Of a stretch of DNA of 64,000 nucleotides, positions 1-64,000 are shown piece by piece. The position numbers were made by a program, and so were the translations under genes. Positions within the stretch are counted from its first letter, which is position 1. Every line of letters starts with the position of its first letter. This DNA is from a cyanobiont of Ornithocercus magnificus (GTDB lineage Bacteria; Cyanobacteriota; Cyanobacteriia; PCC-6307; Cyanobiaceae), in the NCBI GenBank assembly GCA_007996965.1, contig BIMP01000001.1, positions 744,001 through 808,000 of the forward strand, read 5' to 3'. The notes beneath the pieces are model-generated. The model was not told the origin of the DNA, did no database searches, and was given only the letters and a program-made list of their open reading frames with translations.

Positions 1-2
1 AC

Positions 3-434
3 CTTTATGGCAAAGTTGCATATCCAAAGCATCATCAACGTACACAAGTTCCCTCAATCTATCGCTGGGCTGTGCATCATCGCGGACTATTTGTTAATCC
101 AGCTCTCATTGAACCTTTTGGACTTACCCTACTTGAAGCTGCAGCCTGTGGTCTACCGATGGTAGCAACAGATGATGGCGGCCCTCGTGACATTTTAGCC
201 TGCTGTGGCAATGGACTACTAACAAATGTGACTAACCTTAAAGCTCTTCAGGGTACTCTAGAGCAGGCAGGCACTAATAAACAACGCTGGCACCGCTGGA
301 GCAATAATGGTATTGAGGCAGTTAAGAGGTGCTTTAGCTGGGATGCCCATGTCTGTCGCTATCTAAAGCTTATGCAGTACAGGCAAAGTCGTAGCTATTT
401 ACCCGTCTTGATTAGATCAAAAGCTGCCGCCTAG
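3..434 (+). CDS. Sucrose-phosphate synthase, C-terminal part (5' end outside window)
   Basis: The frame is open from the window edge and reads LYGKVAYPKHH, then VPSIYRWAVHHRG, into the GT4 donor-site block with the E-x7-E motif (EPFGLTLLE) and the ATDDGGPRDI stretch typical of sucrose-phosphate synthase. This enzyme makes sucrose-6-phosphate from UDP-glucose and fructose-6-phosphate; sucrose is a compatible solute and carbon store in picocyanobacteria. About 143 residues are visible. Oddity: the protein stops about 20 residues after the FSWDAHVCRYLKLM block that closes the glycosyltransferase domain. Picocyanobacterial relatives normally continue into a sucrose-phosphate phosphatase-like domain with an LDLDxx motif, and I see no trace of it in any frame downstream. 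The family call is firm; whether the protein is functional is open. Confidence 0.88.
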   Translation, partial: LYGKVAYPKHHQRTQVPSIYRWAVHHRGLFVNPALIEPFGLTLLEAAACGLPMVATDDGGPRDILACCGNGLLTNVTNLKALQGTLEQAGTNKQRWHRWSNNGIEAVKRCFSWDAHVCRYLKLMQYRQSRSYLPVLIRSKAAA

Positions 435-752
435 GCTTGATAATCTTCATGGCTGAGCCAATCTTGCATAAGTCAATGTAGCTTGTAGTAGCTTAAGGCA
501 ATGCAATAGAGTGATAAAAGTATTTCATAGGGCTTTGCTTACACGAAACTCGGCTATTATCAATGCTACAGTTTTTTATACTGCTTGTGGTCGGAACCAA
601 GATTAATCTGTTAGTCCCCAGGGTTAACCACATGAGAATAATGACTTTGCAATCTGAGCTACTGGCATCTGTACCATCGTTAACTCCATCCGTGCTTTAG
701 TGGAGAGGGATTTGCTCAGACTGCCAGAAGTGAGAATCGAGATCTGCCCTCT
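435..752. other. Gap after sucrose-phosphate synthase, no recognisable gene
   Basis: I checked this stretch for a continuation of the sucrose-phosphate synthase phosphatase domain and for a small gene. Stops are frequent in all frames and no family motif is visible. It may be eroded 3' sequence of the upstream gene plus the leader of the small ORF at 753. Confidence 0.5.
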
Positions 753-914
753 ATGGTAAAGATTCTTGGATTTAGTACCACTGGTGACATTGACAATGAT
801 TTATTGCTTGGTCTAGATATCGTATCCTTGCAAAAGTGGGTAGTCCTTTACCTAGTAATCTCAGTACTCGCATTTGCGCTTGTCTGGCTAGTTGGTACCT
901 TGCGGCAACGCTGA
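753..914 (+). CDS. Small single-helix membrane protein, unknown
   Basis: A 53-residue ATG ORF. Residues 1-27 are soluble and mildly acidic (TTGDIDNDLLLGLD), followed by one clear membrane helix (WVVLYLVISVLAFALVWLVG) and a basic end (TLRQR). This resembles the many short one-helix proteins associated with cyanobacterial membrane complexes, but I cannot match it to a named Psb, Pet or Ndh subunit. It ends 8 bp before the 3' end of a convergent gene. The reading frame is also open for some codons upstream without a clear start. Supported by helix quality only. Confidence 0.42.
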   Translation: MVKILGFSTTGDIDNDLLLGLDIVSLQKWVVLYLVISVLAFALVWLVGTLRQR

Positions 915-921
915 ATGAATC

Positions 922-1173
922 TTAAGGATCTAGATCAGGGATAAGGTTTAGCTGTCGTGCTGATGTCTCCTCACTAATAAAACCCCAAGCATTGAAGATA
1001 TCTTGATCTGGGTGGACAATATGCTGTAGACCTTGTCTCTTTTCAAGTCGGAATCCCCCGCTGCTCATGCGTCGCATAAGCCTAGCTGCCTCCTCAAAGC
1101 GTGATGCCATTGCCTCAAGGCTCTTACAGTCACTGGTCAGTCCAGTATCTTTCCAGGTGAAGTAACTGCCCAT
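922..1173 (-). CDS. Conserved hypothetical protein downstream of mraY
   Basis: An 83-residue protein starting 9 bp after the mraY stop on the same strand, so probably co-transcribed with it. It begins MGSYFTWKDTG and contains a helical segment (SLEAMASRFEEAARLMRRM) followed by SGGFRLEKRQGLQHIVH and an IFNAWGFISEE stretch; the composition is globular and cytoplasmic with no signal peptide or helix. It looks like one of the short conserved proteins of marine Synechococcus/Prochlorococcus. No function can be given. Confidence 0.65.
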   Translation of the reverse strand: MGSYFTWKDTGLTSDCKSLEAMASRFEEAARLMRRMSSGGFRLEKRQGLQHIVHPDQDIFNAWGFISEETSARQLNLIPDLDP

Positions 1174-1182
1174 AGCAGATGG

Positions 1183-2310
1183 TCAGGTAGATGGACGCAG
1201 CAGTAGCCCAATCAGCACCAGGCTACCTGTCATTGCCCAAAAGCCTTGTACCACCCTCTGTTCGCAGACACCTCTAAGCTCGAAATGGTGGTGTAGTGGA
1301 GCCATGCGAAGCAAGCGATATCCAAAACCGTCAATTTTCTTGGTGGCCTTGAACACACATACTTGAAGGATTACGGACATTGACTCCACAAAAAAGACCC
1401 CTCCCATGACAAGTAAGGGCCAGAGACTATCAGAGAAAAGAGCAATGCCAGTCAGTGCACTTCCCATGGCCAGGGAGCCAGTATCGCCCATAAATACCTT
1501 TGCAGGAGCACAGTTGTGGATAAGGAAACCTAACCAAGCGCCTGCCATTGCCATGCTAAATCCTGCGATGGCGGGGTCACCACCATTACCCCGCAGTATC
1601 AGTTGTAGAGCCAGTCCTGTAAATACTAAGGCCCCGCAACCACTGGCTAGTCCATCAAGGCCATCAGTTAGGTTAGTTGCATTGCTCTCGGCAATGAAGA
1701 CCAGAAGGGCAAATGGCCAAAATAGCCAGCCAATATCTAGGCTTAAGTTCCATGGAAGACTAATAGTTGGACTAATCCAACCTTGTGCAGATGACCAACT
1801 AAGGAAGAATACAGCAGTAGCTACTTGCAGCAATAGCTTACCGCGTGGAGTTAAGCCAGCGTTGGTACATCGTATAAGACTAAGTAGGTCATCTAGTCCG
1901 CCAATTACCATAGCAGCAAGCGTGACTGCTACTAGGCCAAGCACCTGAGCACTACTATGGCCAGCAAAACTCGTCAAACTACCAACGATAGTACCAACCG
2001 GCACTATTAAAATTCCGCCCATCGTTGGCGTACCGGATTTACGCAGATGTGCCTGTGGAACATCCTCACGGATGATCTGATTTAGTCGCAGGGCATGTAG
2101 ATGCGGTACTCCTAAGATACATACTAGAGTAGATATAAACATTGATGTTAGAAGCGGCGGAGTAAGGAGACTATTTGGGATCCAACGATCCGCCGCTAAC
2201 GTGACAAGCACAACCAGTATGATCAACATCACTGCAGCAACTTGTCCTTCAGCTCGTCGGGCGGGAAACAGTGTTTCCTGATCCCGGACTAATGTGGCTT
2301 GCTTGCCCAC
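1183..2310 (-). CDS. mraY: Phospho-N-acetylmuramoyl-pentapeptide transferase (MraY)
   Basis: Integral membrane enzyme that moves phospho-MurNAc-pentapeptide from UDP to undecaprenyl phosphate, giving lipid I, the first membrane step of peptidoglycan synthesis. The 375 residues show the full set of family motifs in order: [10 protein letters not shown] at 90-99, the Asp pair at 140-141 (GGLDDL), [11 protein letters not shown] at 210-220, [11 protein letters not shown] around 273-283 and LHHHFE at 339-344, with about ten hydrophobic helices between them. The N-terminus carries a ~22-residue polar leader before the first helix. It stands alone, away from a dcw cluster, followed at 9 bp by a small unknown gene. 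Intact and probably essential. Confidence 0.97.
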
Positions 2311-2391
2311 GCGCTATGGAAGACCTCGTGTTGTAGACCCTAACAGGGGCTTGGATACTCAATTAACGCAGGTGAAAACGGGAACTGATTC

Positions 2392-2664
2392 TCAGTCTTC
2401 CCAGTTTTCCTCATTTTGCTCATCAGTGCTGTTGTAATCCTCTTTCTCACCCATTAATGCTGATAGTTCCTCCTCCTCAACTGTACTCATCTCAGGGGAG
2501 GCTGAATCTTCATCAGCCACTAGTCTACCACTGGCTTCAAGCCAACTCAGTAGATCTGGTTCCTCGCGTAGAGGAAGTATCGGCGCTGGTTCCCAGCGTC
2601 CATAGCGAGTTAAGGCAGGGTTAACACTGTCTAGAGCAGGATTAATTCGATCGAGTGTACTCAT
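2392..2664 (-). CDS. DUF3134 family protein
   Basis: A 90-residue acidic protein. The core (NPALTRYGRWEPAPILPL, then EPDLLSWLEASGRLVADE, residues 12-52) matches the cyanobacterial DUF3134 pattern: a proline-rich stretch, then a leucine/tryptophan helix ending in SGRL. The C-terminal 40 residues are very acidic and look disordered (EEEELSALMGEKED). Function unknown. It lies between mraY and a divergent small membrane protein; 46 bp separates it from the latter, so the short shared space must hold both promoters. Confidence 0.75.
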   Translation of the reverse strand: MSTLDRINPALDSVNPALTRYGRWEPAPILPLREEPDLLSWLEASGRLVADEDSASPEMSTVEEEELSALMGEKEDYNSTDEQNEENWED

Positions 2665-2710
2665 CTGTCAGGACAGAACCGGCAAGCTAGCTTAGAACCT
2701 CATCTGCGAC

Positions 2711-2905
2711 ATGTTGTTGCTTCGTCAGCTCCCTACGCTACTACTAAGCTGGGGTGTGTCGTTTTTGTTAAGCTTTGCTTTGCACTCTTGGGCGCAGTCG
2801 CACCCTAACCTGTTGCCAATTCAGTTTCCAGTAGTAGTTGCGTTAGTGCTCGGGCCAACTTCCTTGATGGCCATCTGGCTCGTTTGGAGTGGCCAGCATA
2901 GATGA
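2711..2905 (+). CDS. Small two-helix membrane protein upstream of argG
   Basis: 64 residues with ATG start. Residues 6-27 (QLPTLLLSWGVSFLLSFALHSW) and 38-60 (FPVVVALVLGPTSLMAIWLVW) are two clear membrane helices joined by a polar loop (AQSHPNLLPI). It sits 42 bp upstream of argG on the same strand and could share its promoter. It resembles short conserved membrane proteins of picocyanobacteria; no function is known to me. Confidence 0.62.
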   Translation: MLLLRQLPTLLLSWGVSFLLSFALHSWAQSHPNLLPIQFPVVVALVLGPTSLMAIWLVWSGQHR

Positions 2906-2947
2906 TCAGATAATCACGGATTGATCTAGTGGTCTGGAGCTTGGCTA

Positions 2948-4153
2948 ATGGGGCGTGCAAAGAAAGTGGTCCTTGCCTACTCAGGTGGGGTTGATACCAG
3001 TGTCTGCATTCCCTACCTAAAGCAGGAGTGGGGTGTAGAGGAGATTATTGCTTTTGCAGCAGATCTTGGACAGGGTGATGAACTTGAGTCAATCCGGCGC
3101 AAAGCGCTCAAGGCTGGCGCAAGCCAGTCCCTAGTAGAGGATTTAGTCCAACCATTCATAAAGGAGTTTGCCTTCCCAGCCATCCGGGCTAACGCGTTGT
3201 ACGAGAGACGCTATCCTCTTTCAACAGCTTTGGCACGGCCACTGATAGCTCGTCATCTCGTCAAAATTGCACGGGAAGTAGGAGCCGACGCTGTTGCCCA
3301 TGGCTGCACAGGTAAGGGAAATGACCAAGTCCGATTCGACACAGCTATTGCCTCTCTAGCACCCGATCTGCAGGTGTTGACTCCAGCACGTGAGTGGGGT
3401 ATGAGCCGTGAAGAGACGATTGCCTATGGTGAGCGATTTGGAATCCCAGCACCTGTCACCAAGATCTCACCCTATTCTATTGATCTCAATTTACTTGGGC
3501 GAAGTGTCGAGGCAGGTCTTTTAGAAGATCCGATGATGCCACCACCTGAGGAAGCATTTGCCATAACAGCCTCAATTGATACGGCGCCAGATCAAGCCCA
3601 GGAGGTAGAAGTTGGCTTTGAGAAGGGCAACCCTGTCACAATCGACGGTGTACCATTCGATCCAGTAGAACTCATCCGGGAAACAAACCGTCTTGCCGGC
3701 ATGCATGGTTTTGGCCGTCTAGATATCATTGAAAACAGGGTAGTAGGTATCAAGAGCCGCGAGGTCTACGAAACCCCGGGTTTACTGATGCTGATCCGTG
3801 CCCATCAAGAGCTAGAGAGTTTGACACTTACTGCTGATGTACTGCGTTGCAAACAACAGCTCGAGACAGAGTGGGCTAACCTCGTGTACCAGGGGTTCTG
3901 GTTTGGACCACTAAAAGAAGCACTGGACAGTTTCATGAATTGTACCCAATTACATGTTAATGGTTCAGTGCGAGTTAGGTTACAAAAAGGGAATGCGACC
4001 GTAGTTGGACGTAGTTCTCCAGATAATAGCTTATACGAGCCTAACTTGGCAACATATAGTAGTCAAGACTGTTTTGATCACAGAGCGTCTGAGGGATTCA
4101 TTTACATATGGGGACTTCCAATTCGGCTTTGGTCCACTCTTCAGCGACACTAG
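2948..4153 (+). CDS. argG: Argininosuccinate synthase
   Basis: Cytoplasmic enzyme that joins citrulline and aspartate using ATP, the penultimate step of arginine synthesis. The 401-residue protein has the usual length. It shows the PP-loop ATP site AYSGGVDTS (10-18), the [13 protein letters not shown] block that binds ATP and substrate, the [14 protein letters not shown] segment, and the conserved C-terminal run [21 protein letters not shown] start, no frameshift. It follows a small membrane-protein gene. The downstream 250 bp to the convergent rpsF hold no gene; a weak inverted repeat at 4253-4272 (TTGTTC/GAACAA) could act as a stop but has no T-run. Confidence 0.97.
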
Positions 4154-4403
4154 TTTAGCCACACCTGAACCCTATCTCAAGAAACCTCAATGGTATAGAA
4201 AATCAACCAAGTCGAGCTTACGCATCTAGGACGCAAGGTCTATCCAGACTTCTTGTTCAAACATACGAACAAAAGTGAGAAGTAGATTACCAAATTTAGC
4301 AAATTTCTCAAGGCACGATTATGAATGGACAAGGTCTACTTTTCACAGTGTTCGTAATGAATAGCATGCAGACTCTGAAACGTTGTGCTTTGCTAAGTGT
4401 GCG

Positions 4404-4769
4404 TTAGCTACTTACAGAGGCCTCCTGACCCTGCATTACCTCAGCATTGGGAGTAATGCGGGGTGTGGGGAGTGGTCCCTGTTGCTTCACAGTTAGGTAG
4501 CGAATTACGTCTTCACTGAGGCGCATTGCCTTTTCTAGGACAGCAACTTGCTGACCATTGCCATTGTGGCTAAGCTGCACGTAGATACCTTCCTTGTGCT
4601 TAGCAATTGGGTAAGCTAAGCGTCGCTTCCCACGCATTTGATTGTCGAGGACGTCAGCACCAGCCTCGAGCAACATACCACTGTACTTCATTAGATGAGA
4701 CTCAACCTCCTCTTCTGGGATGTCTGGACGGAGTATGTACATAGTCTCGTAGTAAGACGATTGGGCCAT
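4404..4769 (-). CDS. rpsF: 30S ribosomal protein S6
   Basis: 121 residues, typical of cyanobacterial S6 with a short C-terminal extension ([21 protein letters not shown]). The core [18 protein letters not shown], then [20 protein letters not shown] and [13 protein letters not shown]-like end identifies the S6 fold that binds 16S rRNA in the platform of the small subunit with S18. It stands apart from rpsR and rplI, as expected in picocyanobacteria. ATG start; the translation is clean. Confidence 0.95.
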
Positions 4770-4901
4770 GGATAGATCAGTTTTGAAGGTAAGTGGGTTT
4801 GTAAGCTAGGCTGGGCAGCCTCTTAAAACGTCTGTAAATCTCGCCCCTAGAACTGTGATCTAAGCCTTATATCCATAACTTTGTAACAACTCCGAAGTTA
4901 A

Positions 4902-5363
4902 TTAAAGCTGCATACGGACTGCCTGACTAAGTCCAGGAAGATCTGGCTCTCTGCCACGTAAACATTCTACTAGAGCAAAGACCAAGATGGTTAGAACTGT
5001 CACCAACACAGTGCTAGAGAGGGTGCGTAGGAGCAGACTCACGCCAAGCGGTTGGATCAGAACCTGAAGTGCAAAACCCAGTAGTACAACTACGATATCT
5101 ACTAACAAAGCCTGCAATGTGTTAAAGCGCACGAAGCCGGGAACTGCTGGGTTTCGGACCACAGCTAGGAATAAGACAAAGAAAAGCAGCAAGTTGGCAA
5201 ACGGGACTCCTTGCTCTAGTAGAGCTAATGGCAGGGCAGGAAGAGTCAGCCACTGCAGTGCTGGAAATTGCCTAAAAAGGCTGCCACCAAAAGGAATTGC
5301 GTCGCTCCAGGGTACCAGGTAGACTAATAGCCCCACCAGTCGCTGCCAGACGGGTATGGACAT
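4902..5363 (-). CDS. Tic20-family membrane protein
   Basis: 153 residues with four hydrophobic segments: residues 4-20, 36-50 (LTLPALPLALLEQG), 53-68 (FANLLLFFVLFLAVV), and 85-145 containing two helices. The RFNTLQALLVDIVVVLLGF sequence, where an N-Q-A-L element leads into the third helix, is the signature of the Tic20/Ycf60 family (DUF4870-like fold). The plastid homologue is part of the inner-envelope protein import channel; the cyanobacterial role is not established. It begins 29 bp after the aroE stop on the same strand, suggesting co-transcription. Confidence 0.8.
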   Translation of the reverse strand: MSIPVWQRLVGLLVYLVPWSDAIPFGGSLFRQFPALQWLTLPALPLALLEQGVPFANLLLFFVLFLAVVRNPAVPGFVRFNTLQALLVDIVVVLLGFALQVLIQPLGVSLLLRTLSSTVLVTVLTILVFALVECLRGREPDLPGLSQAVRMQL

Positions 5364-5392
5364 TTGAAGTCATTCCACTTGATCTATTAAGG

Positions 5393-6298
5393 CTAGATCG
5401 CCTTGGTTCGTGACGAGAGTCCATCCTCTGCTGCCTGTCGCATGACCTCTAGTGGTACATCTCTACATTTCAGCCAGATTCGCAGTGCAGCTGCCCCCTG
5501 CTGTACCAACATCTCTAAACCATCAAATGTACGGCAACCCCGACTTTGACCCAAGCGTAGCCAGGCTGTTGGCCGCGGCATGTAAATAAGATCGTAGAGA
5601 GTCGTAGCACTAGTCAGCTTGTGCCAGGCATCTAGGCCAAAGGGCAGGGCAACCTCGGTACCTTGCCTATGTTCATGATTGATCATGCCGACTGGAGTTG
5701 TATTGACTACTAACCTTGCCGCCGCTAGACGTAGAGGGAGAGATGCTGTATCTGCCACCAGGCCAGTGAGGGTACTGCCTGTTGCCGAAGATTTTAACTC
5801 TTCTAGACAATTCTCTAGCGACTGCGACCGTTGGCCTACCACTGTGATCTGGCCCAGTCCGAGATGTTGTAGTCCAGCCACCACTGCCCTAGCAGCACCG
5901 CCACAGCCAAGAACTACGCTTTCTTGCCCTCTCCAGTCTGTTTCTGCAGCCCTAAGGGGTGCCAGGAAACCTTCAACATCAGTATTATAGCCGATCCAGC
6001 CCCCTTTTGGATGTGGCTGTAGTGTATTAACTGCACCTAGTCGATGTGCCATGGGAGCGAGTTCACGGCATAGTCGAGCTGCCGAGCACTTGTGTGGAAT
6101 AGTCACGTTCAAACCACGGCAACTGATTGCCTGTAGGCCTATTAGCGCATTCTGAAGATCCGTATCATCACAAGGAAATGCCAGATAGCACCAGTCCAGT
6201 TTCATGGCTGCCATAGCCGCGTTATGCATTGCTGGCGACAAGGAGTGGGCTACTGGCTGGCCTAGGAGCCCTATTAAAATTGTATTACTGCTAATCAT
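5393..6298 (-). CDS. aroE: Shikimate dehydrogenase
   Basis: NADPH-dependent reduction of 3-dehydroshikimate to shikimate, step four of the route to chorismate. 301 residues. Visible sites: the shikimate-binding HSLSPAMHN at 18-26, the catalytic lysine in NVTIPHK (K70), N91, NTD at 105-107 and the NADP Rossmann loop GCGGAARAV at 131-139. The C-terminal LVQQGAAALRIW helix carries the conserved Gln. It is divergent from dnaK with 119 bp between the starts, and is followed by the Tic20-like gene. Related genes of the same pathway in the window are the DAHP synthase at 18.0 kb and pabB/pabC at 25-27 kb. Confidence 0.95.
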   Translation of the reverse strand: MISSNTILIGLLGQPVAHSLSPAMHNAAMAAMKLDWCYLAFPCDDTDLQNALIGLQAISCRGLNVTIPHKCSAARLCRELAPMAHRLGAVNTLQPHPKGGWIGYNTDVEGFLAPLRAAETDWRGQESVVLGCGGAARAVVAGLQHLGLGQITVVGQRSQSLENCLEELKSSATGSTLTGLVADTASLPLRLAAARLVVNTTPVGMINHEHRQGTEVALPFGLDAWHKLTSATTLYDLIYMPRPTAWLRLGQSRGCRTFDGLEMLVQQGAAALRIWLKCRDVPLEVMRQAAEDGLSSRTKAI

Positions 6299-6417
6299 CT
6301 CTGCCTCCCTCCATCATTTTTCTGACAGCCTGCCTGTTCGGGAACCACCCCTCGCCTGTGAGCTGATCCCTTGCTGAAGATAAGTTCTGTTCAGTGTTGT
6401 AGTTAGGAAAGGGTTCC

Positions 6418-8322
6418 ATGGGCAAGGTTGTTGGTATCGACCTCGGCACCACCAATAGCTGCGTCTCGGTGATGGAGGGTGGCAAGCCCACTGTGATTGC
6501 CAACGCTGAGGGGTTTCGCACTACGCCGTCCGTGGTGGCTTACACCAAAAATCAGGATCAGCTAGTTGGGCAGATTGCTAAGCGCCAGGCAGTCATGAAC
6601 CCTAATAATACTTTTTACTCAGTCAAGCGCTTCATTGGACGCCGTGTCGATGAAGTAAATGAAGAGTCTAGAGAAGTTAGTTACGGCGTTGAGAAGGCTG
6701 GCTCCAACGTCAAAGTAAACTGTCCTGTTCTTGACAAACAGTTTGCACCAGAGGAAATCAGCGCGCAAGTTCTGCGCAAGCTTGCAGAAGATGCTGGGAA
6801 ATATCTCGGCGAGACCGTTGGCCAGGCTGTAATCACAGTTCCAGCTTACTTCAATGATTCACAGCGTCAGGCAACCAAAGATGCCGGTAAGATAGCAGGT
6901 CTTGAGGTCTTGCGAATCATTAATGAGCCTACAGCTGCAGCGCTTGCTTACGGACTTGATAAGAAGAGCAACGAGCGCATTCTAGTTTTCGACTTGGGTG
7001 GCGGTACCTTTGATGTCTCCGTACTGGAAGTAGGTGATGGTGTCTTCGAAGTGTTATCTACTTCTGGTGATACTCATCTCGGTGGCGATGATTTCGACAA
7101 GGTAATTGTTGACTATCTGGCCAATACCTTCAAGGCAAATGAAGGCATCGAACTACGTAAAGACAAACAAGCACTGCAGCGTCTAACTGAAGCAGCGGAG
7201 AAGGCCAAGATCGAGTTATCCAATGCTACTCAAAGTGAGATCAACCTGCCATTCATAACGGCTACGCCAGAAGGCCCTAAGCATCTTGACCTAACACTTA
7301 CTAGAGCTAAGTTTGAGGAACTGGCCTCAGTTCTAATTGACCGTTGCCGTGTGCCAGTAGAGCAAGCGCTCAAAGACGCTAAGTTATCCGCCAGCAATCT
7401 TGATGAGATAGTAATGGTAGGGGGATCTACACGTATGCCAGCTGTACTAGAGCTAGTAAAACGCGTCACCGGAAAGGACCCGAATCAAACGGTTAACCCA
7501 GACGAAGTTGTTGCTGTTGGCGCTGCTATTCAGGGTGGCGTACTTGCAGGTGAGGTCAAAGATATCCTGCTCCTAGACGTCACGCCACTGTCCCTAGGTG
7601 TGGAGACCCTTGGTGGTGTGATGACGAAAATGATTTCTCGCAACACTACTGTTCCGACTAAAAAATCAGAAACTTACTCTACAGCAGTAGATGGTCAGAC
7701 TAATGTTGAGATCCACGTGCTTCAAGGCGAGCGTGAGATTGCATCTGACAATAAAAGTCTAGGTACTTTCCGTCTTGATGGTATTCCTCCTGCCCCACGT
7801 GGTGTCCCACAGATTGAGGTGACTTTTGATATCGATGCGAACGGTATTCTTAGTGTCACCGCTAAGGACAAAGGGAGTGGGAAGGAACAATCTATCTCAA
7901 TTACCGGTGCTTCCACTCTCTCTGATCAGGAGGTCGAGAAGATGGTCAAAGATGCTGAGGTAAATGCTACTGCTGACAAAGAGAAACGTGAGCGTATAGA
8001 CTTGAAAAACCAGGCTGAAACACTTGTCTACCAAGCAGAGAAGCAGCTAGGTGAACTAGGTGATAAAGTTGATGCTGAGGCAAAGGCGAAGGTGCAGACT
8101 AAGCGTTCCAATCTAAAAGAAGCTGTCGAGAGAGAAGATTACGCAACTATGAAAAATTTACTAGAAGAGCTACAACAAGAGCTTTACGCTCTCGGAGCTT
8201 CCGTTTATCAGCAAGCTGGTACTAATACTGCTACTAACAACACTAGTGCTGAAGATAACAGCCCTAACAGCAGTAGTGCTGGTGACGATGTAATCGATGC
8301 TGAGTTTACTGAATCAAAATAG
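6418..8322 (+). CDS. dnaK: Chaperone protein DnaK (Hsp70)
   Basis: ATP-driven chaperone of the DnaK-DnaJ-GrpE cycle. 634 residues, normal length. Signatures: GIDLGTTNS (6-14), [14 protein letters not shown] in the phosphate-binding region, [10 protein letters not shown], the linker/substrate domain start [19 protein letters not shown], and the C-terminal [10 protein letters not shown] of the EFxxxK type. The sequence TTAGGAAAGGGTTCCATG places a strong Shine-Dalgarno site 4-12 bases before the ATG. Codon use is noticeably cleaner than its neighbours (Lys-, Glu-rich, few rare codons), as expected for a highly expressed gene. Stands alone; grpE and dnaJ are not in the window. A stem-loop follows 25 bp after the stop. 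Confidence 0.98.
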
Positions 8323-8346
8323 TATTTACACACTTAAATAGGCTAA

Positions 8347-8370
8347 GAGAGGGTTGTGAAGGACCCTCTC
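8347..8370 (+). terminator. Stem-loop downstream of dnaK
   Basis: GAGAGGGT (8347-8354), an 8-base loop, then ACCCTCTC (8363-8370) form a perfect 8-bp GC-rich stem 25 bp after the dnaK stop. No T-run follows, so if this terminates transcription it is not a classic intrinsic terminator; it could equally protect the mRNA 3' end. Confidence 0.55.
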
Positions 8371-8774
8371 AGACAATCTTCCTAAACTCATAGAAGTGTT
8401 CATCCTTTGCCATAGCATGACAGAGCTTAGCTTCTAATCAAGTTAGATCCTTGCCTGGCATAAATCCTTAAGTCTTGACCTCCAACTATAGACGTATGGA
8501 TCCATGCAAAGCTGAACAAAAGCAGGTATCGAGGTTATAAGTTCACCATCCAAATTGCTTAGATTGAGGTTAGAAGCCAAAAGCAAAATTTTAATCTTGG
8601 CCGACTTTGTCCTAGGACAGCTGTGAGGCTTGAGAAGTCACCCTATCAACATATAAAAGTCTAAGTTACCTAAAACCGCAGCAATTTAGCTCTGCAACAG
8701 CCTGCAAACACACTCTCGAGAAACTTGAGCTCTAACAAGTGTCGATAGGATCTCGAGAAGTCATTATTATTTAC
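8371..8774. other. Gap between dnaK and convergent oxidoreductase, nothing recognised
   Basis: About 400 bases with stops in all frames, no protein-like segment, no tRNA. It lies between two convergent genes, so no promoters are expected here. Confidence 0.6.
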
Positions 8775-9866
8775 TCACATAATCTGGTTACCTACCCATT
8801 CAGCAGTGGCTGGCATTAACAACACACCATTACGGTAATGGCCCGCAGCTAAAATTAGGCCAGGTTCAACAACCATAAGTAGCGGTGCTGCCTGACCTTT
8901 AGGTCGAGCTCTTTCACCGTGCCAGTGATTAACTACACTGCAGCGCTTTAGCCAAGCAGGTGCATCCCCCTCAAGTTCCCTCAACTGATCTATTTGTCTG
9001 GGCGAAGGGTTTTGTCCAGGCTCGATGGTAGCCCCTAGCCAAAGCCGCCGCGGACCTATTGGTATGAGGTTAACTCCCCGGCTAACCATAACAGCGGGCC
9101 AATTTGCCCAACTGCTGCTGTCATCCTCTGTCTCTAGGGTAAGAGCTTGGCCAAGAATAGGTTCTTGGGGTATCTTGCGCCCGAGGTTTTGCAATAGATT
9201 AGAGCTTTCCCGAGCTGCACAAAGAATAACTGTCTCGCAGTGCAGTTCAGCCCCAGTCTCTAACCCCAGTCTCCATCGTACACTTTTCTTCCCCTTCAAG
9301 TGCTCTAGGTAGCATGCCTTCGAAGCGATCATTGTTACATTGCTAAGTATCAGAGCCTTCCTTAAAGCGGCTTGAAGTGCTAGGGGATTAATGCAACCAT
9401 CGTTGCGTGAAAGTAGGGCACCATGTTGCGCGTCGGGCCAAGATCTACCTGAGCTTAGGATAGAGGCAGTAGTTAGCTCAGCAGGCAGCCAAGTAAGTCC
9501 CAGCTCACTTCGCTCATGTGCCAAAGACTGCAATCTCACTGCTTCTTTACCTGAGGCAGCTAACTGGATTAGAGGTTGTCGCAGACTAAGGTCAGTGGAT
9601 GGTGCTAAGTGCTGCAAATCCTTGAGCCAAATAGGCCATAGAGCCATACTGCGTTGTCGAAGTCGCCAAGATCGACCACTAGAGCGACTGAATATGTTGC
9701 CCATGAGCACACCAAGTGAGGCACTTGTTCCAGACGGAGCTCCTCTATGAGGGGGGTAACTTAGAGACGAATCAATCAATGTGATGCTTAAGCCTCGACT
9801 GGCGAGATACCAGGCTGTGCCAGCACCAATAGCGCCAGCCCCGACAATTGCGATTGGAATACTCAG
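8775..9866 (-). CDS. FAD-dependent oxidoreductase, DAO/glycine-oxidase-like; start codon apparently CTG
   Basis: A member of the D-amino-acid oxidase / ThiO-type flavoenzyme family, probably oxidising an amine or amino acid. The FAD-binding fold is at the extreme N-terminus: IAIVGAGAIGAGTAWYLASRG leads into ITLID, with GxGxxG. This segment lies upstream of the first ATG of the frame (9779), so an ATG-only call would miss the cofactor site. The C-terminal RLWLGATIEPG and LILAAGHYRNGVLLMPAT are the conserved DAO end (GHYRNG). The frame runs back into the psbQ stop, and at the expected start there is CTGA where an overlapping ATGA would normally lie. I therefore place the start at CTG 9866 (363 residues). 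Immediately downstream of psbQ and probably co-transcribed. Family firm, substrate unknown. Confidence 0.72.
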   Translation of the reverse strand: MSIPIAIVGAGAIGAGTAWYLASRGLSITLIDSSLSYPPHRGAPSGTSASLGVLMGNIFSRSSGRSWRLRQRSMALWPIWLKDLQHLAPSTDLSLRQPLIQLAASGKEAVRLQSLAHERSELGLTWLPAELTTASILSSGRSWPDAQHGALLSRNDGCINPLALQAALRKALILSNVTMIASKACYLEHLKGKKSVRWRLGLETGAELHCETVILCAARESSNLLQNLGRKIPQEPILGQALTLETEDDSSSWANWPAVMVSRGVNLIPIGPRRLWLGATIEPGQNPSPRQIDQLRELEGDAPAWLKRCSVVNHWHGERARPKGQAAPLLMVVEPGLILAAGHYRNGVLLMPATAEWVGNQIM

Positions 9867-10318
9867 TTCAATGCCTGAGCAGGAATTAGTTCGGCATAGC
9901 TCTTAAATCCTTTCACAACAAGCTCGTAGCTTTTATCAAGTCGGTCAGCGCTTTGCAAACGGGCTGCTTCGTCAAGATCTGCCAGAGCTTCCTTGAGAAT
10001 CTGCGAGCGTTTTTCTGCTTCTGGAAGATCAGCAGGAAGTAGACGCTTGTTTATGTAAAGCATTTCCCGGCCCACCTCCTGCATCGGACCATGAATAAGG
10101 TTGCGGGCATAAGTCCAGTCACGGTTGCTGACAAGGGAGGCCAACTCTGGTAAGCGCACCATTGCTGCTTGGTAACCTTCGGCTTGGCGTCGGATCACAG
10201 CCATGTCCTCCGGACTGATTGCGCTTGGCTGGGCCTTGCCACTACTGCAAGCAGCAAGGAAAAAGCAGAGGGTAAAGCAGAGATAGAGCGCCACCAGGCG
10301 TCTTAGGGTGCTCAGCAT
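9863..10318 (-). CDS. psbQ: PsbQ (CyanoQ) photosystem II lipoprotein
   Basis: Extrinsic, lumen-side subunit that stabilises the oxygen-evolving centre of photosystem II. 151 residues: a basic and hydrophobic signal peptide (MLSTLRRLVALYLCFTLCFF) with lipobox LAAC, Cys24 being the predicted lipidated residue, then a four-helix-bundle-like domain (e.g. RNLIHGPMQEVGREMLYINK, then AARLQSADRLDKSYELVVKGF). Its stop overlaps the presumed CTG start of the FAD oxidoreductase. Upstream about 500 bp is empty. It is direct evidence for an oxygenic phototroph. Confidence 0.9.
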   Translation of the reverse strand: MLSTLRRLVALYLCFTLCFFLAACSSGKAQPSAISPEDMAVIRRQAEGYQAAMVRLPELASLVSNRDWTYARNLIHGPMQEVGREMLYINKRLLPADLPEAEKRSQILKEALADLDEAARLQSADRLDKSYELVVKGFKSYAELIPAQALN

Positions 10319-10827
10319 GGAGCATTGGAGAAATCATGTCGACTCTAACTGCGTCTTCTAGCGCGGTTTGCCGAGAAGCCTTACATAGCAGACAGCAAGG
10401 CAAAAGTCATGCAAGACCTAAACTCTTAGAGCTATCAGGCTTCTCTGCAGCTCTTGCTTGATTGAAATCAAGGTATCAAGCCTATGAGGCTGGCAGGCTT
10501 GCTTAACCGAGAGGATCGAATGGCTAACCGACCTGCTAAAGCTTATAGAAATTTAATGCTCATAGCCTGCCGTTGTTATTTTCCTATAGTGCCTGAGTAT
10601 GGCTAAATGTGACTAGACTAGTGAATCTATTTAGTCATAAGCAGTGTAGATAGCACTACCTTGATCAAAATCCTTAAACATTGTCACTATGCTGGGTCAA
10701 CAAAGGCACCATGTGCTTAAGCAAAAGTAGCATCTCACGTCGGAAAGGTCTACTGATGCAGCAGTAGTTTAGTTATTGGTTAAGCATACAATACAATCAC
10801 ATCTCTAGCTTTAGATAACTGTTCACT
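10319..10827. other. Intergenic region between psbQ and O-antigen-ligase-like gene
   Basis: About 500 bases between divergent genes; the promoters of both must lie here. I see no coding pattern, no tRNA and no strong hairpin. Confidence 0.55.
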
Positions 10828-12135
10828 GTGACAGCACAGCAGCTTCAACGTGAACTGGCTACTGTGTTTACCCGAGAATGCCCTCCAGCAGCTAGCCGCG
10901 TTGGCTGGATCTGTTTCCAAATAGGTCTGATTTTGCTGCCATCTAGTGCTCTATTTGCCACGCTTTTATTTATTGTATCTTTGGCACAGAGTAGTTGCTA
11001 CCGGGGGCGTCAGTATTGGTCTGATGCTTGGAATCTATCACTAATCATAACTGGTTTTTTGATGCTAGCTGGTGCTATCCAAGCCTATTCCGGTGCTCTT
11101 GCCTGGATTGGTCTAACCAATTGGTTACCTCTTTTTTGGGGATTTTGGGGTTTTCAAGCTTACCTAGCTACACCAGCATCACGACGGCAAAGCGGACTGC
11201 ATTTAGTCGTAGGAACTGTTCCTGTCGTGCTCACAGGTCTCGGCCAAATTTGGTGGGGTTGGCATGGGCCTTGGTCACTGTTTGGAGGACTCGTAGTTTG
11301 GTTCATCGCTCCTGGGGGTGAGCCGTTGGGGCGCCTCTCCGGCCTATTTGATTATGCCAACATCGCTGGAGCTTGGTTGTCTCTAGTTTGGCCCTTTGCA
11401 CTGGCAATGCTCTTTCGGCCTAGCAAGTGCCGCGTGCTAAGCATCGCGGCGCTAGTACTTGCTGGATCCCTAGTAACAGCACTTGTGCTTACAGGGTCCC
11501 GTAATGCTTGGGGAGCTTTGCTATTAGCCACACCATTTGTGTTGGGTCCAATGCAATGGTCTTGGTCTCTGCCATTGCTGCTGCTGCTGCCATTGCTGCT
11601 GCTGCTGCTAGCGATTCTCCCTGGTGTACCAGATGCACTAAGGCTACAAGCTCGCCAGGTTGTTCCTGAGGGACTCTGGGCCCGAATCACAGATCTCCAC
11701 TATGGAGAATCTCGTGGTTTGCAACACACTCGGCTCAGTCAATGGAATACTGTTGCCTGCTTGATTGCCGAGAGGCCCTGGCTTGGCTGGGGAGCTGCTG
11801 CCTTCACAATTCTCTACCCAATGATTACTAGTAAAGTTTGGCATGGCCACAGTCACAATCTACCGTTTGAACTAGCTGTTAGCTATGGGCTTCCAGTAGC
11901 GCTTCTAGTTATTGGGACAGTACTAGCCTTGCTGATCCTTGGATTATATTGTAGGGTGCTTGAGCTAGAAATTTTTGACCGTGCCTGGTGGTCAGCTGCT
12001 CTTGTGTCAGTTGTCTTGCACAGTAGTGATTTACCCTTCTTTGATAGCCGCCTCAACATTGCTGGTTGGATTTTGCTAGCCGGCCTGCGCTGCCTAATTA
12101 AGTCAAGCCCACCGGCTACAGCTCCAATGCCCTAA
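10828..12135 (+). CDS. O-antigen ligase / polymerase-like membrane protein
   Basis: 435 residues, GTG start, with ten or more hydrophobic helices. The middle contains the Wzy_C family landmarks: GRLSGLFDYANIAGAWLSL, then LVLTGSRNAWGALLL, and a long external loop ending in RPWLGWGAAAF and HGHSHNLPFELAVSYG (the conserved H-N-x-x-x-x-x-x-E/G region). Such proteins join or polymerise sugar chains on the outer side of the inner membrane; the cyanobacterial IctB group is also related, so a carbon-uptake label is sometimes given but is not supported here. An 18-base tandem duplication lengthens one helix. The 3' end overlaps the convergent radical SAM gene by 20 bp. Confidence 0.8.
   Translation: MTAQQLQRELATVFTRECPPAASRVGWICFQIGLILLPSSALFATLLFIVSLAQSSCYRGRQYWSDAWNLSLIITGFLMLAGAIQAYSGALAWIGLTNWLPLFWGFWGFQAYLATPASRRQSGLHLVVGTVPVVLTGLGQIWWGWHGPWSLFGGLVVWFIAPGGEPLGRLSGLFDYANIAGAWLSLVWPFALAMLFRPSKCRVLSIAALVLAGSLVTALVLTGSRNAWGALLLATPFVLGPMQWSWSLPLLLLLPLLLLLLAILPGVPDALRLQARQVVPEGLWARITDLHYGESRGLQHTRLSQWNTVACLIAERPWLGWGAAAFTILYPMITSKVWHGHSHNLPFELAVSYGLPVALLVIGTVLALLILGLYCRVLELEIFDRAWWSAALVSVVLHSSDLPFFDSRLNIAGWILLAGLRCLIKSSPPATAPMP
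11572..11607 (+). repeat. Two exact 18-bp tandem copies inside the O-antigen-ligase-like gene
   Basis: CCATTGCTGCTGCTGCTG occurs twice in direct succession (11572-11589 and 11590-11607), followed by CTA. It encodes PLLLLL twice in a membrane helix. The CTG microrepeat inside makes this a slippage-prone site; changes by multiples of three keep the frame. Confidence 0.9.
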
Positions 12136-13753
12136 GGCGCTGTTCTGCCAGGATCTCTAGGCCAAAATGGCCTGTAATGTGCAGCCAGGGCAACACAGAT
12201 GTGGTTGGCCAGTCCTCGTGAACTAGTTTTTCCCAAGCTGGTGGAAGCGGTAGCAAATCAGGCCCTGTTCCTATCTCCCCAGACCGGACTGCCCGGTAGG
12301 CCCGCTTCCACCCTCCTAGGCTTTCCTGCGAGCCTCGTACTGTGGCAATAACAGGGGCAAGACGACGATCACTGCGGGCGAGCAGTGCCTGAATTAGACT
12401 CCAGCCATAACTCTCTGCCCTCAAGCTAATACCCTTAGGCTTCAAGTATTTGGCAAGTATCTTTAGGCGCTTTTCAGCTTCTGGACGCACACCCTGCCAT
12501 TGAAAAGGTGTGTGGGCTTTGGGCACAAAGGTGCTCACACTGAGTGTTAGATGTAGCCCTTTGACATTTTTCTTTAATCTTAGAAGGAGTTCAGCAGTCG
12601 CCTCAATATCACTCTCCTCTTCAGTTGGTAAACCAACCATGCCATAGATCTTTAACCTGCTTAGGCCTGCATCGCGTGCGTAATGAGCAGCAGCGACAAT
12701 TTCCTCGGGTTCAAGCTTCTTATTTACTAAGCGACGTATACGGTCACTGCCACTTTCTATAGCTATAGTAAGGGATTTACTGCCTCGTTTTGCTAGAATG
12801 CGTCCTAGTTCTGGCGTTACGGTAGATGCTCTTACCGAGCTGATACTAACATGTGTGCCGTCGAAGTGATCCTTGTCAAGCCAGCACAATAGCTCATTAA
12901 ATTGAGGATGTTGAGTTACTGAAGCTCCTAGCAAGCCAAGACGTTTAGTGACGGCTAGACCTCTTTCTACCGCTGGTATTAGTGCATCTTGTAGCGAAGC
13001 TGCCCGAAACGGCAGATTTGAGTAGCTAGCTAGGCAGAACCGACAGAGTTCTGGACAGCCACGAGCTACTTCCAGCATGTAGATTTCAGGCCAAGCTGCA
13101 TCTGGAGTAATTACTGTGGAACAGGCTAAGTTGCTATTGCGCCAAGTTTGCTTACTTACCTTAGCAGGTATGTCTGGTGTAATGGGATCAACTGATTTTA
13201 GATTGCCCTCACTGTCATACTGGGGCATATACAGAGCTGGTATATATATGCCAGGGATTTTGGCTAAAGCATGCAAGCGCTGAGCCCGGGGTAAATTAAT
13301 CCCAGCACGTATGTTATCGATAAAGATTGGTAGCAGTTCCTCGCCATCCCCAAGAAGTACAGCATCCAAGAAAGGTGCTAGCGGCTCTGGATTGGCTGTT
13401 AACACTGGTCCACCCCCAAAGACAATTGGGTCTGTTTCACCCCGCTGAGAACTCCATAGTGGAATTTGCTGACGTTCGAGCAGATCTAAAAGTACTGGTC
13501 CATCAAGCTCCCAGCTTAGAGATAAGCCGAACAGGTCACAGTGCTGATAAGCCGGGTCACTCTGGTCTGTAAACAGGCGTCGTACATCGAGATCACGACG
13601 TTGTGCTAAGGCAGCCCAGATAATCTGATAGCCAAGGCTTGTAATACCGACTGAGTAGGTGCTTGGGAATGCCAGGATAACCCGTAACGCTCCTGGTTCT
13701 GGAACGGCGGGTTCGAATAGAAGTGTCTCGCGTTTCAGCGGAGTCTCATGCAG
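12116..13753 (-). CDS. B12-binding-domain radical SAM protein; start probably CTG
   Basis: Iron-sulfur enzyme using S-adenosylmethionine for radical chemistry. The N-terminal part (ETLLFEPAVPEPGALRVILA, FPSTYSVGITSLGYQIIW, then IVFGGGPVLTANPEPLAPF) is the cobalamin-binding-like fold typical of the family. The 4Fe-4S motif CPELCRFC gives C233, C237 and C240 in this 545-residue model, inside EVARGCPELCRFC. It resembles a widespread cyanobacterial gene of unknown substrate. An ATG/GTG-only call starts at 13405 and loses about 116 conserved residues. The frame is closed by TGA at 13757-13759; between it and the conserved sequence the only plausible start is CTG at 13753. Alternatively ATG 13760 with a one-base frameshift. 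No other genes in the operon. Confidence 0.78.
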   Translation of the reverse strand: MHETPLKRETLLFEPAVPEPGALRVILAFPSTYSVGITSLGYQIIWAALAQRRDLDVRRLFTDQSDPAYQHCDLFGLSLSWELDGPVLLDLLERQQIPLWSSQRGETDPIVFGGGPVLTANPEPLAPFLDAVLLGDGEELLPIFIDNIRAGINLPRAQRLHALAKIPGIYIPALYMPQYDSEGNLKSVDPITPDIPAKVSKQTWRNSNLACSTVITPDAAWPEIYMLEVARGCPELCRFCLASYSNLPFRAASLQDALIPAVERGLAVTKRLGLLGASVTQHPQFNELLCWLDKDHFDGTHVSISSVRASTVTPELGRILAKRGSKSLTIAIESGSDRIRRLVNKKLEPEEIVAAAHYARDAGLSRLKIYGMVGLPTEEESDIEATAELLLRLKKNVKGLHLTLSVSTFVPKAHTPFQWQGVRPEAEKRLKILAKYLKPKGISLRAESYGWSLIQALLARSDRRLAPVIATVRGSQESLGGWKRAYRAVRSGEIGTGPDLLPLPPAWEKLVHEDWPTTSVLPWLHITGHFGLEILAEQRLRALEL

Positions 13754-13928
13754 GGCTCATACCATACTGAAGCTTGAGTGCCTACTTGGCTAAGGAAAGA
13801 GCTACTGGATTTATTCCTACCTTCTCATTGCAGTCCCATTTTTTGTGGCACTGAGACTTAGGTTCACTCTCTTGGTTGCAAAAGTTATATACGCGATACT
13901 TGTAGGATTGCACATAATCCCTCTTTTC

Positions 13929-15275
13929 TCAGTTATATTCTAGGATCATTTGTCGTTCGTAGATTGAGCGCTGGTCAAAAGTTCTGGCTACTAAAAAGCT
14001 GATTAGACAGGCCACAAGAATTGGCTTGAGGATTAATAGATCTTTAGTAAGAGCAAAAACCAGAAACATGGCAGTGATAGGGGTTCGCGCGCAACCAGCG
14101 ACAAAAGCCCCCATGCCAGCAAATACGTAAGTAGTCGGCACGTACCCTGTAAAGGCCTCAGTCCAGTCACCACATACTAGACCTATAGATCCTCCAAGAA
14201 TAAGCATAGGGGCAAAGAGACCTCCAGGAGCGCCGGATGCTGCAGCCAAAGCTGTACTGAAGAAGAGTACCGCAAAGATAGCTAAGGCTAGTTGTATGTT
14301 TGCCCTACTATCAGCAATCAGATGCTGCAGCTCAGCAATATCATAGAAAATGCTTGGCAATGTGCCGTAGATGCTGCCTAGAATACCTCCGCTAAGTGCT
14401 ATACGTAGCACTGGCCTGTTGGCAAACCAGATATCGCCACAGTGCTGCATCGCTAGTACGTAGCGACAATAAGCTTCGGCAAGCAAGCCAGTAATGCATC
14501 CTAGTCCAACCAGATAGCCTAAATCGATTGGTAAAAATTGTACTAACGAGGTGTACTCCCGCTCTAGTTGAAAACTAAGACTGCTATATAGTCCAGATAC
14601 CGAGCCTGATCCAAGTATGCTTAGGGTGTCTGCCCAAGCATCAGCCCAGAATGTAGTAACTATAACTAGTAGTAGAACTACTGGCCGAGCTGAATGCAGT
14701 AATTCTTCTACAGCATATACAAACCCACCGATTGGCGCACTGAATACTGCGGCGATGCCCGCACCACTACCAGCTGCTACAATTACTCTTTGAAAAGCGG
14801 CTGGAACCTTTAACCATTTAGCCATTTGCCAGGCAACTGAGCCACCCATCTGCACAGCTGGTCCTTCAGGCCCGAGTGGAAATCCACTACCAATCGCAAC
14901 TATGCCAGCAATCAGCTTTGTCAAGCCTACCTGTAGTCCCATTGGAACTGAGCGATGGTGTAGGAAGCTCATAATGTGTGTTATCCCAGAGCCACTAGCA
15001 GCGGGAGCCAGCCAGACAACCAACCACCCAGACACCAGGCCACCTGCAATACCGAGAACTGGCAGAGCAATCAGGGATGGCAGTTTAGCCAAGAGCTGCA
15101 GTCTCCAGTTGCTGAGCCAACTAACTCCAGTCTTGAACAGGATACTTGTTAAAGCGGCGCCCAGGCCAGTTAACATCAAAGACAGAGCAACTGCCAGCCA
15201 GCGTTGTTCCAGCAGTTGACGGATGTTGCTGGGTCCCAACCGGTAAAGCCGTTGAAAACTCTTCAGTGCTGCCAT
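13929..15275 (-). CDS. ClC-family chloride channel / H+-Cl- antiporter
   Basis: 448 residues with many hydrophobic helices. The three ion-path signatures are present: GSGIT (95-99), GFPLGPEGPA (131-140, gating glutamate E137 in GPEGP) and GSGAGIAAVFSAPIGG (169-184), followed by an internal Glu pair at 190-191 in the position of the proton-transfer glutamate of exchangers. That combination suggests a Cl-/H+ exchanger rather than a passive channel. No cytoplasmic CBS domains. Its ATG lies 8 bp after the acnB stop on the same strand, so it may be read as part of an acnB transcript. Confidence 0.92.
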   Translation of the reverse strand: MAALKSFQRLYRLGPSNIRQLLEQRWLAVALSLMLTGLGAALTSILFKTGVSWLSNWRLQLLAKLPSLIALPVLGIAGGLVSGWLVVWLAPAASGSGITHIMSFLHHRSVPMGLQVGLTKLIAGIVAIGSGFPLGPEGPAVQMGGSVAWQMAKWLKVPAAFQRVIVAAGSGAGIAAVFSAPIGGFVYAVEELLHSARPVVLLLVIVTTFWADAWADTLSILGSGSVSGLYSSLSFQLEREYTSLVQFLPIDLGYLVGLGCITGLLAEAYCRYVLAMQHCGDIWFANRPVLRIALSGGILGSIYGTLPSIFYDIAELQHLIADSRANIQLALAIFAVLFFSTALAAASGAPGGLFAPMLILGGSIGLVCGDWTEAFTGYVPTTYVFAGMGAFVAGCARTPITAMFLVFALTKDLLILKPILVACLISFLVARTFDQRSIYERQMILEYN

Positions 15276-15283
15276 TAATTGGT

Positions 15284-17887
15284 TTAGCCTCTGTCTGCTG
15301 CCTTAGCTTCCTGTTGCTCTAAGCTTGGCAAACGCCCCTCATCAGCGAAACCGTCAATCTGGTCGAAATTGAGATAGTTGTATATCTCACTAAATGACGG
15401 GTCAATTCTCTCAGCGGTGATACGGTGATATTCATTCATTGTTGGGATACGACCTAGCCGCGCGCATACCGCGGCGAGTTCAGCACTGCCCAGATATACT
15501 TGGGCCCCCTTCCCCAGTCTGTTGTCGAAGTTGCGTGTGCTAGTGGAGAATACTGTGGTCTCATCCCCGACACGTGCCTGATTTCCCATACAGAGTGAGC
15601 AGCCCGGGATTTCTATGCGGCTACCCACTGCCTCGAAGATGACATAGTATCCTTCTTGTCTGAGCATTTTCTCATCCATGCGTGTGGGTGGACAAATCCA
15701 TAGCCGTGTACTTTTACATGTGCCTCCCTCAAGTACTTTTGCAGCAGCGCGATAATGACCTATATTAGTCATGCATGAGCCAATAAATACCTCCTGCACC
15801 GGCTCACCAGCTATATCGCTAAGCAACTTGACATTATCTGGGTCATTTGGACAGGCAACAATGGGTTCAATAAGCTCATCAAGGTTAATCTCTAGGACCT
15901 CAGCATACTCAGCATTTTGGTCGGCAGACAGAAGCTGCGGGCTTCTTAGCCAGTCTTCCATTGCACGGACACGTCGGTTAAGAGTATGAGCATCGGTATA
16001 GCCACGGGCGACCATATTCTTCAGCAGCGCTACATTGCTGCGTAGGTACTCACCTACTGTTTCCACTGAGAGCTTAATCGTGCAACCAGCACAGGAACGC
16101 TCAGCAGTAGAGTCAGTTAGTTCGAAGGCTTGTTCTAGTTTAAGGTTTGGTAGCCCTTCAATTTCCATGATTCTCCCATTGAAGAGGTTCTGCTTGTTGG
16201 TTTTCTCAACGGTGAGTAGGCCTTTCCGGATTGCCACCCATGGAATAGCGTTGACCACGTCGCGCAACGTAATGCCTGGTTGCAGTGAGCCACTGAAACG
16301 CACAAGTACTGACTCAGGCATATTTAGAGGCATGACACCAATAGCAGCAGCAAAGGCTACAAGACCTGACCCAGATGGAAAGGAAATCCCGAGAGGAAAA
16401 CGTGTGTGGCTATCACCACCAGTACCTACTGTGTCTGGAAGCAGCATACGGTTTAGCCAACTATGAATAATGCCATCGCCAGGTCGTAAGGCAACACCGC
16501 CACGCTGGGTAAAGAATCCGGGGAGTTCTCTTTGCGTCTCGAGATCTGCTGGCTTTGGGTAAGCAGCAATGTGGCAAAAGCTCTGCATTACTAAGTCAGC
16601 AGAGAAGCTGAGGCAAGCTAGCTCTTTCATCTCATCGCGAGTCATAGGTCCTGTTGTGTCCTGACTGCCAACGGTTGTTATCAATGGCTCACAGCTGGTG
16701 CCAGGGCGCACACCTGATACACCACAAGCCCGACCCACTATTTTCTGAGCTAGCGTGAACCCGCTGCTAGTACTTGCCAGAGCATTAGGCTTGATAAATA
16801 TGTCTGAAGCTGAACGGCCTAGGCACACCCGCGCTTTGTTAGTAAGAGCACGACCAATCATTAAGGAAATTCGACCGCCAGCGCGGAAACCATCACTGAT
16901 GGTGTTTGGCTTGAGCATGAAGTGGGAAAAGACTTCTCCAGCTTTTGGCTCTCCTACAGCTCGCTCAAGCGAGCCGGCTTGGGGCCGGATCGTGATCACG
17001 TCACCACTATTCAGGCCTGTTACATCACATTCAATTGGTAAGGCCCCTGAATCCTCAGCTGTGTTAAAGAAAATTGGCGCAATTTTTCCTCCTAGGATCA
17101 CACTACCTGTGCGCTTATTAGGTACGTACGGGATATCATCACCAGTGTGCCAGAGCAAGGAGTTGATTGCTGACTTGCGTGAGCTACCTGTACCAACCAC
17201 ATCTCCCGCATAAGCCACGGGGTGGCCTTTCTGCTTCAGCTGCGCAATTGTTTGTAGAGCGTTTGGATATCGACTCTCGAGCATTGTAAGGGCATGGAGA
17301 GGAATATCAGGACGTGTAATAGCTTGTGTTGCCGGGGAGAGATCGTCTGTGTTAGTCTCCCCTTCTACTTTGAATATAGTGACTGTAATCTCGTCAGGCA
17401 ACGGGGAACGCTGGGTAAACCAGTCTGCAGCAGCCCAGCTTTCTATTACTCGCTCTGCAAAGCAGTTAGTTAGAGCTAACTCTACTACCTCATTATAAGC
17501 ATCATAGACCAAGGTAGTCTGACTAAGTCCAGTAGCAGCACAACTAGCAATTTGCTCATCACTGTGCTGTAGTAGTTGAATTAATATTGCTACATTGTAT
17601 CCTCCTAACATAGTCCCAAGCAGACGGACAGCTTCCATCGGCATAACCAGAGGGCTGATAACAGTTCTATGGGCTACTGCACCTAGCCAGTTAGCTTTGA
17701 CATAGGCTGCTTCATCCACGCCTGGAGGAATGCGTTCTGTCAGTAGCTCTAGCAGGAACTTTTCCTCGCCAATAGGAGGTTCCTGAAGTAACTCCACTAG
17801 ACTTTGGGTTTGTTGGGCGTTGAGGGGGAGAGGAGGGATGCCTTGCTCCTTGCGTTTGGCAGCGAGTAGGCGGTAGGCATTCAGCAT
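15284..17887 (-). CDS. acnB: Aconitate hydratase B
   Basis: 4Fe-4S enzyme that interconverts citrate and isocitrate, needed to feed 2-oxoglutarate into nitrogen assimilation. 867 residues, normal for AcnB. The N-terminal HEAT-like domain (EEKFLLELLTERIPPGVDEAAYVKA) precedes the swivel domain (GDVVGTGSSRKSAINSLLW) and the catalytic domains. Cluster cysteines are seen in FIGSCMTNIGHYR and in IPGCSLCMGNQAR. DSHTRFPLGISFPSGSG is the substrate-binding segment. Starts with a clean ATG; followed 8 bp later by the ClC gene. Confidence 0.97.
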   Translation of the reverse strand: MLNAYRLLAAKRKEQGIPPLPLNAQQTQSLVELLQEPPIGEEKFLLELLTERIPPGVDEAAYVKANWLGAVAHRTVISPLVMPMEAVRLLGTMLGGYNVAILIQLLQHSDEQIASCAATGLSQTTLVYDAYNEVVELALTNCFAERVIESWAAADWFTQRSPLPDEITVTIFKVEGETNTDDLSPATQAITRPDIPLHALTMLESRYPNALQTIAQLKQKGHPVAYAGDVVGTGSSRKSAINSLLWHTGDDIPYVPNKRTGSVILGGKIAPIFFNTAEDSGALPIECDVTGLNSGDVITIRPQAGSLERAVGEPKAGEVFSHFMLKPNTISDGFRAGGRISLMIGRALTNKARVCLGRSASDIFIKPNALASTSSGFTLAQKIVGRACGVSGVRPGTSCEPLITTVGSQDTTGPMTRDEMKELACLSFSADLVMQSFCHIAAYPKPADLETQRELPGFFTQRGGVALRPGDGIIHSWLNRMLLPDTVGTGGDSHTRFPLGISFPSGSGLVAFAAAIGVMPLNMPESVLVRFSGSLQPGITLRDVVNAIPWVAIRKGLLTVEKTNKQNLFNGRIMEIEGLPNLKLEQAFELTDSTAERSCAGCTIKLSVETVGEYLRSNVALLKNMVARGYTDAHTLNRRVRAMEDWLRSPQLLSADQNAEYAEVLEINLDELIEPIVACPNDPDNVKLLSDIAGEPVQEVFIGSCMTNIGHYRAAAKVLEGGTCKSTRLWICPPTRMDEKMLRQEGYYVIFEAVGSRIEIPGCSLCMGNQARVGDETTVFSTSTRNFDNRLGKGAQVYLGSAELAAVCARLGRIPTMNEYHRITAERIDPSFSEIYNYLNFDQIDGFADEGRLPSLEQQEAKAADRG

Positions 17888-18007
17888 AGTTAACTCTCCT
17901 GAGGTAAAACCATCACAACCCTCATTGTTCTTCCTTGCTATATGACCCTGTGAGATTCGCTGTCGCTTTGCTTAGCCTTGATAAGTCTGGATAATGGCCA
18001 TGTTGTC

Positions 18008-19057
18008 ATGACCACCACCTCCGACCTGCATGTAGTGGAGACCAGGCCCCTTGTGCCTCCAGCCTTTCTACACCGGGACCTGCCGATCGATGCTACAGCT
18101 CAACGCACAGTATTTGAAGCACGGCAGCGTATAGCTGCTCTTCTCTGTGGAGAAGATTCTCGCCTGCTCGCAATTGTAGGTCCGTGCTCTGTGCATGATG
18201 TTGAGGCTGCAACAGAATACGCACGCCGCTTAGCCCCCTTGCGCAAGCGCCATGCTGACCATCTTGAGATTGTGATGCGGGTCTACTTTGAGAAACCTCG
18301 CACTACTTTTGGCTGGAAAGGCTTGATTAATGATCCCCACCTAGATGGCTCTTATGACATTAATACAGGTCTTCGTCGCGCACGCTCTCTACTATTAAAT
18401 CTATCCCGCGACGGTATGCCCTGTGCCACAGAACTCCTTGATCCTGTTGTACCGCAGTACATCGCTGATTTAATTAGCTGGACTGCTATTGGAGCACGAA
18501 CCACAGAAAGTCAGACCCACCGAGAGATGGCTTCCGGTTTATCTATGCCGATTGGATATAAAAATGGTACTGATGGCAGTGCTGCCGCTGCCATTAATGC
18601 TATGCAAGCAGCTGCACATCCCCAGCATTTTCTTGGCATCAATTGTGAGGGAATGGCATCAATTGTGAGCACTACTGGGAACCCATATGGTCACTTGGTG
18701 CTGCGTGGAGGCACAAACGGTACTAATTACCACGCTGAGGCCGTGCAGGCGGCAGCGGCTCAGTTAGCTACCGCGGGCTTGAGCGATCGCTTGATGGTAG
18801 ATTGCAGCCATGGTAATTCTAGCAAGGATTTCCGTCGTCAATCAGAAGTTCTGCGGTCTGTCGCCTCTCAGGTGCGCAACGGATCCTCTCACATAATGGG
18901 AGTAATGCTCGAGAGCCACCTGGTAGAAGGCAACCAAAGACTGACTGATGACCCAACTACTTTAGCCGTAGGCCAGAGTATTACAGATGCCTGCATCGAT
19001 ATCAATACTACTGCATTGCTATTGGAAGAGCTCGCTACAGCAGCAGCCCAAAATTAA
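18008..19057 (+). CDS. 3-Deoxy-7-phosphoheptulonate (DAHP) synthase, AroG type
   Basis: Condenses phosphoenolpyruvate and erythrose-4-phosphate, the entry to aromatic amino acid and chorismate synthesis. About 349 residues, type I-alpha like E. coli AroG/F/H. Signatures: LAIVGPCSVHD, FEKPRTTFGWKGLINDP with the PEP-binding Arg-Thr, GARTTESQTHREMASGLSMP, and the metal-site DCSHGNSSKDFRRQ. I place the start at ATG 18008 (MTTTSDLHVVETRPL) rather than the in-frame TTG at 17978, because the family usually starts there and is about 350 long. Divergent from acnB. No separate feedback domain, so any control would be by the intrinsic allosteric site. Confidence 0.94.
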   Translation: MTTTSDLHVVETRPLVPPAFLHRDLPIDATAQRTVFEARQRIAALLCGEDSRLLAIVGPCSVHDVEAATEYARRLAPLRKRHADHLEIVMRVYFEKPRTTFGWKGLINDPHLDGSYDINTGLRRARSLLLNLSRDGMPCATELLDPVVPQYIADLISWTAIGARTTESQTHREMASGLSMPIGYKNGTDGSAAAAINAMQAAAHPQHFLGINCEGMASIVSTTGNPYGHLVLRGGTNGTNYHAEAVQAAAAQLATAGLSDRLMVDCSHGNSSKDFRRQSEVLRSVASQVRNGSSHIMGVMLESHLVEGNQRLTDDPTTLAVGQSITDACIDINTTALLLEELATAAAQN

Positions 19058-19100
19058 CATTGTACTGTCTATTTATTCATATGGTTGATACTTCTTTCTA

Positions 19101-19736
19101 TTAGGGCAGTATGAGCCAGTCCCAGCTAAGAGCTGCCGCAAGAGGCACTGTCAGGTTGTCCAGACCAAGACTACTTAGTTGCTCAAGACCAACTAACAGA
19201 CCCGTCACGAGTAGTAGACGCAACAGCGGTAGAGCACTGCCTGAGAGTAGAATTAGAGTGGTCAACACAAGGCAACTTGTCACTGCCATCACAGCTGTGC
19301 CAGCTACAGACTTTTGCTGATTGCCAAGATGCCAGCTTGGACTCCTTAAAGTTTGGCCAGCTAGTCCAGCAAAGCCATCCCCAAATGCCATGACTAGTGT
19401 CCCAGCACAAACTGCTGCGGGTTGCGCTGGCCAGTACAGTAAAAGCATAACTGTAATAGCCAATCCATAAGCTACTGTTCCATAACTACGGCGCTGTACA
19501 TCCTCTATGGCATGAAACATGTGCCAACGATGATTGACTAATGCTGCAAGGGTAATTGTTAAAGCAACTGGAATAGCTACAATCCGGGGTACATCTAACC
19601 ACCATGCTAGCGGTACGATGGGCCCAACACCAATGTGGACGATCTTGCGCGGTAGCTCTTGCTCGCCAGGCCAGTAGGATCGACAGTATACTGCTGTTGC
19701 AAAGACAAGAAGCACCCAGCTGCTAAGAATGGCCAT
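19101..19736 (-). CDS. Phytol kinase / dolichol-kinase-like membrane protein
   Basis: 211 residues and about six membrane helices. The motifs ELPRKIVHIGVGP near residue 27-39, then GDGFAGLAGQ and NQQKSVAGTAVM match the VTE5/phytol kinase family, which phosphorylates phytol released from chlorophyll for tocopherol or chlorophyll recycling; distant homologues are dolichol kinases and CDP-diglyceride synthases. N-terminus uncertain: another frame upstream reads MAELSEPLLTIALPLTWFYS, which looks like the hydrophobic start of this family, so a small frameshift near 19735 is possible. Convergent with the DAHP synthase gene (43 bp between stops). Confidence 0.78.
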   Translation of the reverse strand: MAILSSWVLLVFATAVYCRSYWPGEQELPRKIVHIGVGPIVPLAWWLDVPRIVAIPVALTITLAALVNHRWHMFHAIEDVQRRSYGTVAYGLAITVMLLLYWPAQPAAVCAGTLVMAFGDGFAGLAGQTLRSPSWHLGNQQKSVAGTAVMAVTSCLVLTTLILLSGSALPLLRLLLVTGLLVGLEQLSSLGLDNLTVPLAAALSWDWLILP

Positions 19737-19798
19737 AGGCTGTAGAACCAGGTCAAGGGTAAAGCAATTGTCAGGAGGGGTTCTGATAATTCAGCCAT

Positions 19799-20130
19799 CG
19801 TTTTCAGTCTTCAGACTTACCCCTAGGCTTACCCAGAGTAAGCAATCACGCAAGAAAGTTTATTGTCATATTGACCCAGCTTTGCACTAGTCAACCATTG
19901 ATGAGATATTCCCCTATATACAGGTGTCATAGATTGCTCTCTGTAATTCAACACTTTTACAAACATTAAACAATGTGCAGAGTGCAAGTAGTGCAGAAAC
20001 ATTGCCACAATATCCTAATCTGAGCTGAACTTTCAACTAGGTTTAATCACTATCTAGAATACCTGCTCCTTAATTTTGTTGTGCAGGTAAGCACAAAGCC
20101 AAAAGTATGCTAGCTATTATTTCCTTGGTG
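19799..20130. other. Gap upstream of the phytol-kinase-like gene, nothing recognised
   Basis: Roughly 330 bases, A/T-rich, with no protein-like segment or RNA gene. It contains the 5' side of the phytol-kinase-like gene and the 3' side of ppk1, both on the minus strand. Confidence 0.55.
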
Positions 20131-22263
20131 TTAACATGCTGAGACAGGCCGTTTCCAGAGATCAATTAGCTGTAATTGGGAGCTACATACCTCATTATTA
20201 GGGTAACGTAGCGTGAAGCTACCATCACTTTGCATATCCCAGGCTCCCCAGTTATCACTTAGATAAAGCTCGAGTAGCCATTCGAGCCGGTTGCGCAGTT
20301 CAGGATCATCTACCGGTGTAACTGCCTCAACACGGCGGTCCAGATTTCGTGGCATCCAATCAGCACTGCCAATGAATACCTCTGGTTTACCAGCATTATG
20401 GAACCAGTAAATACGTGAGTGTTCAAGAAAACGACCAATAATACTTATTACAGAGACAGTCTCACTGATACCCTTTCGACCTGGATAGAGGCAGCAAATT
20501 CCTCGAACCACCAGCTCGATTCGGACACCAGCTTGGGAAGCTTCGTACAGTAGAGAGATAATCTTGGGGTCAACTAAAGAGTTCATTTTGGCGCGGATAT
20601 GACCGCTGTGACCTGCTGCTGTATGTTGAATCTCACGACGGATAAGAGCCTCCATGCCACTGCGCAAGGTGACTGGTGCTACTAGTAGGCGGCGAAAGTT
20701 TTGCTGCTTGGAAAAACCGGTAAGATAGTTAAATAACTCAACGAGATCTTGACCAAGCTCGGGACGTGCCGACAGTAAACCTATGTCAGTATAAAGCCTT
20801 GAGGTCTTTGAATTGTAGTTGCCTGTTCCAATATGTACGTAGCTACGAAGGCTTTCCTTCTCACGCCGTACTACTAGGCAGATCTTAGTGTGGGTCTTTA
20901 ACCCAAGTACACCATATACCACATGTACTCCAGAACTCTCTAGGTGACGAGCCCACTGGATGTTATTGTCTTCATCAAACCTTGCTTTTAATTCAACTAG
21001 TGCCATTACTTGCTTCCCGTTCTCAGAGGCACGGATCAGCGCTGCGATGACAGGAGAATCCTTAGAGATACGGTAAAGTGTCATCTTTATACCCATTACT
21101 TTGGGGTCATCAGCTGCCTGGTTGATAAACTCCTCAACACTGCTTGAGAAGAGCTCATAAGGATGATGCAAAAGCACATCACGACGACGTAACACTGAGA
21201 ATATGCTTTCGAAATCTTCATGATTCAGCGAGCCATCCTCAAGAAGGCCACGTTGGGCGCGTGCCAAAAGAATAGGTGTGCGGCCAGCATGTGGTTGATC
21301 CATCAGCTGTGGTAGCGGCAAGCTCATTAACCCGAACAGATCATCTAAACCAAGCAAGCTATTAACCTTGTACAAGTCTTCTTTTTCTACTGCCATACCT
21401 TCCATCAACATTTCGATAACCTCCTGGGGCATCTCTGCAGCGACTTCAAGTCGTACAACTTCACCACCAAGGCGTCGCTTTCGGAGGCCTTGCTCGAGAG
21501 CTAACATTAGATCATCAGCTTCAAGGTCCCGCAGCTCGAGATCTGCATCACGAGTAACACGAAAGAAGTGATGCCCCTCAATCATCATCCCAGGAAATAG
21601 TAAGTTCATATTAAAGGCTACTACTTGTTCTAGAGGCACAGCGATATGTATAGAGTCTGTACTGAGGCTGCTTAGTTCTATGGGTACTGCCACAAATCTT
21701 GGCAAGATTTTCTGAGGTACCTTGATTCGGGCAAACTGCCGTTGACCGCTATGAGGATCTTGAATCAAGGCTGCAATATTAAGGCTGAGATTGCTAACAA
21801 ATGGGAAGGGATGAGCTGGGTCTACGGCAAGAGGTGTAAGCACTGGAAAAATAGCACTCTGGAAATGGTCATTGACCCAATGACACTGCCTCTCGTTGAG
21901 TTCCTTGTAGTTTAGGATATGAACGCCGTGTGACTGCAGTTTGCTCTTTAGATAATTGCAGTAGTGGTCTTGTTGCTTATCTAAAAGTGGCTGCAAGCAT
22001 TTACGGATTGCATGAAGTTGCGCTAATGGGGCCAGACCATCTTCACTAGGTTGAGTGATACCTGCTTCTACCTGTGATTTTAAGGAGGCAACCCGCACCA
22101 TGAAAAATTCATCCAGGTTGTTGCTAAAGATGGCACTAAACTTTGCTTGCTCTAGCAATGGTGTGCGCTCATCCAAAGCTTGAGCTAAGACTCTCTCATT
22201 GAAGGAAATCCAGCCTAGCTCACGATTGATGTAGAGGTTGGGAGCTGGTGTTAAAGCGCTCAT
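20131..22263 (-). CDS. ppk1: Polyphosphate kinase 1
   Basis: Makes inorganic polyphosphate from ATP, a phosphate and energy store important in oligotrophic cyanobacteria. About 710 residues. N-domain: YINRELGWISFNERVLAQA and NNLDEFFMVRVASLKSQV. Catalytic region: TLYRISKDSPVIAALIRAS, LVELKARFDEDNNIQWARH, then YGVLGLKTHTKICLVVRRE with the phosphorylated histidine (KTHTK) and YVHIGTGNYNSKTSRLYTD. The second catalytic part is PGRKGISETVSVISIIGRFLEHSRIY. I prefer ATG 22263 (MSALTPAPN) over the in-frame TTG 22278, although an AGAGAGG stretch adjoins the TTG. Stands alone. Confidence 0.96.
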   Translation of the reverse strand: MSALTPAPNLYINRELGWISFNERVLAQALDERTPLLEQAKFSAIFSNNLDEFFMVRVASLKSQVEAGITQPSEDGLAPLAQLHAIRKCLQPLLDKQQDHYCNYLKSKLQSHGVHILNYKELNERQCHWVNDHFQSAIFPVLTPLAVDPAHPFPFVSNLSLNIAALIQDPHSGQRQFARIKVPQKILPRFVAVPIELSSLSTDSIHIAVPLEQVVAFNMNLLFPGMMIEGHHFFRVTRDADLELRDLEADDLMLALEQGLRKRRLGGEVVRLEVAAEMPQEVIEMLMEGMAVEKEDLYKVNSLLGLDDLFGLMSLPLPQLMDQPHAGRTPILLARAQRGLLEDGSLNHEDFESIFSVLRRRDVLLHHPYELFSSSVEEFINQAADDPKVMGIKMTLYRISKDSPVIAALIRASENGKQVMALVELKARFDEDNNIQWARHLESSGVHVVYGVLGLKTHTKICLVVRREKESLRSYVHIGTGNYNSKTSRLYTDIGLLSARPELGQDLVELFNYLTGFSKQQNFRRLLVAPVTLRSGMEALIRREIQHTAAGHSGHIRAKMNSLVDPKIISLLYEASQAGVRIELVVRGICCLYPGRKGISETVSVISIIGRFLEHSRIYWFHNAGKPEVFIGSADWMPRNLDRRVEAVTPVDDPELRNRLEWLLELYLSDNWGAWDMQSDGSFTLRYPNNEVCSSQLQLIDLWKRPVSAC

Positions 22264-22278
22264 AGTGAATGACTTCAA

Positions 22279-22674
22279 CCTCTCTCTGGAGATACGAAGG
22301 GCAGTAGTAGTATTAGCTCCTAGCCGAATTGGGCCTGATGCTAGTAGTCAATATACTATATATTCACCAAGAACGACAAGAGTGGCAGAAGCAGTGTTCA
22401 ATGTCTAGAACATGCGAGTCTTAAAGTTATACTAGTAACACTCCGTGATACATATTATCCTGCACTACTGTCCTCATATAGATATGCTATGCAGTTTAGT
22501 GAGCAGTGAAGTTGCATGTGGTTTAGCTACTTAGGTGCTGAAAGTATTTTTAAGATTTCTCACCTTGTAGTAGAATAGCTGCTTGTCTTAATACTATCTA
22601 GTCCTTCAGATGCGCAGGTGGTTTAAACTTCCCAGAAGCCATACTTAAAAGTAGTTCATATGTAGGAAAGCGAT
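22279..22674. other. Intergenic region between ppk1 and the sirB-like gene
   Basis: About 400 A/T-rich bases between divergent genes, so it holds both promoters. No gene, no tRNA. At its right end AGGAAAG (22664-22670) is a well placed ribosome site for the TTG start at 22675. Confidence 0.6.
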
Positions 22675-23358
22675 TTGTTACTAGATCCCTCAATTAAGCC
22701 CTCGTGCACCCTGCAGCCTCTGTTACAAAGAGGCGTACCACTTGCTTCTCAACGAGCACTTCACATAATTGTCCACGGCCGCCAAGGGGGCGAAATTCCT
22801 AACCTTCTTCTTAGACTTGCCGAAAGTGTTAGTCGTCAGCGATCAGCCGCCGTCGTTCTAGAGAGCCTTACTCAAGATGCACCCTCGCTGGACATCGGTG
22901 GTGACCTTTGGGTTGTTCCTCTGTTTCTCCTACCAGGATCGCACACCCGTGTAGACGTCCCAGGTATCAGCCAGCGCTTGGAGAGACCTGGTCGAACTGT
23001 AAGGCGCTTGCCATTTCTGGGCGCCTGGCCCGTCTGGCTAGACATGTTGGAGGACTGGATACGGCGTCAAATGCAGTTAGAACAACCAACAACTGCACTG
23101 CTTCATCATCCATTGCGTCCTGGCGTTGCAGATCGCTATCTCAGAATGCTCCAGCATCGATTGCCCCTACCCTTGCTTCCTTTTGATCAGTGGCAGTGCA
23201 AGCGCTGGCCACCAAGATCCTCCAGACGTCTACTGCCGCTGGCCCTAGCTCCTAATAAGATGAGTGATGCCATCGAGCAAGCTAGCAGAGCACCTGTTTT
23301 GCTGGAGTGCCCACAGATTTGCCGTGGTCTTGTTCAGCTATTGGCATCTCTGCCGTGA
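22675..23358 (+). CDS. Sirohydrochlorin chelatase-like protein (CbiX/SirB family)
   Basis: 227 residues, TTG start supported by AGGAAAG four bases upstream. The N-terminal ALHIIVHGRQGGEIPNLLLRLAESV carries the HG near the start of the chelatase fold, and VVPLFLLPGSHTRVDVPG is the conserved metal-binding block of CbiX-type chelatases (the second His in GSHTRVDVP). The expected partner reaction is insertion of Fe2+ into sirohydrochlorin to give siroheme, used by ferredoxin-nitrite and sulfite reductases. The gene overlaps cobA by a GTGA junction at 23355-23358; cobA makes the precursor of its substrate, which strongly supports the role. The dimerised two-domain form of longer CbiX proteins is absent. 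Confidence 0.82.
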   Translation: MLLDPSIKPSCTLQPLLQRGVPLASQRALHIIVHGRQGGEIPNLLLRLAESVSRQRSAAVVLESLTQDAPSLDIGGDLWVVPLFLLPGSHTRVDVPGISQRLERPGRTVRRLPFLGAWPVWLDMLEDWIRRQMQLEQPTTALLHHPLRPGVADRYLRMLQHRLPLPLLPFDQWQCKRWPPRSSRRLLPLALAPNKMSDAIEQASRAPVLLECPQICRGLVQLLASLP

Positions 23359-24140
23359 CTTCTGAACAGCTTGGGACGGTTTACCTTGTCGGAGCAGGAC
23401 CAGGCGACCCTGAGTTACTCACAGTAAAAGCCTACCGCCTCTTGAAAAGCTGCAACGCACTTGTCTACGATTCGCTTGTACCAGAAGAAGTTTTGGATCT
23501 CGCACCAGAGTACTGTGAACGTCGTTTTGTTGGTAAGCGACGCGGCTATCACTCTGTACCTCAGATTAGCACTAACACTGTGCTAGTAAACCTTGCACAT
23601 AGGCACGCCTGTGTAGTAAGGTTAAAAGGTGGAGATCCATTCTTGTTCGGGCGTGGTGGTGAGGAAGCAGCTCACTTGCAACGCCATGGCATTCCCGTAA
23701 GGATAGTACCAGGTGTCACTGCTGGTATTGCAGTTCCAGCTTATGTTGGCATTCCTATAACTCACCGTCAGGCTGGCTCTTCAGTAACCTTTGTAACTGG
23801 GCACGAAGAGCTAGACAAACGGCGATCTTCAGTTAACTGGCGTGTACTTGCTAACGCTAGCGACAGCCTTGTTATTTATATGGGCTTACATAATCTGACA
23901 TACATTACCGAGGAACTTCTTGCTGGGGGCCTTGACCCTCTTACCCCTACTGCCTTAATTCAACAGGGCACAGTAGCTGGTCAGCGCTATTTAGAAGCCC
24001 CATTAGCTTGGATTGCAATTGAATCTAGACGGCAAGGATTTACATCTCCCTCAATTGTGGTGATAGGTCGCGTTGTTAATCATAGAGTCCCGTCATGTTC
24101 TCCTCCACTAGCAACAGTGACTATGCCTATCTCCTTTTAA
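23355..24140 (+). CDS. cobA: Uroporphyrinogen-III C-methyltransferase (SUMT)
   Basis: Two S-adenosylmethionine-dependent methylations of uroporphyrinogen III to precorrin-2, the branch to siroheme and B12. 261 residues, single-domain SUMT. Motifs: VYLVGAGPGDPELLTVKA, VVRLKGGDPFLFGRGGEE, VPGVTAGIAVPAYVGIPITHR and TALIQQGTVAGQR. I start at GTG 23355, which overlaps the upstream chelatase stop (GTGA), rather than the longer in-frame extension at 23307. Translational coupling of the pair is likely. The C-terminus (about 25 residues, SPPLATVTMPISF) is variable. Confidence 0.93.
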   Translation: MTSEQLGTVYLVGAGPGDPELLTVKAYRLLKSCNALVYDSLVPEEVLDLAPEYCERRFVGKRRGYHSVPQISTNTVLVNLAHRHACVVRLKGGDPFLFGRGGEEAAHLQRHGIPVRIVPGVTAGIAVPAYVGIPITHRQAGSSVTFVTGHEELDKRRSSVNWRVLANASDSLVIYMGLHNLTYITEELLAGGLDPLTPTALIQQGTVAGQRYLEAPLAWIAIESRRQGFTSPSIVVIGRVVNHRVPSCSPPLATVTMPISF

Positions 24141-24211
24141 ACTCCTAGTATTATGCACTAGAGAAGCTAGCTACAGTACGTAGTATGCCAAGTCTTAGAT
24201 AGATGTAAACT

Positions 24212-24949
24212 CTATTCTAAAAGTGTAACACGACCACTTTCAATCTCAAAGTATGCTGGTACGATTTTCAGCTGATTCTGTTGTTTGGCTTTGCTAAGCA
24301 CTAAACTACGCTGAGTCAGCTGTCTTGCTGCATGCACAGCATTGTCACAAACTGCCTGGTTGAAGTCAACGCCTGGGCAGAAGCTATCCCGGATTGGAGC
24401 CACTAGCTTCTCAAGCAGCGGCGTGAGAGAATCAGATCTGCGGGCAGCAGCTACAGCACCACAATTTTGGTGTCCCATCACCATGATCAGAGAAATTTTT
24501 AGCGCCTGTACGCCGTACTCCATTGAAGCAATGGCATTATCGAATGCAGTGTTGCCAGCACTCCGGATAACGAAGAGATCTGCTGGTGCTGCATCAAAGA
24601 TCCACTCGGGCGCAGCACGTGAGTCTGCACAGGCTAGGACGGCAGCCCAGGGTGCTTGTGATTCTACTATTGCTTCTGCAGGAAGGAAGCAGTTCTCTAA
24701 CCATAGATTGGCCATTAGTCGGGACCGTTTATCCATAGATGCTGCAATATTTTTGCTCTGCCAAGCTTCCGCAAAGCGAGAATTACCTTCCAGGAGCGCT
24801 TGAAGTGGATCTGCAGGTTGGCAGGACCTAGCATCCTCCTTATTGCTAAGGAATGGCTTTGCCGTAAGCGCATAAATTGGCTGTTTGCCTCCCAAAAGCC
24901 CTGATGCAGTAATTCCTGAGCCCAGCAGAAAGTCGCGTCGATTTAGCAA
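24212..24949 (-). CDS. Beta-carbonic anhydrase with twin-arginine signal
   Basis: Zinc enzyme for CO2/bicarbonate interconversion. Zinc and catalytic residues are present: CADSR (Cys, Asp, Arg) and HQNCG (His, Cys), with SAGNTAFDNAIASMEYGV between them as in beta-class enzymes. The N-terminus NRRDFLLGSGITASGLLGG is a typical twin-arginine signal (RRxFL plus a weakly hydrophobic stretch), so the enzyme is expected outside the cytoplasm, not in carboxysomes. I place the start at TTG 24949, with GGA seven bases before it, giving a 245-residue precursor beginning LLNRRDFL; an in-frame ATG 51 bp upstream would bury the signal. It stands alone, convergent with cobA. Confidence 0.88.
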   Translation of the reverse strand: MLNRRDFLLGSGITASGLLGGKQPIYALTAKPFLSNKEDARSCQPADPLQALLEGNSRFAEAWQSKNIAASMDKRSRLMANLWLENCFLPAEAIVESQAPWAAVLACADSRAAPEWIFDAAPADLFVIRSAGNTAFDNAIASMEYGVQALKISLIMVMGHQNCGAVAAARRSDSLTPLLEKLVAPIRDSFCPGVDFNQAVCDNAVHAARQLTQRSLVLSKAKQQNQLKIVPAYFEIESGRVTLLE

Positions 24950-25000
24950 TTTGGGTTCCAAAAAATAAATGGTAGCAAGTACAAGCTTCAGCTTTAGCAA

Positions 25001-25357
25001 GTGGTTAAGCTATACCCAAACCTTGGAAGCTATGGTAAGTTACTGTATCCTAATCTGTAGCTCTCTTCTTTACTGACTGCAGATGTCTGGATGTTCTCTA
25101 TAGATAATTATTTTACTATAAATTCTGTTTATCTATAACTCACACTGAAGTTAGATAGACTAAGCGGATGACACCAGCAATAGGTTGACGAAGACTACTA
25201 AGCTTAACGAGTGATAGATCTAGCGAGCATAGACACTGTCCGTTTAACTTAGCCTCATTTGCTCAGGGAATATTTAAGCACTAGATTCAGATTGATAGGT
25301 TAAAGCAAATTTCATGTCTTTTTAGCCTAAGAGCTGCTCAGCGAGTGGTATCTTTGC
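25001..25357. other. Gap between carbonic anhydrase and pabC, nothing recognised
   Basis: About 360 A/T-rich bases upstream of the carbonic anhydrase and downstream of pabC. No coding pattern or hairpin worth noting. Confidence 0.6.
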
Positions 25358-26191
25358 CTAAGACAAAATCTGTGACCAGAGCGTACTAATTTCAGAACTA
25401 GTCTTCAGGCTCTGCGAGTCTACACTGCAAATGCACCGGTATCCTAGACTGTTGATTAAAAACCATTGATCTTCAACTTGGATTAGTGGTTTCAGTTCGG
25501 CTTCCTGTATTAGTCCCAGTTTTAAGGCTCTGGAACGCATGATTCCAGGTAAGCATCCGCTAGACAAGCGTGGAGTAAGCCATTGCTTGTGGCGCTTAAC
25601 TATCAGGTTAGCCGTTGTGCCACAGCAAAGCTCACCAGTAGTACTCATTAACAGGGCCTCTTCTGCCCCGGCCTGACGAGCTTCACGCCTTGCCTGGATT
25701 GATTGTCCGTATGCAAAGGTCTTGCAACGGCTTAGCAAGCTGGCAGCGTTACGTCGCTCACGACGACTAATTATCGCTGTTACTAGGCCGAACTGAGGTG
25801 TGTGGTAGCTTAGTTCTAGCCAAAATCGGTGGCTTGTTGGGTCAGCAACTTTCTGCGGCAGAGTAATGTCTCGTGACTGCATGTTACCGCGACTCCAATT
25901 AAGCCGCAGTGATCCATTATCTCTAGCTAATCCTGAGCGCTCAATTGCCTCATAGATAAGTGGCGATAGTGTGGTCTCGTCTGGCGGTGATGCCATACCA
26001 AGTAGTTGAGCGCTACATAGCCAGCGTCTCAAATGATTTGCCAACAAGCAAGGTTGACCCTTTAGCACCAACACAGTTTCGAACAAACCATCTGCAAACT
26101 GAAGACCACGATCTCTCAGAGATAGACCTAGCTCGCTCGGATGTCCCCACTGTCCATTAATCCAGGCAATTGCCTTATCAGATTTCATCAA
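25358..26191 (-). CDS. pabC: 4-Amino-4-deoxychorismate lyase (class IV aminotransferase)
   Basis: PLP enzyme that releases pyruvate from aminodeoxychorismate to give p-aminobenzoate for folate. 277 residues. AWINGQWGHPSELGLSLRDRGLQFADGLFETV is the class-IV N-terminal block; SRCKTFAYGQSIQARREA holds the PLP lysine; STTGELCCGTTANLIVKR and GIMRSRAL are the phosphate-cup and substrate regions. It lies 2 bp after the pabB stop on the same strand; the pair shares one pathway. Class-IV enzymes are hard to separate from branched-chain aminotransferases by sequence, but the pabB neighbour settles it. Confidence 0.88.
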   Translation of the reverse strand: MMKSDKAIAWINGQWGHPSELGLSLRDRGLQFADGLFETVLVLKGQPCLLANHLRRWLCSAQLLGMASPPDETTLSPLIYEAIERSGLARDNGSLRLNWSRGNMQSRDITLPQKVADPTSHRFWLELSYHTPQFGLVTAIISRRERRNAASLLSRCKTFAYGQSIQARREARQAGAEEALLMSTTGELCCGTTANLIVKRHKQWLTPRLSSGCLPGIMRSRALKLGLIQEAELKPLIQVEDQWFLINSLGYRCICSVDSQSLKTSSEISTLWSQILS

Positions 26192-26193
26192 CT

Positions 26194-27531
26194 TTATGCT
26201 AGTGCTTGCAACAATGGTTGCAGCTTCCAGTGCAATTCTTGCAGCTCTGTATTAGGATATGAGTCAGCTACAATGCCACATCCTGCATGTGCTCGTAGCA
26301 TTGATCCCTTGCGAAAAAGACTACGTATTAAGATATTACTGTCAAGACTGCCGTCCCAGTTGCGTAGCAATAGGGAACCGCAATATGGACCCCGCGATGT
26401 AGTCTCCAGTTCTTGTAATCTTTGGCAGGCGCGCAGCTTGGGAGCACCGGTGACTGATCCACCTGGCCAGCAAGCTCGCAAAAGATCTACCCAGCTATGA
26501 TTGCTAGCTAGTTGCCCCTCAACCACTGAGGTAAGGTGATGAACCTGCGGGTAACTCTCAAGGCCTAGGAGTTGAGTAACCTGAACTGATCCTGGACAGC
26601 ACACCCTGCCAAGATCGTTGCGTAGTAAGTCAACAATCATTATATTCTCAGAGCGGTCCTTCAAGCTGCAAACTAAGTCCACCGCTAGGTTGGCGTCCTG
26701 GTTTAAATCAGGATGTCGTGGACGAGTGCCCTTGATGGGACGCGTCTCAACATGTCCTTGAGGATCAACATGTAGGAAGCGCTCTGGAGAAGCAGAGAGC
26801 ACTGCTTCATCCGCTGCCTGGCTATTACCGACCATCAACCCTGCAAATGGCGCTGGGCAGTGCCTCCGAAGTCGCAAGAACATCTCGAGCATTGAAAGTG
26901 GTATATCCGGTAATTTAGCACGACAGCAAGTGCTAAGGTTGGCCTGGAATAGATCACCAGCGGCGATTAGTTCCCGTAATTGGCTCACACCATCAGTGAA
27001 ACTAACAATATCTGTATCCCATTGCCAGGCTCCCAAGTCCAGTCCAAACGGTTTTACTACCTTTGTTCCCGAGTAGCGGACGCCACTACTATCTCGCAAT
27101 GGTGAGGCAAGCCAATCAACTACAGCCTGGCAACGATACCTATCACTGCCCTCGATCCACAGTTTATGCTTCTGTAGATCCAACCGCAGTATTGGGTCAT
27201 ATCGTGCAATCCAAAGCGTCGCCATTACATCAGCACGCCAGGAGTTTTTGGGTTCTAGCCAGGCAGCTGCTTCATAGCTCAGCCAGCCACACCAGTAGCC
27301 TGGACCTAGGCTCTCAAGCATCGCAAATGGGTCAGTAGCTCCAGGAACACCCGGTAGGCCGTAGCAGACATACTGCTCCAAAGGATCGGCAGCTAAGATA
27401 CCCCAACGCCCCAAAGCACTACCATCTCCGTCAAGCCAAATTAATCCATGTTCGCCATATTCTCGGGCTAGCTGTCTTGCTATATCAGCAGGATCACGCC
27501 AGGCTACTTGTTTACGCTGCAGATTACTCAC
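26194..27531 (-). CDS. pabB: Aminodeoxychorismate synthase component I
   Basis: Converts chorismate plus ammonia (from the glutaminase subunit PabA) to aminodeoxychorismate. 445 residues. The chorismate-binding signatures are present: [46 protein letters not shown], and [15 protein letters not shown]. The first 150 residues form the divergent beta-domain ([21 protein letters not shown]). Its start overlaps the queC stop by 4 bp, and pabC follows 2 bp after its stop, so queC-pabB-pabC is one transcript. It could in principle be an anthranilate synthase, but the pabC neighbour argues against. Confidence 0.92.
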
Positions 27532-28208
27532 TGCACACTGCTACTGCAGAGATCATCACGCCCGACGGCTCTTAAAGCATCATCGCGGATGCGGCAGCTG
27601 TCGCAGACACTACATGGCTGTACTCCATTACTGTAACAGCTCCATGTACGCTCAATTGGAACTTTGAGACGCAGTGCCTCTTCAACGATTTTCCGCTTGC
27701 TCCACACTAGTAAAGGTGCCCAAATTCGTGTCCCGTGGCCCTCTCGCCCGACACGGCTTGCTAAGTTTGCCAGCTTTTGAAATGCTTCTAGGTAATCAGG
27801 ACGACAGTCAGGATAACCTGAATAGTCAACTGCATTTACACCGAGCACTAAACAGTTAGCTCCGCGCGCTTCGGCCAGGCTAAGTCCAAGAGCAATAAAG
27901 ACAGTATTACGTCCTGGCACATAAGTGCTAGGAATTATGCCCGCCTGTACAGCCGAATCAGGGATTGTTTGCTTTAGGTCAGTCAGTGCTGATCCTCCCC
28001 AAGTAGCAAGGTTAACCTGGATAGTGATATGATCTTCTAAATCGAGTAACTTCGCCAGCTCAGAAGCAGCCTTAAGCTCACGTTGCTGGCGCTGGCCATA
28101 GTCTAAAGAGAGACCAATCACGCGTGCTTTAGCCTCGCGCGCTAATGCAGCAGCAGTTGCGGAGTCGAGACCACCAGAGAGAAGAGCGACTGCCGTGGTG
28201 TAGGTCAT
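27528..28208 (-). CDS. queC: 7-Cyano-7-deazaguanine synthase
   Basis: Makes preQ0 from carboxydeazaguanine, ammonia and ATP for queuosine tRNA. 226 residues. ATP PP-loop [11 protein letters not shown] (10-19), then [42 protein letters not shown], and the zinc site of four cysteines ([17 protein letters not shown]). It lies downstream of queE in the same direction (104 bp) and overlaps pabB by 4 bp. Both queuosine and folate routes begin at GTP, but queD and folE are not in the window. Confidence 0.95.
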
Positions 28209-28312
28209 GCTAGTTAATCAGTAGAACCTTGAGGTCTACAGGTAGCTGCCTGGACAGCGAAAAACGTATCTTCCGAAATATAGGCCTGATGCTGCTTCTT
28301 AAGTTAGTACAC

Positions 28313-30915
<2,603 letters not shown>

Positions 30916-32769
30916 CTACGTTTCAGGGCTGGAATTACTGTTTTTGGTTGTGCTCAGGTCTCTACAGGTATTAGACACATACAACTCATCAAGTTGCGTC
31001 TGGTTGACTGTGTTCGGAGCACTAGTCATGAGGCAACGAGCTTGCTGAGTCTTTGGAAAAGCAATCGTGTCACGGATTGATTCCTCGCCGGCTAGTAGCA
31101 TCACCATCCGGTCCAAGCCTAGAGCTAAGCCACCATGTGGTGGCGCACCCATTTCAAGCGCGTCCATCAAAAATCCAAATTTCTGCTGGATTTCTTCCAA
31201 GGATAAACCAATCACCTGCAACACCTGACGCTGTAGGGCAGCATTGTGGATACGTAGAGATCCACCACCTAGCTCCAGACCATTAAGCACTAAGTCATAA
31301 GCTTGGGCCCGGGCAGCAGGCAGATTTTTAGACCATTGTTCTGGAGCACTGCCAAGATCATTACTGTTTGGAGCACAGAAGGGGTGATGCAAAGCCTCTA
31401 ATCGGTTCTCATCAGTGTTAAATGCAAACATTGGAAAATCTATCACCCAGAGAAAGTTCCATTTGTCTCTATCGCGGTCAGACTTTACTATTTCCAGCTC
31501 CTGAGCTAGGTACTGACGCACACGGTCAAGTGCCTTATTTACCGTGGTCGTATCGCCGGCGCTAAACAGTAACAAGGTTCCTGCTTTGGCACCGGTACGG
31601 TCGAGCAGCTCTTGCTTCTGTTCACTTGAAAGATTATCTTTGATAGCACCGATGGTGTTAATCTCACCACTATCTTGAACACGAATGAATGCTAAGCCGT
31701 TAGATCCAGCTGCTTCAGCCTGAGCAAATACGTCACCGCCAGGTTTAATGCGGACGTTGGAGAAAGCATCATTGCCATTAGGGATAGCAATGCACTTGAC
31801 GGTACCACCAGCTCTCACAGCACCACTAAATACCTGAAAGCCCGTGTTTTTGACGATGTCACTAACATTAGTAAGCTCCATGCCAAAGCGGGTATCAGGA
31901 CGGTCGGTGCCATAACGTTCCATAGCTTCTTGCCAGGTCATGCGCGGGAAGGGTCGGCGTAGTTCAATGCCCTTTACCACCTTCCAGAGTTTACATACGA
32001 GTCGCTCATTCAGGTCAAGAATTTGATCCTGGCTTATGAAACTCATTTCCATATCCAGTTGTGTGAATTCTGGCTGCCGATCAGCGCGTAGATCCTCATC
32101 ACGGAAGCAACGTGCTACCTGGTAGTAGCGCTCAATACCACCTACCATCAGAAGTTGCTTAAATAACTGTGGTGATTGGGGTAAGGCAAACCACTCACCA
32201 CTACAAGCTCTGCTAGGCACAAGATAGTCGCGGGCGCCTTCTGGAGTAGAGCGGGTCAATATTGGTGTTTCTACCTCGATAAATCCTTCTTCTTCTAGGA
32301 AACGACGGGCTACTTGAACTGTCCGCGCGCGCAGGTGTAAGTTATCATTCATACGCTTACGGCGCAGGTCTAGGTAGCGATAGCGCAGGCGGACCTCCTC
32401 GCGGTTGTTTTCCTCATCGTGAATTGATATCGAGAGTGGTAAATTGCGCTTCACAGCATTCAGCACCGTGATATCAGTGGCCAGAACCTCCACATACCCG
32501 GTATCCAGTTTCTCATTGATGGATTCACGGGGCCGTGCTTTTACTATCCCACTTATCTGCAGCACTGTCTCACTACGTAGGTGCTCAGCCACAGTAAAAG
32601 CTTTAGCTCCAACATTCTGATTAGCAATGATTTGCACTGTGCCACTGCGGTCGCGCAAGTCGATGAAGATTACGCCGCCGTGATTGCGGCGTCGATCTAC
32701 CCAGCCACAGAGCTGAACCGAACTGTCGATGTGCTCAGTGCGCAGGTCACCACAGCTGTTGCTGCGCAT
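30916..32769 (-). CDS. aspS: Aspartyl-tRNA synthetase
   Basis: Charges tRNA-Asp (and, in bacteria of this type, usually tRNA-Asn through transamidation). 617 residues, bacterial-type length with the GAD insertion. OB-fold anticodon domain: [21 protein letters not shown]. Class II motifs: [39 protein letters not shown] (motif 2) and [21 protein letters not shown] (motif 3). The C-terminal 25 residues ([12 protein letters not shown]) are Ser/Thr/Asn-rich. It follows gcvT on the same strand with 52 bp between. Confidence 0.97.
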
Positions 32770-32821
32770 TTGGATAAAGTCCAGGTGTTGACAGGCGAGT
32801 TTCTCACAATGCCGCGTTCAC

Positions 32822-33937
32822 CTATGCCCTTTTATAAAATGGCTTCCTCACAACATTGATGGGATAGACCTTGCCACGAATTTCCACCTCTAAGATCGTA
32901 CCGATTTTGGCTAGCTGATACGGTACATAGCCTAGGCCAACAGCTTGGCCAAGCGTAGGTGACCAAGTACCACTCGTAATCGATCCAATGCTGTTTCCAC
33001 GGTGTATTAGAGGGCAACCGTGGCGAGCGATAGCGTGGCCTGCCACCTTCAGAGCTACAAGCCGCCGTTTTGGCTCTTGCTCTGCCTCATTCTCAAGAGC
33101 CTGGCGGCCAATAAATGCGGTTGCCATCTCAAGATGCACTAGTCGCCCCAGCCCTGCCTCAAAAGGGCTTGTATCTGTGCTTATATCCTGACCGTAGAGA
33201 TGCATGCATGCCTCTAGTCTCAAGGTATCGCGGGCACCTAGTCCGCAGGGTGTAACCCCGCTATTTATCAGGGTTTGCCAGGTAGCAAATCCTTCTTCAG
33301 CTGTATTCAGTAATATCTCAAAGCCATCTTCACCAGTGTAGCCAGTTCGAGACAAAAACAGATCAATTGGTGCACCTGGCCCTTTTGGAAATAGAGTTAG
33401 TTGTCGGTGTCCAAACTTTGGTAATCCTACCAGCGAAGTCTCGCTAAATTTTTCTAAAATGCTCGCTGCGTCTGGACCTTGTAAAGCAAGCAGAACACCA
33501 CCTTTAAGTCTATTGCTGATGTGAACCCCATGTGGCTCGAGATGACTACGCAACCAGCTTTCATCATTTTTCGCACAGACTGCATTACTGACAGTCAGCA
33601 GCCCATCATCACCACAGTCATAAATTATTAAGTCGTCTAAGATACCACCGTCAGTATTTAATAGGACAGAATAACAAGCCTCACCTGAGGCTATACGATG
33701 TAGATCCGTAGGCAGCAGTCTCTGAAGTTGATCTTTAATATTGTCTCCTTCCAAGTGCAATATACCCATATGAGAAATGTCAAAGAGTCCTGCTTTCTGT
33801 CGCACTGCGTGGTGCTCTCGTACTAAGCCTGAGAACTGAACTGGCATTTGCCAGCTAGCAAAGGAAATCATGCGGGCGCCAGCATCAAGGCAAGCTGAGT
33901 GCAGTGGCGTCCGACGCAGATTAACAGGTTTGGTCAT
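32822..33937 (-). CDS. gcvT: Aminomethyltransferase, glycine cleavage T protein
   Basis: Transfers the methylene of glycine to tetrahydrofolate; partner of GcvP, GcvH and lipoamide dehydrogenase. Important in photorespiration. 371 residues. Motifs: FASWQMPVQFSGLVREHHAVR, FDISHMGILHLEG, YSVLLNTDGGILDDLIIYD, GYTGEDGFEILL and GLGARDTLRLEACMHLYGQD. Starts with MTKPVNLRRTPLHSACLDAGARM as in the family. The other two genes of this system, gcvH and gcvP, sit 28 kb away near 61 kb. Confidence 0.96.
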   Translation of the reverse strand: MTKPVNLRRTPLHSACLDAGARMISFASWQMPVQFSGLVREHHAVRQKAGLFDISHMGILHLEGDNIKDQLQRLLPTDLHRIASGEACYSVLLNTDGGILDDLIIYDCGDDGLLTVSNAVCAKNDESWLRSHLEPHGVHISNRLKGGVLLALQGPDAASILEKFSETSLVGLPKFGHRQLTLFPKGPGAPIDLFLSRTGYTGEDGFEILLNTAEEGFATWQTLINSGVTPCGLGARDTLRLEACMHLYGQDISTDTSPFEAGLGRLVHLEMATAFIGRQALENEAEQEPKRRLVALKVAGHAIARHGCPLIHRGNSIGSITSGTWSPTLGQAVGLGYVPYQLAKIGTILEVEIRGKVYPINVVRKPFYKRA

Positions 33938-34378
33938 GCAAAGCCGGTCCTTGTGAAATTCGTTAGCGAACTTGTTTCAATAATTTTGGCTGAGGCCTAG
34001 AAGCATAAAAGGGACTCTCTCAAAGTAAGGTTTGCTACTTCTGGCACTTTCTAGCTTAGATCTCTTAATCTTCGTGGAGACACTAAGCAAGCTTAGCTCC
34101 CCCCCCATGCGAAAAGATGTTCTTAATTTACCAGCGTTACCTCAGTGGCTTGAGAAATTCATTCTCGCTGTACTCCAACCTTAGTACTGTCGCTTGTCAC
34201 ATTATTAATGCGCTACAAGATATACTTTAATAATTTCTGCAAAGCTTTAACTTATGGCTAAATTTGTGCCTATTTTACCATAAACCGGCTAATTAGAAAC
34301 TGGGAGTCTGGTTAACTATTATATTTTTTATCACATAATATCTAGAAAGTTTTCTCTAGAACTAGGAAAGGTAAACCT
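33938..34378. other. Intergenic region between gcvT and a cNMP-domain gene
   Basis: Divergent promoters are expected. It contains an 8-C run at 34099-34106 next to ATG 34107, which opens a 25-residue mini-ORF (RKDVLNLPALPQWLEKFILA, stop at 34182-34184); this may be a remnant or chance. AGGAAAGG near 34365-34372 is the ribosome site for the TTG at 34379. I looked for a glycine riboswitch next to gcvT and did not see its conserved core. Confidence 0.5.
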
Positions 34379-34786
34379 TTGACAAGCTATGTTCGCTCAC
34401 TACCGAGTCCGGTGCAACTCATTAATGAACACCCTGCTAGTGAACACCTCACCCTACCTACAGGCTCAATAATATTCCACTGTAAGGAGCCTGTCCGCGC
34501 TATTTATGCGCTACGGCAAGGTCTAGTCGAGCTAACTAACAAGTGTTTTAGCGGTCGCCTTAGATTTGGTGCCGGAGAGCTTTTTTTCTATGAGGATCTT
34601 CTCGAGTGTCGAGAACATCACAGTCGCGATGCACGCGCTGTCACGCCGGTAGCTCTTGCACTTCTTGACCGGGCTAGTTTCCTTGAGCTCATTCACCAGG
34701 GTCCCACGATCGGCATATATCTTTTAGGACGACAGTATGTCCGTCTGCGTGAGCAACGCACGACAGAAGCTTGTCATTTTTACTGA
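34379..34786 (+). CDS. Cyclic-nucleotide-binding-like (cupin) domain protein without HTH
   Basis: 135 residues, TTG start with AGGAAAGG just upstream. The fold is the beta-roll of CRP: LPTGSIIFHCKEPVRAIYALRQGLVEL (P-G...G-V-E-L), LRFGAGELFFYEDLL (G-E...E), TPVALALLDRASFLELI. Phosphate-contact Arg/Ser of true cAMP sites is not evident, and the DNA-binding helix-turn-helix that follows in Crp/NtcA proteins is missing: the protein ends soon after LRGRQYVRLREQ-like helix. It may be a stand-alone sensor or a truncated regulator. Its end overlaps the convergent speB by 7 bp. Confidence 0.7.
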   Translation: MTSYVRSLPSPVQLINEHPASEHLTLPTGSIIFHCKEPVRAIYALRQGLVELTNKCFSGRLRFGAGELFFYEDLLECREHHSRDARAVTPVALALLDRASFLELIHQGPTIGIYLLGRQYVRLREQRTTEACHFY

Positions 34787-35661
34787 CCTAGCAGCAAGAG
34801 CAGGCTCCGGCATACCTTTGCGGATAACACGCTACTGATTCCTGTGATATCAAGCTGTGGAGCTAGTTCTACTACATCAGCAGCAACTAGATGGTGTTGC
34901 CTAAGCACTGAAGCTACAGCAGCGAAATCAGGCCAGTGAAAACCTCCAGGTTCAGGTGTACCAGTACCGGGTAAAACTGCTGGGTCAAACCAGTCAAGAT
35001 CCACTGTAAGATATAATGGGAGGTGAATTAATGGGGCCAGGGTAGTCCTGAGTTGCTCTGCTAGCAGCTGCGGACTGTCAGCAGGAGAGTGATGTACGAG
35101 CCGACCACTCTGTACAAGTTCCTGAAACTCCTCGCGTGTGCCACTGCGAATCGCTAACTGAACTAATTGACCATTTGGTATGACTTCGAGACAGCGACGC
35201 ATTGTGCAGGCGTGATTATGACGTTCTCCCAACCAATTCTCGCGCAAATCAGCATGAGCATCTAGCTGCAGCAGCACTAGGTTAGGATAATATTCATACA
35301 CAGCTGCTACAGCCCCAGTGCTAATTGAGTGCTCTCCACCGAGCATCAATGGCTTTAGATTATGTCTGAGCAACTTACGCGTTGCACATTTTACTGCTTG
35401 AACTACTAGACTGGGATCCCTGAAAGGAATCTGCACGGAGCCTACGTCAACGTAAGCTATATCCTCCAGATCTAGGTCAAGCTGTGGACAATAACTTTCT
35501 AGACCACTGCTTACCTCGCGGATAGCTGCAGGACCAAAGCGTGTACCTGGACGAAATGATGTTGTGCCATCGTAAGGTACACTGAAGATAGCAACCCGAC
35601 AGTTGGGTAAATCTCGGCGAGCGCCCATAAACACTGCACCTTGACTGTCGAAACCTTTCAT
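34780..35661 (-). CDS. speB: Agmatinase / ureohydrolase
   Basis: Hydrolyses agmatine to putrescine and urea, upstream of spermidine. 293 residues. Manganese-binding motifs: [17 protein letters not shown] and [20 protein letters not shown]. Its start overlaps the speE stop by 4 bp, so speE-speB is a polyamine operon. Whether the substrate is agmatine or another guanidine (guanidinobutyrate, arginine) is not decided by motifs, but the speE pairing supports agmatine. Confidence 0.9.
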
Positions 35662-36509
35662 CTTTTTAGTGCCCTCTCGATAAAGGCGGGCATAGCATCA
35701 AAGGCCCCTCGTTGCCAGCGCGGGCTCCAGATCTTGCAACTATCAGCTACGTTAGCGACACGTTCAGGTTGAGGATTGCGGTAGTGGGGATAACCAATAG
35801 CAGCAAAGCTCCAGCTCCAGCAGCCACTAGGGTACATCGGCACCCAACCATAAAGTGGGTCTGAATAGTCAAAGATATCTCTAGTCAGGGACACTATATC
35901 CTGGTGAAATTTGCATGAGGCTTCTGGCGACCCGCTCTGGGTAGCAAAGATTCCACCGGGCTTTAAAAGTCGCCGGCACTGTGTCAGGAAGCTACAGCTA
36001 AACAAACCCTTAGCTGGGCCAGTGGGATCTGACCCATCAACCAAGATCACATCATAGCTAGCAGTAGCTGCATCTGCTACCCAGGTAGTTCCATCGCCAA
36101 CAGTTAGATGTAAACGTGGATCTTCCCATGCTGTACTTCCAATTGCAGGTAGATATGTGCGGCTCAGATCAATCACACGACTGTCGATTTCCACTAGGTC
36201 GAGATGCTTCACATCCGGATAAAGTAAGCACTGGCGAGCAGTACCACCATCACCGCCACCAATTATCAAGATCCGCTCTATAGTAATAGCACAACAGAGT
36301 GCTGGATGTACTAAAGGCTCATGGTAATACCTTTCTTGGTGCTCTGCAGTCATCCAGCAGCCATCAAGTAGTAGGGCCCTACCATAACGATCACTATCAA
36401 TTACTGTGATGCGTTGAAATGCAGACATCTCCTCAGTAATAACCCGTCCGTGTAGTCCATAACGAGTTCCATCATGAACCTCGTCGACCCAGCTAGAGGT
36501 GACAGTCAT
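35658..36509 (-). CDS. speE: Polyamine aminopropyltransferase (spermidine synthase)
   Basis: Transfers aminopropyl from decarboxylated SAM to putrescine. 283 residues. Signature blocks: [59 protein letters not shown], and [19 protein letters not shown]. It is the first gene of the speE-speB pair (4-bp overlap). Upstream are 540 bp with no gene before the tRNA. Confidence 0.94.
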
Positions 36510-37051
36510 AGGGTCCCATAACTTAAATTCAAGGGAAACATAGAATCAACATCTTTGTCTAGCACTATGTTGCCATGTCACTTGTCATTAGAGACATAAG
36601 AGATTTATCCTCGTACAAATGTCTAATTGCTATCTTGTAAGTCTTACCTTCTCAGAAGGCCAAGCCTAGGCAATTGGGATTAGGGCCAGCTTATAGTTTG
36701 ATTTGTTCTGCAATGGCATCTGACGCGCAGGAAGTTGCCCTAAGTTGGATTGCACCAATAATCCACATAACCTTAAGGCAGTTAACTTTAGCATTAGTAT
36801 ATATAGTTGTTGTGGATGGGAGGTTTTGAGTGGAGTTGTATGATGTTGCTAATAGTAACAGTGGTCAAGCTTCTTGTAGGCAAGATTTACAATCATCTAG
36901 CAAAGAAACACTGTTCTTAAAAGTCTCCTTGTGTCAACTCCTCCCAATGTTAATACTTACAAGACTGGATGCAGTTGCGGTTTGTAGTCCCTGTGCCTTG
37001 TAGTAAAGCTATCGAAACCCATACAGTGGTCACTAAGCTTAGGATGCATGA
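36510..37051. other. Gap between speE and tRNA-Val, nothing recognised
   Basis: About 540 bases with no readable gene. It must hold the speE promoter on the minus strand and any tRNA-Val 3' trailer. Confidence 0.6.
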
Positions 37052-37123
37052 TGGGCGATACCGGAATCGAACCAGTGACAGCCTGCTTGTAAGGCAGGTG
37101 CTCTACCGCTGAGCTAATCGCCC
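37052..37123 (-). tRNA. tRNA-Val (anticodon UAC)
   Basis: The minus strand folds fully: acceptor GGGCGAT/ATCGCCC, D-arm GCTC-AGCGGTA-GAGC, anticodon stem CCTGC/GCAGG with loop CTTACAA giving anticodon UAC, 5-base variable loop CTGTC, T-arm ACTGG-TTCGATT-CCGGT, discriminator A. 72 nucleotides; CCA is not encoded. It is single, without neighbouring tRNAs. Decodes GUA/GUG valine codons. Confidence 0.95.
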
Positions 37124-37294
37124 AAGGTGGAATAGTCTTGGAATACCTATGCAAACTCTTTAAGGACTGGCTTACTCCCTGCCGATATGGGTAGAAGCTT
37201 AGCACAGACTTGGGCTTAGTTCTCAGGATGGTTACCCTAGTGACGGATAGCCAAGGAAGAGTCTAAAGTCACAGTCCTAGCATACGTCAACTTC

Positions 37295-38152
37295 ATGGTT
37301 GTTAGTTCGTCAACGCTACCACGCGATTCCGACGCTATCTATCAACTGATTAAGTCAGTAGAGTCTTTGAGAGATCGCAGCGATGGCTGCCCTTGGACTC
37401 TTGAGCAAACACATATCTCTTTAGTGCCTTACTTATTGAAGGAAGCTCATGAAGTCGTAGACGCGATTAGACATGGGAGTGACGCTGAGTTGTGTGATGA
37501 GCTGGGTGATTTACTACTGCAAATCATACTACATACTTGCATTGCTGCGGAGGAAAGACGCTTCGACCTTGATAGTGTTGCAAGAGCCATCAGCAAAAAG
37601 CTAATACACCTCCATCCGCATGTCTTTGGTAATGTTCGGGTGGATAGCAGCGATGCAGTTCGTAAGAACTGGGAATCGATCAAAACACAAGAACAATCTA
37701 CTAAAAATAGTAGACAGGAAAGGTCAATTACTCCACTCAGTGACCATCTGAGGGAAAAGGTGAGGAGTCAATCTGCTTTTTCCAGTGCGATGACTATTTC
37801 GGAGAGAGCAGCTCGGGCTGGGTTCGAATGGGATAACGTCAGTCAGGCCTGGGACAAGGTGCAGGAAGAGCTTGACGAATTGAGAGAGGCTGCAGCCGGG
37901 TGCAATTACAGTCATACTCAAGAAGAGTTAGGTGACCTACTGTTTGCCCTTATCAATGTGGCTCGCTGGTATGGCATAGATCCTGAGGAAGGATTGGCTG
38001 GTACTAATTATCGTTTCCTGGATCGCTTTAGTAGGGTTGAGGCTGTACTCGGCGGAGATCTAACAGGGCAAGGTATTAAGGAGCTAGCGGCCTTATGGCA
38101 GCAGGCTAAATCAGATATCCTAGCGGAAAGGTCGCATAGAACCGGCATGTAA
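37295..38152 (+). CDS. mazG: Nucleoside triphosphate pyrophosphohydrolase MazG
   Basis: Two-domain MazG, 285 residues, that hydrolyses non-canonical NTPs to protect nucleotide pools. First domain: DGCPWTLEQTHISLVPYLLKEAHEVVDAI, then ELCDELGDLLLQIILH. Second domain: RAGFEWDNVSQAWDKVQEELDELREAA and EELGDLLFALINVARWYGIDPE. Each carries the acidic E-x-x-E...E-x-x-D metal-binding pattern. ATG start. No toxin partner (mazF) is adjacent, so this is the housekeeping enzyme, despite the name. Confidence 0.93.
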   Translation: MVVSSSTLPRDSDAIYQLIKSVESLRDRSDGCPWTLEQTHISLVPYLLKEAHEVVDAIRHGSDAELCDELGDLLLQIILHTCIAAEERRFDLDSVARAISKKLIHLHPHVFGNVRVDSSDAVRKNWESIKTQEQSTKNSRQERSITPLSDHLREKVRSQSAFSSAMTISERAARAGFEWDNVSQAWDKVQEELDELREAAAGCNYSHTQEELGDLLFALINVARWYGIDPEEGLAGTNYRFLDRFSRVEAVLGGDLTGQGIKELAALWQQAKSDILAERSHRTGM

Positions 38153-38584
38153 TAGACATATGACAAACATCAATACTGGCATTGCTGACGAGCAAGGTTT
38201 CAGCTCGTGTGATTAGGACATAATCACCATAGTAGTAATTAGGCCTAGTGCAGCCTTGCTGCAGTTTAAGTGATTGATAAAACTACTTTTTCCATCTTCT
38301 CTTTCCCTCTTTATATTAACCACCCACTCCAGTTTTGGCTACAGTATCGAGGTATTGACACTTCAAAATGAAGCGTTTGTCCATAGTCACATTGCAAAGA
38401 TAACCACGCAAGTCTACTAAAGACCAAGCTAGGCTAGCCGCAAGTAGCTGCAGAGAAGTAGTCCTAGGTCCAGTTTAAATACTTCTCTCTTGTGCTGCCC
38501 ACCACCTCCCCAGCTATTGAGCACAATGGTGCATATGTATTGGGAGGGCTAGTCCTCAGTGGTTAGAAGTGCTAGAGAGTCATT
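38153..38584. other. Gap between mazG and the chorismate-lyase-like gene
   Basis: About 430 bases with no gene. It contains a possible 18-residue mini-ORF (ATG at 38160) that I regard as chance. Confidence 0.55.
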
Positions 38585-38623
38585 CTGAACAAGTCAGGAT
38601 CGCTACTGCTGTCCTCGCCATCC

Positions 38624-39208
38624 TTGGTATGGCAAGCAGCACTGAGTTCGGTGCTCAGTGCTGAAGGCCCCGATCTGCTTCCAGGACCCTGGCGCCTGAT
38701 GCTTCTCGGAGACGGCAGCCCGACGCGCCATTTACGACTGCTCACTGGACATGCAGTAAGTGTCAGCTTGATTGCCATGGAACCTGATGACCTTTCTGAC
38801 AGTGGTACCCCAGACGAAGTTGCCGAGCTTGACCCTCCTCTGCTGAGGCGCCAGGTCTGGCTGTGCTGTGGCAATGAGACCCTAGGCTGGGCTGAGAGCT
38901 GGTGGAACCTTCATGAAGCGGAGGAGAACCTAAGGCAGCGAGATCAACCGGTTTGGCTCAACCTTACACAAGGACGATCCGAATTGTTCCGGGAGGTAGA
39001 TGGGCTAGCTTTAGTTAGAAGCGACTGGCTAGAAGCAGCTTTTGGGACTGCAGGACCATTTTGGAGTCGCCACTACCGTTTCTTCCGCCAGGGTCGCGAA
39101 CTCACTGTGATCCGTGAGGTGTTTAGCCCTGCCTTAGAACGCTGGCTGGGACCAGTCGGCCGCCCTGTAGAAACCTTAAGTTGCTCTGATAAGGCTAAAC
39201 AAAGATAA
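38624..39208 (+). CDS. Chorismate lyase-like (UbiC / DUF98 family) protein
   Basis: 194 residues from TTG 38624. PDLLPGPWRLMLLGDGSPTRHLRLLTGH matches the family opening (D-G-S-x-T-R-x-L), and VWLCCGNETLGWAESWW plus FWSRHYRFFRQGRELTVIREVF continue it. UbiC-type enzymes cleave chorismate to 4-hydroxybenzoate, the head-group precursor of plastoquinone in cyanobacteria. The frame continues upstream with sensible residues (NKSGSLLLSSPSLVWQ) to a stop at 38573, with no ATG; possible non-standard starts are CTG 38585 or ATT 38582, with AGAGAG just upstream. The true start is therefore unsettled. Stands alone. Confidence 0.76.
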   Translation: MVWQAALSSVLSAEGPDLLPGPWRLMLLGDGSPTRHLRLLTGHAVSVSLIAMEPDDLSDSGTPDEVAELDPPLLRRQVWLCCGNETLGWAESWWNLHEAEENLRQRDQPVWLNLTQGRSELFREVDGLALVRSDWLEAAFGTAGPFWSRHYRFFRQGRELTVIREVFSPALERWLGPVGRPVETLSCSDKAKQR

Positions 39209-39612
39209 CTAACTGTGCATTAGGTAGCCATATGCTTAGATAATTGTAGTTTTGAGCACCAGGTAGATGTTCCAAGCAATTTTCCAATGAATTGGGCTTT
39301 GCAAGAAAGTCAGATTAACAATCACACTAGTGTTGCTTAGTAAACCGATGGCTTTCTGGCAAATTAGCTTGTAAGTCCATTCCTAGTAAAATATTAAATG
39401 ATCAATGGGCCTCGGCATTATTCCTCAAGAAGGGTTTTAAGATAGTTTGTTGCCGCTTGTCACTACTTGCCATTTGATTACTAGTTTCGATCTGATATTT
39501 ACCTAGTTTTAGCAAGTCTGGAGTTTGCCAGTTGTCTATATTCAGATCTTTCTCCGGGCTAGAGTTCCATTAGCCAGCTTGTAATTGAGCCCTTCAGAAC
39601 ATTCAGATACAG
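39209..39612. other. Gap between convergent genes, nothing recognised
   Basis: About 400 A/T-rich bases. A 33-codon open stretch (to TAG near 39330) exists but carries no family motif, so I do not call it. Confidence 0.55.
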
Positions 39613-40155
39613 TTAAGCACGCCGGCGACTAGAGCGAGGTAGTAGTCTCTGGGACTCTAGTGGTTGCTGCCGTCTGTATTGTTGCTCTGGTCCAGCCCAG
39701 AAGATACCCTTATCAGAACTTGGCCAATACTCAGGACAAGAACTAGCATTCTCAGGCTGATCGGATACACTACCGGTGATAGCCGAGTGAGCTACACCAG
39801 CATTAACAGAGGAGCGAGGCTGTGACTCAGATGCTCTACGGCGAGAAATGGCCTTCAGAGGACGCTTTTCTGTGTTGCTATGGTGCGCCATTATTGTCTT
39901 GTCTCTTTGCCAAGGTTCATGCCAGCTGTCTTCCTCATCAAATAGCCATTCCAAACGCTCTCCCAGCCAGCGGCCTACAGACTCTAGCTTGAAGAGCGTT
40001 GGTCGCTCACTGCTCATACTGTGGTGCTGTCCAGGTCGAGTTCCAGCAACGCCGCTCATTAGCTGACGCCCAGTCGATAGCCATTGATTGAATGAGCGTT
40101 CAGACTTGCGAGCGCGAGGGGGCCGACGGCAAGGCTGCAATCTAGGTGAGTCCAT
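39613..40155 (-). CDS. Basic, partly disordered conserved hypothetical protein
   Basis: 180 residues. N-terminus MDSPRLQPCRRPPRARKSERS is strongly basic and Pro-rich; a conserved-looking centre reads LFKLESVGRWLGERLEWLFDEEDSWHEPWQRD; the tail is Ser/Arg-rich (SQRLLPRSSRRRA). This pattern, a basic arm plus a SVGRWLGE/EEDSW block, recalls short proteins specific to picocyanobacteria, and nucleic-acid binding is a guess from charge only. Divergent from the membrane-anchored gene ahead of ligA. I do not recognise a function. Confidence 0.6.
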   Translation of the reverse strand: MDSPRLQPCRRPPRARKSERSFNQWLSTGRQLMSGVAGTRPGQHHSMSSERPTLFKLESVGRWLGERLEWLFDEEDSWHEPWQRDKTIMAHHSNTEKRPLKAISRRRASESQPRSSVNAGVAHSAITGSVSDQPENASSCPEYWPSSDKGIFWAGPEQQYRRQQPLESQRLLPRSSRRRA

Positions 40156-40650
40156 AATCCTAATATTACCTCTATTACGGTCAGCAATGCTTTAGTTAGA
40201 CGGTGGTCAAGGGGCAGAAACTTATATATTGCCTCTGGAACTAGAGTCAGAGCAAGTATAAATATCAGTTTCCGAGGATACTCGCCCTGACTCGCTGTTA
40301 GGATCTGGATCGAATGCTCAGGGACGCAGATAGATAATACCTCAGTACAGTCTCCTATGGTTGATCCCACATAAGCCTGAGTTATCACTATATTCTTTAC
40401 TTAAAAATGTCCAGATAATATTTTGCTAAGGCATCAGATGTTCAGTAGTCTTTCACTACCTAGGATAAACCTACGGTATATTAATAGTCTTAATTCTTTG
40501 AGCCAAGAAGTTCAAAAGGCTAGTAATATAACAAATGAGTACCGCTATGTGGAAGAGAAACCTAGTTTAGAGACAAGCATAGGAAACTTAGAGTTTTCAG
40601 TAGCGGCGCTGGTCAGTCAGACTCACAGCCGAGAAGGATGGGTGCAGCCA
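40156..40650. other. Divergent region upstream of the ligA-linked gene
   Basis: About 500 bases. The frame of the 40651 gene is open back to ATG 40423 (76 extra residues, e.g. QKASNITNEYRYVEEKPSLE), but this part is low-complexity and lacks the conserved look of the rest. Promoters of both flanking genes should be here. Confidence 0.5.
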
Positions 40651-43275
<2,625 letters not shown>

Positions 43276-43866
43276 GTCAAAAGCTAGGATACTGAGTTAC
43301 TTGCTGCACAATGCTCCCAGACAACTAAGTTGTATTCGCTGTGACAATAACTTCTGGGTTCTCAATACCTAGGCAGCAAAGTTTATGCGGGTAGTAATTA
43401 TATTATTAGAATATGCTGCATCCTTGTCTGAAATATATCAAATTACGACCAGAATAATTCTACGGCCCTGTAAAGAAAAGATGTGCTACTGAGGCCATAG
43501 ACAAGTTTCAGGAAGATAAGTGAAAACTGCCAAGAGGTGCCTTAGTAGGACTAGGCTCAAATCCTGACGACTGATACCACACCCAATAGCTCATAGATAT
43601 GGGGATTTGCCCAAGTTACTGGCAACACTAAGGTTTGGAGGCAAATTAACTAGCTATGAAGGTGATTTCTGCCTTAAGAGGGACACCAATAAACAAGATT
43701 GAATGGGACCAGCATGTGCTTGTAGAGAACTTCTACCAGTACTAAAGATTGGTCGCGTTCCTAGTCTTGGTCAAGACTTTGATAATTGGTATCAGGTAGT
43801 TCGCTAAGCAGAGTTATCTTACAAGTTTAGAAGGTCTGTCTATATATTAGCAAAGTTGTTGCTATC
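43276..43866. other. Gap between ligA-linked ORF and valS, with possible gene remnants
   Basis: About 590 bases. I see no complete gene. Around 43655-43807 two overlapping short frames read in a protein-like way (a 29-residue ATG frame ending NFYQY, and a 34-residue ATG frame 43703-43807 ending FDNWYQVVR), and near 43530 a fragment reads GALVGLGSNPDD. Only one of the overlapping pair could be real; the whole looks like decayed coding sequence. Confidence 0.45.
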
Positions 43867-46611
43867 TTAGGCTAGATCTCTTAGACGTCTTTTAGCCAGC
43901 TCGGCTTGGGTTTTTGCTTCTGCAAGACTACTATGGCAGTTAGTAACTACTTCCAGAGGTGCTCTAGTAGCAAAATTTGGATTGGCTAGTTGTCTAGTGA
44001 GGCTACCAATTTCTTTCTCTGCTCTGGCAATGTCTTTTTCAAGGCGATCTCGTAATGCCCCTATATCTACCAGACCCTCAATTGGCAACAAAACTTGCAG
44101 CTCACCACTAACTCCAGCCAAAACTTTTGGTGTAGGAACTGCCTCAGCTGCCATTGGTGTTAGCACCTCCACTGCATCAGACTGAGTTAATGCAGCAATA
44201 TCGGGGATGGCTTGCTCAAGTACAACTGCCAGGTCATCCCTGCTAGTAACGAACCGAACTGGTGCACTTTGTGAAGTCTTGAGACCAGCTATTGCGCGCA
44301 AGTTGCGCACTACCCTGATTGCCTCAATCAATTCGCAGAAGGATTTCTCAAGCGCATCATCTAAAGAGCCTTCGGCTACTGCAGGCCAGGACTGCAAGGC
44401 TAGGAAAGTACTTTCAGGTTCTGCTGTGATGCTGTGCCAAAGCTCCTCGGTAAGGTGAGGCATCAATGGATGCAACATCAGATACACTTGGCAGATCACA
44501 TGAGCTAGTACCTGCCGTGCTGTATGTTGGTCTTTCGTGGCCTCAGGTGTAGCATTTTGCTTAAGGTTAAGGCGCCGCTTGCTCAATTCTAAATACCAAC
44601 TACAGAAATCACTCCATATAAAATCATATAGCCCTTTGGCAGCATCCCCAAGAGCATACTCACTATAGTTTTTGGCAGTCTCGTGGTTTACTCGGGCAAG
44701 ACGTGATAATATCCACCGATCTGTTGTTTGTAGAGCAGATTGCTCTGGTTCTCCTAGTGAGGCTAAGGTTTCACCACCAAGGCTGATCAATGTAAAGCGG
44801 GTGGCATTCCAGAGCTTGTTAGCAAACTTACGCGCTGCTTCTACAGTGGTAGAGACCTCTTTCCGACGATCGTAATCTAGGTGTATATCTTGGCCGGCAC
44901 CCGCTACCTCTCTGACGAGAGCGAAGCGCAAAGCATCAGTGCCATAGCGGTCAATTAGCAAGAGTGGGTCTATACCATTGCCGGCACTCTTGCTCATCTT
45001 ACGGTTATGCTCATCTCTTACTAGACCATGGATATAGACTTCTTTGAACGGTGTTTGGCCAGTGAAGATATTAGCCATCATCGTCATCCGTGCTACCCAG
45101 AAGAAGATAATGTCAAAACCTGTTATCAAGGTACTAGTAGGATACCAGTATTTTAAATCAGCACTTTGATTGTCTGGCCAACCTAATGTGGAAAAGGGCC
45201 AAAGACCACTCGAGAACCAAGTATCTAGTACGTCTTCATCTTGCTCGATTACTACATCAGCACCGTATTGTTTCCGCGCTATTGTCAATGCCTCATTCTC
45301 GGAACGCGCCACTATGTAAGGAGTATTGTCAGCTACCTGCTGACCAGTTTCGCTGATCACAAACCAGGCGGGAATTCGATGACCCCACCATAGCTGCCGG
45401 CTGATGCACCAGTCACGAATATTGACAAGCCAGTCGCGGTAGACTTTCCCCCAACGCTCAGGGACAAATCTAGGCTTGCCATGGTCAAGCGCCTCACAAC
45501 ATTGTGATGCCATTGGGCGGGTATGCACAAACCATTGTGTAGAGAGTAGTGGCTCTACTGGCACATTGCCGCGTTCAGAGTAGGGAATGCTGTAACAATA
45601 TTTTTCTACCTTAGCCAGTAATCCTTCCAAGTCAAGGGCATTAACTACCTCTTTGCGAGCTTCAAAGCGATCCAGCCCAGCGAAACGACCTGCCTGTTCG
45701 TTCATCATGCCGTTTTTACCGATCACTGTGATCTGAGGCAAATTGTGGTGCTGACCAATAATGAAATCATTGTGGTCATGGGCGGGCGTAACCTTAATAC
45801 AACCGGTGCCAAATTTTTTTGAGACATAGCTATCGGCAATTACAGGTATCTCACGGCCTATGAAGGGTAGAGTGACACTTCTACCCACTAAGTGTTTGTA
45901 GCGCTCGTCACTTGGGTTTACTGCTATAGCTACATCACCAAATATCGTCTCTGGTCGGGTGGTAGAAACTTCTAGATAACCATCACCATTGGTAAATGGA
46001 TAACGGAAGTACCAGAGATAGCCATCAACTTCCTTCATCTCTACCTCTAGATCACTTACTGCTGAACCAGAAGCAGGACACCAGTTCACTAAGTACTTGC
46101 CTCGGTAAATTAGTCCTTGCTCATGCAAACGCACGAAGGCTTCCTTAACTGCTGCACTTAGGCCTTCATCAAGCGTAAAGCGCTGCCGTCGCCAGTCTAC
46201 TGAGTAACCGAGACGGCGTAGCTGGTCAACAATGCGTCTACTGCTCTTCACTTTCCAGGCCCAAGCACGCTCCAAGAAAGCTTGCCGTCCAAGTTTATGT
46301 CGGTTGAGACCTTCTTTTTTAAGTTGCTTCTCGAGGATTGCTTGAACTGCAATCGATGCGTGGTCAATCCCTGGTAGACAAAGTACATTCATCCCTTGCA
46401 GCCGTTGGAAACGGACTACTACATCGATCAGAGCTGTATTGAAAGCATGACCCATGTGAAGATCACCAGTCACATTTGGTGGTGGAATCATCACTGTGAA
46501 TGCATCACCATCGTCAGATGGGCTGGGATGAAAAGCATTGTGTGCTTCCCAGGCCTGCTGCCAGCGAGCTTCTGTCTCTACTGGGTCGTAGGTCTTGGAC
46601 AACTCAGACAC
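43867..46611 (-). CDS. valS: Valyl-tRNA synthetase
   Basis: Class I enzyme, 914 residues. HIGH-type motif GDLHMGHAF after MIPPPNVT; editing domain with STTRPETIFGDVAIAV; KMSKSAGNGIDP in the KMSKS loop; anticodon domain and a C-terminal coiled coil (LRDRLEKDIARAEKEIGSLTRQL, then LAEAKTQAELAKRRLRDLA) as usual for ValRS. I use GTG 46611 (VSELSKTYDPVETEARWQ), since the family begins with this block; an in-frame TTG at 46650 would add 13 unrelated residues. A strong hairpin lies just upstream of that TTG. Confidence 0.95.
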   Translation of the reverse strand: MSELSKTYDPVETEARWQQAWEAHNAFHPSPSDDGDAFTVMIPPPNVTGDLHMGHAFNTALIDVVVRFQRLQGMNVLCLPGIDHASIAVQAILEKQLKKEGLNRHKLGRQAFLERAWAWKVKSSRRIVDQLRRLGYSVDWRRQRFTLDEGLSAAVKEAFVRLHEQGLIYRGKYLVNWCPASGSAVSDLEVEMKEVDGYLWYFRYPFTNGDGYLEVSTTRPETIFGDVAIAVNPSDERYKHLVGRSVTLPFIGREIPVIADSYVSKKFGTGCIKVTPAHDHNDFIIGQHHNLPQITVIGKNGMMNEQAGRFAGLDRFEARKEVVNALDLEGLLAKVEKYCYSIPYSERGNVPVEPLLSTQWFVHTRPMASQCCEALDHGKPRFVPERWGKVYRDWLVNIRDWCISRQLWWGHRIPAWFVISETGQQVADNTPYIVARSENEALTIARKQYGADVVIEQDEDVLDTWFSSGLWPFSTLGWPDNQSADLKYWYPTSTLITGFDIIFFWVARMTMMANIFTGQTPFKEVYIHGLVRDEHNRKMSKSAGNGIDPLLLIDRYGTDALRFALVREVAGAGQDIHLDYDRRKEVSTTVEAARKFANKLWNATRFTLISLGGETLASLGEPEQSALQTTDRWILSRLARVNHETAKNYSEYALGDAAKGLYDFIWSDFCSWYLELSKRRLNLKQNATPEATKDQHTARQVLAHVICQVYLMLHPLMPHLTEELWHSITAEPESTFLALQSWPAVAEGSLDDALEKSFCELIEAIRVVRNLRAIAGLKTSQSAPVRFVTSRDDLAVVLEQAIPDIAALTQSDAVEVLTPMAAEAVPTPKVLAGVSGELQVLLPIEGLVDIGALRDRLEKDIARAEKEIGSLTRQLANPNFATRAPLEVVTNCHSSLAEAKTQAELAKRRLRDLA

Positions 46612-46670
46612 GAATTTGGCAATTGATATGGGGTTTGGTTGCGGCCGCAAATGTAGATTGGACCCTACGT

Positions 46671-46698
46671 TATTATGGCCTGGAGTCAGGCCATAATA
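46671..46698. promoter_or_regulatory. Perfect 12-bp hairpin upstream of valS
   Basis: TATTATGGCCTG (46671-46682), loop GAGT, CAGGCCATAATA (46687-46698): a perfect 12-bp stem with 4-base loop, 60 bp before the valS GTG. On the plus strand GTTTTAA follows, so it could terminate plus-strand reading; on the minus strand it would sit in the valS leader and might affect valS expression. No T-box features are visible. Confidence 0.6.
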
Positions 46699-47320
46699 GT
46701 TTTAATCGGCACCAGTGAGATCAAACAGACTGCTTGGAAGGGCTGCATCGACACGTTGCTGGACTTGATGGTATCTACATTTCTAACGGACTATGCTCTC
46801 TGAATACAACTGCCAAGAGACTAATTAGTTTGCTAGGTTTATGTATGATATTCATGATAAAATTGTCGATATTAGCAGAGTTTATCTCAATTTCAGTAGA
46901 CACTAAACCAATCTTATCGATCAACTCCTAAAACTTGGGGTAGTATACAGCACTCGGTGCTCAAGCCCGGTGTTTGTCGCAATATACCTCTGTATCATAC
47001 AAGGGTTAGTAACAAGGTTTATGACATGCTTACAAAAGTGACAAAATTCAGTTTTTGGATAGTATTCCTAGCCAGTGCTAACTTCTAGGCTAGATCTGTG
47101 CATCTTTACATACTTAGAACTTGTAACTTAAGACTGTAAAGTTTGAGAACCCAGTCCAGCTACAGAAACTCAGCAGTATAGCAAGCGTTCACAGCAGCTA
47201 GCCTAGACACAGAGAAGCAGGATAGGTCAATCAGATCTAACTGGCGGTAAGGTCACAAACTAGGAATCATTTTGGCTTGTTAGAGGTCAGACTGAGCTTA
47301 TCCAGTAACTGACAGCAGCT
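46699..47320. other. Gap between valS and a small gene, nothing recognised
   Basis: About 620 A/T-rich bases between divergent genes. A 65-codon open frame (46734-46931) has a hydrophobic tail but no start context and no motif; I do not call it. Confidence 0.55.
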
Positions 47321-47578
47321 ATGACCCTGGATCTAAATGATCCCGAGCTCGAATTCTCCGACCTGGTGTACGCTTACCAAAGCTGGGTAATGGCTGTCAT
47401 CAATGACGAAAAGCTTGGTGGCGAGGAAAAATTACTCACCGATGACATTGCAGAAGATGCACTTAATGCAATGCGCTTTCTCCCCGGTGAGGTCACCAGC
47501 GCCATAGAAACTAGCCTAGCCCGAGTTTATGAAGTCGATGCTGATGAGCTAGCTGAGCTCCTATTTCCCGAAGACTAA
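47321..47578 (+). CDS. Conserved hypothetical acidic protein
   Basis: 85 residues, ATG start. Very acidic and helical: LNDPELEFSDLVYAYQSWVMAVINDEKL, then LLTDDIAEDALNAMRFLPGEVTSAIETSLARVYEVDADELAELLFPED. The regular helical pattern and clean ends look like a genuine small protein of picocyanobacteria. It lies 44 bp upstream of the SDR gene in the same direction. Function unknown. Confidence 0.7.
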   Translation: MTLDLNDPELEFSDLVYAYQSWVMAVINDEKLGGEEKLLTDDIAEDALNAMRFLPGEVTSAIETSLARVYEVDADELAELLFPED

Positions 47579-47622
47579 GTGATTCCAACAGAATCGATAG
47601 CACATCATAGTTCACAAACACT

Positions 47623-48603
47623 ATGTCCTGGACCGCTATAGACATTCCAGATCAAACCGGGCGTATTGTGCTAGTAACTGGAGCTAACTGTGGGCTCGGT
47701 TTAGAAACATGCCGTGCACTTCTAAAGCGCGGTGCCACTGTTCTTATGGGATGTCGTTCCCGTAGCCGAGGTGAAACTGCACGCTCTATGCTAATGAGTA
47801 CGCGACAATCTGGGGCTGTAGATTTACTAGACCTTGACTTATCTGATCTTGAGAGTGTGCGTCGCTGTGCTGCGTTAGTTACTGAGCAGTATGGCCGCCT
47901 AGATCTATTAGTAAACAATGCAGGTATAATGGCGCCCCCCCGAACTCTGAGCCGTCAGGGATATGAATTGCAGTTTGCTGTCAATCATCTTGGCCACATG
48001 GCTTTGACTCTGGCAGTATTGCCTTTGATGGAACAACGTCTAGCAGCACGGGTTGTCTGCGTAACTTCTGGAGCACAGTACTTCGGCAAGATTTCCTGGA
48101 ATGATATACATAGTGAGAAACGCTACCGGCGTTATGAGGCTTATAGCCAAAGTAAGCTAGCAAATGTAATGTTTGCTCTCGAGCTCAACCGCCGCGAGCA
48201 ACATCGTGGTAGTGGCATTGCATGCCTTGCTGCACATCCAGGCTTTTCACGCACTGAATTACAGTTAAAAGCAGTTGCTAGCAGCAATGCTTGGCATGAA
48301 AGCATACTCTACCGCTTAATGGATCCTCTCTTTCAAAGTGCTGCCATGGGTGCCTTGCCACAGCTTTACGCTGCTACAGCTGGCACCGCTAAGGGAGGAG
48401 AACATTACGGCCCAGCTAGCCTTGGTGGAATACGCGGCTTCCCTAAGTGCTGGCCAGTAGCACGAGCTGCAATGAATGTGAGTGCCTGTAAGCGCCTATG
48501 GCGGATTAGTGAAATGTTGCTGGAAGGTCGCCAGGAGGATGCTGTTGAATATTCACTGACTGCTTCAGCGGCAGCGCCCGACCAGCAACAGAACGAGGGC
48601 TAG
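47623..48603 (+). CDS. Short-chain dehydrogenase/reductase (retinol-dehydrogenase-like)
   Basis: 326 residues. Nucleotide site TGANCGLG (19-26, TGxxxGxG), VNNAG at 97-101, and catalytic S149 with Y174-S-Q-S-K178 (YxxxK). The N-terminal arm and the C-terminal KGGEHYGPASLGGIRGF block place it in the SDR subfamily annotated as retinol dehydrogenase or protochlorophyllide-reductase-like; the substrate is unknown and it is not the light-dependent protochlorophyllide reductase itself, which has other signatures. It overlaps the convergent permease gene by 39 bp. A run of seven C at 47934-47940 lies in the middle. Confidence 0.85.
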   Translation: MSWTAIDIPDQTGRIVLVTGANCGLGLETCRALLKRGATVLMGCRSRSRGETARSMLMSTRQSGAVDLLDLDLSDLESVRRCAALVTEQYGRLDLLVNNAGIMAPPRTLSRQGYELQFAVNHLGHMALTLAVLPLMEQRLAARVVCVTSGAQYFGKISWNDIHSEKRYRRYEAYSQSKLANVMFALELNRREQHRGSGIACLAAHPGFSRTELQLKAVASSNAWHESILYRLMDPLFQSAAMGALPQLYAATAGTAKGGEHYGPASLGGIRGFPKCWPVARAAMNVSACKRLWRISEMLLEGRQEDAVEYSLTASAAAPDQQQNEG

Positions 48604-49344
48604 AACACCGATTAGAGGGCCAGGTGGTAGATTTATCAACACCGCCAGAGCAAATCCTATCGCGCTCATGGCACTGCCAAGAGCAGCCGAGCGCCAAATT
48701 GCGTCTCCTAAACTTGACGAATGGCTTAAGCCTGGAAGAACTGGTGCACAAAGAAGAGCGATTACTAGTGTGATGCCGACGGCTACCATAGCACCGACTA
48801 CAACTACAGCAGTGACCAACGTGAGGGCGAACCGTAGAGCCATTACGGGAAGACCAGCTGCAGATGCACCCTCTGGGTCAACACCGAGATAAACCATTTC
48901 TCGGTAATGACGAGCTAACAGCAATAGTAAAGCGGCAGCAGCCAATAGTGTGCGGAGCAGGTCAGTGCTATTAACACTGAGCAGATCCCCAAATAGTGCA
49001 GCCTCAAGATTCAGGCGAAGACCAAATAGCGGTATTAAGAGAACTCCAAACCCGAGGAAACCAGCAAGTGCAGTGTTGATAACTGCATCTGAGTTGACTT
49101 CACCACCACGGGTGAGGTGTTCTGCCAACAACGCACCACCAACACCACTAATTACACCACCGAGAGTCGGGTCAAAACCGAGGCCAAGGGCTAGAACGAT
49201 ACCAGGAAGTACTGCATGGGACAAAAGGTTAGCCTGTAATAAGCGTTGTTGGGTGAGTAGTAAGGTTCCTGTAGCTGGGCATACCATGCCGACAAGAAGC
49301 GCCATTAGCAGAGGCAGTGTCCACCAAGGTGCAAGCTCAGCCAC
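48565..49344 (-). CDS. ABC transporter permease, zinc/manganese type (ZnuB/MntB family)
   Basis: About 259 residues and eight hydrophobic helices. LVGMVCPATGTLLLTQQRLLQANLLSHAVLPGIVLALGLG is the conserved start of metal ABC-3 permeases, and VVVVGAMVAVGITLVIALLCAPVL the conserved end. I start at GTG 49344 (VAELAPWWTLPLL), which overlaps the ATPase stop by 8 bp; the longer ATG 49425 gives residues unlike the family. Sits directly after the ATPase on the same strand. The metal-binding lipoprotein is not next to them. Zn or Mn cannot be separated from sequence. Confidence 0.9.
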   Translation of the reverse strand: MAELAPWWTLPLLMALLVGMVCPATGTLLLTQQRLLQANLLSHAVLPGIVLALGLGFDPTLGGVISGVGGALLAEHLTRGGEVNSDAVINTALAGFLGFGVLLIPLFGLRLNLEAALFGDLLSVNSTDLLRTLLAAAALLLLLARHYREMVYLGVDPEGASAAGLPVMALRFALTLVTAVVVVGAMVAVGITLVIALLCAPVLPGLSHSSSLGDAIWRSAALGSAMSAIGFALAVLINLPPGPLIGVLALVLLLVGRCR

Positions 49345-50122
49345 AGCGGTGATTACCCATACTGCTAAGTGACCCCAAAGCCTGCCGAACCTGTGTAGGC
49401 GTGCCATCGGCAAGCACCGTGCCATTAAGGACGATCACACGATCGTAGGCATCAAGTGCTTTGCCCCAATCATGACTACTTACTAACATGGTATGCCCGG
49501 CATCAGCTAGTTGACGTAGCAATCGCAGCAAACCCTGACGAGAGGGAGGATCAATAGCCGCACATGGCTCATCAAGCAGCAAGATGCGAGCAGGTTGCAC
49601 GAGCGCTCTGGCTAGTAAAGCGCGCTGCTGCTGACCTCCAGAGAGTGCATCGAGACGCTGGCCACTAAGTGAAGAGAGGCCGACACGCTGTAAAGCAGCC
49701 TCGCGATCACAGCAGCCAGTACGTCCTCCGCTACCTAATGAACCTAAACCCACCAAGTCGCGCACTGTGATAGGAAAAGACCAATTAATTCGGCCGCGCT
49801 GTGGCATAAGCGCTACCTCACTGCGGCAGTGGTGAATGGGGCGGTTACCAAGACGGATATGGCCATGCTGCGGTACTAGTTGACCCTGCAATAGCTGTAG
49901 TAGCGTTGATTTACCAGCACCATTAGTACCGACAAGTGCACAAAGACTTCCTGACTCAAGAGTCAAATCGATTCTCTCCAGTACCGGGCGATTGCCATAA
50001 GCAAAGACAACATGATGAGCATGTAAACGTGCCGGGATTGAAGGTCTTGATGGCGTGATGCTCTCTTCTAAAACTGGAGACCGGGAAGATACTCGACGGC
50101 TTCCGGATAGATGATGCAGCAT
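49337..50122 (-). CDS. ABC transporter ATP-binding protein, metal uptake type
   Basis: About 261 residues. Walker A GTNGAGKST, Q-loop MPQRGRINW, signature LSGGQQQRALLARAL, Walker B ILLLDEPCAAID, switch His in SSHDWGKALDAYDR. The QRGRINWSFPITVRDLVGLG Q-loop region is typical of the ZnuC/MntA metal group. Start set at ATG 50122 (MLHHLSGSRR) because AGGGA lies eight bases before it; the longer ORF to 50221 has an unlikely N-terminus. Overlaps the permease start. Confidence 0.9.
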   Translation of the reverse strand: MLHHLSGSRRVSSRSPVLEESITPSRPSIPARLHAHHVVFAYGNRPVLERIDLTLESGSLCALVGTNGAGKSTLLQLLQGQLVPQHGHIRLGNRPIHHCRSEVALMPQRGRINWSFPITVRDLVGLGSLGSGGRTGCCDREAALQRVGLSSLSGQRLDALSGGQQQRALLARALVQPARILLLDEPCAAIDPPSRQGLLRLLRQLADAGHTMLVSSHDWGKALDAYDRVIVLNGTVLADGTPTQVRQALGSLSSMGNHRCG

Positions 50123-50718
50123 GAGCATGTTCCCTAAAATATGGACATTGGGGACAGTAGATTTAGGTCTAATGATCAGTTGAAGATTTTCAGTAAAGTG
50201 TGCTGTCCGACTCGAGCACACTAGATCTCATAGTGGCAGCCATTATGAGCCTAGCTGTGATCTAGGCAGTACTGAGAATAACTGTGAAGCTGTTCTAGCT
50301 ACAAGCAGGCTGTGTTACTAAATAGATCACTAGCTGGCTAAACAACATATAGAAAGCCCAGAATCTAGTAACAAAAACAGCTAGTATACTAGCTATCTCT
50401 ATTACACATTGTCTATATAATACTGGACTGTAAATTGGTAAATGTGCAGGGGCTATCAAAGTAAACAAAATTTATTGCTAGCACCGTATTGCTGGTTTAG
50501 CTGCATGCTCTTGGTGACATATTTTACTTAGGCAGTTGGTAAGTTGAAGCTCTGGACACTGCCACGTAGATATCACCGTAGTCAGAACTTATTTTAGAGT
50601 CATTGTCTATCGGACAAGTTTTTCTACTAGCATGTAGGAAGCAAAATCTTATGAGTAGTTCATCTTAAGCTATTAAGTCTTTTGTAGTATATGAAAACAA
50701 AGGGAAGATCCACAAGTG
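50123..50718. other. Gap upstream of the metal ABC transporter, nothing recognised
   Basis: About 600 A/T-rich bases with dense stops in all frames. The metal ABC promoter should lie at its left end; I did not find a clear Zur or Fur-type palindrome. Confidence 0.55.
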
Positions 50719-50850
50719 CTAGCCTCTGCTTAAACGCCAGATCACCCAGATTACAGCAGCGCCAATTAGCCACCAAAGCCAATGCCAGCTTAGTCCTATA
50801 GCGAGGCCTACACTAATTAGGAGTAGGATAATAAATTGACTGAGTGTCAT
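50719..50850 (-). CDS. Small membrane protein, unknown
   Basis: 43 residues from ATG 50850: MTLSQFIILLLISVGLAIGL, SWHWLWWLIGAAVIWVIW, RLSRG. Two short hydrophobic stretches separated by a Trp-rich turn, positive C-terminus. The pattern fits a short conserved cyanobacterial membrane protein, but this is below the length where chance can be excluded. It lies 84 bp beyond the frameshifted gene at 50935. Confidence 0.5.
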   Translation of the reverse strand: MTLSQFIILLLISVGLAIGLSWHWLWWLIGAAVIWVIWRLSRG

Positions 50851-50934
50851 CGTAGTGGCTAAGCTGCGATAGGAACTGCCTTGGTTGGTGCCGAATAAGT
50901 AACCATACAGTTCTTTTAGATAGACGTCCCTGTG

Positions 50935-51119
50935 TTAAGGCCTATTGGACTCCTGAAGGTCAGAAGAGTTGATGTCAGGTACAACCTCATTAAAGTCTAG
51001 CTTTTTGCCATTGAGGGTAGTTTTGAGAGCAGCGTAAGGTCTTTGTTGCCTCTCTGCTCGACTGCCTTTAAGGCTTTCAGAAGCCTTCGGCACCTTTCAG
51101 GAGATGGTAAGTCAGCCAT
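50935..51119 (-). pseudogene. Frameshifted small gene
   Basis: From ATG 51119 the minus strand reads MADLPSPERCRRLLKALKAV, EQRGNKDL, then hits a stop after a short run. One base later in phase the frame continues YAALKTTLNGKKLDFNEVV, PDINSSDLQESNRP to TAA at 50935. A single missing base near GACCTTACG (about 51038) reconciles both halves into one ~60-residue basic protein. Looks like a genuine gene with a one-base deletion, or a sequencing/assembly error. No function recognised. Confidence 0.6.
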
Positions 51120-51722
51120 GGCTCGCAGGTAACTAATATCTTGGCATCAGTATAAGCCAGTTTAACCAGTATGTACTAGGGCGACGTTTGCTAGGCTCAA
51201 GCTCACATGTTAGACCTATATACACCAAGGCAACATCGGATATTTCACCCAGTGTAGTAAGGTAGAGCAGTTTAGATAGCTAGTTACGCGCTGCTAAATG
51301 AAGCACGTCTACGCCTTAAAGCTACCCTTATTAGCAAGTTTGCAGCCAACTAAGATTTTAGCAGGCTTTAGACTTAAAATTTTTCTCCCATACCAGTAAT
51401 TGAAATATCAAACTTTTCCCCATTACAGAAAGCACTTGACGAGTTAGATAAAAGATTGGGCTGAAGGTAATCACCAGTGGAAATTGAACATTACTTATCT
51501 TGTCTCAGCTTTCACAAGTCTAGTCCCGCAATTATAGAGATCTACCCACCCACTAGGTTCAATGGGATCCAAGATTATCGAGGATTAAAGTTTCTTCAGT
51601 CTAACTACTACTAGAGCGGGCAAACTTTTACTCTTCTTAAATCTACAGTTGCATCATTTGTAGAAATTAGATTTAACTAGGTTTATTTCTGTTGCTTGTA
51701 ACTTTTGTGAGGCCATTACAAT
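51120..51722. other. Gap, nothing recognised
   Basis: About 600 A/T-rich bases with stops in all frames. No hairpin followed by a T-run and no RNA gene. Confidence 0.55.
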
Positions 51723-52190
51723 TCACCCAGTGAACCACAATCCTAAGGTACCACTTTGCCCTCTAGCAGCAAGCCAGCCTTTTTCTCTATCAACAGCAAT
51801 AAGGGCAAAAAAAGGGCGCTGTTTTATAGTATTTTGTGGAAGATACCAGGTTAAAAGCTTTTTCCCAGCTAAAATTAGCTCGACGCTCTCAAAACTAAAT
51901 TGAAGCAGTGGAAGACGCCCTTTTAGATTAGCACTCCCTCTAAATTGAAGCCGGAGTGCTCCAATACTTATTTGATTGGTAATTTTCAGGCTGTCATCTT
52001 CTGCATCTGACAAGATTAAAGATGCATGCAGAGTGCGCAGCAGGAACACTATACCAGGTACGGCAGATGATCCATCCTTTGACCACAGATCACGAAGAAA
52101 CCATCTAGCTATTAAGTCATCACATTGTATCCCGCTACCGGCCCTGTGTGCAATTTTTTCTAGCGAGATTAGCTCTAGACCGCTAAGCAT
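51723..52190 (-). CDS. Hypothetical protein, possibly the C-terminal part of a DUF2993/LmeA-like protein
   Basis: 155 residues. It has regular alternating beta-like segments: DSLKITNQISIGALRLQFRGSANLKGRLPLLQFSFESVELIL, then QRPFFALIAVDREKGWLAARGQSGTLGLWF. The GALRLxFxGxAxLKGRxPLLxFxF arrangement recalls the cyanobacterial DUF2993 (LmeA, lipid-binding) family, and the short N-terminus suggests the first half is missing: in-frame sequence upstream of the ATG closes with a stop after 15 codons. It is a guess at family level. No co-directional neighbours. Confidence 0.5.
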   Translation of the reverse strand: MLSGLELISLEKIAHRAGSGIQCDDLIARWFLRDLWSKDGSSAVPGIVFLLRTLHASLILSDAEDDSLKITNQISIGALRLQFRGSANLKGRLPLLQFSFESVELILAGKKLLTWYLPQNTIKQRPFFALIAVDREKGWLAARGQSGTLGLWFTG

Positions 52191-53235
52191 GAAGGATAGA
52201 TGCAGAGATTTTTTCCTCCAAAGTATACAGATGTCAATTTACTTAACCATACGTAGAGCTGATTATTTATCCTATTACTACCAAATAGTTTTATATAGTC
52301 AGTTATATTATCAAGTCCGGCCTTTGTACTAGTACTGTCTTTACAGTCTCTTTTGGCCTATTTAAGCTGAGCTACCAAGATTGCATAGTCAACATTTAGT
52401 CTCTAGAATACTTACTAGTTAACTGACTGGAGTAACTGTAACCTGTGACAGATATTTTGTTACATATACTACAATTTTGGTCAGGCGTAAATTGTAAACC
52501 TACGCCAGAATAGGTGACAATATTTATGCAGTTCGGCAAGCTGTTTTCTTGACATAGAGTAGTAAAGTAGCCTCAACTAATATAAGGTTACCTGAAATAA
52601 TTGCTCTGAGTCAATACATATGTAGTAAGCCATGGGAGTATAAGTTCAGTCTAATTTGAGAAAACCTGATAGGTTTTGCTTACATTAGGGTAGCATTAGC
52701 CTGCATCTGGTTAACATAAGCTGATTGTAGGAAAACAGTGATATACTTAAAGTCTTCGACGTCAAGACGATGCATGCATCACAGCCATGAGGCCAGCTGT
52801 AAGGCTTTTACCAGCTAACTGCTTGCTTCTCTAGCAGGTTTTCTAGGTGCTACTACCTAGAGAATTTGTCGATAACTCTGATAGGCTTCTAGGCGATCTG
52901 CTGTTTGTCTTCCAAGTTAACTCCGGCAGCGAAAGAGCACAGACAGACTTTGCCTATGGTAAGTGACACTTTTGCATGCCCCGACTAGCACTAGATCTTT
53001 TAGCAGGAAAAGCACCGCCTTGGTAACAGTGAATACTAAAACTATGATAGGAGAGATCATAAGCTTTTCAAGAGTTTTCTACCCCGATATGTGTTCAGCC
53101 TCCAACTAATAAATTGGTTTCCGTAACCTTTTGTAGCGAAAGCTCTTAGCCGAAAAATTCGGTGTTTTCACCATCAACCGAACTAGCTACGGACCTTTTC
53201 TTCTCCATAACGTTAAGGTATTGCAACAGAGAACT
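52191..53235. other. Gene-poor kilobase with one hairpin and a possible mini-ORF
   Basis: More than 1 kb without a recognisable gene. A hairpin TTTTCTAGGT-gctact-ACCTAGAGAA (52839-52864, one G-U pair) overlaps a 39-codon plus-strand frame from GTG 52847 to TGA 52966 that reads VLLPREFVDNSDRLLGDLLF, then VFQVNSGSERAQTDFAYGK. This could be the end of a decayed gene or an unrecognised small one. The rest is A/T-rich without pattern. Confidence 0.5.
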
Positions 53236-53517
53236 ATGAGCGATCAATTCATTCCTGACGCACTGAGCCATAAGGACCTAGCCAAACTGCTGAATACGGC
53301 TGCGAAAGAATCTGTGGTCGGGTCAACAGAGCAAGAAGACAGAGTGTCACTAACCACTGACTGGGAAGCACGCATAAAGGCGGTGCTTGAGGAAGTGACT
53401 AGACAATCCAAGGATGCTGCGGAAGGTAAAACTGTTGATCAGGTGATGGCGCTAGGGTCCTTTCGTACACACCTGATGCTAAGCCTACAAGCACTCAGAG
53501 CAGCTGACAAGAATTGA
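53236..53517 (+). CDS. Conserved hypothetical small protein
   Basis: 93 residues from ATG 53236 (MSDQFIPDALSHKDLAKLL). A soluble helical protein (DWEARIKAVLEEVTRQSKDAAEG, then VDQVMALGSFRTHLMLSLQALRAADKN) without signal peptide or motifs I can name. The TTG 15 bp upstream is a less likely start. It lies near, and convergent with, the mnmG-dnaB-rplI group but is separated by 340 bp. No function. Confidence 0.65.
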   Translation: MSDQFIPDALSHKDLAKLLNTAAKESVVGSTEQEDRVSLTTDWEARIKAVLEEVTRQSKDAAEGKTVDQVMALGSFRTHLMLSLQALRAADKN

Positions 53518-53855
53518 AAGCCATCATTTTCAGCACTTCTACCATGGTGTCTTAATGCTATTTAGTCTTTTCCAGGTACGGTCTGGTATTTTGCACTGCC
53601 GAAAAGGGTCACGCTTCACAAAGCCACTGATTCTTCCAGGTTCCTAATCTGTGCATGGTACTTAGCACAGTAAGAGCAAAAACTTTTATTCTATCCCGTA
53701 AATGTAATTTAGTATGGGCTTCTAAAAGCAATTTATAGAAGAAGTAGTGCTGGAAGAACATCACAATGATTTGTATAGAGACCACCGATGTGATCAAGAT
53801 ACAGTAGCAATTCAAGCATGCCAAGTTTAAGCTTGTTTAGGCCTGCCCATAATTT
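53518..53855. other. Gap between hypothetical gene and mnmG
   Basis: About 340 bases between convergent genes. A 71-codon minus-strand open frame (53609-53824) is hydrophobic but lacks a ribosome site or conserved look; I do not call it. Confidence 0.55.
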
Positions 53856-55808
53856 TTATTTATTGGGTTCTAGCCTCTGCCGCCGCTGCAGTTCGAGCCA
53901 AAGCAATAAGGTCGTCAGGTCAGCTTGACTTACACCTGGAATATGTGCGGCCTGACCCAATGTTTCAGGTCGTACTAGGCTGAGTTTCTCGCGAGCTTCG
54001 CGTGAAAGGTTACCAATTATAGTGTAGTTGATGTCGCTAGGTAGCCTTCGTTGTCCCTGGCGTCGGACTTGGTCAATCTGCTGTTGCTGCCGATGTAGGT
54101 AGCCACTGTACTTGATGTCAATCTCGGCTCCTTCACGCACAGAGATGGGAAGACTGCTATTAGCTAGTCCAAAACTCACAAGGTCAGCAGTATGCATCCC
54201 AGGACGGCGAAGTAAATCAGCCAGAGTAATCGAGCCCTTGATTGCTGCTCCGGTTTTATGGATAATCTCTTTAGCTACTGGATCACTCACTTTTAGGCGC
54301 TGGCTTGCCAACCTGTGTTTCTCAGTTTCTATAGAGGCAAGTTTCTCCTTGAATAGTGCCCAGCGACGGTCATCAATTAGACCAAGTTTGCGTCCAAGAG
54401 GAGTAAGGCGTCGGTCAGCATTATCGCCGCGCAAGATTAGGCGATACTCGCTACGACTGGTAAGCACTCGATAGGGCTCGTGTAGATCACGACTAACCAG
54501 ATCATTAATCATTGTGCCTATATAACTTTCTTCCCGCAGTAGGTACACAGGTTTATGGTTAGAGACCTGTCGTGCGGCATTTAGTCCAGCTACTAGCCCC
54601 TGAGCAGCAGCCTCCTCGTAACCAGTCGTTCCGTTTAGCTGACCAGCACTGAATAAACCTTGTACTCGCTTAGTTTCAAGAGAGGAAGTGAGCTGAGTCG
54701 CAGGCAAATAATCATAATCTACTGCGTAGGCAGGGCGCAGCATCACGCACTCTTCTAGGCCTGGCAGAGTGCGTAACAGCTCTAATTGCAGCTGCTCTGG
54801 TAAACTAGTGGAAAATCCCTGAACATAGACTTCTGGCGTGTCACGACCTTCCGGCTCCAGAAAGATTTGATGCCGATCTTTGTCAGCAAATCGAACAATT
54901 TTGTCCTCTATTGATGGGCAGTAGCGAGGTCCGCTACTATCAATTATCCCACCGTAAACTGGGGTGAGGTGAAGATTATTGCGTATTAGTTGATGAGTTG
55001 CAGGAGTTGTATAGGTAATATGACAACTCATTGCCTCGCTGCTTGTCCAAGCAGTCGGATCAAAGGAGAAAAAACGGTCTGTTGCATCGCTTTGCTGCTC
55101 TTCGAGTTTATCGAGGGCGATGCTGCGTCGGTCTATACGAGCGGGTGTGCCAGTCTTGAGGCGGCCAGTATGAAATCCAAGAGTCTGTAAAGCCTCGGTA
55201 AGACCTTCAGCAGCTTGTTCCCCTGCACGACCTGCTGACATTGATTGATGACCAACCCAGATACGGCCCCTAAGGAAGGTGCCAACAGTAAGAACTACCG
55301 CACGAGCTTTGTAAAAACTGCCAAAGTAGGTGCGTATGCCAATGATGCGAGCTGCCGGCCCACGGCTGGCATCCCAGCAGGCTCCACCACCAGTGGCATC
55401 GCCCTCAATCTCCAGGCCGGTAACCATAGCTTCGCGCAGAGTCAACCCGGGAGTAGTTTGTAACACCTGCAGCATCTGCTGGGAGTATTGACGCTTATCA
55501 GTCTGTGCGCGTAGAGCCCGAACTGCTGGCCCACGACTAGCATTAAGCATACGTTTCTGCAAAGATGTTGCATCAGCTAAACGGCCAATAAAGCCGCCAA
55601 GAGCATCCACTTCGTGTACTAGTTGGCTTTTAGCTGGGCCACCAACAGCTGGATTGCAAGGCTGCCAAGCAATTCTATCGAGGTTAAGAGTAAAGAGAGC
55701 TGTGCTCATACCAAGCCTGGCAGCGGTAATTGCTGCTTCGCAGCCGGCATGACCACCGCCAACGACGATAATGTCGAAAGCTTCAGTCGATGGCATAGCT
55801 AAACTCAT
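53856..55808 (-). CDS. mnmG: tRNA uridine-5-carboxymethylaminomethyl modification enzyme MnmG (GidA)
   Basis: FAD enzyme that with MnmE modifies U34 of some tRNAs. 650 residues. FAD loop [14 protein letters not shown] near 14-26; [66 protein letters not shown]; and the C-terminal helical [24 protein letters not shown] start with [12 protein letters not shown]. It is 25 bp downstream of dnaB, same strand. Confidence 0.97.
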
Positions 55809-55833
55809 TTCTTTTCGACTATTCAGAACCTTT

Positions 55834-57243
55834 TTATACTGCCAGATTGCGGAACCTTGTGAATTTGGGCTCGAACAGCAACTTTACTGTACCTACTGGT
55901 CCATTACGATGCTTGGTCACAATCACTTCTGTTATGCCACGCTCAGTGGTGTCTGGATTGTAGTACTCATCCCTGTAGATCATTAACACAAGATCAGCAT
56001 CTTGCTCAATCGAGCCTGACTCCCGCAAATCACTGAGCATAGGTCGCTTGTTCATGCGTGACTCTACCCCACGACTCAACTGCGAGAGTGCGATTACCGG
56101 CACATTCAACTCCCGTGCCATGGCTTTTAGACCCCGCGTGATTCTGGACAGTTCCTGCACACGGTTATCAGAGCTAGAACCTTCCATCAATTGCAGGTAA
56201 TCTATCACTACCAAACCTAAATCGCCTCTCTGCTCTGCCATCAGGCGACGACAGAGGGAGCGCATCTCCAGTATGCTAATAGTGGGTTTGTCGTCAATAT
56301 ATATTGGAAGCTGCCCTAGTATATTAATACCCTGACCTAGTAGAGGCCACTCCTCTTGTTGCAACCTACCACTACGTAGTCGCCCTACTTCAACACCTAT
56401 CTCCATTGACAGTAACCGATAGGTAAGTTGCTCTTTACTCATCTCTAAGCTGAACATACACACTGGTAAGCTGTGTAGTTGCGCTACATTTTTAGCTAAA
56501 TTAAGTACCATCGAAGTCTTACCCATAGATGGTCGCCCTGCTACTATCACTAAATCACTACGCTGTAGCCCCTGAGTCATGGCATCCAGATCGTAGAAGT
56601 TGACAGGGAGGCCAGCAATCGAGATGCCTAAGGAACGACTTTCAATTTCATTAAATGTGCTGGTGAGAATTTCCGATGTTGGGATTAGCCCTTGCGATGG
56701 TTTTTCTTGACTAATAGCGAAGATTATCTGCTCTGCTTTATCTAGTACCTGTTCCATTGGCAGACTTTGATTGAAGCCCAACTGAATAATCTCATTGCCA
56801 GAGCGAATTAGCTGACGGCGCAGGAACTTATCCATCACCAAACGCGCCACTTGCTCAATTGAGGCAGTAGAGACTACGCGCTCAACTAATTCGAGCAATC
56901 TGCTGCTACCCCCCACTTTTTCTAGAGTACCGGTATCTGCAAGCCAGGCAGTCATTGCAGTCAGATCGGTGGGCTTGCCTTGGCTGTGCAGCATTAAGGC
57001 CGTGCGGAAAATTTCCCGGTGAGCATTCAAGTAGAATGCTTCTGGCTGCAGCATGTAAGCTACACGGCTAATTGCATCAGGATCCAGTAAGATTCCGCCT
57101 AATACAGCTTCCTCGGCCTCGAGATTCTGGGGTGGAACTGAATCAGGTGGTACTTCAAAGTTAGGTTCGCTGTGGTGATAACCAGTTGATGGGCGCGGGC
57201 TTTTTGCCGCGTTATCATCACTCTCGTACAGGGGAATATTCAC
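55834..57243 (-). CDS. dnaB: Replicative DNA helicase DnaB
   Basis: Hexameric 5'-3' helicase. 469 residues, no intein. N-terminal domain [22 protein letters not shown]; Walker [11 protein letters not shown] (236-245); H2-type VVIDYLQLM with the Walker B Asp; [17 protein letters not shown] and RSGS-like [14 protein letters not shown] near the C-terminus. The first 30 residues are a polar lead. It is followed by mnmG and preceded by rplI, all on the same strand; rplI-dnaB is a common bacterial pairing. Confidence 0.97.
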
Positions 57244-57304
57244 TACAGCTAAGAGTGATGGAGTCTCACAACACTCTGACGCAAACTTATGCGATGGCTA
57301 GAAG

Positions 57305-57763
57305 TCAGTAGCTAATTACCTCAACATTGATCTCCGCTGTAACATCCGCATGTAGTTTGGCCTGCACTTTGTATTTGCCAGTGCGATGAATCTCTGGTAC
57401 GAGTATAACACGACGGTCTATTTCCTTTTTGGTTACTTGCTTAATTACCTCAGCTATATCGCCATTTGTCACTGTTCCAAATAGCATGTTGTCTTCGCCA
57501 GTCTGCTTCCTGACTGTAAAACGGCCAATAGTATTTAAGGCTGTGCGGAAATCGATAGCTTCTTGCTTGAGATTGGCTTGTCGCTCGGCTTCCTTAAGGC
57601 GACGATGCTCGACCTGCTTCATTACTGCTGGTGTTACTGGCATAGCCTTGCCGAAAGGCAGCAAGAAGTTTCGGGCATAACCTGGCGCAACTTTCACCAG
57701 GTCACCATAGCGGCCAAGACCAAATATGTCTTCGTTCAGAACAATCTGGACGTGCTTGGCCAT
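57305..57763 (-). CDS. rplI: 50S ribosomal protein L9
   Basis: 152 residues, usual length. N-domain [36 protein letters not shown] is the rRNA-binding signature; a long connecting helix and the C-domain ([33 protein letters not shown]) follow. Clean ATG start, 61 bp upstream of dnaB. Confidence 0.96.
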
Positions 57764-57815
57764 GGCGGATTCGCGAGAAGCTTGCTTAACTACAGTAAGA
57801 GGAAAGTTGAAGTTG

Positions 57816-58835
57816 TCAGCCTGCCAAGTTGCGATGTGGTAAGCGGATTTGACGAGCTAGGCCGAGTCCGCGCAATAGTCGGATGTGTTGCCAGGTTAGA
57901 TCTACTTGACCCGGCTGCAGTCCGTGGCAGGCAGAGTGGGGAAAAGTATGGTGGTTATTATGCCAGCCTTCACCAAAGGTTAAGGCTGCGACCCAGGCGT
58001 TATTGCGTGAGTTGTCGCAGCTCTCGTAAGCTATAGAGCCCCAACAATGTGTGGCAGAATTAACTAGCCAGGTAGCATGATACACCAGTAATAGGCGTAG
58101 GGGAATCCCCCAGAGTACAAGTGACCAACCACCAACACCGGTAGCTGTGCCAATCCAGAATAGCAGTGCCGCGAGCGGAAGTTGCAATACTAAGAACCAG
58201 GCATTCAGCCAGCAATAGTATGGGTCTTTTGCTAGGTCGCTAGTTAGCCGCGGCACAGCCTGAATTGCTGGAATCTCCCGAAGCATCCAACCCATGTGGC
58301 TCCACCAAAATCCTCGGTGGCTGTTGTGGTGGTCAGCATCTGTGTCCGAAAAACGGTGGTGGTGACGGTGTAATCCTACCCAATCGATAGGCCCATGCTG
58401 GCAGCTAAGGGCACCACAGGTTGCAAAGAAGCGTTCCAGCCAGTGGGGAACTCGGAAAGAACGGTGAGATAATAACCTGTGATAGCCAATGGTTACACCA
58501 AGACAGGCGGTAATCCAGTACAAAACGGCCAGGGTTGTGACTGCTTGCCAACTCCAGAACATTGGAGCTAGTGCTATAGCTGCAAGCAGATGGATAGCAA
58601 TCATGAAGCCGGTTGTTTTCCAGCGCAGACCTTGCTGCAGCGGCATGGCCGATTTACCGCGTTGAGGACGCTGCAACTGTTCCGCTAACTGTAACGCCTT
58701 ATCCGCCGGTGCCGGGCGACTAGGCATTGCGGGCGCTGCGCTCACGCTGCCGACCATGCTCTGAACCATTTCTGTCGCGACTGTAGCTGATAAGGATTCG
58801 CGATCAACAAAGACCACGCTCCTGGTGCTGATCAA
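57816..58835 (-). CDS. Acyl-lipid desaturase, delta-9 type (DesC-like)
   Basis: Membrane di-iron enzyme that introduces double bonds in membrane-lipid fatty acids. 339 residues. The three histidine boxes are HRLLSH (119-124), HRHHH (156-160) and HNNHH (292-296), spaced as in stearoyl/acyl-lipid desaturases, with four membrane helices. The first 65 residues are Ser/Ala/Pro-rich and variable. The ORF start may be 5' of the real one. It is upstream of rplI on the same strand and 52 bp away. Confidence 0.9.
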
Positions 58836-59801
58836 GATTCACTGTTCACTTAAGAGTCTGCCAGATTCTGCAACAGCCCTCTCATTGAGAAAACTGATTA
58901 TAATGTTACTCTACCGTACTTAATTGCCAGTACAAATTTTCCAGGTCATGGTAGTTGTTTATACTAAGCTAGGTAATGACTGTGTTAACTCTGTATCAGA
59001 ATTCTAAAGCCTTATCATGCGCCCCTCGTCTATTGCAATTCTGCCATAGGCTCCCAGAGTTTGTTTGCAAAAGCCAGAGTCTTCTGGCTAAGAATTTTGC
59101 CACTAGTTTTAGAGTCGATGAGGCTTCTTCCGTGTACTGAGGAGTCACAATATAGACTAAATCTACATTGCTGTTTGGCCTCCAATTTCTAGATTGCTTT
59201 CAAGTAGCTTGAAATCCCTTAGCCTGGGAGGCTTAAAGCCTTAAAGCAAGTTATCTAACATTAAGAAAGTGTCTAGGATACTGAAAAGTACGAGAGAATT
59301 TGAAGGCCAGATATAAGAAAATTAAGCTTACAAGTCATTAAAGTGTAAGCATCAACATCTATATGTTATGGCGCAATTAACCAATCTGTCTGGACACGAT
59401 TTCAAAACTGTCCTAGTATTTCATGAGCTCAAGTTTTGAGTAGCCTTATTGAGTACTCAATCTGAAATTGGCTTTTATTTCTTAAATTATGGCGTGGCAA
59501 CGTAATGGACTTAGACAGATTTGATTACTAAGTTAAAGTAACTTGAAAGCTAGCAGGCTGGGATCCAAAAGGCATCGAGAGCAAGAATATGTATAGCGAC
59601 TAGGTTTGTGCAACAGGTTCCAAGGCAGCAAGCGCTAGGCGATTCTAGTGTATGTAAAATCCTTACAATTAAGGCCACATATTTATAGCCGAACCTAATA
59701 TAGCACAAATTCCCAAATACAGGCTTCAAAGTCATCTCAGGAATTTAGCTCCTGAGACCCGATATCGGCCTAACGGGACAGTAATCACGCTACTAGACTA
59801 G
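58836..59801. other. Gene-poor region upstream of the PLP enzyme
   Basis: Nearly 1 kb with A/T-rich sequence, no readable gene, tRNA or riboswitch that I recognise. It lies between divergent genes and must contain two promoters. A 23-codon mini-frame at about 59369 is likely chance. Confidence 0.55.
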
Positions 59802-61085
59802 ATGACATCCAAGGCGAGGCTGACAATGCAAAAGCAAGCCCGTCGCTTGGTAACATCTGTACTCGACGTGCTGCAACCCATAGTGCGCCAGCGCACTGAG
59901 GCGCTTGTGCCGCAGCTTGCCAAGGTACTTGATGCCTTCGCAGCTGAAAACATTGGCACCCAACATTTTGCATCTCTCACAGGCTATGGTCATGAAGATC
60001 AGGGTCGAGTAGCTATCGACCGTGTCTTTGCCCGCGTGCTTGGAGCTGAACAGGCAGCAGTAAGACTACAATTTGTTAGCGGCACACATGCTGTTACCGC
60101 TGCCATGTTTGGTGTGTTAAGGCCTGGTGATCGTTTGCTGTCAGTAACAGGTAAGCCCTATGATACTCTTGAGGAAGTAATCGGCCTAAGGGGCAGTGGC
60201 CAGGGGTCTCTCATAGACTTTGGTATTTGCTATGATGAAATACCCCTCACGGCACAGGGAACCATTGATGGCAGTGCTATCGACGACGCACTTGACAGAC
60301 CTTGCCACATGGCTTTAATCCAGCGCAGCTGTGGCTACGACTGGCGTCCAGGCCTTACTATCGCAGCAATAGCTGATGTCTGCGAAAGAGTTCATCAACG
60401 TCAGCCTAACTGTGTTTGTCTTGTAGATAACTGTTATGGTGAGCTGGTTGAGTACCAGGAGCCCCCTGAGGTGGGTGCCGACTTAGTTGCGGGGTCTCTA
60501 ATCAAAAATCTCGGCGGTACTATCGCACCTACGGGGGGCTATGTTGCTGGGCGTTCTGACTTAGTGAACCAAGCATGCTGTCGATTAACTGCCCCAGGCA
60601 TCGGCAGCGAAGGTGGTATTGGCTTTGACTTGCATAGACTCGTACTGCAAGGTCTGTTCCTAGCACCACAGATGGTCACAGAGGCGTTAATAGCTGCTGA
60701 TCTCATCGCTACAGTGTTCCAGCGATTGGGTCATCCGGTACAGCCAAATCCTGGTGCCAAGCGAGGACACTTGATTCAGGCCGTGCAGCTGGGAAGCTTA
60801 GAAGCTGTCAAGATAGTTTGTCGCACCTTTCAAGCTAGTTCCCCTATTGGTGCGTACCTTGAGCCTGTTCCTTCAGCAATGCCAGGATATGCAACTGAGC
60901 TTGTAATGGCCGGTGGTACTTTTGTAGACGGAAGCACAAGTGAGTTTTCTGCCGATGCTCCTCTCTACCCGCCTTACAACCTCTACATACAGGGCGCCAC
61001 ACACCATGCTCACGTGTGTATCGCGTTAGAGAGGGCTCTCACAGCTTTGGCAGAGGCAAAACTGGTAAATCTTCCCGCAAACTAG
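59802..61085 (+). CDS. PLP-dependent enzyme of the methionine gamma-lyase-like (aluminium-resistance) family
   Basis: 427 residues, Pfam-type Met_gamma_lyase. Blocks: GYGHEDQGRVAIDRVFARVLGAEQAAVR, VSGTHAVTAAMFGVLRPGD, SGQGSLIDFGICYDEIPLT, and the PLP lysine K235 in SLIKNLGGTIAPTGGY. It belongs to the carbon-sulfur lyase superfamily found in most cyanobacteria; its substrate is not known. It lies directly upstream of gcvH (28 bp), so it may be co-transcribed with the glycine cleavage genes. It is not an enzyme of that system. Confidence 0.87.
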   Translation: MTSKARLTMQKQARRLVTSVLDVLQPIVRQRTEALVPQLAKVLDAFAAENIGTQHFASLTGYGHEDQGRVAIDRVFARVLGAEQAAVRLQFVSGTHAVTAAMFGVLRPGDRLLSVTGKPYDTLEEVIGLRGSGQGSLIDFGICYDEIPLTAQGTIDGSAIDDALDRPCHMALIQRSCGYDWRPGLTIAAIADVCERVHQRQPNCVCLVDNCYGELVEYQEPPEVGADLVAGSLIKNLGGTIAPTGGYVAGRSDLVNQACCRLTAPGIGSEGGIGFDLHRLVLQGLFLAPQMVTEALIAADLIATVFQRLGHPVQPNPGAKRGHLIQAVQLGSLEAVKIVCRTFQASSPIGAYLEPVPSAMPGYATELVMAGGTFVDGSTSEFSADAPLYPPYNLYIQGATHHAHVCIALERALTALAEAKLVNLPAN

Positions 61086-61113
61086 CCAAGAGCAAACCTC
61101 AAAATATAGGCTG

Positions 61114-61506
61114 ATGGCCTTTAACTTTCCTGAACGCTTTCGCTACGCTGACAGTCATGAGTATGTTTCTGCTGAAATTGACGACCTAGTGCGAGTCGGC
61201 CTAAGCGCCTTCGCAATTGATCAACTAGGGGACATCATTTTCATCGACTTGCCCAAGGTAGGCGATAAGCTCCAGCGAGGCATTAGATTTGGGTCCGTAG
61301 AATCAGTAAAAGCTGTTGAGGAAATGTATGCCCCGCTTGACGGCACAGTAGTGCAATGTAACAGTGCAGTGCTCAACAATCCAGAGGAGTTACAGAATGA
61401 TCCTCATGGTGAAGGCTGGCTGCTGCTATTGCGCCCTTCCGTGTACGCACAGTTTGAGGAGTTGATGAGCGCTGAAGCCTACGCTGCTAAAGTCGCAGTC
61501 TTCTAA
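61114..61506 (+). CDS. gcvH: Glycine cleavage system H protein
   Basis: Lipoylated shuttle protein between GcvP, GcvT and lipoamide dehydrogenase. 130 residues. RYADSHEYVSAEIDDLVRVGLSAFAIDQLGDIIFIDLP, then VESVKAVEEMYAPLDG in which K66 carries lipoate. Followed by gcvP at 51-66 bp. Confidence 0.97.
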   Translation: MAFNFPERFRYADSHEYVSAEIDDLVRVGLSAFAIDQLGDIIFIDLPKVGDKLQRGIRFGSVESVKAVEEMYAPLDGTVVQCNSAVLNNPEELQNDPHGEGWLLLLRPSVYAQFEELMSAEAYAAKVAVF

Positions 61507-61571
61507 GCATTCGTAGGGGTAAAGCGAAAGACAAAAGTGACTAAGATCTTGCTCTTGTGCAAGGTCGGTCT

Positions 61572-64000
61572 GTGACTCTGCTCGGCAACCGTCCTGGTAC
61601 TAGGCGTCAAAAGCTACCTTCTCCATTTCTCCGGCGCCACCTAGGTCCCAGCTCTGATGACCAGCTCCACATGCTTAATGTGCTTGGTTTCGAACGGCTA
61701 GAACAATTCTTAGCCGCAGTAGTTCCTGGAGACATTCTCGATCATGAGGCTCCACAAACTATTTTACCTAGTGGTTGCTCCGAGGCCGAAGCACTTAGTG
61801 AGTTAGCGGAGTTAGCTTCTAACAATGTGGTGCTGCGTTCCTTGATTGGCCTGGGCTATCATGGGACAGTCACGCCAGCCCTAATTCGTAGGCATATACT
61901 GGAAAATCCATCTTGGTATACTGCCTATACTCCATACCAAGCTGAGATTTCCCAAGGGCGCCTTGAAGCGCTACTAAACTTCCAGACCCTAATCAGTGAG
62001 CTAACTGGTTTACCTATTGCTAACGCTTCCCTTCTTGATGAGGCTACAGCTGCGGCTGAAGCTATGTCACTGAGCTTGGCTGTGCGTCAGCACAACGATT
62101 CTCTTCGATACCTTGTTGACGCTGAGGTCTTACCGCAAACCCTTGCTGTGCTGAAGACCCGAGCCGAGCCCCTTGGCATTCAGTTGGATGTAGCTGATCC
62201 TCGGGAATTTCGCTTTGATGAGGATGTCTTTGGTATAATTCTGCAACTACCGTGCCGTTCTGGGGTAATTCGTGATCCCCGGCAGCCGATCGCAGCTAGC
62301 CATGCGGTTGGAGCTCTAGCAACAGTAGCAGTTGATCCACTGGCTCAGGTTTTATTTACTCCTGTTGCTAAGCTCGGCGCCGATATTGCCATAGGCAGTG
62401 CTCAGCGCTTCGGGGTACCAATGGGATTTGGTGGCCCTCACGCTGCTTTCTTTGCTACCCGTGAGGAGTACAAACGGCAAATTCCCGGTCGGTTAGTTGG
62501 CCGGTCGCGGGATGTTGAAGGTAGACCTGCACTGCGCCTAGCCCTGCAGACTCGTGAGCAGCACATACGTCGTGACAAGGCTACTAGCAACATCTGCACA
62601 GCCCAGGTTCTGCTTGCTGTGATGGCGTCCTTCTATGCTGTACATCATGGACCAGAAGGCCTAACCGCGATCGCTAAACGCATACTGCACCTTAGAGGCG
62701 CACTAGAGCTTGCTCTAGTGCGCCTCGGGTTCAACATTGTCTCCGCACCACGTTTCGATACACTGGAGTTCCAAACATCTCATGCTGGTGAGCTGATTCA
62801 AGCTGCTGCTTTAGCTGGCTTCAATCTACGCACCTTACCTTTGGAGTCATCAATCAATAACTGTACTGGCGTTGGTGTCAGCCTTGACGAGCTTAGCGAC
62901 GAGGATGAACTCCTTTGCTTACTGGAGGTTTTTGCAAATGTTCTCGACACCAAGACGCCTATGGTCGAAGCGGCACCGAGCTTGCTGAAGCGAGACTACA
63001 GTTGCCTTACTGCACGTAATGACAATTGGCTGCAACAACAAGTCTTTCATAACTACCGTAGTGAAACTTCCCTCCTACGTTATATTCACCGCCTGGCCAG
63101 TAAAGACCTTTCACTTGTGCATGGCATGATGCCTCTTGGCAGTTGCACCATGAAGCTTAATGCGGCAGCTGAGCTTCTCCCTGTAACTTGGCCAGCATTT
63201 GCTGCACTTCATCCTTTTGCTCCTGCTGATCAGAGCCTAGGTTATCAACGTCTTGTAAAGGATCTTGAGCAATGGCTGGCTGTACTCACGGGTTTTGAAG
63301 CTGTTTCCCTACAGCCAAATGCAGGCTCTCAAGGCGAGTATGCTGGTCTCCTAGTTATTCGAGCGTGGCACCGCTCTCGTGGTGAGGATCAACGTAACGT
63401 TTGCCTAATTCCTAGCAGCGCTCACGGTACTAACCCAGCTAGCGCAGTCATGGCTGGATTACAAGTAGTTTCTGTCGCTTGCGATAATCAAGGCAACGTT
63501 GACCTAGTTGACCTGGCATCTAAGGCTAGCAGCTATGCTGAACGCTTGGCGGCACTAATGGTGACTTATCCTTCTACTCATGGTGTCTTCGAGCCAACAA
63601 TCCGTAAGGTTTGCGAGATTGTTCATGAGACTGGGGCACAAGTCTACCTCGACGGAGCTAATCTAAATGCTCAGGTTGGAATCTGTCGTCCAGGCAATTA
63701 TGGCGCTGATATCTGCCACATCAACCTTCATAAGACTTTTTGTATACCACACGGCGGTGGTGGCCCCGGAGTTGGACCCATAGCCGTCGCAGAGCACCTT
63801 GCACCCTTCTTACCAGGTCATCCTAAGCTTCAATATAGTGCGCCTCAGGCTATTGGCGCTGTTTCGGGGGCCCCATTAGGCAGTGCCAGCATCTTGCCAG
63901 TTAGTTGGATGTACCTCCGCATGATGGGAGCAGATTCTTTGCGCAATGCTAGTGCTATAGCCCTACTAAATGCCAACTATTTAGCTCAGCGTCTCAACCC
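61572..64000 (+). CDS. gcvP: Glycine dehydrogenase (decarboxylating), P protein, partial (3' end outside window)
   Basis: PLP enzyme that decarboxylates glycine and passes the aminomethyl group to lipoyl-GcvH. The frame is open from here to the end (about 810 codons; the family has about 960). It begins [19 protein letters not shown], shows [10 protein letters not shown]-like [11 protein letters not shown] region, [28 protein letters not shown], and [17 protein letters not shown] with K721 as the PLP lysine. The start may be GTG 61572 or GTG 61557; no ATG is available near the conserved start. Confidence 0.95.

Follow-up and report, generated by a model that had tools for sequence, protein, structure and literature searches.

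A probable CTG start codon conserved across the Cyanobiaceae in a gene for a B12-type radical SAM protein

The window, by which we mean the whole 64,000-nucleotide stretch of DNA from a cyanobiont of Ornithocercus magnificus that was analysed, contains a gene for a B12-type radical SAM protein whose reading frame has no ATG, GTG or TTG at its head. The likeliest interpretation is that this gene is intact and is translated from a CTG codon at position 13738. It is very probable that this CTG start is conserved across the Cyanobiaceae, with representatives in Prochlorococcus, Synechococcus and Cyanobium. The features of the gene and its surroundings are the following.

12116..13738, minus strand: B12-type radical SAM protein of 540 aa, read from CTG 13738 to the stop codon at 12118-12116, with domains PF19864 (Radical_SAM_N2) and PF04055 (Radical_SAM)
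13736..13738, minus strand: putative CTG start codon of the radical SAM gene, conserved in the family
13751..13753, minus strand: in-frame CTG (CTG 13753), probably untranslated
13757..13759, minus strand: in-frame TGA that closes the radical SAM frame upstream (minus-strand translation)
13735..13749, minus strand: short ATG...TGA ORF in another frame, terminating on the CTGA of the radical SAM start
13929..15275, minus strand: ClC-type channel gene (PF00654), upstream of the radical SAM gene

The original prediction held that the radical SAM gene lacks an ATG, GTG or TTG start and that the protein reaches upstream of its first legal start codon, and both statements were borne out. The frame is shut by TGA 13759-13757, the first canonical codon within it is GTG 13405, and the conserved part of the protein runs 111 codons beyond that GTG, which is located within the N-terminal domain. 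When translation is taken from CTG 13738 the PF19864 domain scores 97.9 bits (cut-off 29), versus 42.5 bits when it is taken from GTG 13405. PF04055 scores 66.5 bits (cut-off 29.5), and the gathering scores of both domains are passed. Across most of its length the protein also resembles TIGR03960 (rSAM_fuse_unch, B12-binding radical SAM; E 3.5e-77), although its 260.3 bits do not reach the curated cut-off of 462.3. A search of solved structures returned one weak relative, 9ccb_A, which covers the radical SAM core only. Two in-frame CTG codons, 13753 and 13738, lie between the closing TGA and the conserved block. The prediction had rightly considered a CTG start, but had placed it at 13753 and overlooked the second in-frame CTG, 13738, which is the conserved one.

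A search of 40 related genomes for the radical SAM protein gave a match in 37 (in some of them to a paralogue only), and 30 loci were returned; many relatives also have a second match, at about 33% identity, whose open frame spans about 900 aa. In the in-frame DNA alignment of the relatives, conservation starts, as judged by eye, at the motif xTG-AAN-xxx-GAR-A(C/T)N-(C/T)TN-(C/T)TN-TT(C/T), which corresponds to CTG 13738 in the window. The alignment of the N-terminus with cyanobacterial orthologues, proposed earlier as a check, places the beginning of conservation at this codon, and no counterpart of CTG 13753 was found in the aligned relatives. Within a named set of 80 loci the start block is present in 77, and L048, L076 and L090 lack the motif as sought. 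Loci L032-L084 were assigned to the Cyanobiaceae by their names and identity, and include Synechococcus WH7803, Prochlorococcus and Cyanobium; all 51 rows among them that contain the block have CTG at the start column. Outside the family (26 rows found of L085-L111) the start column is occupied by a Phe codon and once by the Leu codon TTA, and a canonical codon is present upstream in 26 of 26 loci, at a distance of 3-6 codons in 25 of them. The same alignments bear on the alternative, also raised in the prediction, that translation starts at ATG 13760 and then undergoes a one-base frameshift. That ATG exists but is out of the radical SAM frame, no upstream ATG was seen that the aligned relatives have in common, and the start CTG of L056 and L083 is immediately preceded by a TAA in the same frame. 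We consider this alternative extremely improbable.

For the counts, the family loci were pooled (100 had the block) and copies identical around the start were removed, which left 79 distinct loci; L048 and L142 do not have the complete motif, L001 duplicates L002 and was omitted, and the pool was confined to family loci of the radical SAM gene. The first codon reads CTG in 78 of the 79 loci and TTG in the other one. No in-frame ATG, GTG or TTG is present between the upstream stop and the CTG in 62 of them, and in 13 of those 62 the stop is located at most three codons from the CTG. On the sequence evidence, chance does not account for the missing canonical start, which recurs in 62 of 79 distinct relatives. 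The remaining 17 loci do contain an upstream in-frame canonical codon, at scattered distances (in L003 an ATG lies four codons upstream of the CTG), and the species concerned may therefore not use the CTG. A WH5701-like group (L047, L050, L052, L058 and L059) has a GTG 12 codons upstream in common, and its codon 2 encodes Asp instead of Asn or Lys; this group may have switched to a canonical start. The CTG had been described as a defect, a label that does not fit a codon conserved in nearly all distinct relatives. Likewise, a sequencing or assembly error, or a decayed pseudogene, would be conceivable for a cyanobiont genome represented by a single assembly of 16 contigs, but the same CTG is present in loci from isolates, single cells and MAGs, and the radical SAM protein is intact and conserved, which leaves this explanation with next to no probability.

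Among 400 family genomes, the NTG start pattern was found in at least 240, and a form with ATG, GTG or TTG in at least five, which were inspected one by one. Among the five forms listed, G096 has the radical SAM gene with ATG and G009 has it with TTG. In G001 an ATG is located at the start column, seen over 19 codons only before the contig ends, and the matches in G017 and G109 are unrelated 17-codon ORFs. The adoption of ATG or TTG in three genomes indicates that the weak codon is not indispensable, and the replacement of CTG by ATG in two of them fits a start codon and not an internal leucine. The sequences thus show the position of the radical SAM start, its conservation and its interchange with ATG and TTG.

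The conservation of CTG at the start column exceeds ordinary leucine conservation and synonymous codon use. For the 33 loci with a gene GC content below 45% (the low-GC set), CTG accounts for 5.5% of the leucine codons in the body of the radical SAM gene. The start column of these loci is CTG in 33 of 33, whereas the CTG share of the 26 other conserved Leu columns has its median at about 6% and never exceeds 12.1%. Within this set, no other synonymous column of the gene is as strongly constrained. The high-GC set of 45 loci, with 44 CTG and one TTG at the start column, is less telling because CTG is common there anyway (70% in the median Leu column and 93% in the next best one).

How general the feature is was assessed with reciprocal-best ORF pairs, from which shadow ORFs were removed. 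A comparison of 800 kb of the cyanobiont genome with 1.167 Mb of Synechococcus WH7803 yielded 357 pairs, and 400 kb of the AT-rich relative G010 yielded a further 147 pairs with the cyanobiont and 234 with WH7803. A score-based screen then looked, in each pair, for coding sequence conserved ahead of the first canonical codon of both orthologues. For 318 of the 357 pairs, the aligned part begins no more than 25 codons away from that codon. The screen produced 19 candidates in the WH7803 comparison, three among the 147 G010 pairs and one among the 234 WH7803-G010 pairs, and 16 of the 19 as well as all four others were discarded by eye. Of the 16, five at 954-958 kb, with 93-97% identity, were taken as the rRNA operon; the rest were either the ends of upstream genes read out of frame or brief, weak stretches ahead of a canonical start. 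This left three genes, all of them in the window: the radical SAM gene, a ThiO-like gene and a chorismate lyase-like gene. The window holds 44 of the 357 survey pairs, so a third match there is unremarkable. The survey score of the chorismate lyase-like gene (21) is no better than those of several discarded candidates, and the gene was accepted because its relatives bear out its CTG start. The survey is blind to genes with a chance upstream canonical codon and to those whose N-terminus is poorly conserved, so three should be read as a minimum.

Given that the 357 pairs left no more than these three genes, the feature is one of specific genes across the family and not of the genome in general. 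The original prediction had suspected a systematic feature of the genome, from a second gene nearby with the same trait; other cases do exist, and the ThiO-like gene with CTG 9866 is presumably the one meant, but the trait is a property of particular genes throughout the family. The prediction had also named two outcomes that would speak against it, an absence of other cases and a corrected ATG; other cases were found and a corrected ATG was not. The features of the two further genes are given below.

8775..9866, minus strand: ThiO-like FAD oxidoreductase (PF01266), 363 aa, putative second CTG-start gene
9864..9866, minus strand: putative CTG start of the ThiO-like gene, which overlaps the stop codon of the PsbQ-like gene as CTGA
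9863-10318: PsbQ-like gene (PF05757), whose stop codon overlaps the ThiO-like CTG
38585..39208, plus strand: chorismate pyruvate-lyase-like gene (PF01947), 207 aa, putative third CTG-start gene, with CTG 38585

The ThiO-like protein passed PF01266, and its TIGR02352 (ThiO) score of 107.4 bits is below the curated cut-off of 250.8. An ATT was considered as its start and was rejected; the conserved codon is CTG 9866, two codons before the ATT. The start column of 54 distinct ThiO-like loci contains CTG in 23, TTG in one and another codon in 30. No canonical start is present upstream in 21 of the 23 CTG loci, and 16 of the 30 loci with another codon are also without a canonical start. For the chorismate lyase-like gene, 22 loci have the motif (L318 lacks it), of which 12 have only the CTG and 10 contain a canonical codon in frame. 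GGAG was seen by eye just upstream in 10 of the 12 CTG-only loci, and GTG takes the place of the CTG in L298 and L300. As far as the aligned loci tell, CTG is conserved in both genes, less uniformly than in the radical SAM gene.

Some ThiO-like loci deviate from the common arrangement. Eight loci of Cyanobium/WH5701 type (L034, L046, L047, L051, L052, L054, L058 and L059) have no canonical in-frame start, and their CTG precedes the FAD motif by 19-22 codons, compared with 8 in the common arrangement; a relocation of the CTG start is possible there. The ThiO-like frame of L113 (from G002) opens with TAG CTA ATC AGA GAA GTT and has no NTG before the FAD motif; either CTA or ATC may serve as its start, or else the assembly may contain an error. 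In L124 the CTG column is occupied by CTC, and there is no NTG.

The presence of three CTG-start genes within one 64-kb window could also be taken as a sign of relaxed initiation, in which an altered IF3 or initiator tRNA would permit many near-cognate starts in the genome or the whole family. The small yield of the survey argues against this, and the initiation machinery is without clear anomaly. IF3 is present in the genome at 229.9 bits, well above the cut-off of 60, and its frame opens with an ATG. The initiator tRNA anticodon stem-loop CGGGCTCATAACCCG was found in 12 of 16 family genomes, including that of the cyanobiont, and in nine of nine outside the family; the four family genomes without an exact match (G002, G006, G007 and G013), which would favour relaxed initiation, are all incomplete drafts. 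Relaxed initiation is therefore, in our view, very unlikely. A change in the anticodon stem of the E. coli initiator tRNA lowers the discrimination against CUG in vitro (PMC11497404). In an E. coli system, the first two bases of the codon had to form Watson-Crick pairs to be tolerated by IF3 (PMC10158994); this stringency disfavours CUG and counts against the CTG start, since it fits a weak start but would also fit little initiation at all. It is a rather doubtful proposition that the three CUG-start genes (radical SAM, ThiO-like and chorismate lyase) constitute a family-wide translational control tuned to growth state, in which the three enzymes would be tuned together because CUG initiation depends on initiation-factor levels.

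The region upstream of the radical SAM start differs between loci. In the window, about 190 nt separate the ClC stop codon from the CTG. In Synechococcus WH7803 the stop of the ClC gene, which ends at 2337419, overlaps the CTG as CTGA. The +1 frame is open for 465-531 codons and ends on a TGA over the start in 13 of the 79 loci (as CTGA in 12 and as TTGA in L007); from its length, this frame is probably the ClC gene in the loci other than WH7803. These 13 loci suggest that the start originated as a coupled 4-nt overlap, and ancestral coupling to the upstream ClC gene may have operated through CTGA. The overlap in WH7803 is like the ATGA and GTGA termination-reinitiation overlaps described in PMC10666635, in that start and stop overlap by 4 nt; it differs in the use of CTG and in that most loci lack a full-gene overlap and yet have kept the CTG.

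Translational coupling is a rival to attenuation as the reason for keeping the CTG, not to the CTG start itself. If it held, the CTGA overlap would set ribosomes that finish the upstream gene on the CTG, and a good start codon would be unneeded. Besides the 13 radical SAM loci, 8 of the 23 ThiO-like CTG loci have an upstream frame open for at least 150 codons that ends at the start. However, loci without the overlap, such as that in the window, still keep the CTG, so coupling alone is no explanation, and the chorismate lyase-like gene mostly has its own Shine-Dalgarno site. An ATG-started upstream ORF ends at the CTGA in 28 of 68 CTGA loci versus 12.7 expected, but when the 20 loci with a long overlapping frame are excluded, the numbers are 13 of 48 versus 8.9 expected, and 40 of 500 shuffles are as high. 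Such ORFs are thus not clearly enriched where the long overlap is missing, which weakens the case for coupling, and a leader-peptide mechanism was rejected on the same grounds. Taken together, we regard coupling as the less probable reason, though one that deserves some weight. A Shine-Dalgarno match of at least 4 nt precedes the radical SAM CTG in 14 of the 79 loci (17.7%) versus 10.7% in shuffled sequence; a strong Shine-Dalgarno sequence was not found upstream of the CTG in these loci, matches being little above those in shuffles, which counts against the CTG start. Within positions 13600-14100, there was no Rfam match, and no promoter-like or terminator-like sites were found, an uninformative absence given that shuffles average 0.6 of each.

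We consider the chances roughly even that attenuation, the lowering of synthesis by a weak start, is the effect that has been selected for. Ribosomes would initiate the radical SAM protein at CUG with the initiator fMet-tRNA, and the weak codon would keep synthesis of the enzyme low or responsive to initiation conditions, in the manner of conserved AUU and AUA starts elsewhere. The infC gene of E. coli starts with AUU.

A conserved weak start codon is a kind already known. Conserved non-canonical starts in S. aureus are those of infC (AUA), ccpN (AUA) and cvfC1 (AUU); ccpN and cvfC1 reporters gave synthesis below that of the AUG version (PMC13009471). According to the same source, expression from three non-canonical starts of this species was about 10% of that from AUG when the medium was poor, and ccpN reached up to 30% in rich medium. 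The radical SAM gene resembles these cases in that a weak start codon is kept across species in an intact gene, and it has no in-frame canonical start, a conserved codon, and interchange with canonical starts. It differs in that the codon is CTG, the organisms are cyanobacteria and the gene encodes an enzyme; moreover, the S. aureus cases have a strong or extended Shine-Dalgarno sequence, which is not definitional, whereas the radical SAM gene does not (14/79). The parts of PMC11445065 examined contain no mention of CTG or CUG. Titles and abstract openings of the open-licence literature revealed nothing on CTG starts of these genes, an absence that is weak evidence; bacterial and phage papers that mention CTG starts do exist there. 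Nor did that literature, as represented mostly by titles and abstract openings, yield an example of metabolic genes whose CUG start is retained throughout a bacterial family. A family-wide CUG start offers a natural opportunity to ask why weak start codons persist, and since ATG, TTG and CTG versions occur naturally, the effect is directly testable. Gene finders limited to ATG, GTG and TTG would be expected to shorten or mis-start the radical SAM protein in many genomes, including those of abundant marine organisms.

Two minor observations concern the distribution of the radical SAM gene itself. Within the 400 family genomes, the start pattern is missing in nearly all members of the genus groups g18, g71 and g9; G017 (g18) has no radical SAM match and G008 (g9) only a match at the level of the paralogue, and the gene may be lost or diverged in these groups. 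G094, G095 and G217 have two copies of the start pattern per genome, which in G095 and G217 are located 2-4 kb apart on one contig, where a tandem duplication of the gene is possible.
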